A stretch of 64,000 nucleotides of DNA from NCBI GenBank assembly GCA_026874595.1, contig CM049310.1, forward strand, positions 35,913,558 to 35,977,557. The letters run 5' to 3'. The stretch is from Sipunculus nudus (Eukaryota > Annelida > Sipuncula > Golfingiida > Sipunculidae). Under the pieces are notes generated by a model. That model was not told where the DNA came from and made no database searches. It worked only from the letters and a program-made list of their open reading frames with translations. Positions 1-64,000 of the stretch are shown one piece after another. The position numbers were made by a program, and so were the translations under genes. How positions within the stretch are numbered: position 1 is the stretch's first letter; each line of letters begins with the position of its first letter.

Positions 1-587
1 CGGGTACAGGGACGGACTATAAACTTCAGAAGTCACCTGAATCGGGAATCAAACCTAAGATCTCTAGACTAGGAGCCCTACACGCTACTAAGAGAGCGGT
101 GAAGACGAGATACCAGCAGGGCAATTTTTGTTTATTTATATCTGCGATTGAAGCGCTATCTATCACGAAAATGGGGAACCATTTACTATTTTAACAGGAG
201 AATTAAGCTTAAGGTGGGGGCTGTGCCTCCACACCCCCTTTCAGACGGGGAACCCAGGTTCTCTGGACCCCTCCTCTAATATAATAGACTCCAGTTATGA
301 GCAAAATGAAATACGGGAATTCTCAGGAAAATAATATGTATTGGCCTTTGTCAGGAAACAATTTATTTTGCAACACCTGTTGTGCATAAAGTACCAGCGG
401 TAGGCTGCAGCCCAGTTTCTATAGTTCTGCAAATTTTTTTATTAGAATGGTTTAAAAGTAAGAAGCATGTTCAGAATCCAGTCTGTACCTTGCTGAGACT
501 TGGAAAAATTGAGACCTTTTCTCTGCTTATTTCCTGAGATAACCCTCCTTTTTTTTTAACATGATTTGTTAATGAATGTGAGAAGTC

Positions 588-656
588 TTTGCTTTCTTGA
601 TTCGAACCCACAATCTCATGATAAAGAGTCCCACATGCTCTCAAATGAGCTGTGGA
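588..656 (-). repeat. tRNA-derived SINE-like head
   Basis: Read on the minus strand, this stretch has a good B box (GGTTCGAATC, about 609-599) preceded by an A-box-like segment (about 653-637, containing GCTCATTTGAGAGCA). The spacing is that of an RNA polymerase III internal promoter. It does not fold into a complete tRNA cloverleaf by eye, so I read it as the head of a tRNA-derived SINE. It stops close to the left end of the MITE that starts at 691. A weaker tRNA-like remnant lies at about 25-115 on the same strand. Confidence 0.45.
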
Positions 657-690
657 AGATGTGCACTGACACTGAAAGGGGTGATCAAGG

Positions 691-1124
691 TATACTGTGG
701 TTGGCTTCATATTCGCGAGGCTGAAATTTCGCGATTTTTCAATTTTTAATGTTTCGCGAGGGTTTCATTTTCGCGATCTCACCAAAACCCAAATATTTGG
801 TAAAGCCATACCTATGTGTGCTATAAAATAAGAATAAGTCATGAGTTTGTGATATTTTTTCTCATATAACGATGGGCCCGAACACAAAGCACAGGTAGTT
901 TAGTTCAAATTAAGGGGAACGTTTTCCCTATACCTGCATGGATGTAACTTATTATAACAATTCTCATTGTTCTAATCTATTCCCATACAAATACTGGCTA
1001 CATTAAATAAAAAGGACGTAATCCATTGGCCAATTATTCCCGAGTGTTTCATTTTCGCGATTATTTCCCATTCGCGAATATCGCGAAATTAAAACCCTCG
1101 CGAACAAAAAGGCAACCACAGTAT
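691..1124. mobile_element. MITE family A, copy 1 (CGCGA-rich)
   Basis: The ends are inverted repeats: TATACTGTGGTTGGCTT on the left and the complement of AACCACAGTATA on the right. Several CGCGAA/TTCGCG motifs lie just inside each end. The element is 434 bp with no coding capacity. A second copy in the opposite orientation lies at 38030-38479, and about 70 bp inside its left end match the complement of this copy's right end. The superfamily is not assigned because the target-site duplication is not clear. It sits in a PIGK intron. Confidence 0.8.
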
Positions 1125-1545
1125 ATATGTCTATATAGTTGCTGAGCACCAGCTGTCGAGTGAACAGGAAACTATTTCAAAATTTTTTAATAGATATATA
1201 ATTTAAGGTGGGGGCTGCTGCTCCTATACCCTTTTTCTTGTGGGGGACCCCCCCCCCCCCCCACGCTTATATAATGAGCTCCAGCTAAATGCTCATTCTA
1301 TATCAATTTTTATCAGATTTTGGATTTAGAATTTTTACAATTTTCACAAATTATATTTTTGGAAAGGTAAATTTTTGTTTATGGGTATTGTTTTTTAATT
1401 CTCAGCTGTGTTGTATTTGCATTTTACAATACTTTATGAAAAGTTGATTTTTGATAAGTGAATAACGCCATTTTTTATCCCCTCAGATGTATGCATGTTT
1501 ATAAATTTAATATATGAAGTATATTTTAAAAACTTGTTCTTGTAG

Positions 1546-4500
1546 CCTGAAGCTGAGGACTTTTTTAAAAGTGGTCACACCAACAACTGGGCAGTGCTGG
1601 TAGACACATCGCGGTTCTGGTTCAATTACCGCCATGTGGCCAATGTCTTATCAGTGTACAGGAGTGTTAAACGACTTGGTATTCCAGACAGGTAATGTTA
1701 AATAAAGCTGTAATTCTGCAATGTAGTTTCGTCATTTGATAGTCATATGATAATATGTGTCATACAATGGATCCTGTTATTTCATAAGTTCCAGTGTGAA
1801 AAATATAAATGTAACCAGTCTTCCGAAATCTTGTTTATTTTTGTTCTTTCTTGTAGCTTATAGTATATGGTCTGGTTTTGTTTAAATTTTGCATGATTTG
1901 AAATGTTTAATTAAAGAAATTATGTGATTTTAAGATTTTATTCATGTTGAATGTCACAGTCACAACTGTGTGATACACGAAAAAAACAACAACAATTTTG
2001 GAACTGGTGCATGGTTATATTGGCAATGATTGAGACATGATCCTAGCTCTTTTAAATGGACTGTCCAGAAAACTAACATCAGTTGCATAGCTTGCATCCA
2101 CAATTCACATTACTTGACTAAGAGCCAGCTCACAAACTGTTTTAAAAGCAGTATATGATATTCCTTGGCCTCACCAATGCAGTTGCTGAAAACGCAGGAG
2201 ATTATGTAATGCCAGAGCTATCCATGGAACTCACAGATTGTCCACCTCACACAGACACATGTATCACATGTTCATGTATATCAGTTTGACTTGTACAGCA
2301 CCTGGCTACTCTGCTGTAGTTATAAAACTATTAATGATTATTGCTACAGTAATAAACAAACAAGTGTAACTGTAACTGTTGTTAATCATTATTATCAAAG
2401 ACCTAGTCAAGTGAAGGTCTTTGATACTATGATAGCTTTACTTAAACTAGTTCTTCCCATTTATAGTACAATCCATATTGGACTTTCACTCCTGAGGTTA
2501 TTTTGCTGGAGCCTAATATCTATTTGTAGAATTGAGGACTGTCATAGTTTTACCTTTGCTGATTAATATAGTCCACTAGCTAATCCAGATGGAGTTCTAG
2601 ACCCACTCCTTTTCAGCTTCTGCAACTTTATTTAACGGTGTCAGACTAATATTGAGGTCTGTACCTAAGGACCCTTTCAAGATTTTCTCATCATTCTTCC
2701 TGGCTTGACTGACTCTCTTTCCAAAATCCTGGATCCCCCCCTCCCCCCCAAGTTGTTTCTGCTAGTACTCTGATGGACTGACAACATGACATGACACTCC
2801 AAATTTGTTCTGAAAACCACACCAACTGTTACGGGGATTAGTTGAAGCAGAAAATGTTAATAAAAGATTCTGTCACTGATGACTAAAGATATTTAGATTA
2901 CTTATATGTATTAAATAAATGGGACAAAACTTTACTCATGTTTTAGCTGTATTCAGTTGCATTTATGAGAGACAAGATGATGAAAACTACAATTGTTTGT
3001 GAAATATACATATATATCATCTGGCTTGGAACAACATTCTTAGTAATGCCAATTCCTGTACCATTATTATTTATGTCTTATTTTAATTTGATACTTCTTT
3101 ACTTACAGCCAGATCATTTTAATGGTGGCTGATGACATGGCCTGCAACCCAAGAAACCCTCGGCCAGGTACAATAGAGTAATCAGAATTTAACAATAACA
3201 ACCAAATATACACTAAATCTTATTATTTTTGTATATACAATACAATGCATTACACTAAGTGCCTAGTAATTTGGACAGATAATTCTCTTTTAACTCTTCA
3301 GCTGTTTTCCCAAAGATTTGTAAAGGAATAATATGGGATCAATGGTATCTTTGTATTGATTTGTTTAAACTGGATTCCTGGAACCATAAATTGTCTTCAT
3401 TGGTTTTAGTACCTCGCAGTAAAAATTGACTGTAATAAATAAATTCTTTCTTTAAATATTTTGAGAGGTTTGTTGTATGTTATATCTACTTTGATATTTT
3501 CTTTGTGCCAAATGTTTTGGGAAGTAACTGGCAGTTTAAATTTATATAAATATATCATGTTTGTCTTACAATGTGGATTGCAGCTACTGTGTTCAACAAT
3601 GCTGACCAGCACATTAACGTGTACGGAGATGATGTTGAAGTGGACTACAGGGGATATGAGGTATTTACAGTAATTTTCCGGTGTCTGTTGTTATTATGTT
3701 ACAGGTTCATTCTTAGTTTATTTTACTAATATTACTTCTAGATAGCTGTTAAAGAAACAAACCAAGAATAAGCTGGAGACTTCAGAAGGACATAACCTTC
3801 TAATAGTGATCAGAGAAGTACTTTTTACTGTACGCCTGTCATATGACTGGAATATTATGGTATACCCACCGTCCGTCCATCTGTCTCTCCGTCTGTTGGT
3901 TAAGTTTAGTGTCGCTGTGATAACTGAATGGGGCTTTGATAGATTTTCACAAAACTCACCATAACAACTTTCCATCAGACCATCTTGCCAGAGTTCGATT
4001 ATGGGCAACATCCAGACATATTTTATAATGTCACGGGTCACTAGGCTACTTTGTGGTGTTATTGTGATAACTTATGAAGAATATAATGGATTTTGATCAA
4101 ACTCATCAGAAATTATCAGTACAATATCTCGCCTAAGTTTGATTTCCAGCAAAATCCATGCATATTTAATGAGGTCAGAGGTCACCACACTTTGGAGGCA
4201 CCTTGATGACTTACCAAAATTCCTATATATTTTAATAAAACTCATTATTCATTAGTGTTGGGACGATATGGGTTTTTCATATCATGATAATTATTCAAAT
4301 TTTATCGCGATATACCGTGATATCGCGATATTTTCAATTATATATAATGGCATTAATAAGCCACCAATAATGATAGTTATATCAACCACCTTTAAAGTCT
4401 TGACTTTATACAAGGGGTTAAGTATTAATATCATTTATACCAATTGTGCCAGTACCACAGAATGACTCATTAAGTGATGTAAGTTGCATGAAGGTCATGC

Positions 4501-7500
4501 AGGTGCGCAAGCTTGAGGCGCGGGAAGTCCTGCCCCCATCGTCGAATCACGCTTGTCAGAACTTTCCATCAGTTTCCTATAGCTACATAAAAGCCGGAGA
4601 ATCCCGGCGAATTTTTGGAGAGCGTGTCATACGAATCTTGGCTAAATATATCATCTCAATTTTATATGGCAAAATATGCAACCCGTATGGAATGTTGGAT
4701 TCAGGGGTGACACTTTTATGTTGATATTTTCGTTCCATGCAATAAAAGCATAAATGTGTGTATTTATTGCTCTTTCATTATAATGTTATTTTCTCCTGGA
4801 ATTCTCAAACTTTTGTCCTTTCCGATTCATCCTGCTACTTCCGGACATTTCCGACTAATCCCGAAGTCTGTAGGCACACGCTCCCACCCACACGCGTGTA
4901 TTCCAATACTCGTGGTTTATGAAAATAAATGCGATTCTTTTAAATAAATTTATTTTGAACTTCAAGGGCTTGCTTGTGAACCAAAATCGTGAACAAAAAT
5001 TGATATCGTGATATCGCGATAATAGGAAAGTTGACGGTATGATAACCGTAGCGGTCAGATATCGTGATAAAACCGTATACCGGTAACCGTCCCAACCCTA
5101 TTATTCATATTAACCAATAGAGTTTGTCACCTGAATCACCTTCTCATCAAAATTCATGCCAATTTAATGAAGTCAGAGATCAGCAAATACACAATGCCAC
5201 AGGCCTATTATCCACGTTTGTGGTGCCCTTATTTTATTAACTAATCACAGACAAAAACTTCACAGCTTTGTATATGTTGGTTATATATGGGAGATACCAG
5301 AAAAAAGTGAAGAGTTTATCCCCTTTGATACAAATGTTTGTCTTTTGAAATATCCTGATATTTTATGATGCAAAGGTTTTCAGGTTAAATTGAGTTGGGG
5401 GGGGGGTGTAATACATATCTGGTATATAAGTCTATCTTTGAGTATCCATTTCAGTCGCTCCATCATATTATCTGTTGTCATAGGAAAAATTCTTGAATTT
5501 AAGAAGACAAGTGTCATCTGCCAACCAATATCTGATCCCACCCTCTCATAGTTTTCATGGTTTATTTCAGGTTACTGTTGAGAACTTCATTCGTGTGTTG
5601 ACTGGGCGTCTGCCACCAAGCACCCCAAGGTCAAAGAGACTGCTGTCTGACGACCGCAGCAACGTCCTCGTCTACATGACAGGTCTGGTATTTTACAGTT
5701 TCCTCTCACCTGAACTCTCTGCTTTTGTTGAGCCCACAGGATTTTAACTAAACATTTGTTAACTGCAAGAACTCAAGAACAAAATACAAATACTGGTAGT
5801 ATAAAATCAGTTTCTGTGTAGTTCTGCTTGGGAGTGTACCAGTTCTGCGTTCAGAACTGTTAACTCACAGAGGACCTATGTAGTCACACTTTCATATTTA
5901 TACACTAGTGCAGCAAAGTTTTAGGAATTTACCAGAGATCATTCAGTGTAAGAATGTCTGTATTATGGGCTAATTATTCACTTAGCTTGTGTCCACAACT
6001 TTTGAAGTCTTCAGATTTTAACTGGAAAAATATAATGTAAGACTTAATGGAAGATGACGATAATGACAGAGTTTTAGGGGTAGCAATTGCTAGCAACAGT
6101 CCATGCTGAAATTAAGCCAGATATAACTTAATTAAATCCAATCAGACAAGAGTTACTCAAAGGCATTGCCAAATAAAGATTGTGCATGATCTGAATTATT
6201 TAGTTGAATTATACATACACAATAATTTACATCCAATATTATCCACATGTTATCTGAACTTCATGTTTCTTGTGCTGCCATTGTGATGATTTCCTACATG
6301 GTTAAAATGAAAAGGTTGTAAAGCATAGACTCTTTTTATGTTACAGGTCATGGTGGGGATGGCTTCTTAAAGTTCCAAGATGCTGAAGAAATCTCCAATG
6401 TAGAACTGGCTGATGCATTTGAACAAATGTGGCAAAAACAAAGGTAAATATGGTAGAATTTATTTCTGTTAATGTTATCAAAATGAATTAACTTTTTTTA
6501 CATACTGATAAATTGTTCTGTGCACTTAGCTAATAATTCTTGCATTTTAAACTGGTTATATTTAGATGACACAGGTAGCATTTGCAGCAGATAGAGAAAA
6601 AAAAGTATCTTTGCACACTTTAATTTCACTGCTCTGGATATATTTATGCACAGTCATAAACTTCTGACATCAAAATCTGTATTGTCTTGGTCCCTCTTTC
6701 TGTTCTTGGAGCATTTTGCAAGTTTCATCTGTATCTTTACTCTCATGATCAATAAAATAGACAATCCAGTTGGTGGTGCCACCTGCCAGCTTTGGCTGAC
6801 ACTAAACAAGGGAACAGGCAGATAAGCAGTTTTGAGGTTGTGGGGCTCTGTTGACCAAGAATTATTGATAGAGATGCATATCATTATTTCTTAAATAATG
6901 TTTTTCAGTGTATTAAACTCATGATCATCTTTTGAGGATGATACTACATCACTGTTTTGTTGTACATCCTAGGAAGAGATAAGTGGATGCAGCAGGATGT
7001 GTACTGTCTCTACTCAAAACAACCTCTTCCTGTTACGTATTGTGGAGAGGACCAGGACTAAACGTCTCAACTTTACATTCAAAATTTGATAAGGTGCATT
7101 TCAAGGAAACACCTTCTGTTTACATTTCACATGTTTACAAAATATTTCTTACATGGGAAAATCCTTGCAATTCTTATCCAACATTTTTGAAAGGACTGCA
7201 TTACCCTCTTTCACTACATTTATACCCACAGAGCTGTTGTATTTAGAAGCCATGGTGCATTGTGGGGCTTAGATTTCAATGCCCACAATCCCCATCCAGC
7301 AAAGTCATACTCCTTGTGAGTCCGATTCTGCTCAGTTTGAAGAAGTAGGAGAACATGTTGCTCTCTCATGGTCAGGTAGTAATCATAAACCAGAAATCAA
7401 AATTCTAATGAATACAAACCTCCCCCATGTGGGCATTCACTTATTCAGCCCATATTCCCATTCATGCACAAGTGACTGTATATTTGTGACTATCCCTTAG

Positions 7501-10500
7501 TGATGCATCTGGATCTGGATAATGTGGCGGATCTATAACAAAATCTAACTGATTCTTTCTTGGCTCATTCCAAAAATGCCCTGAAAATTTCATGAGATTC
7601 CATTCATGATTGCATGATTTATTTTGTGAACAAACAGAAATACAAACAGGAATGAATACATACCCTCCTGACAGAGGCAAAAAATGGCAATCTTGTTGAT
7701 TTACACCAAAATGCATCCATCTTTGATGAAGTCACCTTGAAGACCTATATGTCCTTTTTCACCAGCATTCATCAACCTTTTCCTTTAATAGATAATTAAT
7801 TGGGTACGCACAACCTGATGAAAACACTAACATTGGGTCACTTTTCGTAGGGATTAAAGTGCAGTGCAATGTAAAAACAATGTTCATTATAATATGTAGA
7901 CTTCTGTATTTACATTTCTGTTTGTAGGTACCATGAGCTGTTCTATATGATTGACACCTGTCAGGCAGAGAGTATGTTCCAGCTGTTCTACTCTCCAAAC
8001 ATACTCGCAGTAGCAAGCAGTCAAGTTGGTGAAGACTCACTGTCAGTAAGTATAGCAGCTGCAGTGTTCATAGCAGGACTTAATCAAGCTTGTTTTTAAA
8101 AGCACTGTTTGGTTGAGTTTCAGCTTTTGGGCTTTTAGTTGAAACATTAGATCAATCAGATTGCAGAGTTTGAGATACATGCTCTGTGACTGGCTGAATT
8201 CATATAATGATGATAGTTAATGAAATCTTGTAAACAGAGAATAGCCATATTAAGTAAAACCAGGGAGCGGAAGGGCATGAGCACCATGTTTGGGTACCTA
8301 CATGATGTATGTAATCATTATTTAGGCCGTTGGTGATGTGGTCCAAGTACAGTGAAATCTCTCTACTACACCCACCTGCTGGATCAGCCGAAGTGCTCAT
8401 GTTAGCAGGGTGGTCATGTTATTGCGGTATGTTTTTATGATTTACATTAATCTGGGACCTAAAAATGGCCTTCTTAGCAGGGTGGTCATGATAGCAGGTG
8501 GTTTATCAGGTGAGATTTACTGTATATGGGTGCAGCTCTTTCAATACAAACAGGTATATGATTGGCTGCAAGATACATGATATACAAAGTGGGTGGTCAT
8601 CATGCCATCTGGTGCTTGAACTCATGGATATTTTAAACAGGCAGCTGTGAGAATAGAGAATTATAAATGTGGTGGCTCACCTCAGCATGGGGAGCACAGT
8701 TTTGTTCATATTGGTAATGTTTAAGCTGGGACAAGGTTAGTTACCTGTCAGAAATTCTGAAGGGAAAATCATTTTAAGGGCACTGTTACTAGATGAACGT
8801 TTAATTTTCCTGACAGAAACTCCATGTAAGCATGTGTTCATAATTCTGTTATATCACAGTTTTGAATGAAGTTTGAGTTGGTTATATTTTTCTAGTCTGT
8901 AAAAATACAGGAAATTTCAAAAGCTTAAGTACCTTATCAGCTGGTAATTTTCAACCAGTAATTGGGCTCATGCAAAGGCAATAGTCACAAAATATTGATA
9001 CCTTTGTTAGGCACATAAACCAGTAGCTCTGATGATTTTATCCTCAGCCTTTGGATGCTGAGCCACTTTCCTCATATATTAATTGTAAATATTCTACATG
9101 CACAGGTAAACTTTATCTGTCATTACATCAGATTCCTGTCATAATTACAGTGGTCTTAGTGAAAAAAGAGACAATACATTGGTTGTAATCCCTGTGTTTT
9201 AAAAGACTTCTACAATCCTTTGTTTAAGCACCATATCAGATACCTGTGATATAATATACCTGTGGTTTACAGGGCTTTGTAAATCTCTCTTTACAGCATC
9301 ACGTGGACCCTGCCATTGGAGTGTACATCATTGATCGTTACACCTACTACGCTTTGGAGTTCCTGGAAAAAGTTAAACCAGACAGTAAAAAGACCATGGG
9401 TCAATTTGTAAGTGATCTTTGCTTTACTTAACTATGCAGATTAATATTTATTTTCTGTTTGTTCAGATATGTCATTTCCAAACTGGTTATAAATGCTGTG
9501 TGTAAAAGTTCAAATATTCTGAGTTTGATGTAGAAAGAAACCTTAGTTTGAAATGTACCAACACAGAATTCACCAACACAGTGTTCAATTCATATCTATC
9601 AAGGCTGAATTTATATGGGATGTTTATGGTGAATGGTTCTGTTTTAAACATACATATCTAAGTGGGCATTAAATGATAAAAAATGAATTTTGCCATTTCA
9701 AAGCTTGCAAGGGAATAGATGAAAAATGATAAAAGATTCACTTCTGACCTGTGAAGTTCAAAAGACTAAATGATAACACATTGATTGTCATATAAGGCAG
9801 CAAGTGCTGCAGCCTTAAGAAGGATATTTCCTGTAGAGTGCACAAGTCCTAATTTTTCAGCCCTAGTCACAAGGGCTTTTGCTCCCTTACAGTACTCTCT
9901 ACTGAAAGAGGAAGAAGAGACCATATGACACTTTAAGTTTCTCAGATGCTGCTGTACAAATAATATCTGCTTGAAATACTAAAATAATGAGTACCTGTAC
10001 TCATCTTAGCATCACTTGTGGCCATGTTCTTTTCTGCTCTTGGCCTAGTTTATGATTGTTTGACATAAATTTCTAGTATGTATACTACCAGTAACTAGTG
10101 GTCAGAATTGATTGTGAAATCATGTTCAGTGATTGAAAGAAATAAATAGATTGATGATTAATTATTATTGATTAACCTTCTATTTTACTGTGAAATCTGC
10201 TGTTTGGCATTATACTTAACATAATATTGACCTAGTGAATTGTGTCCGTGTGTACATCACACTGATAGGTAAAGGTAACGGCAGGGTTGTTGACACATCT
10301 TTGTTGCACAAGGTTCAGTTTCAATGCTGTTCACTACTTTGTGTTTAGTCTTTCTTATTTTTCTAACAGGATTAAACTATTTGTTTTCTGGATGACTTTG
10401 CATGTGCAATCATAACCATTTGTGATGGATTATGCAAAAAAACCCACATAATTATGAAAGAATACGACCAGTTATTGATATAATTGATTAATAAGCACAC

Positions 10501-11640
10501 CACTAATACTTACTGATGTTTTGTTGGTTTTTTCAGCTGAGAGTCTGCCCTAAACGCCAGTGTATCTCCACGGTATCTGTGAGGTTGGACCTTTTCAGGA
10601 GGGATCCAGACAAAGTACTCATCACAGACTTCTTTGGAAGTGTCAGAAATGTGGAACTGGCTGCCAACAATGTGGAGCTACAGACTGTCAATCAAAGTAA
10701 AGTACCAGCTGAAAATCCCGCCCATTGCAAGTGAGTATATATACCCAAACATTCAGTCATGTCTTTTGTTTTATATCACTAGATAAGCAACATTTGAAAT
10801 GTTAATCATGTAAAAAATTTACTTCGAAAACGTATTTCTGCAAAGTTGTAATTTAAAAAAAAAATGTTTGGAGGTAACTTACATAATAATTCCGCCTGAA
10901 ATTGAAAATTTATATATTGAATCTGAAAAAAAAGTCTGCTGAAACTTTACATGTTGCCTGAGTCACTAGTGATGATTCATTGTCTTCACTTCTGAGAAAT
11001 CAGTGCATCACTCATTGATCTTATTTTAAGCTTAAGGCTGAAAATTTAATAATTATGCTTACAGCTACAATAAAATCCCACATTCTAGGCTCAGGTATTT
11101 TCTGAAATTGCATTCATGCATTTATCCTATTTTAGTGGGCTTCTTATTCCTAATGGTTTCATTCTGGCAAAATTTTGGGAAAAGAAATGGTCATGAGAAT
11201 ATTTATAGAATATACAATTCATATCTTGTTTTATTTTCTATTTCCCAAATTAGTTTTCTTAAAGTGAGTTTAGATCTGAACCCTTGCAAAGCACTGAGGA
11301 ATTAAATACTGTACAAATTTATCCTGATGAATAAGAAGTCAACCATGGTTTACATATGTGATGTTGGCACTAATGTTGAGATTTCTTAAAAGTTCAGTGC
11401 CCTGAACAATACCTCCATTGATATACAAGGAATTGGACCCAGAAATCAATGTAATCTACTTCTCTGACATACAATGAGGCGATTACCTCTGGTTTAAGTG
11501 TATAAATATGTATTCATATTTTCTGTTTTGTAGCGATGATGATGAGGCCTGCGAGGCAGAGGAACTGTCCAACAAACCGACCACTCAGTACAGCTACGCT
11601 GACCAGTTCCCTATCTACATTCCACAGTCCCATAGAGAGG
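1546..11640 (+). CDS. PIGK: GPI-anchor transamidase catalytic subunit (PIGK/GPI8), 5' and 3' partial
   Basis: PIGK is the caspase-like (C13 family) cysteine protease of the ER GPI-transamidase complex. It cleaves the C-terminal signal of precursor proteins and transfers them to the GPI anchor. Nine exons are readable: 1546-1691, 3109-3167, 3584-3660, 5571-5682, 6347-6443, 7928-8045, 9297-9407, 10537-10730 and 11534-11640. All have GT-AG borders and continuous phase, giving about 340 codons. Diagnostic segments are [33 protein letters not shown] and [15 protein letters not shown]. The catalytic His lies in [13 protein letters not shown] (codon 6349-6351) and the catalytic Cys in MIDTCQAES (codon 7959-7961). 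[10 protein letters not shown] follows. The signal peptide exon lies before the window. The usual C-terminal luminal/transmembrane exon was not found downstream. The introns are full of transposons. Confidence 0.96.
3840..5240. repeat. 'gtccgtcc' interspersed repeat, split by a hAT element
   Basis: The stretch begins with a pyrimidine-rich 'ccgtccgtccatctgtc' block (about 3868-3895). It continues in loosely repeated segments of about 150 bp, each with 'gtgataac', 'caaaactca' and 'gaggtcagaggtca'-type phrases. It is interrupted at 4253-5100 by an inserted transposon and resumes after 5108. The layout resembles the repeat at 11826-12583. It is in a PIGK intron. Confidence 0.55.
4253..5100. mobile_element. 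hAT-like non-autonomous DNA transposon
   Basis: This is an 848-bp element with terminal inverted repeats TAGTGTTGGGACG and CGTCCCAACCCTA (one mismatch). It is flanked by an exact 8-bp direct repeat TTATTCAT at 4245-4252 and 5101-5108. An 8-bp target duplication is the hallmark of the hAT superfamily. The subterminal regions are rich in 'atatcgcgatat' palindromes. Short open frames inside show no transposase motif, so it is non-autonomous. Confidence 0.9.
7402..7685. repeat. Interspersed repeat R1, copy 1
   Basis: About 280 bp matches copies at 16470-16749 and, inverted, at 28808-29122. Shared phrases include 'attcagcccat', 'atgtggcggat', 'aaatgccctgaaaatt' and an end reading 'cctcctgacagaggcaa'. 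No terminal inverted repeats or coding potential were seen. It lies in a PIGK intron. Confidence 0.75.
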
Positions 11641-11825
11641 TATGTCGGGAACAGTGTCCTCCTGGTTTGGTCTCAACCAACTAGTTCATAATCACTTCCA
11701 ATTTACACAGGTACAAGTCCTAGTGTTATAAAAGGGACTTCTGCAGTGTTGGATTTTGTAGGTTCTGTTAGTGGGCCCAGCATGCAGATTATGCAGGGTC
11801 TGCATGAGGGACCCACACTGAGTAT

Positions 11826-12583
11826 TTTATTATCCCCCATCCAACGAAGTTGTGAAGGGGATATAGTAACGCCTCTGTTCGTGCGTCCATCCATCTGTCC
11901 GTCCTTCCGTCTGTCCGTCCGGATTTGGCTTGTGGATCGATTTCAAGCCAAGCCCTTTGACCAAAACCTTCCATATTGCACACATGGCTCACCCACCAAT
12001 AGATGAAGAACCTTATCGATTTTGAGTTCACGGGGTCAAAGTTTATGGCCACAGGGCCCACTTCTTGAAAAAGCTTGTGGACCCATTTAAAGCCAACCAT
12101 TTGACCAAAACCTTTCATCTTGCACATTTGTCTCACCCACCCATAAATGAAGACCCCTTTTGATTTTGAGGTCATGGGGTCAAAGGTCACTGCCACAGGG
12201 CCCACTTCTTGAAAAAGCTTGTGAACCAATTTAAAGCCAAACCGTTTGACCAAAACCTTCCATCTTGCACATATGCTCACCCACCCATAAATGAGGACCC
12301 CTATTGATTTTGAGGTCGCAGGGTCAAAGGTCACGGCCACAGTGCCCACTCCTTGAAAAAGCTTGTGGACCCATTTTAGGCCAAACCGTTTGACCAACAC
12401 CTGTCAGTGTCATCTTGCACATATAGCCCATCCACCCATGGATGAAGAACCCTATTTAGTTTGAGGTCACAGGAGCAAAGGTCAAGGCCAGAGAGCTGCC
12501 CTCCTCATTTTCCCACTGTGTAATACACCCATTCTAATTATGCCCCATGCGAGGGGATGCTCCGCTTCGCGGTGCCCTTGTTA
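11826..12583. repeat. Interspersed repeat with about 143-bp tandem monomers
   Basis: It starts with a short hairpin-like 'tatcccccatcc...gaaggggatata' segment and a pyrimidine run built of 'gtcc' (about 11881-11920). About four diverged monomers of roughly 143 bp follow. 'cttgtgga..catttaa.gccaa' recurs near 11929, 12074, 12219 and 12361, each followed by 'tttgaccaaaacct' and 'gaggtca.ggggtcaaaggtca'. It ends near 'ggggatgctccgcttcgcgg'. The tandem structure keeps a long minus frame open (11789-12400), which I do not treat as a gene. It lies just after the last confident PIGK exon. Confidence 0.7.
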
Positions 12584-13362
12584 ATGTTTAATCTGCATGT
12601 GGAACATTGGGGAACCAGCATTGTTCCCTCGCCTAAAGAAGCCCACACATGAGAAAAAAAGCTATTAGCATGTGGGTCTCTGCAAGGTTATGCCATGGAC
12701 ATAAACCTTCTTTTATGGCAAGGCAGTGACATGGGATGCATCTCCGAAATGGAAAAAGTCTGCATTGGGAAATTTCCATGAGACAAAGCTGCAGCATACA
12801 GATGTTCCAGGATTGTTCTACATGTATCTCAATTGCTTTTGCTTCTGATACGATAGGGAATTTCCTTCAGCATGAACAGTACTTGATGACATAATTTGAG
12901 ACTACACCAGAATTTAAATTCACCTTGAAAGTGCCACACCCAAGGTAGATGAGCTTGCTCCTTGAGTAATTAGCTCTCGGGGGGGGGGGGGGGGGAATAA
13001 AATTGTTTTATGCAGACTGTGTTATGTCAGAGACGCATCCTGTGTAGTCAAGGCTTTCTGCTAATGATGCTGACATTAAGAAGAACTCGTGTGTTGTTCT
13101 TTCACTTTGAAGAGGATTGTACAGACCCCACATATGACATTGCATCGATGAAATACCCTGCTTATCAGAATGTAGAACTAGATTCCAGTGACAAGAGGCT
13201 ACACACATGGTACACAATAATCATATTTCAGCTTTTGAGAAAATTTTGTTTTCCTCTTTGAAAAAGTTGAATAATAAATTAAAATTACATTGAACAAATC
13301 ATATTTGTTCCATCAGGCAAAAGATTTGTGTTGAAAAAATATGAATTTTATTCTCGTTACAG

Positions 13363-13421
13363 GGGTAGCAGAACCTAGAAGAGGTCAAGAAGCCAATTGT
13401 GATAATCTCATCATTTTCTGA
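13363..13421 (+). other. Candidate last exon of PIGK
   Basis: An acceptor 'ttctcgttacag' ends at 13362. The sequence after it is in the right phase to join the 11640 donor and encodes GVAEPRRGQEANCDNLIIF before a TGA. It does not resemble the membrane-spanning C-terminus known for vertebrate PIGK, so it may be an alternative end or chance. Transcript evidence would settle it. Confidence 0.2.
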
Positions 13422-16400
13422 TGCTTTAACATCATATGCCACAGTGATGTAGAATTATGGTGAACAACTTCCCAAAGCTACTTGTCACTTTCTGCAACAG
13501 ACAAATAACCTCAAAACTTTTTGTCACAAGAACATAAAAGAAAGTATTACGGACTTTTATGAAAATATGGATTAACCTTGTGGGATTTTTCTTTATACAG
13601 TTTATAAGAAATGAGGAAAAAAAACTCATATTATCTGTGACTTAAATTCCTGCACTAAATACAACATGGCCTGAAAACAAAATTTGTCATGCAATGGTCT
13701 GCATGTTAAGAGAGTGATTCACACAGTCTCAGTGACATCACTCCAGAAAATCTGGAGCTAAATGATTACTCTTTCAGTGGATGCTGTGATTAGTCAAGAT
13801 AACTAGACAACAGGTCATTAAGGAAATTAATAGTCTCATCTATTTAAAACGGTACATATTTTGACAACTTTTGGGTTCTAACTAAATTGACAGGTTGACA
13901 CAGGTACAGTGTTGCTAGATCATTGCCTAGCCCATCAGGCCAAAGATGATAATGATGCTGGTCAGGTATGGGATGAAACCAACCACACGTGACAGTTTTG
14001 TTAGTTTTCTTATCAAATCATGCATGACAGGATTCTTACCTCATGTGGCATGGCTCAGTTTTGTATATGTCATGTTTTCATATTACCTGTGCTTCTGAAG
14101 ATGTATTTGTTTAGAACTAGTATAAACTGTTTTCAGGGATAATGAAATCATAATGTAAAGACACAATAATGGTTCACAGATCCTTGTGGTCATGTAAGAT
14201 TGAGATTGATGTCCAGCAATATTCAGATGTGATACAAGTGGAACAAGAGGTCATGTAGACTGATCACAACTAATGCAGTGTTCAGCATACTAAGTTGATC
14301 GTGGAACACACACTCTGATCTTCATGTACACATTGTACACCCTTCGGCGACTCCCCATACTTATTTAAAAACGTTTGTTATGCGACTGGTCTGTACGAGT
14401 ATTTACAGTTTATTAATAAATACAGGACTAACAAGTAATTGGTATATATGCAAATTCCCGTTGTTAATACGTGTTATACAAAGATTACTTACCCCTGAAA
14501 TGTTTGATTAGGCTGAATAATAATATAAGTTTTTGGTACCATTCATGTTTATAAATTCTTCACATATATAATGTGTATATAATAAAACTTTTAATAAAAT
14601 ACTTACACTTTTTTCATGTCCTTGTCTTAATTATGAAACAGAAATCGGATTCATTTGCACACGGCATTATTATGATTTTCATTTGGTAATGCTCATGGGG
14701 AAAAAAGGGTAAAAAACGCGCACACACAGTCGGGGGGGGGGGGATTGCACTGTTAGTCAAGTTTGTTAACTTTCCACGCACCACAGATATGTATATTGAA
14801 ACGGAACAGGAACTGCGGACTAGTCCATTTTACTGACTGTACTGATGAGTAATAATGTGATTCCCTGAATAAAGTCGTTTCCCGGACGCACCGTGTGCAG
14901 AAAACGACGCTGACCGTAGGCCTAATACCTACATATGAGCCTCGCATAGTAAATAGTCCTGTTGAAGGGCATTGCATGAAGCTAAACACGCCGTATCCCT
15001 GTCCTCGCGTATATTCACAAGTGGAAACCGTAGCTTTATAAGAACCCCCCCCCCCCCCTCTATAAATTTGTCATATTTTAGGAAATTCGAGGAAAACTGC
15101 CAATTGATAGGACAACCAAATATAACAAATAACATGAAAAATTCTGGTCTAAAAATACTCGCATTTTCTCGCGTATTTTAAAGCTTGTAAATAATCAGCG
15201 TCTTTAAAATGTGCCAGTTTTGATTATGTGTATGGGGGTCAAATGTGGAAATAGATTGTTTTTCAACTTATATAAATTAATTGGTCTTAATGGGAACTAT
15301 AGGTTCCCTTTCCCAGCTTCTCTGTGTATATAATTATATTATACTTATTATAGTGAAAATTTGCAAGGAACGGAGGGATTATATTGGGGGGAGAGCTGAG
15401 TTAATATATATTTTGAAACAAAATTCCTTCGGGAATGTATGTACTATGCAGTTGATCTTTTCAGCCATATCTCGGAATAATTGGAAACATTCATGACGTC
15501 ACCCAAGAACGCTTGTAAATTTCAGGGCACGGTTCACGTGCCAAGCAGATTGGTGGCCTGGATTGTACATTTCAAGCATGTACATTTCACTCCTCGAAGT
15601 TCCTTGCACACTTTGGTCAGACTGTGAAGGCAAGTTGGTTAATTATAATCTATATTGACTGTAACATAAAGAAAAAATAACACAGAATGCACGGTAAGTT
15701 ACACGAACTTTAATGTGTTTTTAATCCTAGTATACCCATGTTTCGATTATGACCATTCACATGCATACGTGAATGAAAAAAAAAAACCCACCTGTGTTAA
15801 TACAATAATAACAAATAAATAAATTAGGTGGAATTAATCAGAGGGCATCTCATTAGTCACCTGATGATGCAAAGGAAACCATTCGTGAATGTCTGTAAGC
15901 TAACACTCTACAATGGCACAAAAAATATACATACTGAAATATTCAGTCAAACTTCTGAGTTAAATTGCCTTTTTCTTTTAAACACTAGTCTAGTAGTACA
16001 ACATACATTAATTAATACACAAGTAACTTTAAACATCTGAGTTCCCTAAAATCGAAATGCACCTTTGAGCCACATCTGCTGAACTGAAACTGGACCCTCC
16101 TCCCCCCCCCCCCCCTTTCAGCCGCCGCATCATTTTTAAAGAGTTTCAGACCTTATTTTGCAACCTGGACCCCCCCCCCCCCCCCCCTCCCCTTTTCCGG
16201 ACTGGGGACCTTTTCAGGTATTATCATTAGGGTTACTGGGCTGGACCCCTGCTTTTCCTAAAATACTGGATCCGCCCCTGTACAGTGTTCTCGATCTACA
16301 TGTGTTGCCGTCCGCCTGGTTAATCTAAAGGGAGAGTGAAACAATATGCAGTGGATATGCACATTAGAGCAAATTGCAAGAAGACAAAATATATAATATT

Positions 16401-16469
16401 AAACCAGGAATTCGGGGATGTCAACATTGTGAATACAACAAATAACAAAAAAAAAAAAAAAAAAAAAAA

Positions 16470-16749
16470 ATAGTCGAATGAATGCAAGTCTCCACATTCA
16501 CATATTCAGCCCATAATCCCAGGTTCATCGTACATAAATGACTTTACATTTGTGAATATTCCTTGATGACCTTCCTGAATCCGGATCATGTGGCGGATCC
16601 ACACCAAAATCTAACCGATTCATCACTAGCCCATTCCCGAAATGCCCTGAAAATTCATGAAATGCGGTTCATGATAACGTTTATTTGATGAACAAACACA
16701 AACACACACGAACGAGAATGAACGAATATCCTCCTGGCGGAGGCAATAA
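16470..16749. repeat. Interspersed repeat R1, copy 2
   Basis: It matches R1 copy 1 along its length in the same orientation: 'attcagcccataatcc', 'atgtggcggatccacacc', 'gaaatgccctgaaaattca', and an end reading 'cctcctggcggaggcaat'. No terminal inverted repeats were seen. Confidence 0.75.
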
Positions 16750-18008
16750 TCAAAATGTAAAAGAGAAGATGAGGAACCAACGTCAACGGAATAGAAAGAA
16801 CCTTGTGTGTGGCGCCACCTATTATAAAAATGGTATAAATTAGGGTTGCAGAGAACTCGTTAAACTATCATGCCATTTAACAAATAAACAGGATAATAAA
16901 TTCTACCACTCACACTTTTGATAAGGGCTTGTGACCTTCAAATACTTAAGTATTTGGCGCGTTTAGTAGAATTTATTTTGTTTACTTGTTAAATAATAAG
17001 TTTGCTGATATAAAACATGTATGCCTACTTTATCTTAGAAAGTTCCATGATTATAGATTATGTTCCGTTTCGCTCGAACGTATCTTGTTAATAAATAAGC
17101 TGTAACTTGATATTTTGTCATTAATATGTAAAGCAACCGAAGTTAAACTAGTTTTGATCTTGTAACATTAAATAACTTATAACTTAAATACTTTAATCAT
17201 TTTGCTACTGCAAGATTATCTTTACTAGGTTATCATATGTAACATGCATATATAATTTCTACTCATAATAAGCTAAAATTAATGGAAATATTTGGGAAGG
17301 CATCATGCATGTGTTTTACTGAAGCTCTCTACTGATTTCAAACTTAAATGCCACCTTTATCTGCCGGTTCTCTAATTTTAAATTATATCTTTGGATAATG
17401 TTATGATATAACTCAGTATTTAATCAACTTGATCATAATTGGTAAGTACTTTGATTGAGTAACAACCTATATATATATATGTGTGTATGTATAGATATAA
17501 ATGTATAAATATAACAACTACAAGAACAACAACAAAAATAATAATAAAAGTATCATAAAAAAACTAGTTAAAATTCCCGAAATAGGTAAAAGAAATGAAT
17601 GTATTGATCCTTTATATCAAGCATTAATTAAGATGCATCTCCAGATAATGAAATATTTATTTAAAGGATTCAAATGATTTCTGACAAATTTGGTAAAGTC
17701 GCCTATAATAAGTAAATACTGAGTTTAATAATAGTTAGCATGAAAGAGAGAAGATGATACTAAAACAATTAATGAAAATATAAAAAATACGAAAGCAAAC
17801 AAACTATAAAATATAAAATACGAAAGCAAACAAACTATAAAATATAAAAAATATAAAAGCATATCTATATATCTCAAATGAGATGACCATGCAAATAAGA
17901 CTTAAAGGGGAGTGTTGAATTTACTGTACGAACTGAAGAAATTAAGAGTATGAAGAATGAACTATCGAATTAAAGAACAAACTGACAGAACGCATTATAT
18001 AGAATTAC

Positions 18009-18011
<3 letters not shown>

Positions 18012-18054
<43 letters not shown>
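18012..18054. repeat. (GA)n microsatellite
   Basis: About 21 uninterrupted GA units downstream of the 18.6 kb gene. Confidence 0.95.
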
Positions 18055-18059
<5 letters not shown>

Positions 18060-18629
18060 TGTTACAAATGGCACTAAAATACAAAACGACCGAACGATTG
18101 ATAGTTTAAATTTGAAAGAAGGAAAGAGAAACAATTGTTAGAAATAACAAAACAATGGACTAACAGAAAGACAATGACGGACAAACGAACGGACGGATAA
18201 TTATACAGATCAACTGAACAGTAACTTTACCGATCAGTTGAAAGAGTGAATGCTTTTTTAAAGCACAGTTTATTGCATTCACAATAGATATGTTAATTTT
18301 CTATTCTACAGCCCTGGTCTAACAAATGCTAGATGTTACTTTTTTTTACATTTAGTTATAATACGTTCATGATAAATAATCCACACTCCATATATATAGG
18401 ATGACAAAGATTTATCTATCACAGTGAAATACAATCAAGTTCAACATGTTATATCAACCCTGAATTAATCAATTTTTTAATTTTTATTTAGGCCTACTTT
18501 TTATCATCGGTATATAATTCAAGTCTCTTATATATAACATTTGTTGCAAGTTGACGCATGTTTCATTTTATAGTGAGGACATTTATTTTTATCATTTTGA
18601 TTTTCTAAGCGAATCCTTGAAATCCTAGT

Positions 18630-20988
18630 CTACTGACCCCACAGACCGGCATAACTATCCGAGCTGTCTGAACCAAAACTCAGATCAGATACGTCATGAA
18701 AATCCCCCTGAACTTCTACATCACAACTGACCTCTGACCCAGAGCTCACTGAATCACTGTCAGAAAATATCGAGCGCACCCATGTGGCGACCACGTCATG
18801 AACCACGTGACTGACTGTTTCCCGCCGAGTTCGTTCATGAACTGGAGGGTTTTTTAAATTCTCTGAATCGGCCCTACTTTCTTGCAAATCGTCCTCGGAC
18901 AAAATGGCGTCCATGAATTCAACGGCAACATCCCAGATCTCTTGGTCGATCATTTGCTTCAGAAGTAAATCAGGGTTGACACGTTTATTTAGATTTTCTG
19001 AACATACCTGCGATGGTTCGTTAGCAGAAACTTTGGTTGCGGTACCCTGATCAACCGAGGCCTTTTTATCAGTACTTACCTTTGCAGACATACTTGCCTC
19101 ATCACCTTTCTCTGTTTGTGGAGCACTGGGGATAGCGGCATCAGCAGCATCAGCCGGATCCAAATCTTGTAAATCCATGCGGTCAATGCCCTCTCTGTAA
19201 ACACACACATACAAACATACTTTTTATGCATATATATATATATATACAAAAGACCTTTACGAGCCGGAGTTGCCGCGAGAATGCATGCATGACCTTGGTT
19301 TTTCTGGGGGTGATCTTTCTGTTGTGAACCCACATTTGTTTTAGGGTACCAGTAAAGGTGATGAACTACGGTATAGGTTACCTGACCCGGCAGGCTGGTC
19401 GATCAGTCTTTACTTTTTCTCTGCGACGAAGGGGTGAGAGTGTGGAGGCATTTAATATATATGTTTTTAGGTGATATATATATTAATGAAAAATATGTAT
19501 AAACGGCCGAAAGCTTACCACAGACAATAAACCTGTTCACTGCCTATATTTATTAAGGTGGAAATTACATCCTTTGAGAATTGAGTGAAGAAATATTTCA
19601 TTCGTAAAAACGGAAGTAAAAGTATGCTGTCTACATGGGCGAGCCTAAAATTGTTTATTTTTTTTAAATTTTTTTTTATAAATGTAATAAAAACAGGAAA
19701 CATGTCTTATATTTAATATTATCTTATATTAAAACCTTACCTCATGATATTTAGTATGTTTGTTTCTTATAAATCCACTATAAAAAGTGTAATGTATCGT
19801 GATACTTCAAAAGAATCCTGATATTATGGGATATCAATGATTGTAAGAATAAGCCAATCATATTCTTTCTTACAAAATAAGGAGTAATAACATATTGCAA
19901 GTATAACACATATTTGCTTATATATGCGGTTAAATGTACATACATGTATAAAACAAGAATGGAAATAATGAATAGCGTTTGCGTATGCATGATGATGACG
20001 TATGACAACGTAGAGATCTGTCATGGGATGTAAACATTTAACTTACACAGGCGGGAATATTGGATTAGTAGTATTGATATTGATTAGGTTAAATCATATG
20101 TAGGTACGTAACACATTCCTTACATATTTTATGACATTATATATGGATATTAAGTATTTGCAGCCAGTTTTTACTGAGAACAATAGCATATTATAGTACC
20201 AACCCCCGGGTTCAGTCGAACGTATAAAAAATGGCTGACATTCATTTTACATACAGCTTTACGGTCCAAAAATTGTACTTTATAATTCTTTTATAAATAA
20301 TATATTAATAGAAATATATAAATATTATTGTTAATAATCCTATTAAGACCCTTGTTTTATATACAGAAGAGAATAATAAAAGAAACACGGCATATATTAC
20401 GATATTTATATCCCGACGTCAGCAACGTACTGAATGACGTTATGGCGGACGAACAGAAAATATTTCCGATTTTCAACATATTATAATTGGAAAACAAACG
20501 GAAATTCATTAAATATCCCTTATTTTTATACAAATTAATGTATCTGTTACATATATACAAAAAAATTATAGCAAAATACCTATATATACACTGTCTTATA
20601 TACCTTAACAAAAAAAAAAAACCCTTAACTACACCATTACCCATAACGTTGTGCATGTCGTTGAAGACGTCGCCAAGAAAACAAGCTATATTTGAGCATT
20701 TTTGCTCATTATATCTAAAATATATTGGTTTTATAAACACGTTAAGCCTTATTCTTATATATGGAAACATTTAACCTCATTACAGAATAAACAAAATTTG
20801 GAAATAATGTGTTAAAAAAATGAAAATAAGCCTTTTACAAAAACCCGCTATAATGCACAATTACCGAATAAACAATGACGACCATATACTTACAGTTGCT
20901 GCGTGCCGAGTAAATCCTCCCCGACCATACGCCATTCCCCCATGTATTTCTGTTGGTTCCTGACCCAGCGTTTTGTTCTCCTAGACAT
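18630..20988 (-). CDS. Unrecognised acidic, Ser/Asp-rich protein, 219 aa
   Basis: Two exons, 20988-20894 and 19194-18630, join in phase (donor CT|GTAAGT, acceptor TTTACAG) to 220 codons including stop. The N-terminus is basic with aromatics (MSRRTKRWVRNQQKYMGEWR). A low-complexity Ala/Pro/Thr/Lys linker follows. Next come two probably helical segments, around NPDLLLKQMIDQEIWDVAVEF and HVVHDVVATWVRSIF. The tail is very acidic (FSDSDSVSSGSEVSCDVEV) and ends YAGLWGQ. No catalytic motif, signal peptide or membrane segment was seen, so a soluble protein is likely. A poly(A) signal (AATAAA, 18587-18582) lies about 43 nt past the stop. An internal AAG|GTAAGT at about 19078-19070 could act as an alternative donor, but the frame stays open through it. 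I do not recognise the family. Confidence 0.7.
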
Positions 20989-21125
20989 TATTCTGAATAT
21001 TGAATACTAATCAAATATATCGCTGTGAAATTTCAGCGAAAAGTCTCACCAAATGCAGAACTCTTAGACACAATACGTGTGATCAGTTACAAACATACAG
21101 CAAGACTGAATAAGTTTATATTATG

Positions 21126-21170
21126 TGACGTCATGGTAACTATGAGAACCCTATACATGACGTGACGTCA
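21126..21170. promoter_or_regulatory. Two palindromic CRE-like sites (TGACGTCA)
   Basis: Perfect TGACGTCA octamers at 21126-21133 and 21163-21170 lie about 140-180 bp upstream of the start codon of the minus-strand gene ending at 20988. The second is part of TGACGTGACGTCA. This is the consensus bound by CREB/ATF bZIP factors. Their position fits a proximal promoter. Use in vivo is an inference. Confidence 0.5.
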
Positions 21171-21570
21171 CGGACTCTCTCCTGCCGAGGTCATGAGGTA
21201 CATTGCCCTGGCTATATTATAGTAATATATATATTTTCTATTGAGATATGATATTATAATATTTAATGATATAATATAAGGTAAGCGGTACAGCATATAA
21301 TAGCCTTAACCTTTCGCATTATTGAATTTTGAAGCGTGAAGGGGTGTAAGGTATCTTTTAAACACAATTCAAAACTTCAAAATTAGTCAGCAGAGAACAC
21401 CACTCGCAGATAATTCCTCACATCAAGACTGCCTTAGGCTGCTCATTCACCACAGATATTACCTTTCCTATGACATCTCCATTATGTTCTATAGGCTGTA
21501 CGTGCTTATCAATACGCACAAGCGTTTCAAGGAATATCTCTTAATAATATAGAATGTAAGCAAAATCTAC

Positions 21571-21605
<35 letters not shown>

Positions 21606-24600
21606 GTAAATATAGTAATTATAGTAATTATCATATTTATATGTAATAATATGAGTATATTTTATGTAATAATATGAAGGATAATAATATGAAGGACAGT
21701 AAGAGATATTATACATATATATTTCTCATGGTGTAAAATTTGGATATTATCTACTAGCTTTCAAAGAAATTACATGCATTATATTGTGCGAATATCCCCG
21801 AATTCAATATAGCAAACGCAAAAATGCAATGTCAGAGCTGCGCTATGTAAAAAGACACATGGAGGGAACTACAATGTGTGCCTCCAGGTGTTGGCATATG
21901 AAGATCAGTGTCAGTCTACAAATAACCTGTCTGGGCGTCGTGTATCCTTATTTTTTCATTGCCATCTGCATTTAGGATACGTTTTGTCCAACTTTTTTTT
22001 TCTTAATTTGCAAGTGTGATATGTTCCCTATTGAGAACTGTTCCAAGAGAAAGGGCTGGGGTGGTAAACGAATTGTCTAATAGTTTCCTGGAAAAGGATG
22101 CTATCATCGTGCTGTCAATAATTTGCAAAAAAAAAAAAAAACAAAAAAACAAAATGTGTTAGTGGACGTTCAGACACTGCATGCATGTTCTGATGGATGG
22201 TACACTATGCCCGGAGGACTTGATTCAGTCACATGAGGATAACCCCGGGACTCATAAATCTTACAGAAAATTTGTCAGTGACATGAATGTGAGCAACTCT
22301 TCTGTGTCAAAATTGGTATAAAAAAGAGAACTAAAGCCATTTCAAGGACAAAGGTATCAATGTAAGACGAATATGTGAGCAGTAAACGATAAAAAAAATA
22401 TGAAAATTAAATGACTTTTAAAATTAAATTTAGTTTGAATAGCGTAAAATTGCTAACAGACAAACTTATCAACGAATCAGGGGGAACACATAACACCAGT
22501 CTTCAGGGGATGTTAAACAGGTCTTCAATTTCAATGATAACAGTTGCAGCGGTGAAGAAATATATAATATGGTAACACGCACCATCGCGTAAGTTCACAG
22601 ACTGAACTAAAATTAGTCACAAGGTTAATCAATTTATCAGTTAGTTTTTCAACCGGATTTTGTTCCTGAAATAGAATGTTTAATATCTGTTTATCACAGT
22701 GGCAAATTTTATATTCTATTAAGTGTTTTTTATGTTATGTAAGATCTTTGTTTTGTGACATTTACAGAATATCTGAATCACACTTTATCATAAAATAGGT
22801 ATAATTATTACATGAATAAAACTTCGTAAATGTATCTATGAAAGAACGCGTTATATTTCAAATGTTATCTTAAATTCATAGAGATTAGTTATATCAATCA
22901 TTCCTAGGTACATTTATATGTATCGCATGATACATTGCACGATCCAATCAACTGTTCTCATATAACGTCCTCTTTTTCCCACCTGTTATCATGATAAAGA
23001 GCACGTATGGATCATTGTGTGTGATAAGGCGTCCTTGTTTTTGTCACATTTATTGTGCTAATTGTCACTGACTAGACACTCTTTTTATGATTTACAACCT
23101 CCATAATCAAATAGAGCAGGTCTTTGGTGTTCACACAATATAATGTTGTGTTTAACATGTAAAAATATAAATGGCCCTTGAAAAAACAAGGGCGGTCTCG
23201 TCAGTTATATATATTGTGCATTCATAACATATGAAACATTGGATTAACCGTACTTGTGATGAATATGTAATACGTTTACCATACACATGCCTTTTTTAAT
23301 TAGCGTTTCGATGTGAGTGTATATGCGTACATACGTGAAAAAACGCCAAAAGCTTTTGCAACCGGGGTGTTTCCATGTGTCCATCAGCGTATATGCGTTC
23401 TATGCGTGAAAATCGCCACACTAGCGATTTTCAGGCATCGGGTCTTGCTGAAATCAGGGATTCGGGGTAAAATGACGTCATTTGAGCATCTTTTTGTGGA
23501 AGGTCTGCTCGATCGAATGTACAAATATATAAATCTACCAGTTCACGTATATACGACAAAGAACAACTATAATTTCTGAACATTAGTTAAAACATTATAA
23601 CAGTCAAAGGTCTATGTTACACTTGTAATAAATAAATAAACCAACCATGCATAGTAAGCAAAATGCACGGGAGCGACGGTAAACGGAAAGGTTTATAACA
23701 CATAGAATAGCTTAAGGGAATAAATAAAAAAAAACATGCACGTGTTTTAAAATTGTATCTCGCTTGTTAAAAAGAAATGGTCACATTTTGTCGCTAACAT
23801 TACACTAAAATGCAATTTCATACACATTTCGCCACAAAGAATATATATTATATATGCTCTACGTATGAAGACCACAGAAGCCGGTTTTAAATTGGCGCAT
23901 TGATGTGACAGTATCAGGAATGACCAAGTAATATATAAGGGAATTTTATATATTTTTTGGTATCAAATGACATTCTAATTAACACATATATGATATTTTA
24001 TACAAACATGAAATTTTTTTTCATTTATTTCAGTTTTCGAGATATTTATCTGATTATATACATATAGAAGGTGATTTGAGGAGTTGTATTTACACATCGA
24101 ATGATCTATTTACAGTTCTGTAACAAATTCTGGTCAGTGGCGAATTCAGAGGGGGTCCAGGGGTCACTATGACCTTTTAAGGGATCGAAACCACTTTTGT
24201 GGCTTCGACCCTCCCTTTACAGGAAAAGAGGACCTTAATTTCAGGTTTTCTCTTAAGTCCTGCTGATTAAGACCAGTCCCTCCCCCTTTCCGGGAATCCA
24301 TATTGTATTTTATTGTTTCAAAATAAACCATTGAGAAAAAAAAACACGTCGTTGAAAGAATGCGTTTCTAAAACAGACATCACCATAATTCAGATAAGTT
24401 CTTAATGACCTGCAAAATAAATATTTCATGGTATTTATAACATTCAATGATCATTCTTATCATGCAAAATACTAAAGACACAAAACTGTCAGTTATAATG
24501 GAAACCTTCAATATTATTTTTTCCCCATTCAAAAATGGAAACAGCAGAACCACACAGTGATTGAAATTTAATAGTTTTGTGGGAAGTTCATTTTTTCGTT

Positions 24601-24718
24601 GGTAGACCAGTCCTACAACCTCAAAATATATGGCATGGACTGTTTGGTATAGTGTTTTTCAGTTTCCTTCATGTCGTCTTACAATGAAGTACACAGTTAT
24701 TTTACATCTCGGTCTTTC
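21171..24718. other. AT-rich intergenic stretch, no gene seen
   Basis: It contains an (AAT)n tract (about 21573-21602), poly(A) runs and a block near 24136-24310 reading 'cagtggcgaattcag...gggtcc', which resembles the end of an interspersed element. Short open frames have no splice context or recognisable protein features. Confidence 0.5.
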
Positions 24719-26430
24719 CTAGAGTGAATCATTATATTTGGCAGGGACGTGGCTTCTTAGGCCTGCAAATCAAAAGTATAATTAATTGAGTTTGAATTAA
24801 TAAACTAATCATCATTTGTCTAGACTTTAATCTGATATTAGTTGAGCTGAATTTGACTCACGATATAACTATATTTTTTTGTGGAAATACGCTTTTACGT
24901 GTGTTCGTCATCGAAAGCAGAAGCGTGAACTCGTTGTTAACTTCACTTTTAACAATAAATGATTGTACATATATACCGTTTACCACAGCTCTGAAAAACG
25001 TGTTCACGTTTTCCCCGGTCTTGCTTGAGCATTCATCTAGGTAAAACGATGCTTTGTATTCTTCTGAAAGAAAAAAAAAATGCTATAACGAATGTAGTCT
25101 TAACTGTTTACAAAGTAAATATAATAATGATAATAATAATAATTATAATAGTAATAATAATAATGATAATAAGTACAATAATGTAAGCAAAACATTCTAA
25201 TAGTTAAATATATTTACCCTCAAGTTCTTCAGTGTCAATATTTGGTTCCCAGTTGCATTCATCACTCCATAGATCACACTTCGTACTCAGGATATGGACC
25301 TCCTTAATTGTGTTATTCCTAGACCGGCCCATAAGCAGGGGCAGCCATTTATATATTATATCATCAAACGTTTTCCTCTTGTTGGCGGAGTAAGCCATGA
25401 TAAGACAATCTGTTCCCCTTAACTGGCTGGGGAAAATAAACATAACATCATTGCAATTTTCAATAAATCCTCCTAGGTATCACAATCTACCTTGTATTCT
25501 ATCCATGAAAGTATAACCGATACGAATAACGCTCACGGCTTCTTTAAGGTGGCATTCCATACATGTGTATGCAGTACATATGTGTCACGTATGCGTATGC
25601 AGCTATGAATGGTACATATTATATTCTCTTCAGGTAGCATTCCATATGTGCATATGTAGCACGTTTCGGTCCGTCTCTGTTTAGATTGAAAACGTATACG
25701 CATGGTAAAGGACAGGGGAATTTAAAAGTCTGACGTCAATGAAAGGGTATTTCTCTGGCACATGATTTCTTTACTCCTGCTCCGCTTCTAGTTTTTTAGC
25801 TGCATACGCATACGTACCGCATACGCATACGTACTGAATACGTATATAAACGGACTGCTAGCTTTGTGCGTGGTAACTCATCGAATCTGTGTCCGCCTGT
25901 AGACTACATGTATCTATGTATATATAAAACTGATATATTTAAAACGGAGTAAACTAACCTTCTTACAATGGAAGCTTCTCCCACCAATCCTGCGGTGTCA
26001 TACACACAAAGATGAAAAGTTTCACCGTTGTCTTCAAATTCCATATGGACCGCTGTGGCCCCAATGGATTTTATTCGTTCATCGCTGAAACTTCTCCCGA
26101 GCATGAAATTGCGTAGGGTAGTTTTGCCAGCTGCAGGGTTCCCCGCTAAAATAACTAAAGAGAAAACCAATAAATAATTATGATTTTAATATTTTACAAA
26201 TTATATTGCCTAAAATTTGCCAGATAAGTATGGTTAAATGTATTATATTCACCCTTATATTTCCTCCGAGTATCTGACATAGACGCACACTGATGATCAG
26301 TCACCTGGCCTCTATAATCAGATGATGTCTCCTCCTTCGGCTCATGTGTTGGTGGCGTCCATGATCTTGGTGGAGTCCCTGATCTTGGTGGTGTTCGCTG
26401 TCTTGGTGGTGAACTTCTTGACTGCCCCAT
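24719..26430 (-). CDS. Atypical Ras-superfamily small GTPase, 237 aa
   Basis: Five exons, 26430-26253, 26154-25959, 25426-25218, 25063-24977 and 24762-24719, join in phase (1,2,1,1) to 238 codons with stop. The first 59 residues are a Pro/Arg-rich extension with repeated TPPR units. They begin MGQSRSS, which fits an N-myristoylation signal. The G domain follows: G1 GNPAAGKTT (64-72), a Thr in IGATAV for G2, G3 DTAG (112-115), G4 TKCD (173-176) and G5 CSSKTG (206-211). There is no C-terminal CAAX or double-Cys prenylation motif (it ends AKYNDSL), so membrane binding would depend on the N-terminus. Positions equivalent to Ras 12, 13 and 61 are Pro, Ala and Leu. The Leu would be expected to weaken GTP hydrolysis. 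Motifs look Rab/Rho-like, but I cannot place it in a named subfamily. An upstream in-frame ATG exists at 26478. Confidence 0.85.
25553..25860. mobile_element. MITE-like family E, copy 1 ('gcatacgcatacg' repeat with CRE)
   Basis: It lies within the second intron of the small GTPase gene. It has 'gcattccatacatgtgtatgc'-type ends, many 'cgtatgcgtatgc' phrases and a central TGACGTCA (25732-25739) followed by 'atgaaagggtatttctctgg'. Copies are at about 33730-33960 and 41085-41405. The borders are approximate. Confidence 0.55.
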
Positions 26431-29400
26431 GCTATATCTTAAACGATGAACCCTGCTTTTACTATTATACGTGCGCATGTATGTATGTAAAAATAATGAA
26501 TATATTTAATTAGTATATATATTTATTCGAGGAATCAAAGCATGTCCAAAAGGACATCTAGTTGTAAATCATCTGGACGATATTTGAAAATGATAAAAGA
26601 TGGCGTTGCTTCTAATGCTGTTATCAACAGCAGCAAGTGCTTTTCAACACCTGAACATGCCCAGTCAACCCCCTCTCCGATCACATGGTTTTCTGTTTGT
26701 CGACATGGGCACGTGTACCGTGTTAACTAGCAACTTGTACATCCGTCACAGGTACGTAATAAGAACCTTTCTTTGCGGAAATAACATGGAGTTCAATAAT
26801 ACGTACCTGGAGAAAGTGAGAAATAACATAAATTCCTGAAGCAAGACACATGGATAGCTACCTTAAATTGTTATATCATAATTGGTAGGCTGTGCCTAAC
26901 AACCGTGTATCACTCGCGAACAGAAGCGTATTTTGTTATGACCCAGCAATCGGGTCGATTACACACCCAGGACCCGCAGGTGCGGTAGACAACGCGCCTT
27001 TGTGAAACCAGGATGTACAAAATAATATAATAGTAAACGAGCGTTACCGGCCTGTCACGTCGTTTCAAACTTATTTGGAACTCATAGCAGATTGAGAATA
27101 AGATAAGAAAGCTTGAAAAATTGGAGACGGTTACCTCCGTCAAACAAAATTAAAACAATTGATCTTCTTTGGTATCTTTGCAAATGACTTTCTTCTGCAC
27201 AGTGTCGCTCGTCTGAACTGAACCAAAGAGTGCCCAGTCTAATACAGCCCAATAAATACATCAACGTAGGTTCCCACGCAGCAAGGTCAATTGGTGTGTC
27301 ACAGTATGAACCATTACACAATACAGATTTCCATATCGCTAAGCGAGTTATGAACTAGGCCTGTAATATAATTAACGAGAAGCAGGAAGGAAATCAGTGG
27401 CAACCGTAAAAGCAACATATCCACACACAAACACATGACAGGCTGCAGCCGGGGAACGTGACCGTCGCGTTTTTGAAAGGTAGGTTGGTGTCACATTAAC
27501 CGTATGGGTATTTAAATGATCGGAGCCGGCCTACGGTGCTTCAAGTGTAGCCTGAAGTTAATTAAATTTTTATACAACCATATAAACCTCGGGAGTAACT
27601 ATGTCCCCCGGCATGGGGATACGATTAATAAGACTATTCTGATCTGACGATTTCATATCTGAAGATGAGGATATACATGCATAATATACATTATATATTT
27701 GAACGGCGTTCCATCGCTTACTGCCTCATTTTATACCTTATCCTGTTTTATATTTCTGTACCTTTTAAAATGAATAACGGTAACTGCTGTATTATGTATT
27801 GTTACGCTTGCAGATTAATAATAACACTTTATCCCTGACTAGCTGATAATCTCGGTATACCGGCATTTACTGGGGTTGGGGAGATGCATTAACTGCATGA
27901 GATGAGGAATGTTGGCTCATTTTTGTTCTAACAATTAAAAGAAAATATAAACTGAATATTGTTTATGTTAGCCGAAATTACTTTAGCAGCGCAGCTCCAT
28001 GACTCATGCGTCACTTGCAGCGATTAAATATCGTAATATCATGTAACTAATATCATAATACGCGTTAAAATGGGATTAAGCCTTAACCCTTTACTGTTTA
28101 CAGGCTCACTTAAATGCACTCAAATTGACACCTAGAAATCCATTGTTCTAGCGAAGGCATCTATGGAGGGAAGATTATGTCCATAATGCATTTACTAAGA
28201 TTATATATATACATACATTTCACGTATTGGTTTAATGATTGATGATACATATCCGAGTGAATTAAAAGAATTTCCTGAAAAGAAGGAACATAGCAAAAAA
28301 TACATGAACCATCATGTCACGAACAAGTGGCAGATTGTATATTTGATTTAATTATGATAAGTAGGCTCTATTACATCATGTGACAGTCATGCCGAATTGT
28401 TCGTAATCGTAACTTTCACATTGATAACCACAGTGATTTAAAAATATATTTTTACACGATAATGGTATATATTTATGAGATACGTTCATTGTTGGTTGAT
28501 TCGTGAGTGTAGTATCCTTGGTGACCAATCTCATGATACAACAATTTCACAAAGATATTTCTATACGATAATAATACATATTTAGTAAGTAAACAATGGT
28601 CCTTGTCGGTTTATTTCCAGAATATAATAGTAATGCTGTTGATTTATCTGAAGATACGATGACAATAATGGATGTAAACTGATTTTGATAATACGGCAAA
28701 GGTTTTTATTTAATTGATTATGATGCAGCACGAAATATAATAACATCACGATACTCTCAGTCATATTCAGTATATTACATATTCAATATACACCATGAAT
28801 GATTATGATGTTATTGCCTCCGAGGGTTTGCGTTCATCCTCGTTGGTGTGTGTTTTAGTTTGGTGTTTGTGTGATGGTGTGTGTGAGTGGTTGTGTTTGT
28901 TTTCACAACATAACTCATGCAATCATGAATGGAATCTCATGAAAATTTCAGGGCATTTCGTGAATGGACCAGTGAAGAATGGAAAGAATTAGGTGTATAT
29001 CTGGAACATGATTCTGATTCAGGAACTAGATCAAGAAATATTCACAAATGTAAAGTCCAGTATGCACGAATGAACCTGCGAATATGGGCGAAGGCTTGCA
29101 TTCATCAGAATACAGATTTCTAGTTTTTGTGTTTCTTTCCAGATAATATCAAGTTAAAGAAGTGAATACTTCGGGAATCGGGCTGCCCAAATAGTTGGAG
29201 ATACAAGAACCACACAAAAAACTATTGCTTTGTCAACGTGTCAGAGGTAGTGGTCATGAGTCAATTTATTATTTGTACTGATTTTACTAGTAAAGAATGT
29301 CAATTATATAATTTAATACAGAATAGGTATTTTAAGAAACAGAACCATAATTATGAATTTACTATAAAACCTCTGCCAACCTTTCAGTTTTGTACAATTA

Positions 29401-30422
29401 TTGGAAGTAATGAGCGCAGTATACAACAATTATAATGAAGAGACTGTTATATACTGCTTGCATTATTGTTGTACAAATCCTCCTGTTCTAAGGCTTAACT
29501 GATTGCATACACAATCTTTCCGCCTTAATTAACCAAAGAGATATTTTTCTTTTTATAATTTGTGTATTGATATGTCATATTTAAAACACAAAAGATGAAA
29601 TTCAAGCCTTGAGTCAAATAAAAATAAAGGCACAGTCAAACGTTTGGTCGTAGTTTACATGGACATAAGCCATATCGTAAATATAGTTTAGATAAGATTT
29701 GATACAAGTTAATTCTGTGATCATTTGCATACTATGATGCACAATGATGTGCTTAAATTCTACAAATATGATACAAATCTTGCCTATAAAATATGTCAAA
29801 TTTAAAAAAAAATACGGAGTCGGAGGTGTGAAAATGACTTCAGAATAAACACATGTTACTTGTTCTAGGCCAAACTGTATAATATTATAAAGCTTATAAT
29901 TCCATCGATGCAAATATTATACAAGTATGGTGTATTATAAAAATAAGTTATGGTCCATAAATCGGAGCGAAGTCGCACCGTGATTAAAAGTCTTCAAATG
30001 GAGAATCGATTTGTAAAAAAAGGTGAATTTTTTGGTGGTTATTAATTTTTATATGCTAAACACCTGTAAACACCTCGCCACCTAACGAAGATAAAATAAT
30101 AAATGGTAAATGAACTCCCTGTTCTACATACAGCTAGATAAGTTTCTCTTATATCAGAAAGCTATGGCAAAATATGGTAAATACTATTATCCAGATAAAT
30201 ACATAGGAATTTTCACCCTAGAGCTTTGAAAAAGTATCTTAGTTATAAATGTGGATAAATCAATATGATGCTATAATGAACTACCAATACTGTAAGGAGG
30301 TACCCACTTATAAGGTAGTGCGCACAAAGACAGGTTAGACCGTTTATTGAAATTTCTATATTGGATCCATTTTTTTTTCAGCCATTAACTTATTCATGTT
30401 TGTTTTGTCATTGTATTTTCAG
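26431..30422. other. Intergenic stretch between the GTPase and the Toll-like receptor
   Basis: No convincing exon was found on either strand. R1 copy 3 lies at 28808-29122. The gene starts on either side point away from this interval, so it should hold promoters for both: the GTPase is transcribed leftward and the receptor rightward. A possible TATA-like 'cttataagg' (about 30307-30315) lies upstream of the receptor. Confidence 0.4.
28808..29122. repeat. Interspersed repeat R1, copy 3 (inverted)
   Basis: It is the reverse orientation of the copies at 7402 and 16470. It starts 'ttattgcctccgagggttt', passes 'aaaatttcagggcattt' and ends near 'gcttgcattcatcagaat'. The short plus-strand frames here come from the repeat. 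Confidence 0.75.
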
Positions 30423-30464
30423 TCTGGTATAAGAGAAGCGGAAAGCAGTCATTTTGCTCAGACC

Positions 30465-32807
30465 ATGAACAAAACAAATATGAAGTACATCGCGATAATT
30501 ATAACTGCGATTCTTTTGCCGTGGGAAGGACTTTGTAAGACATCATCTCAACCCTGTTCACCATGTACCTGCTTGAACGAGGGTGGTCTGGTGACCGTGG
30601 ACTGCAGGGAAAGAGGACTTACAAAGGTCCCAAGTGATTTTTGTCATGACAATGTAACTGAATTTATACTCTCTAAAAATCAAATAAAACTAATCAGGAG
30701 ACTGGTTTTCGTCAAATGTACTCATTTGAGGAAATTACTCCTACAAGGATGCGGGATTCAAATGATTTATGATGGAGCGCTCGAGGGTCTTTCACGCTTA
30801 CGTGTGATTGATCTGAGTTACAATCGCCTTGGTTTAGATAGGTATTTACCAAAGAGGACTAGTGTTTTTCAACCACTTTTGGAATTAGAAGAAATGAATT
30901 TATCCTATAACCAATATCTTGGTACTGAAAAATATCGCAGGTTTATCTCATACATGCGTTCTCTCCCAAAGACAAAATTGAAAGTACTGAAAATAAGAGC
31001 TATAACATCAAGTGCTGTTTTTTCTCAGAATGACATTACACCTGCATTTTTGGATTCTATTAAATCAAAGTCGTTGAAAAAGATAGACCTGAGTCTAAAC
31101 AGAATCGGTCATATCGATGGCATATTGCGTAAATATTCTCCGAATTTAGAAGAACTGTATCTAACTGAAAATCATCTTTCCATTTTTATATTCTTACTAG
31201 GATTAGAACATCTTAGAATTATGAACATAAGTCACCAAACAATAAGGGGAGTCTCAAAACACAGGGGTCAGCAAACAGTAAGGGGAGTCACAAAACACAG
31301 CGGTCAACAAACAGTAAGGGGAATCACAAAACACAGCGGTCAGCAAACACAAGATTGGTCAAGCTCAGCAGAGAAAAGAATAACCCTTGAAGTCAGATCA
31401 AATTACTCACAAACGACCTTTTTCTGGCCTCAAAATTTAACACGTATGTATGCTCGTGAATTCGTGAACTTTGGAAAGCAGTCAGGCAGGCTTAACATCA
31501 CTTTGTGCAATGCTGGAAACATGAAAGAAATATTTGTGGATTTGGCTGAAAATAAATTAACTGAGTTCATGGGTACCATAGACTTGTGTAGTCCAGAGAT
31601 TCACCTTTATCTCGACCTATCAGAAAACAATTGCAGAAACCTCTCGGACAACGCGATGGGTACACATCTAACGTCAGCACTCACTTCGGCTAACTTGTCC
31701 AACAACAATTTGGGCGGGCTGATAGAAAAAGGTGGGGGACCATTTAGAAAAGCCAACAATTTGAAAACATTGGACCTCACTTCGAATAATATCTATGTTA
31801 TATCGCAAAAATGTTTCAACAGCAAGCAGATTAATTTAGAAAAGGTAATCCTGAAAAACAACCATATAGTCGAAATTCCGATCGAGCTATCAGCTCTGCC
31901 TAACCTGACATACTTTGATATTTCAAATAACAGGATTGTGTACCTACAGCAAGATGTTCTGTCCCAGTTAAGCTTGGCCGTTAAAAGAACTGCGGCGGCA
32001 GAGAAGAGATTTATTCTCAAACTGAGTGGTAACCCTTTAGAATGTTCCTGCACCGCATTAAATTTTCTCACATGGATTTTTGCATATCGACGTTATGTAG
32101 CAGATATTGAGGCTGTAACGTGTAGTCTACAAGGAAAAAGAGTGTCTTTCTCTAGGATGGACACCGACATTTTGCCAAAGTTACAAAAACAATGCATTAG
32201 TTTGAATTGGTTGTATGCTCTTTCGGGTATACTGGTGACCACGCTAATATGTCTGACCGTCTCGGTTATAGCTTATCGCCACCGATGGGACATAAAATAC
32301 TTATGCCTTCGTCTAAAAATCCGACGAGAGCTCTATGCTGAACTGGTGGAAGAGCAAGGCGCTTTCCAGTTCGACGCCTTCATAGCGTACAATGAAAGAG
32401 ATTTTGACTGGGTGGACAATTACCTTGTACCAAGCCTTGAACAAGGGGAGAATCCACTTCGATTATGCTTTCATCACAGGGACTTTGACATTGGGTGGCC
32501 AATCGAAGAAAACATTCTGCGCAGTATATCGGCAAGTCGCAAGACCATTATAGTATTGTCACCCAGTTTTGTCCGCAGCGGCTGGTGTAAATTTGAAATG
32601 CACATGGCTCGGATTCATATGATGGAAAGAGGTGTAGATAAAATTATTGTTGTCTTGCTGGAGGAAGTTCCCACCACTGACATGCCGCGCACTCTGGTGG
32701 CTATTTTGCGACGTCACACGTATCTGGTATGGCCTGGAGAAGATATGATCGATAACATTCCTGTGTTTTGGTCTCGTCTGCGGTCTGCTCTTTGCTACAG
32801 GTCATGA
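30465..32807 (+). CDS. Toll-like receptor (single cysteine cluster type), 780 aa
   Basis: A single-exon receptor that senses ligands through its leucine-rich ectodomain and signals through a cytoplasmic TIR domain. A good splice acceptor (TTGTATTTTCAG, ending 30422) lies just upstream. The start is therefore placed at ATG 30465 (MNKTNMK), and the in-frame ATG at 30396 falls in the acceptor's pyrimidine tract. Domains: signal peptide (about 1-25), LRRNT with Cys 31/34/36, degenerate LRRs such as LKKIDLSLNRIGHI and LKTLDLTSNNIYVI, one LRRCT beginning NPLECSC (about 524-530), a transmembrane helix (about 583-605), and a TIR domain (about 636-775). TIR boxes are FDAFIAYN, LCFHHRDFDIGWPI and FWSRLR. 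A 12-residue repeat interrupts the LRRs. Poly(A) signals lie at 33094-33099 and 33191-33196. Intact and probably functional. Confidence 0.96.
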   Translation: MNKTNMKYIAIIITAILLPWEGLCKTSSQPCSPCTCLNEGGLVTVDCRERGLTKVPSDFCHDNVTEFILSKNQIKLIRRLVFVKCTHLRKLLLQGCGIQMIYDGALEGLSRLRVIDLSYNRLGLDRYLPKRTSVFQPLLELEEMNLSYNQYLGTEKYRRFISYMRSLPKTKLKVLKIRAITSSAVFSQNDITPAFLDSIKSKSLKKIDLSLNRIGHIDGILRKYSPNLEELYLTENHLSIFIFLLGLEHLRIMNISHQTIRGVSKHRGQQTVRGVTKHSGQQTVRGITKHSGQQTQDWSSSAEKRITLEVRSNYSQTTFFWPQNLTRMYAREFVNFGKQSGRLNITLCNAGNMKEIFVDLAENKLTEFMGTIDLCSPEIHLYLDLSENNCRNLSDNAMGTHLTSALTSANLSNNNLGGLIEKGGGPFRKANNLKTLDLTSNNIYVISQKCFNSKQINLEKVILKNNHIVEIPIELSALPNLTYFDISNNRIVYLQQDVLSQLSLAVKRTAAAEKRFILKLSGNPLECSCTALNFLTWIFAYRRYVADIEAVTCSLQGKRVSFSRMDTDILPKLQKQCISLNWLYALSGILVTTLICLTVSVIAYRHRWDIKYLCLRLKIRRELYAELVEEQGAFQFDAFIAYNERDFDWVDNYLVPSLEQGENPLRLCFHHRDFDIGWPIEENILRSISASRKTIIVLSPSFVRSGWCKFEMHMARIHMMERGVDKIIVVLLEEVPTTDMPRTLVAILRRHTYLVWPGEDMIDNIPVFWSRLRSALCYRS
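31236..31343 (+). repeat. In-frame 36-bp coding repeat x3 inside the TLR ectodomain
   Basis: Three consecutive 36-nt units (31236, 31272, 31308) encode QTIRGVSKHRGQ, QTVRGVTKHSGQ and QTVRGITKHSGQ. These are residues 258-293 of the receptor and have no LRR consensus. They form a basic, flexible insert between LRR blocks. The near-identical units suggest recent expansion. Confidence 0.95.
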
Positions 32808-33583
32808 ATTAACATGACTCATACCACGTGATCTAACGCACCAATGATTATGATTGTCCATAAATTCCATATGCTGTTGTTTAAAAAATGTTAGTATGTA
32901 AAAGGAAACTCGCCAAAATGTGAACCATAAAAAGAGTAGTATTTACCTGACTTGATTCACTTTCATTTGATCCATGATGTATGATAGGCTTTGGACCTGG
33001 CTATTTTTATTTCATTGACTTAAATACATTGTCAGATTAATCTAACACGAAATGACTAAAATACACAGGGAGGGTAGTTGCTAAGATGTTCATAATAAAT
33101 GAGACTGGAAATAAATTACAATGCAGTTTTTGTATGCATCGTATTTGTACATAATTATATTTATTGCACTTTTCCCCCACTTGTTTTCTAAATAAATTGA
33201 TTTTGTGAGCAATGATTTGTGTTTCATCATCGAATTGTACACATTTTACTCAATTTAACTGAGACCGGGTACAATCCCAACTATCTATTTTTTTAAAAGA
33301 AAATAAGAATAATATTTTTACCGAAAGTTTTCATTCCACATTCATAGTCTTTCTTTATGTTTTTAGTTTATAGCTCAAATCTAGTTTGGAAAGTTATGAT
33401 AGTAAAACATTCGATTGATCATTAAAGGAGACTACTCTGGTATCTGACGTCAATAAACTGAGGAAAATGTCCTGCATCTTTCACGCAATTAGTTCAGAAA
33501 ACACCATCCATGGTAAAGAGACGTTTTGTTTATACGAACTTGTTTATGTTTATGGACGTAGCATGAATTCCGGTGTCGTAGTT

Positions 33584-33683
33584 TGTCGCCAGTGTGGTCG
33601 TAAGTTGTCGTAGGTGTGGTCGTAGGTTGTCGTAGGTGTGGTCGTAGGTTTTCGTAGGTGTGGTCGTAGGTTGTCGTAGGTGA
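33584..33683. repeat. 22-bp tandem repeat
   Basis: About 4.5 copies of tgtcgtaggtgtggtcgtag plus two bases, starting at 33584, 33606, 33628, 33650 and 33672. Each unit is itself two related 11-bp halves. A minus-strand frame through it reads as TYDH repeats and is not a gene. Confidence 0.9.
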
Positions 33684-33729
33684 TTGTCCTTTGTCACAAC
33701 GATTGTGTCGCTGGTTGTCGGCAGCTTGA

Positions 33730-33960
33730 CGTAAGCGATTTAAAATGCATACGCATGCCAACGGACTGTGAAATTCCAAACTTTGACGTCAGTGATGGGA
33801 TATCCCTGCTAGTGGAAGATGACTTCTCTGTTCATGCAGCTCGACCTGATTTCGCTCCATACGTATCGCATAAGTATACGTATTATTAATGGAATCACAG
33901 ACTTCCGTTTGCTGGCTGCATTACGCAAACGTACCACATACACATATATGGAATGCTATA
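33730..33960. mobile_element. MITE-like family E, copy 2
   Basis: It contains 'gcatacgcatgcc', 'ccaaactttgacgtcagtg' with TGACGTCA at 33784-33791, 'cgtatcgcataagtatacg', and ends near 'catatatggaatgct'. It is about 1 kb past the Toll-like receptor stop. The borders are approximate. Confidence 0.55.
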
Positions 33961-34218
33961 ACTTAAAAAGGCCTATGTAGGCCTAATCACAAAGGGGTCA
34001 TCCATTTCGTACGCACGGGGATGGGGATGGTTTGAATTTTTGACCCAATTTACTTACGACCGCCTTGCCCTATATCGGGTGTGTAGGGTGGGATTACCTT
34101 TAGTTTATTAAGGTCACATAGGTTAAAAGATCCCTTTAACCATGGTTTATAATTATCCTACACCCGAACATAATACGTTGTATTTAAACACACTGCGAAG
34201 TGTGTCATACAGAAAATA

Positions 34219-34222
<4 letters not shown>

Positions 34223-34278
<56 letters not shown>

Positions 34279-34281
34279 ATT

Positions 34282-34324
<43 letters not shown>
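34223..34324. repeat. (AT)n microsatellite, interrupted
   Basis: Two long (AT) blocks are separated by 'tattatttattatat'. The tract is self-complementary and could extrude as a cruciform. Similar (AT)n tracts occur at about 36638-36680, 40522-40563, 41414-41470, 46272-46310 and 51016-51070. Confidence 0.95.
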
Positions 34325-34327
<3 letters not shown>

Positions 34328-36635
34328 CGCGTAATAACTCATTCGCTCGGGGGATACGTGTATTTACGGAAAAGTCTTGGAAATACCTGCATTTCCTAAA
34401 TTAAGGGGCCAAGTTCTACAAAGTTTTACTTAAGGGGGTTCAGTGGATGTATGCAGAAAATATGGGTGGCCTCTAATTAAGTAATCGCTCTGGTTACTTC
34501 ATTAATATGGTTTACTGAAGGGATTAAATAAGGCGCGGATACATGGGGGGGGGGGGGGCACCCCGCCGTTTGTGATAAGTCCCTTCTTGTCACAATGAGT
34601 ATATAGTCACCAAACCCCGAATGCTCTTCTTGAACCCCAGACCACCCACTGAGTGGTCTGCTAAATGAATTTAATATCAAGTTATTACATCATACTCTCC
34701 TAGTTTTTTTAAGAACCCTTGTCACTTTTTCACTGGTGCTGCGGTTGTTTTCAATAACACCGCAAAAACATTAGGGAATGTATGATTATACATATTTTAA
34801 TGCATGAGAAACTGTGTCAGTATGACAGGATTAATGTATTTGCTACACTTGATTTAAACTTGAATAACTAAGTGTAAGTAACAGACATGGAGCAACCCTT
34901 GAGGCTCTTTACTTATAAATTATTTACAGTGAATTAATTTGAGGGAGCGAAATAATTACTTAGTGGCTTTGATCGCAGTTACATACATAGGTAAGCAATT
35001 AGACAATAAGTCTTGAACAGCTTCAGTACTTTAACACCCAGTATTTAGAAATCTGTTCGGTTTAGTTTGGATACAAGTATACATTTGACATTTATATAAT
35101 CATGGATATAACTGTGCAGAGTTGTTCCGCATAAGTGACTGCAAATGATATACTATTTGAACTTAAGGGAACCGCTTATTTCCAATAAATATAAAGTTTA
35201 TAATTGTAAATTGATTCTGGGATAGGATTATAATAATTTTTATTTATGGTCCAGCTGGTAGTGGCAAATGTGTCTTAATCTCAATATCACAAGAGTACAC
35301 CAGTGGTTAAACTATCCTAGAAAGCTAGTCCATCTATATAGCCTTTATAGGGTTGCCGGGACGTCTCTGCTTGGAGATCGGGCAGATACAAGATGACAGC
35401 CCCAATGTAGCTGATTATTCTTTTCTGGAGAATGATGTTTGAGGTACATTCAGCCTAAACAATATCACTGTCACCAGAGGATTCTGACTTAATTATTGTA
35501 TTGCTTATTTAACTAAGGAGATTAACCAGATGATTGTTTTTATAATATATTGTAGATTAATAAAGAGTATCATGTTTAGATGTTAGCGTGAGAACTAAGG
35601 TTAGAGAACTAAAATATAATAATAGCTGATCCTTTGACTATTACAGCTCTTGACCAAAACAGTAGGGATGGAACGTTTAACTTTTTTTATTTAAGTATAT
35701 TGGAACAAAGGAAAAGGATCAAGTTGTCGTGTGATTAGTGCATATTTGATTCTGTAATGGTCCAGTAGGCACTGGGCATGAGGCAATGGCTTGAGGTGAT
35801 AACCAATCAGATAAAACCTGGGCTTGTTTGCAGATCTATAAACTAGGGTTGGTCAGTATATATTGCAGCTGTGCTTGGTCAGTGTGTATATTATGTGGGT
35901 CATGCTGTTGTCAGCTGTTGCTAGACAGTGATGCTGCTTTGGAGCTACCGATGTCTATGTACCTAAAAGGTAGTTAGTCTCATAGTTATAACCTCTGATG
36001 AGTTAACTACAGTGAATAATAACACGGTTTTATGGTATTACACGAAATGCCTGACTTTTTGTTGGCATGTATGTTACTGCTGAATGACAACATACATTGT
36101 CTGGTGAAAATCAGTTTATTTGATCGTTTTGTTCATTTAACAATGATTAATGCACTTTAAATAAGCTTTTATGCAGAGGCATCTATAATAACTAGATATT
36201 AAGTACATATAATATAATGTATTGTTCAGTCGATTTAGTCCACACTTTAAATGTTGGTCATAATATGAAATGAACCCATGGCATTTAGTTACGAGACCAC
36301 CTTTCTTCATTATTTGTACCTATATTATACTACAATTTATTACTACATAGCAAAGCCCTGCGCGGGTCTCAACCCGCCCAGCGAGCCTGCTTTTTATGAT
36401 TTTGTGGGGCGATTCCGATTTTTTTAAAGTTGGGTGGGGCGGGTGCGGGTACAAGACTGAGAAGTGCGGGGCTGGGCGGGCTGCATAAATTCTTTTGCGG
36501 GTTCTTGCCGACCGAAAAGTTGTTTAATGCAATGCATTTCTCCAATAGTTCCAGCTGTTAATAGACTCTTATATATAGATCACATTTCTTTGTTTGATTT
36601 AGTTTGTACATATGTGACCATGTGTATATAATATG

Positions 36636-36683
<48 letters not shown>

Positions 36684-37374
36684 GAGGAGATGATTACATT
36701 TACTTAACTGTAAAGCACTGTAGGCCTGTTTATGTTCCTTCGATTTTTCCATTTCCAGATTTACTATATTGTACTGGTGGAATATGAATTTCCTGAGTTT
36801 TGAGACAGATAAAAAAGTGCATGGACCATGCACTAGGCAGAATATTGTACAAATGTACCTGGCAATAGTGTTGTATATTTAGACTAATCAGCACTGTAGG
36901 CCTATACTTGTAGCCAGTCTGAGATATTACATAACACGGCTAAGGGTAGGGTACCAGGATTATACCTGTGATATTATATTAGTCACGGCGTTGGGTGCAT
37001 CTGGCTCTGTTACCAGCTGGATATAGCTTTGCATAACTCGCAAAGACTGAGGTGTGCTATTACCATGGATGAGCCAAAGAGCACTGGTTAGTTTAGAGGA
37101 CTGCATCGGCACAGCAGAATGAGATAAAGAGCATTGCGTTCATATGATATCTATTCTTGCGTACACGACCATGACATAGAGTTTACTCCCTCTGCAGTTC
37201 CAAAGCCTTCCCCCTTCAGCTAATTAGCTCATCATCACTTAACAGAATTAACCTCTTTGAAATGGTGTGTACTGTGGTGAGCAAGTACTGTCCTTTAGCT
37301 AATGCAGCTAGTGACGGGTAGTTTAACTCTAGGCATACAAACTTATATTAATAGAAATTGATTGCTGTAAGCCT
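34325..37374. other. Gene desert with repeat fragments
   Basis: No supported exon was seen. A GC-rich block at about 36360-36520 is full of 'gcgggt' and 'ggcggg' motifs. A related block lies at about 38525-38605. A stretch near 36232-36330 beginning 'tttagtccacactttaaa' resembles 38627-38710 ('atagtccacacttcaaac'), so the interval between may be an insertion or diverged duplication. Confidence 0.4.
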
Positions 37375-37986
37375 GTATCTCACTGGGCTGCGACAGCTTT
37401 GCGACCTATTATCGAATTAATTCGCAAGAGAGTCTCAAAAGTGTCTTAAAACATTCGCGGCGGTTCTCAATTTCCTCGCGTGATTCGCAAAGTGTCGCCA
37501 ACTTGTCGCCCAAATTTTGAACCTGTTCAAAAAATTCGCAAAACATAATTTCTCCCAAAATAGGCGCAGAGGCGTCGCTTGTGTCTCAAACCCGTCTCAA
37601 ACATGTCTCGAACTATTCTCAAGTCAGTTTCTGCGAGTCAGGAATTGCGAGAACTGCGAGACACCTTTGAAAGGGGTTTGCGACCTTTGCAACTAGATTG
37701 CGAATATTTGGAGATAAAAATGAGAATGTGACATTCTCGTCGCGACTTGTCGTGCGAATATTTCACACATGTCGTGCGAATGTCTTGTGAATATAGCACG
37801 ACATTCGCACGACGGGTATACGAATTCCAGCCGAATTTTGGGCCAAACACTCGTGCGATGTTCGCAAACATGTCGTTAATACAATTCAATGTGATTGCAA
37901 GTGGAAATTGTCGCTAATTCGCGTATTTTCTCGCAATTGTCGTGTCTCTAACTATAGTCGCAAGCTGTCGCAGCCCAGTGAGATAC
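37375..37986. mobile_element. 612-bp inverted-repeat element (family D)
   Basis: Perfect 25-bp terminal inverted repeats: the left end starts GTATCTCACTGGGCTGCGAC and the right end is its exact complement, ending GCAGCCCAGTGAGATAC. The interior is rich in 'gcgac', 'ttcgca' and 'gtctcaaa' words on both strands and has no open frame with transposase features. The superfamily is not assigned, as no clear target duplication was found. It lies 43 bp from the left end of MITE A copy 2. Confidence 0.85.
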
Positions 37987-38029
37987 TACCTTTATGCTTG
38001 AGATTAATTTTATATTTCCGTATAGCAGC

Positions 38030-38479
38030 ATACTGTAGTTACCTTTTTGTTCAGGAGGGTTTAATATCACGATATTCGCGAATGTGAAATAACATGTGAA
38101 ACCCTCGGGAATAAGATGCCCCATTGAATTAAATGAATAATGATGCATCTGCACAAACAAACTAGTTATCACATATTTGGAAACATGGTCCGTTATTCAC
38201 CAGTCTAATCTGTGCATGGTATCGTACTGGCCCATGTAAATACACCTTAATTCATGTAATGTATGCAGTCGAGTCTCTCACGGGTCATAATATAATGCCT
38301 GTAACAGAAATGGGTGAGGTATTGTGGTATTTTTTTTTCGTTTATAGTTAACACAAATAAAGGTTTTACTTAGATTTTATAGGTCCGAGTGCATTTGCGA
38401 AAATTAAAGCCTCGCGAAACATTCAAAATCAAGAATTTGCGAAAGATTAGCCCCACGAATATAAAGCTAACCACAGTAT
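38030..38479. mobile_element. MITE family A, copy 2
   Basis: The left end reads TACTGTAGTTACCTTTTTGT and the right end is the complement type AAAGCTAACCACAGTA. The first 70 bp, including 'cacgatattcgcgaatg' and 'accctcgggaataa', match the complement of the right end of copy 1 (691-1124). No coding capacity. Confidence 0.8.
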
Positions 38480-38749
38480 GCATGGAAAATGTGTTTAAAC
38501 TTTTATTACGGGAAAAGTCATCCCATCAGCAAAACACGGGTTGAATACGGGCTGACTTTTGGTAAAAACGCGGGGCGGGACGGGGCGGGACGGATGCGGG
38601 CTGACAGCTAAATGTGCTACATATAGTCCACACTTCAAACATTTGTCTTAATAAGGAACTAGTGATCCACTTTGTTAGTCTTAATAAGGAATGAACCATT
38701 CTTCACTATATATTTTTACTATACCACTATTTACAAATCAATTAATTTT

Positions 38750-40518
38750 ATAGTTTGCTGCTATGAAAAGGATCAATGCACTTCAATTTAGTTTTAAATC
38801 ACTGCACCTATCAAAGCTACATATATTGTGCATGGTTACAATTTGGAACATTGTCAGTCATCCACAGTTGTAAGTGTGAGCACCTCAAATGTTTATCATA
38901 ATTACAAATTATTTGGTCAAAACTAATGACAAGGTTTGATTAATTAATTAAATTTAAGCAATATACTATATTTACATGCAGTATACAACATATTCACAAT
39001 CAGTATACCCATTAATTAGAAAATCGCAAACAGATCTCTGATATTCTCTGTAATCAAACGGAAATAAAGATTTTCAACAAAATCAGTGAAAAGGCTTGAA
39101 AAGCCGTTATGGGTATCCCGGACAATCACTGGTATGCTAAACAAAGTTCAAATTCGTTTATTCTAAATGATAAACTTTACTTCAGACTGGGTGTTATAGT
39201 AATTGGCCTGGCCTGAGGTAGCTTTATTGAAACAATCCAGATATCCGAAAGGAAAATGGTGGTATAAAATAAAAAATATAAAACATATTCAACATGTATA
39301 TATTGAGGAATGCAAATTATTAAAGGTGCACAATCACCTAAAAAGCATCTTGAGTTAACACGAAAAATAGCTACTTCCCTTTAAAATAAATCTGTACCTG
39401 CCAAAATATTGCCTTGAAACAGTTTGCTTTCGCCTGTAAAGGAGTGTTAAAAACAGTGGACCGGGCGCGATCGCAGGTGTTAACAAAAAAACAGTGCGGT
39501 GGGCCGTTTGCAGCACGAAGCCACAGCACGTGTCAATCAGGAGATGCCCTGACTGACTTGACAAAAAAAAATATAATAATGTACCCGCTGGCTGAAACAC
39601 CGCGTGTTACCCCTCTCAATCGGACCTCCGGTCACGCGGCCTAATTATGGTAAACAGACACACGTGGGCTGTGTTTACCAACACGCACAGTCATAACAAG
39701 GTGTTAAACAGCCGTATGCGAGGAAATATAAGACTGTGTGCTGGGATTGCTCTGCTGTTAAACCTTTGTATAAAGCAAACCTGAACTGAAAGTGTGAAAG
39801 AATAGGCATAATATTGATCCTGATGATGCCCCTTTTAGAGCGCAAATATATAAGAAGACCGTATTTTCAATATATGTCATAAATATTGGGTCAATAACAG
39901 TACGGGTCATCTCGATGGGTACTCTGGTAGGCATCGTTTAACTCTTCAGTTGTTGAATAGTAAACATCTCTTGGAACAGGAACGTTTAACACTTTGCATA
40001 CTTAAAAAATTCTTCTCTTAATCTAAGTTCGTTGCCATAATCCATTTTATTGCGTGAACAAATGACAGCAGTTCAGTTGCCAACAACAAGTGACAAATGA
40101 TGGATGAAACCTGGTCAACTTATACTAACGCCCACCACAGTAAATCAGTAGAGGATGGGAGCAGATCCGTATTAATTGAACACTCCTGGTACCCCGTGGT
40201 GTGGGTTGCTCAGTCTACGCAGATCAGTAATTTCTTATTGGCAAAACACGTGGCCTGAGTTTGCTATTAATACCTCTTAAGCCTCAGAATCATTATAAAA
40301 AAGATATGGAAAGATAAGCCTTCTGCAGGTTATGCTGACTATTTTGCAAAATTGGACACATGTAATAGAAATTAGGTTGTTACACTATAAAAAAACTTCA
40401 GGCAAATTGTGTGATAATGATCACCAAATTCAGTCACGTAATGCCTGGAAATTTTAGTCATTTCATGAAATGCTTGAGTGAATCAGTCATTTCTTGTAAT
40501 GACTACACAGTTTGCTTG

Positions 40519-40566
<48 letters not shown>

Positions 40567-41084
40567 GCGTGTGTGTGTGTGATGATGTGTGATTGTGTGT
40601 GTGAAAAATATACAGCTTTTGCGAAAGAGGCTGATAATTTTCTGTATTAATTTATACTCTTCCAGCGAACGGCCATCTGGGTGCAATGAATCATTTTATG
40701 CTCTTTAGACATTTGCCTGCTTATACTTACAGTTATTGTTAGGTTATTCTCAAAAGTACAAAAGGGAAGAGAAAAAACTTACCTTTTGAAAACTGCTTCC
40801 AAATGCGACTGAATGCCTGATGCCTGCTGTTGTCAACTATATGTTAACGTAATGTGAATGCTTGCCAGTTGCTTTTATGATTCCACGTTATATATTTATC
40901 CAGTAGGTACATAGAGATAGGGAGGATGCGATGATTGGTTAGATAAATTTACGTAGGATACATCAGCGAGTTACATTGTACCAGCGCATGGATATGCCCT
41001 GCCTGGCGTATACAAAGGACGTTTATTTCAAACACTTGCATCGCTGCATCAAACAGGTAATCACATTCCTTTATATTCGCTCGA
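38750..41084. other. Intergenic stretch, no gene seen
   Basis: AT-rich except for a GC-richer, CpG-containing block at about 39440-39720. Open frames there lack splice context. An (AT)n tract lies at 40522-40563, followed by a short (GT) run. Confidence 0.4.
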
Positions 41085-41405
41085 AGGTATGCTAGCATCA
41101 TATACATGCGTATGCAGTTCGTATGCTTAAGCGGTATGCGTATGCGTATGTAAACAGAAAACGGTCGCCTGTGATTTCATTAATATGTACGCGTGTGTAG
41201 TACGTATAACTATACATCAAATCTGCATTGGGGTATAGTAAAGCCCGCAGGAGTGGAGACATCTACCAGAGGAATACCCTAGCACTGACGTCAAAGTGTG
41301 GATTGTTCGGCCCCCCCCCTCCTCCTTGGTTACCATGCGTGTGCGTTTTCAGTCTCTTTCGTGAACGATCGAAACGTGCTGTATACGCATGCGTATGTTT
41401 GCGTA
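41085..41405. mobile_element. MITE-like family E, copy 3
   Basis: It carries 'cggtatgcgtatgcgtatg', 'taccctagcactgacgtcaa' (TGACGTCA at 41286-41293) and 'gtatacgcatgcgtatg'. The central part is the reverse complement of copy 2 around its TGACGTCA. It ends about 140 bp before the start codon of the pseudo-GTPase gene, next to an (AT)n tract at 41414-41470, so it may form part of that promoter region. Confidence 0.55.
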
Positions 41406-41410
41406 CGTAT

Positions 41411-41474
<64 letters not shown>

Positions 41475-41547
41475 TTGAATTATTTATTTATTCTTTATGA
41501 ATTACAGTTTAATAAGTATTCCCATCTTAACAGAAGGCACAAGTGAG

Positions 41548-44500
41548 ATGGCAGATTATGCTCAAGGTGAGCATATGTTTAATTCAGAACAATTTAAGTT
41601 TAATTCAGCTTAATTTATTTTATATTTATCGTATTTTACTAGCTTGTGATAATTCTCACAGTTAATGCATGTGCATTACAAAGTTAAGCATTTCCATACA
41701 CTCATACTATCAGGGAGTCAGTCACGGGAAGGCGATGGTACAAAAAGATTTATAGATGACGCGGGCGATCGCCCAGCAGAGAGCGGAGAGGGACAATCAG
41801 TAACGAGCAGGGTCAGCAGTTTTTTTAAAGGTTTAGTAGGTATGTAGGTATATTTGATTATGTGCGAAAATTATTAGATACATAAATTATGCTCACCAAA
41901 ATAATCATTAAATTGGGTGACAACAAAATTATTGAACATTTTATTAAACAAATTTGATCTTATTGACGCTTTCGATCTACAGAATTGCCGAAATAAATTG
42001 TACTTAACAGTGAATAGAATTATTACAGTTGATTTCAACAAAATTTGTGTGTAGCATTAAGAATATTTCTGCTCTATGTGTAAAGGTTTCATCAATATAA
42101 TAACGTTTTCTTCTCTTAATGAGAGCCGATGTTCGTAAGTTAATTGTTTTTCTTCAAGGCATGAAGTGACTTTGCTTTCGTTTATTTATTCAATCACATA
42201 TTATTTAATTATATGGAGAATCCTTTTTGGCATATCAGTTGATCATTAGTAGTGTGAATATCCGCTCTACAGAGACTCCGGCCGAGTGTTTTAATGGTGC
42301 ATATGCCATATATAGGCGTTTATGATAACTGTGAATTTTAGCATTAAATGTTCATATAATATGTTTAAAGATATAGAGTAAGCAAAACATACTTTGATTT
42401 TTTTTATATATTCAAACATATATTTCAAGGCAGTGAGGGAAAATATAAAGGTTCTGTTCGGTTTGTTTATTAAGGCATAAGAGAGAAGCCTATTAATCCT
42501 GGATCATCGACAGAGAAGGGATTAAAAGATGGTGAGTCATTTTAATCTTATATGTTTCAGGTCAGTCGTATGTGTTCTGTGTAGATTTTTTTTCTCTGCC
42601 AGTTTAAATGTCTAAGTAAGACGAGTGATTACCTTTAAGAAATATCTTCCAGGCCAAAACCGTCTGAAATAGTACTACAGGGTATACTAAATATATGATG
42701 AGATTCCTACCTCTATGTTATTTGAACAGCCAGTGTAATGATACTTAAATCACGCAATAAGAGAATTAAATAAATTATCATATAGCTCTGTGATAATCAA
42801 CTGTTAGGATACTTTACAACATACTTTCAGAAATAATTGTATTTTTCTGTCGCATGCAAAAGCGGAATACCAGTGTTTTTTTTATCTGATATTAGTTAAC
42901 TGATCTCAGATCAGGTTGAATTAAGAGATAAATATATACTCAGACAGCGTGTATACGTGCATATATTGGGTCACGTAGATTGTGTATCAACCCTCAATTA
43001 CCTCAGTGTATATACATGTTGTGTTTTGTTGGAACTACAAAATTATCTTCATTTTGACAAACTTGATATTAATATTTGCCGCTGTAACCTACAGAAGTAT
43101 CAATATTTTCATTTAAAGAGTTGAGAAGCATAATATATACTCTTGCAATACATTTAATAAAGTAGCATATTAATCACAAACACTTACTGGGACACGTATA
43201 TCATGCATGGTTGCAAGAGTTTTGGACAAGGTATATTTTAATGTGCAGCTGATCCCTATATTTCTACAGTGGTAAATGATAATGTACAATTGTAATTCTG
43301 GATTTGTGTAGTTCTAAAATTTTATGTTGAATTCATGTCATAGACTGGAAAACCACTTTATGCTCATGACTAAATAATTGAATTTCAGCGAACACTCATA
43401 GCAAGACTGTTCCCTATATAATTGGCCTATTATAATTCTGTTCTTTTTCTTTAATAATGACATATATATTTATAATCATATTTACTTTCAAACTCCATTC
43501 TTAATATTCATATATATATATTGTATAAACAAGCCGTATATACTAATCCAAGACCTGCTGATAATTGTTCAAATTAAAAAAAAAATTATAATACCTCGGT
43601 CTCCGATGAGCCCTGATCACGTGGTCATCACCTGCATTATATAGTTGGGTCCCGTATATAGACCTCTTTTTATGCTAACGGGGAACGCTTGATTATAAGT
43701 CTGAGCAGTTAAAAAATTCCTTTAAATATAATCTAGTTTGAAAAGAAATGCAGAGATTAGAATTTGACTGTAGGTGGACACCAGCTCAAGAGCTCACATG
43801 AGCAAGGAAACCAGGAAATGATTACGCCTTGTACTGGTGGGTTATTTGTTTTATATGTTTAAGTTTATACTAAACACAGCTTTGCATATTACTTTGTTGG
43901 AATATATTGCAAATATACCATCGGATAAAGGTGACGTGAACGTTTCATCTAATTATAAGCCATCATTAATTTTATGTAAGGTTAAATAATGTAACAAAAC
44001 AATATATAAAGTGTACAAATTTCGACATTTTTCTAAATTCTAAGTTGAAATATTAAGGGTTCTGTTTGATTTGCCATCCCTTAAAGCTATAAAGAGAAAT
44101 GTAACAGCAATCGTGATATAATATGTGACAGAACGCTTATAGTTTCAGTTTGGCTATTGGGAAATGAACCGGAGGTTAAGGATTCTCTTATTCACCAATT
44201 CATGGAATGGGAAGAAAGAAGCAGCGGAGAACACCCCATTAAACAAGGCCATGGTGAACAAGATGAGTGGATTATTTGGCCACTTCCGGGTTTATGCTTC
44301 CGTTTGATAAATCCGTCAACATCTCAAAGCCAAGATGACAGGTAACACGTACACGTTCACGTTTCCATCTACATCGGTGAAACCACATCGGGGGGGGGGG
44401 GGGGTTAGAATCGAGACCGACTTTGTTTATGCGTTATTCGCACCAAAACAATGCATGTGAACATACACGAGTTAACTGTATGTATGGCGTTTCCGCAATG

Positions 44501-45709
44501 TATACGCAGTAGGATTAATATTTACGCGCATGCGCTATAATTGCAGAGTAAAAAGTGAACCGAATAGATTATCGAATATGGTACTGAATAAGCTTTTTTC
44601 GAGTTAAGGTGTGAACACACATTGTATCGAATATCCTACGTTGATTTCGGTTTTGGAGAAACCATATTCGTCACGCAAGTAGAACAAAACGGCTTATGTA
44701 ACATGCCAACATTTCAGGTTTACAAAGCTTGGGACTGATCAGCTATTCATCGTTCTGTTTAAACTCTTCGACTGGGAATCTTTTGACTGCGCTAGCCAAA
44801 TCATCGAAATGGTAAGAAACCACCAAGGCCAAGATAGTAAATTGTTTCTGATTGGACACCGATCGCTATGGTGGATGCAGATCGAGGCTGATCCCAAGAA
44901 CTCACGTGATTGGTTAGAAAAGAAATTATCAAAATGTGAGTACGATGACACCTGTTCATTTTGTCTCATAAGTAATGCGTTCCTGATTTTACATTTATAT
45001 ATATGTTAATATGTTTTTATCGTATTCTTTACAATTTCTACCACAGATGTAGAAGACGGGGCAGTGTACAACGAAATATGCACGGCGAACAAAACTAACG
45101 TGGACACTCTGATACTCCAAGTCGTTGAAGGTAAGGACAATTTAATGATAAGGCCAAACAAAATAAAAGGTATGGTTCTCAGGCGGCGCCCTCGTCCATT
45201 TTAAACCGCCGTGTCAAAAAATTTAATTTTGATTTTCAAAAGAAACTTACCAATTTAAGCTCCAGCCGCTCGGACATTTCTTCCAAGAAGATAAAATCAT
45301 ACAATTTTAATACAATTTCCTTTGTTTATTTTTCAGTGCTTTTACTTGTCTAGCAAAATAAATCTGTTATTATCATTTACATCGAAACATACAAAAAAAA
45401 ATAAATAAATAAATAAAAAAAAAAACGCCCGCCTGCCAGCATTGATTTATAAAAAAAGTGCCTAAGAACCAAACATTATTTTTTTTGCCTAAGATGAATT
45501 TTTTTCGCTCGTTTACACCATTAAAGTTAAGAGGTGTATCATTTGAAATACATGACCCTACTTATTCAGTAATCGAGCTTGGAACAGGTAACTTCTAACA
45601 CTTACTGGGATATAAATATTACAAAATGCGCATGAACTACATAATGTCGTTTCTTTGTATTGCAGAGGCAAAGAGAGTGACAAGGTGGAGTGAGCATTTT
45701 GACTCTTAG
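41548..45709 (+). CDS. Degenerate small-GTPase-like protein (pseudo-GTPase), 246 aa
   Basis: Seven exons: 41548-41566, 41714-41839, 42475-42531, 44149-44341, 44718-44935, 45047-45130 and 45666-45709. All junctions are in phase and total 247 codons. The first 67 residues are a hydrophilic extension. From residue 68 the protein follows a Rab/Ras fold: VWLLGNEPEVKDSLIHQF at the P-loop strand, CFRLINPST at switch II, GTDQLFIVLFKLFDWESFD for beta-4, KLFLIGHRSLW for beta-5 and ICTANKTNVDTL for beta-6. Every nucleotide motif is altered. The P-loop has Val and Asp at the Gly15 and Ser17 positions, DTAG is NPST, NKxD is GHRS and SAK is TAN. Intron positions match the GTPase gene at 24.7 kb. It probably does not bind GTP normally and may act as a scaffold. 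Alternative exon 2 donor: 41830. Poly(A) signal: 46016-46021. Confidence 0.8.
45152..45489. mobile_element. PIF/Harbinger-like MITE (family P), copy 1
   Basis: It starts GGCCAAACAAAATAAAAGG and ends with the inverted equivalent (ACCAAACATTATTTTTTTTG then CC). It is flanked by TAA on both sides (45149-45151, 45490-45492). Three-base TWA target duplications with GG-starting ends are typical of PIF/Harbinger. It lies in the last intron of the pseudo-GTPase gene. Confidence 0.7.
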
Positions 45710-46269
45710 TTATAAACGTGTATATTTTGGTTTACAACCTTATAAGGACTTTCATCGGCTCAATTGAGAATGGATGCAGCTTACATTTGTTAGTTTTCCG
45801 ATTCCCTTGAGTTTTCCATTGCAGTATGCCTTGTTACATTATCCACGCAATCATCAGGACTGGACTATTCAAAACCAGACCTATCCAGTATAGAGTTAAG
45901 AAAACATGTCATATACAAAGACATTATTGGTTCAAATATTTCAGCAAATCGCGGTGTGTAATTATAATTTTTCTTGGGGATAAATCGTATAAATTTTTAA
46001 GAGCTATTATGGTAGAATAAAATGATAAATGTTTTGTACATTTTCGGTAAATAAAAACTGGAATGTAATATTTTGACTGATTTAATTTCTAGACATGGAA
46101 ACTGCAAAAGAAATTATATTTTCACATATCGTTTTAACAAAATGAATAAAAATTATTTGATTTTGTGATGTCGTATTTGGGAATGTCTCAAAGGTATGAG
46201 CATGCTAAATCCGTTAAATAAAAAGTGGAAACAAAAATAATAACAAAATGAAAAGCGTTAAAGATGTTT

Positions 46270-46315
<46 letters not shown>

Positions 46316-48272
46316 GTATACATAAACTATATATATAATATATATATATATAGTGCCATTGTGTTGCGACGAATAATAATATACATGCATGGCTTGGGTT
46401 CAAGGAAGTTAATTATATTTAACTAAGCTGTAGCATATACTTGTCAAATCTCTATTTCGCATAATATTTTAATTTGACAGACAAATTTTACAATTATAGA
46501 CAAATGGGATATTGGCTAAATATACAATTTTATTGGTTGAAACCACTAAAATTTTTTATTTTTTATAATTAAATTCGTATAAATTTGTTTTCATTTGTAC
46601 GGAGGCGGTAACCGCCCTCGTTTTCAATGCTCGCTTTAAACTAGGACCTATGTACACCCGTTCTGGTATAGGGCCAAGAATCAGACAAATGAGAGCTTAT
46701 AATCAAACCAGGTGTCGCATGTTTAAAATTTGAGCTGGATGCACAATGTAATACCACTCTTTTAGTGGTCTGATTACAATTCTGAGCTCTGGGCGCACCC
46801 TGGTGTTCCTGCCCAGAGAACCTTGTCAATCCAAACAACGGTTACACGGAACGATGTCTGGGACGATTGCAGTGTAGGCCTATAACCTTTGCGTGAGGAG
46901 CGTAATAAAAATTGAGTAGATACATATAAAACCAAAAAGATCAATATAATTTTACACACAAGGATGATAAAGGTAATAAAGTTAAATACTAAGATACAAC
47001 AGAAACTATAAAAAATACATTATCCTATAGAAGTACACATATATGCTTCTTAAAAATATATGTCTTTGAAATACGGTAAAAGAAAAAAAAATTCAGTGTC
47101 CGGAGATTAAAAGGTAGACTGTTCCACAATAAAGGTCCAATTTTTTAGTTTGCTTGTTGGCTTAACAAGGAGTTGTTTATTTTTTTATCGTAGATCCTTT
47201 ACTCGGATATGAAGTTTTTGCCGGTATCCTGGTGAAGTTTGATGGATTACAATTGTAAAAAAACACCAAGATCTTATAACAAATTTATGGTTCCATTGGG
47301 AGCCAGTGCAACTGTATTAGGATTAGAGACATATATGTTCTTGCCTTTTTGTCCTTGTAATTAATCAGGCTGACAAATTTTGTACTCTCTGTAACTGGTT
47401 CCTGGTAAGCAACACAACAATGAATTTACATAATCATGCTTTTAGGAAACTAGAGGGGCAGCTGCCCTAAGAATAATCTTAGGCAAAAAAAAAAAAAAAA
47501 AAAAAAAGGTTTGCAGTATTTGAAGGTATGTAGCTATAAAGCACCCTGAGAATAAAAAAGTTTCTGTGATAAGAGCTTATATACTATAAGAAAAGTACCC
47601 ACATAAATGACAATTTAAAGCATGTATTTTAAAAAATTCCACACCGTTGGAGGGGTTTCCTCCTTCAACACTCTCCCCTACGCCCCTTCCTTATGCTTTG
47701 CTCTGACAAAGCATTTACTGCCCCCCCCCGACCTTGCTCATGCTACGGCCCGGAGTTATGTTGCGAGGGAGGTTACGTTGATCTGGTTAACAATGCCTCT
47801 GTTGGTGCTTCGACGCCGCTGTAAATAATGCCAACGTAAGTGTGTTTGGCATCATGTGTACAGCACAAACAATGCCACCAATTATGCAGACAACCAATGC
47901 CAAAAACTATACATACCGTTTACATATTTTGTTTTTTTTTTCATTATGATAAATGTAATAGGCCTGTATACAACATTGGCCTTGTCAGTTGGAATGTTTT
48001 CATCTTATTCATTTTAACACAATGTATATCATATGTAAAGTATTAAGAAATCGTTAACATGTTTTCATTTAAAATAAAATATTTGAAATATGTAGAGGGA
48101 ATCATTTAAATAAAAAAAATGCAAATTACGTAAAAATTAGATTCAATGGATAAATATTAATCAGATATTTTCACCCACACAAGAGCGATTATAATTATAT
48201 ATATATATATTTATATATTATTTATTTATTATTAGTCTTTTCATATTAAATTGCATCAATAAAAATGATTAA
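45710..48272. other. Intergenic stretch, no gene seen
   Basis: It contains the likely 3' UTR of the pseudo-GTPase gene (AATAAA at 46016-46021), an (AT)n tract at 46272-46310 and a poly(A) run at about 47486-47508. No open frame has convincing coding features. Confidence 0.4.
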
Positions 48273-48455
48273 ATGATTGTGACGTTTTATACTGAAACGG
48301 ATCCACATGAATTATGTGCTCCGGATTATCAGGAGCACATTATCAAGTCGGGGAAAGACGAACACGCAGCAACAGTATACTGTGTGGACAAGCGACTGGT
48401 GGCAAGCATGACGTCAGGGAATTCCCCGTCCGACATGTTGTTACAGTGGCTGTGA
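48273..48455 (+). CDS. Unrecognised 60-aa open frame, possible exon
   Basis: The frame is GC-richer than its flanks and its composition looks protein-like (DEHAATVYCVDKRLVASM). It could be an isolated short gene, an exon of an unseen gene, or a fragment of a decayed transposon protein. No promoter, acceptor or poly(A) signal was tied to it. Confidence 0.2.
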   Translation: MIVTFYTETDPHELCAPDYQEHIIKSGKDEHAATVYCVDKRLVASMTSGNSPSDMLLQWL

Positions 48456-49508
48456 AGACGTTGCTGGCCTGCTGTGGTTTTGTATGGTAAAACAGGCGGA
48501 GGTCATTTGAAGTAATATACGAATATACGGGTATACAGGTCTGTTTTATCAGTATGACATTATTTGTTAGAGATATCGCATGCGGACTTTTCTTATGGTT
48601 TAAAACAAAAGTTACATAGTCCCTAACCTAGTCATTATGCGAGAGTGCACGTGCGTTCTTGTGTCCGGTAGATGTAGGCCTTTGTGTATGGGGTGTATGT
48701 ATTCCGTTATCCCGTCCACGATTAAAGTGAAAGGAGAGCAGTGCTTAAGTGATGAAATTCTCGGCTGATGCAGAAAGGTGATTATATAAGGTTTCATACC
48801 GGCATACAGAGGCTGGTGCATTGCAGACCTTGAGCTTGACGTCACACGCTGAGACGATAATGTTATAGGCCTACTGTACTACCGTGATGTTACTATGTTC
48901 TAGCGTTAACAGTACCCAAAGGTCAGGGCATCCTGAGCACTGGAGCACAGCCCCCTTGTGCTAACGGTCACGATGTTGAATATATGCGAACCTCTAAGGT
49001 TTAGGGCTCTGAAACGGGGGATGCGAATGTAGGATGTGGTTCAGATTTGTTTCTCTTCTTTTAAACTAAGCGGATCATTTGCCCATGGAAAAACTTTAAA
49101 TATTAGTAAATTAAGTTGGAGATTCGGCAGGCACTTGTCGGGATATCCCGTCAACAATGCAGTGTCGGACGAAGATTTATGTTATGTTATCATACATGCA
49201 GACTGAGGCCTCTTTACGACTGTGTTCGGCTGCCTTTATGATCATCTGAGCTCCCGAGTCGCTATGCCGTCGGTCCAGCATGAATCTCCTGGGACAGAGA
49301 TACATAAAACTAGGTCACAGCGGCCTGATTCTCGGGAGATGAAAAACATTAACATTGCATATATATGCACCTCTGTATTTCCTCAATACTGTGAAACTGG
49401 TACACATAAATCCTTTCATAATTAATATTTCATTGCAAATCAAGCAATTAAGAGATATAATAAAGAAAAACAGCGTACAAGTTTACTTCCGAAGTTTAAC
49501 AATGTGTA

Positions 49509-49866
49509 GGCCCTATTTGGAAAAAAAAAAATAAAATAAATAAATAAATAAAATAAAAGGTATGGTTCTGAGACACCTTTTTCCAGAAATCAATACAAGC
49601 GGGCGGTATTTTATTTCTGACCTTTTTATGTATGTTTCGATAAAAATGTCATACGATCAGGGAAAAGCATGAAAAAAAAAAACATTTTTTTTTCTGCTTA
49701 ACAGGTAAAAACACTACAAAACAGAGGAAATCGTCACAAAAAATAGTATTATTTTATCATCTTATAGGATGAAAACCAAAATAAAAATGTTTGATGCGGG
49801 GGGGGGGGGGGGGGGTTAAAATTGATGCGGGCGATGCCTGAAAACCATACCTTTAATTTTTTGGCC
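49509..49866. mobile_element. PIF/Harbinger-like MITE (family P), copy 2
   Basis: The left end is GGCCC...AAAATAAAAGGTATGGTT and the right end AAACCATACCTTTAA...GGCC. It is in reverse orientation relative to the copies at 45152 and 53039. It has an internal G run (about 49798-49815). The flanking bases are GTA and TTA, an imperfect match to the TWA duplication. Confidence 0.65.
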
Positions 49867-50624
49867 TTATAGACCGGCCACGTTTTATAGAGGCGGTGAC
49901 TATTTTATTTGAAAGTGAAAACTATACATTTTGAACAATTCATTCTCACAGGTTAACTATTTCTCTCTCGGTAGAAATAATTATAGGAATGCGGATTTCG
50001 ATTGTTTTACAACTTTTCCATGCTTTATAGTAATTTCATTATCCAAAATCAACCTGTCTTGCATAGTTATTGTAAGGTAATGTAACGCTCTCTCCATCAG
50101 TTATGTGATTAGCTACCGATTACCTATGCGATAAACTCAGTTGTTTTCACTGTTTTACATATATCATATTATCCGTTCTTGTGTTGGGACAGGCACCTGA
50201 GACTTCGTTCAAAACGGGTTTTCCAAGTGCCGTTCAGCACAGCCAGTTTTCTACGGGCAAGCTAAATACACAGACATAGCGTGTGACAGGTAGTGATTCG
50301 GTAACCCCTACTTTTAATTATGTAAAATGTCTCCCGCAGAAATGATTTAAGGGTTTCAAACCTACAACCGTTCTCTGGACCCGAGAAGTTTTTCAAGGTT
50401 TCTCATTAGTCTTCCAGGGTTGGTTCCATTTCCAAATTCCTGGATCCGCCCCTGATTGTTTTTTAACCTCACGTCAGGCATTGGAATGTAGTGGTAAGTG
50501 TAAGTGGTTTGTCAAGAATGTGAAAGATATGTGAACGCCGGTGCTTGGCCGTCCGCTATATGAATATTGCCTTGTATGGAACTGTGTACGGTGTTCTTGT
50601 ATTTTTTGTAACGTCATGCTTGAG

Positions 50625-50632
50625 TATAAATA
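50625..50632 (+). promoter_or_regulatory. TATA box (TATAAATA)
   Basis: A clear TATAAATAG motif lies about 580 bp upstream of the ATG at 51203. A donor CCAG|GTACGT at about 50823 and an acceptor TTTACAG ending at 51173 would remove an intron between this promoter and the coding exon. The leader would hold a short upstream open frame starting at about 50730. Confidence 0.55.
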
Positions 50633-51011
50633 GGGTCTGTCTGGGGGCTTGTGCTTGGTGAGATTGTTTTGGACAAGCGTTTATTTGCTTGCTGTTCTTT
50701 GCTTTTATAAATAATACGTATTAGCAAAAATGTCGTGTTCGAAGCGAATAGGTCGGCAAGCAGGCTTATGTGACAATATTATTATTCCTTTTAGTACTAG
50801 AAACCAGATGAAGGCATGAACCAGGTACGTCACGTTTAAATAAGGCGTAGAACTCTCGAGTTTTTGTGTATTAATTAACCTTAGGTCAGATTTGCAGGGT
50901 GAAGTGTACAACTTCTTATTTTAGGCACGTGAAAAAAAACAACCGGCGCCCTAAAATAGCTCTAAAATGTGCGGTACTACCACCTGAAGACAGAGCTTGG
51001 TCGATGGCACA

Positions 51012-51072
<61 letters not shown>

Positions 51073-51202
51073 CCATTTATTTTTTTTGTTTGAATTAAGA
51101 CCTATTTGTAATCATATTTTTATATATTTTTACATACAAATGTCATATCATGGTTTCAATGAAATCTTTACAGATTGGCGGTGAGAAGACGAAAGGGATA
51201 AA

Positions 51203-51427
51203 ATGGCTGACAAGGAAGCAAAAAAGCTGTCGAAGAAGGTTATAGGTGATACACATCATCATTTAAGTGTAATAAATGATGTGCCGAGATTCAAACCACC
51301 ACTGGACCCACCGTTCCCACCGTATCCACCGTCTGATCCAGAACCAGACAATCAAGCGGTGTATCTGAACGACAGATATCTGTCTGGCAAGAAATCAAAG
51401 TCTTTGAAGATCAAAATCAAGAAATAA
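51203..51427 (+). CDS. Small Pro/Lys-rich protein of unknown function, 74 aa
   Basis: This is a single coding exon opening with ATGGCTGAC. A good acceptor at 51173 lies 29 bases upstream of the ATG, and a poly(A) signal AATAAA lies at 51596-51601. The protein starts with a Lys-rich helix-like segment (MADKEAKKLSKK), has a Pro-rich centre (FKPPLDPPFPPYPPSD) and a very basic end (KKSKSLKIKIKK). There is no signal peptide or membrane segment. The Pro-rich centre could bind WW or SH3 domains, which is an inference. It is convergent with the minus-strand gene ending at 52142. I do not recognise the family. Confidence 0.6.
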   Translation: MADKEAKKLSKKVIGDTHHHLSVINDVPRFKPPLDPPFPPYPPSDPEPDNQAVYLNDRYLSGKKSKSLKIKIKK

Positions 51428-52141
51428 TAAACTGCAGTAATCTGAAACAAATCTCTGAAGGCACTCCAAGAAGTATTCAGTAATCGCAAATGGTGATACA
51501 CTTTCGATATCGCTATATCAAGCAGAAGTCAATGCTTGGCAGCAAAGTCGGAATGTATGAATTATCTCTAAAAACGGATATATATTGTAATGAGGAATAA
51601 AGAGACCGATAACAGTTCTCATTTGTAGGAGGATGTCCCTAACCACTCATTCTATAAACCACTTACAGATATTGTAAAGTACTATGGTCACTGAAACAGA
51701 GAGGGACCCTTAGGTGTTTATACACGCAGAACTACACGAGTGCTCAACTTTAGTAATCTGCAACCGAAGTTTAGTTAATCTCCGCCTGGTGGCGACAGGT
51801 ACTGTACTTAACTTTCGTTCAGCAAATCAATCCTGAACAGATTTTTTGAAATTTTGTGGAGGATTAGAAATACACCCAATAAACGAATCATAAAGTTTTG
51901 AAGGAAATCTGGATAACAATAAAAAAAAGATTAATTCTGTCCCATTTGTACGACTATTTCCAGCTATTGATCGATGTTAGTGCTGTGGCTTTCTTGGGTT
52001 GAATGGTGGGACCGTGACACGTGTGTAGACCTATGGAAACGATCATCCCGGCGGCGGTTTGATGTCTTCGACAACACACTTGTGCTGACATTTTCTTCTT
52101 TTCACCATGCTCTTAATACATTTAACCATGACATTATAACA

Positions 52142-55100
52142 TTAAAACGTGTCTGGGAAAATTCCCGTCAATTTATTTACCACATTTACTGTTCTCACAT
52201 TGCTTCGCAGAAATTGGTCTTCGTTTTCATTTGGTCCTCGTTTTCCTGGTTTTAGATTATTAAGACTGAGGAATACAAGTACCTCTTTCATTCCTCATAA
52301 AGCTCTCAATAATTAAATGTATAATGAGCTTAGGGGTCTTTGTTGAATGTACGGGACGTTAGACAGAAGTAAATGAACGTTGCTCGTCATAAAACAAGAG
52401 TCTGAATACAAGGGAACACTAAAATACCAATATTTGGATTTTATTTTGCTTGTGAAATACAGAGGCTGCATCTATCTTGTGATGACTTTGCTGTTTTTCT
52501 AGCTGTTAGAATTCCAGGCGCTGTACAGTAGTTGCCACGACTTCTCCCATACCATAAGATCTCTAAAAAGGCAAACGAGCCCGCGTGGATAAAAAATTAT
52601 ATTGAGAAGTATTTGTAAGAGAAATGAATGATTGAAATAAAGTTATGTATAAAAATGATAATGCATATATGAGGAGAATAAAACATGATAAAAAATAAAA
52701 CTACATTCATAATTAATATGCCGTAAGGCATTTTTACTATAAATGTTTGTTAACGGGTATATGTCTTTATTTAATGCAGGAGTTGACCTTTTTTGCATAG
52801 CATCATTTTTTCCGCATAGCCTACGTTTATACGTCAAAGGCAAACCGACCTAGAAATATAAAATGTTCAGCTCATGGATATTTAATGCTACCTTTAATGA
52901 TGTGAAGAGTTATTTCTAAACATGCATATCTATCATCGTTTACACCTTGAAATTGCGTTTAATATATGTATACTATAAACGTCAGTTCTAGGTATATGAT
53001 GCGACACGTTTTATTTAACAAATAATCATAACCAGTTAGGCCAAGCAAAATAAAAAGAATGGTTCTCAGGCACCGCCCGCGTCAATTTTAAACACCCGCA
53101 TCAACAAATTTTATTTTGATTTTCAAAAGAAACCAACTTTGAGCTCCAGCCGCTCAGACATTTCTTTCAAGAAGATAAAATCATACAAGTTTGATAAAAT
53201 TTCCTTTGTTATGTAGTGCTTTAACTTGTTAATCAAAATAAATCGGTTATCATCATGCTTTTCCCTTATCATTTGACATTTTCATCGAAACAGAAAAATT
53301 TAAAATAAAAAAAAAAAATAATAATAAAAACGCCCGCCCGCATTGATTTCTGAAAAAAAGTGCATGAGAACCAAACCTTATTTTTAGGGCCTTAACATCA
53401 GGTAGAAAAAAAGTCATCTTCCTGGATATTTCGCATGATTTAAATGTACATAATAGCGTTATTTGTTTTGGAATGTCTTACTCACTTGCCGCTCTCCATG
53501 ATGGTACCGTCGGCCCGATATTCCGTAATATGGTCCACTTGGACAGCAACGTCACTAAATACGACAGTTCCTTCGTTGTCAAATGGAAGCTCCCTGACTC
53601 CATACTTCATATTAATCTTTACCCAAGAGAACGTTTGTTCTGAAACAAAACATCAGTACATCTAAGCTAAGTTATTGAAACGTTTATGGCCGCTATAATA
53701 TGGAATTAATGTATTGGTTGGTCAATTCACGTGTTTCTTTTTCGCTAATTCTTCACTTGCACCATAAGACAACGACAATCGGCTGTGGCAGAGATATCGT
53801 TGTAATTTTATAGGAGGTCATTGCGGTAAAGTATTCGATATTACTGGAGCCACGACTCAAAGTTGGCCATATAATGAAAGTAAGGCATATATTGTTGTAA
53901 AAGCCATAAATAAATGCTGCCGAGAGAGCAAATTGTCATCCTCTTGACTCGAAATTGAGCATGTTCAATATCTAGGGATTACTAAATATATACAATGAAT
54001 CTTAAAATTACAACTGGGAAATGGGGCTGCACCCTTTACAACCGTCTGAACACGGAACCCAGGTTCAACATAACTCTGTATCTCTAAATGGCTTAACATA
54101 CGCACAGTTCATGGAATACAATAACGTTTTAATGCGCTGGTAGGATTACGTGACATGAGACTAGCTAGCGTCATATGGACCCTCTGGCATTACGACCAGA
54201 TTACTAGCGCCAGAGTGTCATTACATCTATGTCTGAGGAACGCATTAATGAAGATGCAAATATTTTCGTCATTTCTGACAATGCTTCATGGCCTACAGGT
54301 AAACTGTCAATCAACATAAACCAGACCAATCGTTAGCATTTTTATTATTCACCAACAATATCTATAGTAAACAAAATCGATACAAACATACAAACATGAT
54401 AGACACTGCAAACATACAATTATAATGAGAATTCTAACAAAAGAATCACAGTTCATGCCACCGCGAGTTCAGCAGTAACGGTTTCCATTTTTTAATATGA
54501 TGAATAATTATTACATTTGATAGCTATTGTCCTCTCAACGTGTTCATACTGATTTAAAATTGCATGCAAAGTGGTTATGTTGCAACTAGCTTCATCGTTC
54601 CTTTATATGAATACTATATATTTATATGACAACAACATATGATTGATCAAACTACTCTTTGGACCGGTATGTTGTATACCAATTAGTACATTTGGCTTCA
54701 TTTCTGTCGGTAGGGATACATCAAAATTCTCCAATTTATGTTTTAACTGTAGATAGAAAGAAAACGTTACCTTGCATTCACAGAATAAATGTTCTAATGT
54801 TTCCTTAAACAAAAAAAAAACAGTAACTACATCTGTTTGAATCAACTAATCTCCATCATTTTGTCATTAACAGGAAGTATATTATTTAATATCTTAAACT
54901 GAAAGACTCTCATTCTGGTGTCTATACATGAACAGTACATTGATTTATACACACATTTCAAATCTACCTCTTTTCCTGAAATTTTCTCTATAGCATATCT
55001 CCCTGTAGGAATTTCCTGTATACCAAATATTAATCTATTATATATGCCTTTACTGGTAATGTTTTCAATATTAACAATCTCATCTTTCATTGGTAGTTAA

Positions 55101-58100
55101 TGGTGGCCTGAAGTAGTATACTCCTCCGACTCTTCTTTAAGTATATTCATCGATTCTTTTCGAATTGAATGTTTTAGCATCAGCCAATAGAAAACCTTAG
55201 ATTTTGGAATTTTGAGAGTATTGAATGCTTTAAAGCCTCCTTTAGTATCTACTATATCCTGAATATAATTAAGTCCTTTGTCGGAAAAATCCTTAAAACA
55301 TGTTGATTTTTCATTTATAGTGATATTTTATTAATCCATTATGGCTGCTCCCGTATGCTGCAATTATCGTTTGGTTCCCCCTTATACAAATCACACCACT
55401 CAGACAATGCCTGTAAAAGACAGGTATAACATTGCTAATGCGTGTTTTATCTAAGTATACACTAATACTTAAAAACCTGTTTTTTGTAAGATAGAATTTA
55501 GGTATCAATTTCCACAACTTTTCCTCACTATCAAAAATTTTTAATCCAAAGTATCCCCCTTGCTTTAATCATATTTTCTAATCCGGTAATGCTAAACCAC
55601 CCTCTAGTTTCTCCCTAATCAACGCTCTATATTTGATATTTGGGATTCCCCCCTTTCCATAAAAAATTGACAACATTTTCCTTGATTTTATCAACAAAGT
55701 ATTTTGGAGGGATAAGCACGTTACATATTTACATCGCCTTAGATAGTATGAGGGATCTTAGTTGTAGAGATAGGTTACGCATCCTCCATGTTCTTAATGT
55801 TAATTGAATAGTGTCTAATATTTTATCAAAATTCTTTCTATTTCTCAGTTCCTTGTTTAAGGAAATATTTACTCCAAGTATTTGCATACTCTCTACCTCA
55901 AGGTCAACCCATTTATAACCTATCTCAATTTCCGGTCGATGTCTATTATCACCTATCCTTGCAACTTCAGATTTCTGATGATTCAACTTAAGTGAATTTA
56001 GCTTTAAAACGTAAGCAGGGTTCTTTCCAAGTGTTTTCATGATTCTTCATTTTCTAATAAAAATGTTGAGTCATCTGCAAATAACAAGGATTTGATCTGT
56101 TATCCACAAATATCTACTCCTACAATATTAGTGTTTTGCGCGAATATTCGATTTAGCACTTCTATGGATAATAGGAACATTTAAGGTGAGAGAGGATCAC
56201 CTTGTCTGCATCCTCGTGAAACAGGTAAAAAATCAGTGGAATATCCATTATTTAGAACACAGTTTTCTAGTTTGTTTTGCATTATATGATTCCATCTTAC
56301 AAAATATTGTGGAAATCCTAATTTTTTAAGATGCATTTCATGAAGCAGTGAAACAGGAAAAAAATCAGTGGAATATCCTTTATTTAGAACACAGTTTTCT
56401 AGTTTGTTTTGCATTATATAATTCCATCTTACAAAATATTGTGGAAATCCTAATTTTTTCAAGATGCATTTCATGAAGCAGTATTCTAATGAATCAAAAG
56501 CAGCTTTGTAATCCGCTGCAAAGAGAATACCTTGTTTTCTTTCTCGGTTCATGTACTCTTAAATATCAAGCAGGATTCTTATTGGTTCCTCTATTGTCCT
56601 TCCCTTAACAAATGCAAACTGATTTTTGCTTATAATATTTGGCATTATAGAAGTCTGTTTGCTAGAATTTTATATTAATTTTAACATCTGTATTAATAAG
56701 GCTTATTGGTCGCTATGATCGTACCAAACGGTGGTCTTTCCCATTTTTTTAAAGAAGAGTTATAGTTGCCTGACGTTAGGAACATGACATATGACCTTTC
56801 ACGTAATTGTCATTTATACAGTTCAATAAAAGATGCCCCACTTTATCTAGAAATGTTACATAAAACTCTGCTGGCAACCCATCGTAGCCGGGAGCTTTAT
56901 TTTTTGGCATTACTTTCAGCGCATTTTTAATTTCTTGCAATGATATTGGTTCGCTGCATCTCTCTTTCTCATCCTCAGATAAACAATTTAAGGTAATATT
57001 TTGCAAATATTCGTCACATTCATTTTCGGATACCCAAGCTTTTTGTTTATATTTTGTTTATAGAATTTTTTAATTTCTATTAAAATTTCTGTTTGTTCTG
57101 TGGATTCTTTTCCATTCTCGAGAAGCAGATTTTGTATACAGCTTTAACTTTTATTTCTTTTCTCCAAATTAAAAAAAATATTTGTTACATTTCTCTCCAT
57201 ATTCATACAACTGTGCTCGTGATCTAATTATAAATCCTTCTGTTATTTTGTTATAACATTCCTCAAGTTTCTTTTTGCAATTCTATAATCTTCAGTTTGT
57301 ACACTATTACTTTTATCAAAATCTTTAATTGTTAGCATTTTTTGTCTACTTTTAATAATACCAAACATAAGCGAGAAAAGTTCCGTTTTAACCCAGCACA
57401 TCTGTAAACCCTTTGGCGTGTTTGTTGAAATTATGACGCATGAACAAAAGCATGGCTCGCACGGGTTACAGGACGCAGGCAGCGTGCAGGCGATACAGGA
57501 AATGACCTGTGTCCATATAGACGGTGTTTCCGTTTGGGTTGTGAGCTCACATGTATACTATTGTGCAAATTCATTATTTTTAGCATAATATTTAGTTTAT
57601 AGGCCGTTTACCACGATATGAGTGCGACCTGATGCAAGACCACTGCGATACATTCCCAGATAAAACTTGTATCACGACTCGACTAGGCTTATCAGCCCAA
57701 TTATCCGATTGCCAACTGAGTCAGGTTGTCACGGCTAGAGACTAGCAGGCCCGTTACATAAAAAAAAAAATAGCAGTCCCTTACCTCGCCCACGCATAAT
57801 ACCGAATCCAGGTGCCAGAGCATATATTTCTGGACTGAGAGTATTGTTGAAGTCAGTTGTTTGTTGTTTGTGATACATATACGCAAATCTCTGTAGCTGG
57901 GATTCTATGAGCCGCTGGTCAACAGCTGCAATAGATAAAGGAACACAGGTGCTGGATACATTTAAGATTTTATGACCTAGGTGACCCAGTATATCCCAGT
58001 TTATATTTATAAATTTATTAATTTTTCGGATAATTAAAGGTAAATCTCATCACTTCATTTTCCGCGAAACCGAGGGTTTTTATGAACCAAAAGCAGCACA

Positions 58101-58474
58101 AATTTATGTTACATGCAGTTTACTGTCATTTAGGACTTCAGATGCCATGTTTTCTCCAAATTCCTTACGATAACTTTTAATTTATTGTTGAGCCCCTTTT
58201 TTCCTTTCTTAGAGTTCCATGTTTCATGGAGTTTAAGCCCTGCTTTTTTCGATCATACGTTGTAATTTGGAATTTAAATTCCACTTGATTTATTGTAATA
58301 AAGACTCGTAAGTTTCTGACTCTGACAAAGGCTAATTTGATATAACTGGAAGGACTACTAGTTACCATTAAAGCAAACATAGAAGCATTAGTCAACAAAC
58401 ATACCATCATCTGGTTCGGAGTCTGCCCCTTTTCCCAAAGTGCAAAACAAAACCAGTAGAACCCACAAAATCAT
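52142..58474 (-). CDS. Probable secreted protein of unknown family, about 162 aa
   Basis: Exons 58474-58405, 57925-57785 and 53639-53486 join in phase (1,1). The first encodes a signal peptide (MILWVLLVLFCTLGKG then ADSEPDD). The second encodes RLIESQLQRFAYMYHKQQ and SPEIYALAPGFGIMRGR. The third reads QTFSWVKINMKYGVREL, then VVFSDVAVQVDHITEYRADG. A last exon, 52265-52142, fits the remaining phase (acceptor CCTCAG). It adds a hydrophilic tail with KPGKRG and FLRSNVR, a GKR motif of the type used for amidation in peptide precursors, and then a stop. This last exon is less certain, since other donors and exons are possible. Total 489 nt, 163 codons. No cysteine pattern is seen beyond the signal peptide. 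The third exon is about 4.1 kb from the second because a LINE fills the intron. Confidence 0.6.
53039..53391. mobile_element. PIF/Harbinger-like MITE (family P), copy 3
   Basis: It is bounded by GGCC at both ends and by TTA on both sides (53036-53038, 53392-53394). The interior matches copy 1 closely, for example 'gctccagccgctc' and 'aagaagataaaatcataca'. It lies in the last intron of the secreted-protein gene model. Confidence 0.75.
54600..57060 (-). mobile_element. Decayed LINE (L1/Tx1-like), reverse transcriptase and C-terminal part
   Basis: Reading leftward, in broken frames: NKAPGYDGLPAEFY (about 56900), QFAFVKGRTIEEPIRIL (about 56600), FAADYKAAFDSLE with the first catalytic Asp (about 56500), RGCRQGDPLSP (about 56200) and FADDSTFLLENEE with the catalytic Asp pair (about 56080). 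Then come KLNHQKSEVARIG (about 55980), WRMRNLSLQL and a C-terminal EHLFCECK segment (about 54780). Stops and frameshifts break the protein many times, so it is not active. The endonuclease half is absent. It lies inside an intron of the secreted-protein gene in the same orientation. Confidence 0.9.
56218..56480 (-). repeat. 132-bp tandem duplication inside the LINE
   Basis: The segment 56218-56349 is nearly identical to 56350-56480. It is a multiple of three and duplicates the QYFVRWN..MQNKLENCVLN part of the reverse transcriptase in frame, just before the RGCRQGDP motif. Confidence 0.9.
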
Positions 58475-59360
58475 ATTTATGTCGAGAATCAATACGTATT
58501 TCACCTTTAACGAAAACCAACTGATATGGTTTTGATGATTGAATTAAACACTCTCCAAATATAAAATTACCTAGTCACCAGCATATATCATATCAGGTGA
58601 TACCCTGATGGCATAATTAGCTAAAAATTAAACAAATCATTAAATTGACTTATGGTTTCATTATTAAGAGTGCGACCTATAGCCTAAAAAATAATAACAA
58701 TTATAGTAGTCACGCACACAGTTTATTATATCCTAAAGCAATTATTCTTTATAATTGAAGCAAGAAAGCATCTGGACGCGGGCACGTTACATTTTGCATC
58801 GCACGCATTTTCATTATAATTATCTCGAAAGAATATATAAGTAATATTGAAAAGGGGATTTGCCACTTATTTACGTCCAGCATATTGTCTAGGTAATCAT
58901 GACGAGAAAAATCGGTATCGGTGAGCTGGCTGGGCCATACGTCCAATTATCAATAAATCAAAGTACAACAGTACTGTTACCTTTCTTTTTGCAGTCGTAA
59001 TTATAACTCGATACCGAGCTTAACATGTACTCTAAAATTTCCCCCGTTCATGCCAGAATTTTATGAAAGTTACACTAAATTCAACTAAACATTTGCACAA
59101 ATCCTTACCTCCGAACCGAAATACACGACTTTCGAGTTCAAGAGTCGTTGATTAAGTATCATTAGACCAGACTAGAATCCCATATCACCTTCCTCGGTGA
59201 ACAGCTTAGTGAAGGTTCATTGGCCAGAGACAGAGCACAAGTGCATTGTAACATTGTCTGCTTGTTTAATTCATTTACCATGGATGACCGAGGACGGGTT
59301 GTTGTTACCCACTGAGATATATATGGCTATTGGTGCAGGAGGGTTCTTTGTTACGCTGAA
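58475..59360. other. Upstream region of the secreted-protein gene
   Basis: The 5' flank of the gene starting at 58474. No clear TATA box or other feature was recognised. Confidence 0.3.
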
Positions 59361-60064
59361 AGATGTCCCTGACTACATATACAAAACGATTCATGGTTAT
59401 ACTTGGTATACGCAGTTAGACGTCTCTGACTACATATACAAAACGATTCATAGTTATACTTGGTATACGCAGTTAGATGTCTCTGACTACATGTACAAAA
59501 CGATTCATTGTTATACTTGGTATACGCAGAAAGATGTCTCTGACTACATATACAAAACGATTCATGGTTATACTTGGTATACGCAGTTAGATGTCTCTGA
59601 CTACATATACAAAACGATTCATGGTTATACTTGGTATACGCAGTTAGATGTCCCTGACTACATATACAAAACGATTCATGGTTATACTTGGTTTACGCAG
59701 TTAGATGTCTCTGACTACATATACAAAACGATTCATGGTCATACTTGGTTTACGCAGTTAGATGTCTCTGACTACATATACAAAACGATTCATGGTTATA
59801 CTTGGTATACGCAGTTAGATGTCTCTGACTACATATACAAAACGATTCATGGTTATACTTGGTATACGCAGTTAGATGTCTCTGACTACATATACAAAAC
59901 GATTCATGGTTATACTTGATATACGCAGAAAGATGTCCCTGACTACATATACAAAACGATTCATGGTTATACTTGGTATACGCAGAAAGATGTCTCTGAC
60001 TACATATACAAAACGATTCATGGTTATACTTGGTATACGCAGTTAGATGTCTCTGACTACATAC
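59361..60064. repeat. 57-bp minisatellite, about 12.4 copies
   Basis: Units begin 'agatgtctctgactacatat' at 59361 and every 57 bp to 60045, where the array breaks off after about 20 bases. Units are nearly identical, with a few shared variants ('cagaaagatgtc' versus 'cagttagatgtc', 'ggtttacg' versus 'ggtatacg'). Because 57 is divisible by 3, frames stay open on both strands (DVSDYIYKTIHGYTWYTQL on plus, CSQRHLTAYTKYNHESFCI on minus). Neither frame has a credible start or splice context. Confidence 0.97.
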
Positions 60065-60284
60065 GCTCCCGTAGCAGCGGAAATCTTGCGCTTCTACAGA
60101 AGCTACTGATTTTTTCCCCTTTTTTACCAAAAACATTACGAGGCATTTATTGTAAAAAATACATAGAATGTAGCAACAAAAACACTTCATGTGGCTTCAC
60201 AATAATCAAGAACTATTAAAAATGGCGAGTATTTGTCCCCATTTTTTAAGATGCTTATCCAGTAATTCATTGTTTTCTGCTGTT

Positions 60285-63200
60285 TTACGTTTGATATTTT
60301 CTTTTGTGGAATGGCCTCCTGTAATCCTCTCCAGTGAATAAAATAAATTGTATAAGCAGCATTTTCAGATCTAATGTCTGAAAATGCTTTTTTTCGTCCA
60401 TCTTTTTGCTATACATGATACACATATTTTTCCCCAACTCATCGAAATATTTTATATATATAGATCCACCTCCTATTTGTGTATACTTATTATTCCACAG
60501 CTGTTGATTCAATATGTAGGGCTAGTATCAACAGGGTCTACAGTCATGAAAGCAGACCATGACTGTAAGCAATGTCGATAGTACCTGGATATCTTTCCAT
60601 TAATATCATTTATGTCTATATTAGCATATAAATTAGCAAGACCACCAAATTTACGTAAAAAAATGATACGGTACAACGGTGCATTTGGCTTTCTTCATGC
60701 CCTTAATCCTAGCAATCCACATAATCCTCTGTGTTTGTACTATAGCGGCTATATCTGGCAAACCAGTTCCTCCATTTTCTTTGGCTTTTAGAAGGACTTC
60801 ATATTTAATTTTTGGCTTTCTTCCGTACCATATGAAGTCAACAACACAACTTTTCACTTTCTTTACAAAGTTCGAATGAGGTTCTAAAATATATGAAACA
60901 TAAAGTACTCTACTGATGCCCAGCGTTTTAACAATTGAATTTCTACCAAATATTGTCAATGCTCTCGTTTACCACATATTAAACAGGGCTAGCAATTTAT
61001 TGTGAATGTTTTTCAAAATTGAGTGTATCCGAAAGTGTCTTATCATAAGTGTACCAGATTCCCAGAACTGTTATCGCTTTTTCATGTACATTTATCCATT
61101 TAATATCATCTTGTTCCGGGGTTTTGCTTTTGGGGCAGCCGAGTCATGCAGCTTCGCATTTACTATAGCTTATTTCAATAGATGAGATCAGTGCAAAATT
61201 ATTCAGTATTTGTCTAACTTCTTTCATGGATTGTAGATCGTTAAAAAGACTGTTGTGTTATCAGCATACATACATTGTTTTATCTCAACACCATTAATGT
61301 TTATACCTTTGACTTTGTTTGTTTGGCGTATCACCATTGCTAAGACTTCAATAGATAATAAGAACAGGTATGGGGCCATACGATCCCCCTGTCTAGTGCC
61401 TCTTTCCAACTTAAAATAGCCAGTGGTATAACCATATTTAAGAACACAACTCTCCAGGTTATTGTGTAATACGGTAACCCATCTTTGAAATATATTCCCG
61501 AATCCACATTTTTTCAGAGTAACAGACATTTAAACATAATCTATAGAATCAAATGCAGCTGCAAAATCAACTGAAAAAAGTAATAGCTTTATTCTTTTAT
61601 ATATGACAGTAATCTAAATATCTCTGATAAGGCTACTGGTGTCTGAAATTCTTCTTCCTTTAACAAAAGCACTTTGGTCTTCGTCTATTAGTATAGTAAG
61701 ACATTTCTTCAGACGTTGCGCTAAAAGTTTACCTAATATCTTAATATCTACATTGAATAAACTGATCGGCCTCCATGATAATTTCCTGTTGTCTTTACCA
61801 GGTTTTTCTATTAGAGTTATTACAGCTTGTCTCTGACTTGTAGTCAGTGACCCATCGCAGAAACATTTATTAAAACAATTCAAGAGATCTTCACATAATA
61901 GATAAAAAATATAAAATTCTTTTGATAATCCGTCATTTCCAGGTGTTTTGTTATTTTTCATTTCCCTCAACACGTTTTTAATTTCATCCTTTGTAATTCC
62001 ACTTTCACATATATTAAACTCATTTTCTGGCAACACTGGTACCTTTAGATCATCCAAATATTTTACACAGTTATTTTCTGTTATTTTATTTTTTAAAAAT
62101 ATTTTCCTGATAAAATTTTTTGATCTCTTTCATGATATTATCGGGCTCCAAAACTTAAATGTCTTTCACTACAAGATTATTTATAGTCGTTTTCTTTTTA
62201 TTTCTTCTCTCAATATTCAGGAAGTACTTCGTACTCCTTTCTCCTTGTTCATACAAATCAACACGTGATCGCACTATTAACCCTTCTATATACTGCTCGT
62301 AAAACTGTTCGTATTCTTTTTTCCGCTGCTCATATGTCGTCAGACTCGTAGGTGTGTCTTTTCGTAGATTCTTTTCCGCTTCCGCTAAATTTTGTTCTAA
62401 GGTATCTCATTTCTTTCTATTATTCTTCTGTATTCTCTTTGAGTATTCAATTGTAATTTCCCTTATTTTATATTTCAAATATTCCCACCAACCTTTTTCA
62501 TCTATAGTATCTTTATCCTTTTCACGAAGTTTGAATACACTGTCTTTTATAAGCTTCTTATAATCTTTATCATTTAACAAAGAGTTATTAAATTTCCAGT
62601 GTGATGGGCCGCGTTTAGCATTAAGCACAGACCCTACAGTACATGTAACTGCAGAATGATCAGTAGATATGGCTGGTATTACACTCACATATTTAATGCG
62701 AGAATTTAAATCATTAGACATCAGTATCATATCCAGTCTGCGTTGACGCAGGGGCGTTTTTGACCTTCAAGTATATTGACGAGCATTAGGGTTTCTAATT
62801 CTCCATATGTCAATTAAATCCATCTCATACATGATTTGTTTCATCTTTGGTATTGTATAATGTTAAGGTCTGTACCTCCTCCATCGGCGTCTTGTTGTGA
62901 AAAAACAAAAGTTGAAATCCCCACCCCAGACTATGTGATTCAGTGTCTTGTTGCATGCTCTTGATTTTTTTTATGTATTTTCGTAAAAAATCTATTTGAT
63001 CAGGCTGTGTGTTTGGTACATAAGTATTGATTATAAGAAATTCTGACCCTTGTATTATCGCCCTTAAAATTATATATCTACCGGAGTCATCAATTTGAGA
63101 ATAAATCTCTTAAAATTCCACCATGCTGCCAATAAGTGTAACAACTCCTCGTGCGAGGGGTGTACCGCAAGAAAAGAAACATAAGCCGTCCCATTGTTCT

Positions 63201-63300
63201 GTCCATCGTTGCTGAATATCTGGAGTAACGTGAGTCTCTTGTAAAAAGATTACACTTTCTTTACCATTTTCATCTAATAACCATTGCAACATTTCCTTTC
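60285..63300 (-). mobile_element. Decayed LINE (L1/Tx1-like) with endonuclease and reverse transcriptase
   Basis: Reading leftward: an apurinic-type endonuclease starting VIFLQETHVTPDIQQRW (about 63240), then FLIINTYVPNTQPDQ (about 63030) and TDHSAVTCTV (about 62660). The reverse transcriptase follows with KTPGNDGLSKEFY (about 61930), RPISLFNVDIKILGKLLAQRL (about 61760), DQSAFVKGRRISD (about 61660), RGTRQGDRMAPYLFLLSIEVL (about 61390) and QCMYADNTTVFL (about 61260). The last is the YADD box with Asp changed to Asn. C-terminal pieces include VLLKAKENGGTGLPD (about 60770). Frameshifts and stops separate the blocks, and the active-site change confirms it is dead. Its 3' end lies beside the minisatellite. 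Confidence 0.92.
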
Positions 63301-64000
63301 TTTTTCTTTTATTCTAAGCCCCCTCAATTTAATGTAATAACTTGAAGACTTGGCATGAAAGTATAAGTATGTATATACGGTGTGTATATTATTTTCAAGA
63401 CACCTAACTGGATATCCTTTTAATTCCGACCGTGTTTATATGTTGTATTTTGTGAAGTATTGTTGATTGCTACATTGTTTAATTGCATTGAATTTAAATT
63501 AATTTTCATATCTTAATACACATTAAATTGGGGTGTGGTAGTTATAATTATTATAGTTCCTAGCTAATCCTAGACATAATTATAATATTAAAATACTCGA
63601 AGCGTCAGAGAGGTGATAAGGACTTTGAGACCTGCTCTTCAATTGAATAAAAGCTCCCGGCATGTGGGGATATTACTACTCGGAGAACATGATTAAAGTC
63701 CATAAATCTCAAATTAAATAATTCCTATGTGAGTAATTGCCGTCACATAATTACATACATTCTGTGTCATGTTCGTGCTTGTACAGTATATGTTTACACG
63801 GAAACACATCTTTACGCAGATGCGTATGCTTTCTGTTGCACTATAAACATAATATTTTAAACTTAACCATTTACAGCACAATGATAGGCACATAAATCTG
63901 TACAATTATATTTATTCGTACTTTTGCATTTTTATTTTAATGATTCGCATCAGATCTGGGACACCCCCTTAATTTGTATCTTTCGGAGTTGACGTAATCG
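63301..64000. other. AT-rich stretch, nothing recognised
   Basis: No exon, repeat pair or RNA gene was identified here. It may include the 5' end of the LINE. Confidence 0.3.

Follow-up and report, generated by a model that had tools for sequence, protein, structure and literature searches.

Gene content of the locus

The window, that is the whole stretch of 64,000 nucleotides that was analyzed, lies on contig C5 of the assembly and carries a small-GTPase-like gene with altered nucleotide-binding motifs (referred to as dead) as well as an oppositely oriented Rab-like GTPase gene with an intact P-loop (referred to as live). The assembled features are as follows.

41548-45709, plus strand: dead gene, whole; eight exons, all inner borders GT-AG; 804 nt including the stop codon, 267 aa
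41548-41566, 41714-41839, 42475-42531 and 43774-43836, plus strand: dead gene exons 1-4; splice signals and open frame, low confidence
44149-44341, plus strand: dead gene exon 5; altered P-loop (VWLLGNEPEVKDS), shared GxEP...FxxW, altered G3 (INPST)
44718-44935, plus strand: dead gene exon 6; aligned to beta4-alpha3-beta5 of small GTPases, altered G4 (GHRS)
45047-45130, plus strand: dead gene exon 7; altered G5 (TAN), shared block VxxGxxYNxI
45666-45709, plus strand: dead gene exon 8; C-terminal end and stop
30351-32804, plus strand: Toll-like-receptor-type open frame (LRRs and TIR) between the members of the pair; candidate bystander
26430-24719, minus strand: live partner, whole; five exons, Pfam Ras 3.6e-19
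26253-26430, minus strand: live partner exon 1; low-complexity N-terminus, MGQSRSS, possible myristoylation start
25959-26154, minus strand: live partner exon 2; intact P-loop GNPAAGKT, DTAG
25218-25426, minus strand: live partner exon 3; G4 TKCD
24977-25063, minus strand: live partner exon 4; G5 SSK
24719-24762, minus strand: live partner exon 5; C-terminus and stop, the end taken from the printed frame (script models are a few bases shorter)

The core domain of the dead gene is encoded by exons 5-8, with border phases of 1, 2, 1 and 1 before exons 5, 6, 7 and 8, respectively. These exons are backed by two paralogues on contigs C2 and C13 with open core exons and matching borders, those of exon 5 among them. 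Exons 1-4 encode an N-terminal extension of about 88 residues that appears polar by eye; their best match in the C2 and C13 loci reached only E 0.1 and their sole match in the genome search was their own locus. Since these four exons are without support from other loci, the predicted start of the protein is uncertain. The open frame and the correct splicing given in a preliminary description of this gene were recovered, while its count of seven exons has to be replaced by eight. That description was silent on the intact GTPase gene in the window and on the repeated pairing reported below. The C-terminus of the dead protein contains no cysteine. Neither the Rfam and tRNA scans of the window nor the plasmid DNA search returned a match.

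Dead paralogues and evidence for constraint

The genome to which the window belongs (1.43 Gb in 153 contigs) was searched and yielded the following additional copies, or possible copies, of the dead gene.

C2, 50.72-50.73 Mb: dead paralogue P2; open core exons, core 36% identical to the window gene
C13, 39.44 Mb: dead paralogue P13; open core exons, core 29% identical to the window gene
C12, 0.929 Mb: fourth dead copy; stops in frame, decayed
C8, 52.21 Mb: dead-like fragment of doubtful standing; 32% over 41 residues, genome-wide E 8.3

With the C13 paralogue as the query, no further locus scored better than E 1.6. Identities at codon positions 1/2/3 for the pairs formed by the three intact dead genes (the window gene, P5, together with P2 and P13) were 0.51/0.62/0.37, 0.46/0.59/0.40 and 0.47/0.59/0.38. 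The dead protein thus appears to be constrained, since third positions (37-40% identical) are near saturation while second positions remain 59-62% identical. This supports the earlier suggestion that selection keeps the protein, now on the basis of three paralogues whose second codon positions are far more similar than their third. dS could not be estimated in five of the six comparisons and was 1.5 in the remaining one; because it is saturated, no dN/dS value is claimed.

A decaying gene copy with a frame still open by chance was already disfavoured and appears very improbable. It would account for the faster divergence of the dead genes (dN 0.63-0.76 vs 0.38-0.54 in the live genes) and for the broken state of the related copy on C12, but it is at odds with three diverged paralogues that have open core frames and GT-AG borders, with the replacement motif that they have in common (see below) and with second codon positions that are far more alike than the third.

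Loss of the nucleotide-binding motifs

The motif letters reported earlier for the window gene (GNEPEVKD for the P-loop, NPST within INPST, GHRS and TAN) were found as described, and the loss extends to all three intact dead paralogues. None of them matches G1 (GxxxxGK[ST]; GNEPEVKD in P5, GNEPDCTS in P2 and GLEPENQE in P13), the second glycine being absent from all three. DxxG is likewise missing at the aligned place of G3 (INPST, FKPGG and LKRSL) as is [NT]KxD at G4 (HRSL, NRPA and TKTP), with the aspartate of both motifs absent in every case, and the SAK-like G5 loop is found in none of the three (TAN, ILD and SFE). Of the preliminary statement that all five motifs are altered, the four named ones therefore stand, whereas the fifth, G2 (switch I), had been left unnamed and has no assignable site: the alignment of dead and live genes between G1 and G3 is unreliable, and the switch I threonine could not be located.

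In place of the canonical motifs, the dead paralogues share features of their own. The G, E, P, F and W of GxEP...FxxW as well as a V four residues before the G of GxEP are invariant in all three, and the exon-7 block VxxGxxYNxI is common to them. A shared replacement motif instead of scattered decay points to a new constraint. Judged from these substitutions, the dead protein has probably lost guanine-nucleotide binding. An atypical GTPase whose degraded pocket retains nucleotide binding, corresponding to class ii or iii in the pseudoGTPase scheme, is an improbable alternative, though a slightly better one than decay. It could draw on residual motif letters, namely a lysine at the P-loop of P5, an asparagine in G4 of P2 and T-K in G4 of P13, and on cases such as the RGK family, in which activity is retained despite diverged G motifs according to a review (PMC5593906). 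The absence of the second G1 glycine and of the G3 and G4 aspartates from all three paralogues argues against it.

Descent from the Ras superfamily

Searches with single sequences were rejected as a basis for superfamily assignment, as the matches were too weak to decide. The whole dead protein alone matched Pfam Ras at E 0.0078, below the cut-off, and its core alone at E 0.0025 (17.9 bits vs a cut-off of 21.6), while the best PDB match of the whole protein was at E 0.57. P13 alone matched no Pfam family, and of two dead proteins compared with NCBIfam, one reached 12.4 bits vs a cut-off of 118 and the other matched nothing. P2 alone, on the other hand, exceeded the Pfam Ras cut-off (23.7 vs 21.6 bits).

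The profile search of PDB that had been proposed earlier was carried out with a core profile of the three paralogues and yielded 430 matches at E up to 10, with Ral-B as the best (3.5e-5) and small GTPases throughout the best 60 of the 430. The same three sequences, reversed and aligned, gave no PDB match at all. The matches listed for the dead profile fall in the C-terminal half of the domain (beta4 onward; positions 61-173 of 175), and its N-terminal half is placed solely by the border ahead of the P-loop and by the alignment. Together with the intron borders shared with a motif-bearing GTPase gene, the three-paralogue profile, the Pfam score of P2 and the reversed control uphold the small-GTPase ancestry first proposed from the window gene, and its membership of the Ras superfamily by descent is supported at the sequence level.

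A structural model of exon 6 (72 residues) was of low confidence (pLDDT 66, pTM 0.45). Its order of elements, E-E-H-E-E-H, agrees at this low confidence with beta4-alpha3-beta5-alpha4. When this low-confidence model was compared with PDB by Foldseek, nothing reached E 0.001; entries for complement factor B and of von Willebrand A type outranked every GTPase, and the first small GTPase among the best 50 of 459 was RAD, at rank 34 (E 0.97).

Head-to-head arrangement with live GTPase genes

At all three intact loci (C5, C2 and C13), the dead gene and a Rab-like GTPase gene with an intact P-loop are arranged head to head. The start codons of the window pair are 15.1 kb apart. On C2, the live start codon (50733852) and the dead core exon (50728193) are separated by 5.7 kb, and the corresponding positions on C13 (39437243 and 39441569) by 4.3 kb. 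The two broken members on C12, a live gene at 969.5 kb (plus strand) and a dead fragment at 929.3 kb (minus strand), likewise face each other, about 40 kb apart.

The three paired live proteins scored 69.4, 83.7 and 71.8 bits against Pfam Ras (cut-off 21.6). All three have G1 as well as G4 (TKCD on C5, TKGD on C2 and NKGD on C13), and G3 reads DTAG on C5, DTAT on C2, where T replaces the glycine, and DTPG on C13. With G1, G3 and G4 present, the partners are predicted to be active Ras/Rab-type GTPases. Among proteins of solved structure, YPT6 gave the best match to the C2 partner (E 5.1e-16). Each of the three begins with MG (MGQSRSS, MGLKQTT and MGGQLGK), a possible N-myristoylation signal, and C-terminal cysteines are absent from all of them.

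The live family comprises eight loci, assigned by match, exon pattern and tree, and a genome search with the C2 partner added no clear member to it, yielding one match on C11 (E 0.58) besides loci of the Ras family at large. Four of the eight (C5, C2, C13 and C12) are accompanied by a dead gene and four are solitary. No dead gene was detected within 10 kb upstream of the solitary genes C8:60.70M, C8:60.77M, C2:96.11M and C7:34.65M (best dead-profile match E 3), a range shorter than the 15-kb spacing of the window pair. Conversely, no live gene was found in 18 kb around the dead-like fragment at C8:52.21M. A first-exon pattern scan of the solitary genes predicted MSLL starts for both C8 genes and gave no candidate start for C2:96.11M; an MG start candidate for C7:34.65M was taken for chance.

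By plain arithmetic, the probability that a random locus comes to lie no more than 16 kb from any of eight places is 1.8e-4. The proper comparison for the linkage, however, is descent and not chance, and the feature that needs explanation is that both members of the pair are still open at three diverged loci. This bears on the chief rival to a partnership between the two genes, in which the pseudoGTPase acts as an independent scaffold in the manner of CENP-M and the linkage reflects a local inverted duplication followed by joint segmental duplications. We give this explanation a minor but appreciable chance. Joint duplication would be expected from close linkage alone, the 10 kb upstream of four live copies contain no detectable dead gene, and CENP-M, a known pseudo-G-protein, is described as needed for assembly of the HIKM complex (PMC4080450). 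On the other hand, both members have remained open at three loci on three chromosomes despite near-saturated silent sites, and at C12 both are broken. The tree, which does not join the dead clade to the paired live clade, again speaks for the independent scaffold.

Shared introns and phylogeny

The three inner introns, of phases 2, 1 and 1, match in all six genes (three dead and three live). The first (phase 2) lies ahead of beta4 at R|F, S|Q and like positions, and the third (phase 1) follows VVE/VVN and the like, a slip of one residue being allowed in both cases; the second (phase 1) precedes the G5 strand and stands eleven codons before the loop's C or S in each of the six genes. Ahead of the P-loop, P5 and all three live genes have a phase-1 border; in P2 and P13 the acceptor and frame fit phase 1, with the upstream exon not found. 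In a comparison of 20 other Ras-family genes of this genome that covered the P-loop border, three P-loop exons (L076-L078) had the same phase-1 border, which is thus not diagnostic alone. The eight best Ras matches in the genome each read through the domain in one frame.

In the phylogenetic tree, the three dead proteins were united with support of 100/100, the three paired live proteins with 98/97 and a live family of seven with 97/95. The branch uniting the dead clade with the whole live family received only 43/31, and a sister relationship of the dead clade to the three paired live proteins alone was rejected (p-AU 0.023, with long branches in play). The C5 and C2 genes were the closest pair by dN in both gene sets (0.63 for dead and 0.38 for live), as a joint duplication predicts. 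Within the dead clade, P5 joined P13 (94/84) with P2 outside, a grouping at odds both with the dN ranking and with C5 and C2 having been duplicated jointly; P13 was marked as a long branch, which makes these results tentative. The similarity of the dead and live profiles to each other was weak (E 0.29 with three live rows and 0.019 with seven), and both profiles contain few sequences. The tree pattern would be in keeping with a split that predates the pairs seen today; at the four solitary live genes, the dead gene would then have been lost or relocated.

A putative GTPase/pseudoGTPase partnership

Homology to the superfamily, loss of the motifs in all three paralogues, constraint, shared introns and repeated divergent linkage are observed in the sequences themselves, and they form the basis of the following proposal. 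The product of the dead gene would be a small pseudoGTPase, a Ras-superfamily domain without the residues needed for guanine-nucleotide binding that presumably still adopts the G fold and may be retained to bind proteins without switching, preceded by an N-terminus that is probably flexible. The dead gene and its head-to-head Rab-like GTPase would have arisen from one ancestral gene and then been duplicated together. The live member would cycle with GTP, on a membrane if its MG start is myristoylated, and the dead member may be its constitutive binding partner, or else that of one of its regulators or effectors.

In its broad form, a regulatory or structural partnership that would couple the two proteins physically or in their regulation, this is the explanation we lean towards and hold to be somewhat probable, if slightly less so in view of the P5-P13 grouping. 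A narrower version would be a dedicated two-component switch, in which a membrane-anchored Rab-like GTPase is held, inhibited or presented by its nucleotide-free twin and both duplication and loss affect the two as one unit; this we put forward tentatively, as rather unlikely in its full detail.

Comparison with known systems

Rag GTPases form heterodimers in which two related small GTPases act as a pair. They resemble the proposed pair in this joint action of related proteins and differ from it in that both Rags bind nucleotide. The live partners are like Rab6/Ypt6-type Rabs, YPT6 being the best solved relative of the C2 partner. Rabs are prenylated on C-terminal cysteines, as stated in an abstract (PMC1994686), whereas the three partners start with MG and end without such residues.

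PseudoGTPases are known, relatively few having been found as of 2017 according to a review (PMC5593906). By motif loss and descent, the dead gene fits the description of a pseudoGTPase and would be most like class (i), in which that review places CENP-M as well as pG1 and pG2 of p190RhoGAP, both without nucleotide binding (PMC5593906). The likeness to CENP-M is one of description, a small-GTPase fold nearest the Rabs that has lost its G motifs and serves in complex assembly (PMC4080450). CENP-M differs in serving the HIKM complex, and the passages concerned mention no linked live twin (PMC4080450); it was also absent among the best 60 of the 430 PDB matches to the dead profile. The pG1 and pG2 domains share with the dead protein degraded G motifs, all five in pG1 (PMC5593906), but they are internal domains of a large RhoGAP and not separate genes paired with a live GTPase.

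Judged by title and the start of the abstract, no paper among the matches listed dealt with a linked GTPase/pseudoGTPase gene pair. While pseudoGTPases as such are already known, a live/dead gene pair was thus not found described among those matches, from which its absence from print does not follow. The unusual feature of the present genes is their repeated, divergent and intron-matched pairing with a live sister. Some pseudokinases evolve as dedicated regulators of their own sister enzymes; the head-to-head pair of a live and a dead gene would make the corresponding course testable for a pseudoGTPase, and, through the introns in common, the passage from enzyme to pseudoenzyme can be followed inside one genome.

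Related and possibly related loci on other chromosomes

In the same genome (G000), a relative of the paired GTPase genes was found on C12 and a possible one on C8:
G000:C12:929233-970082, degenerate copy of the pair on C2, members divergent
G000:C8:52210076-52210207, minus strand, weak relative of exon 6 of the dead GTPase gene (32% over 41 residues)

In the C12 pair, stops interrupt the live gene as well as the dead one, and the divergent orientation has been kept with the members 40 kb apart. No live GTPase gene was found in 18 kb at the C8 fragment, which is perhaps a decayed solitary copy or else a chance match. At the C2 copy (L020), the locus of an intact dead paralogue, a tandem repeat precedes the third core exon; it holds several copies of the start of this exon, of which the last alone is complete.

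Other open frames in the window

The following additional frames were recorded:
18633-19223, minus strand, open frame of 197 residues, acidic and serine-rich by eye
30351-32804, plus strand, long open frame of Toll-like-receptor type with LRR and TIR (Pfam TIR, 1.3e-16)
55732-63109, minus strand, fragmented retroelement-like frames with RVT_1 matches
59176-59916, plus strand, open frame built from the repeated unit YTWYTQLDVSDYIYKTIHG

The Pfam search assigned no family at E 0.001 to the serine-rich frame. The Toll-like-receptor-type frame sits between the live and dead GTPase genes, and the YTWYTQLDVSDYIYKTIHG repeat is open on both strands. Reverse transcriptase (RVT_1) was matched above the cut-off at 61617-62129 and under it at 56184-56558; the broken-up frames of this region look like a retroelement.
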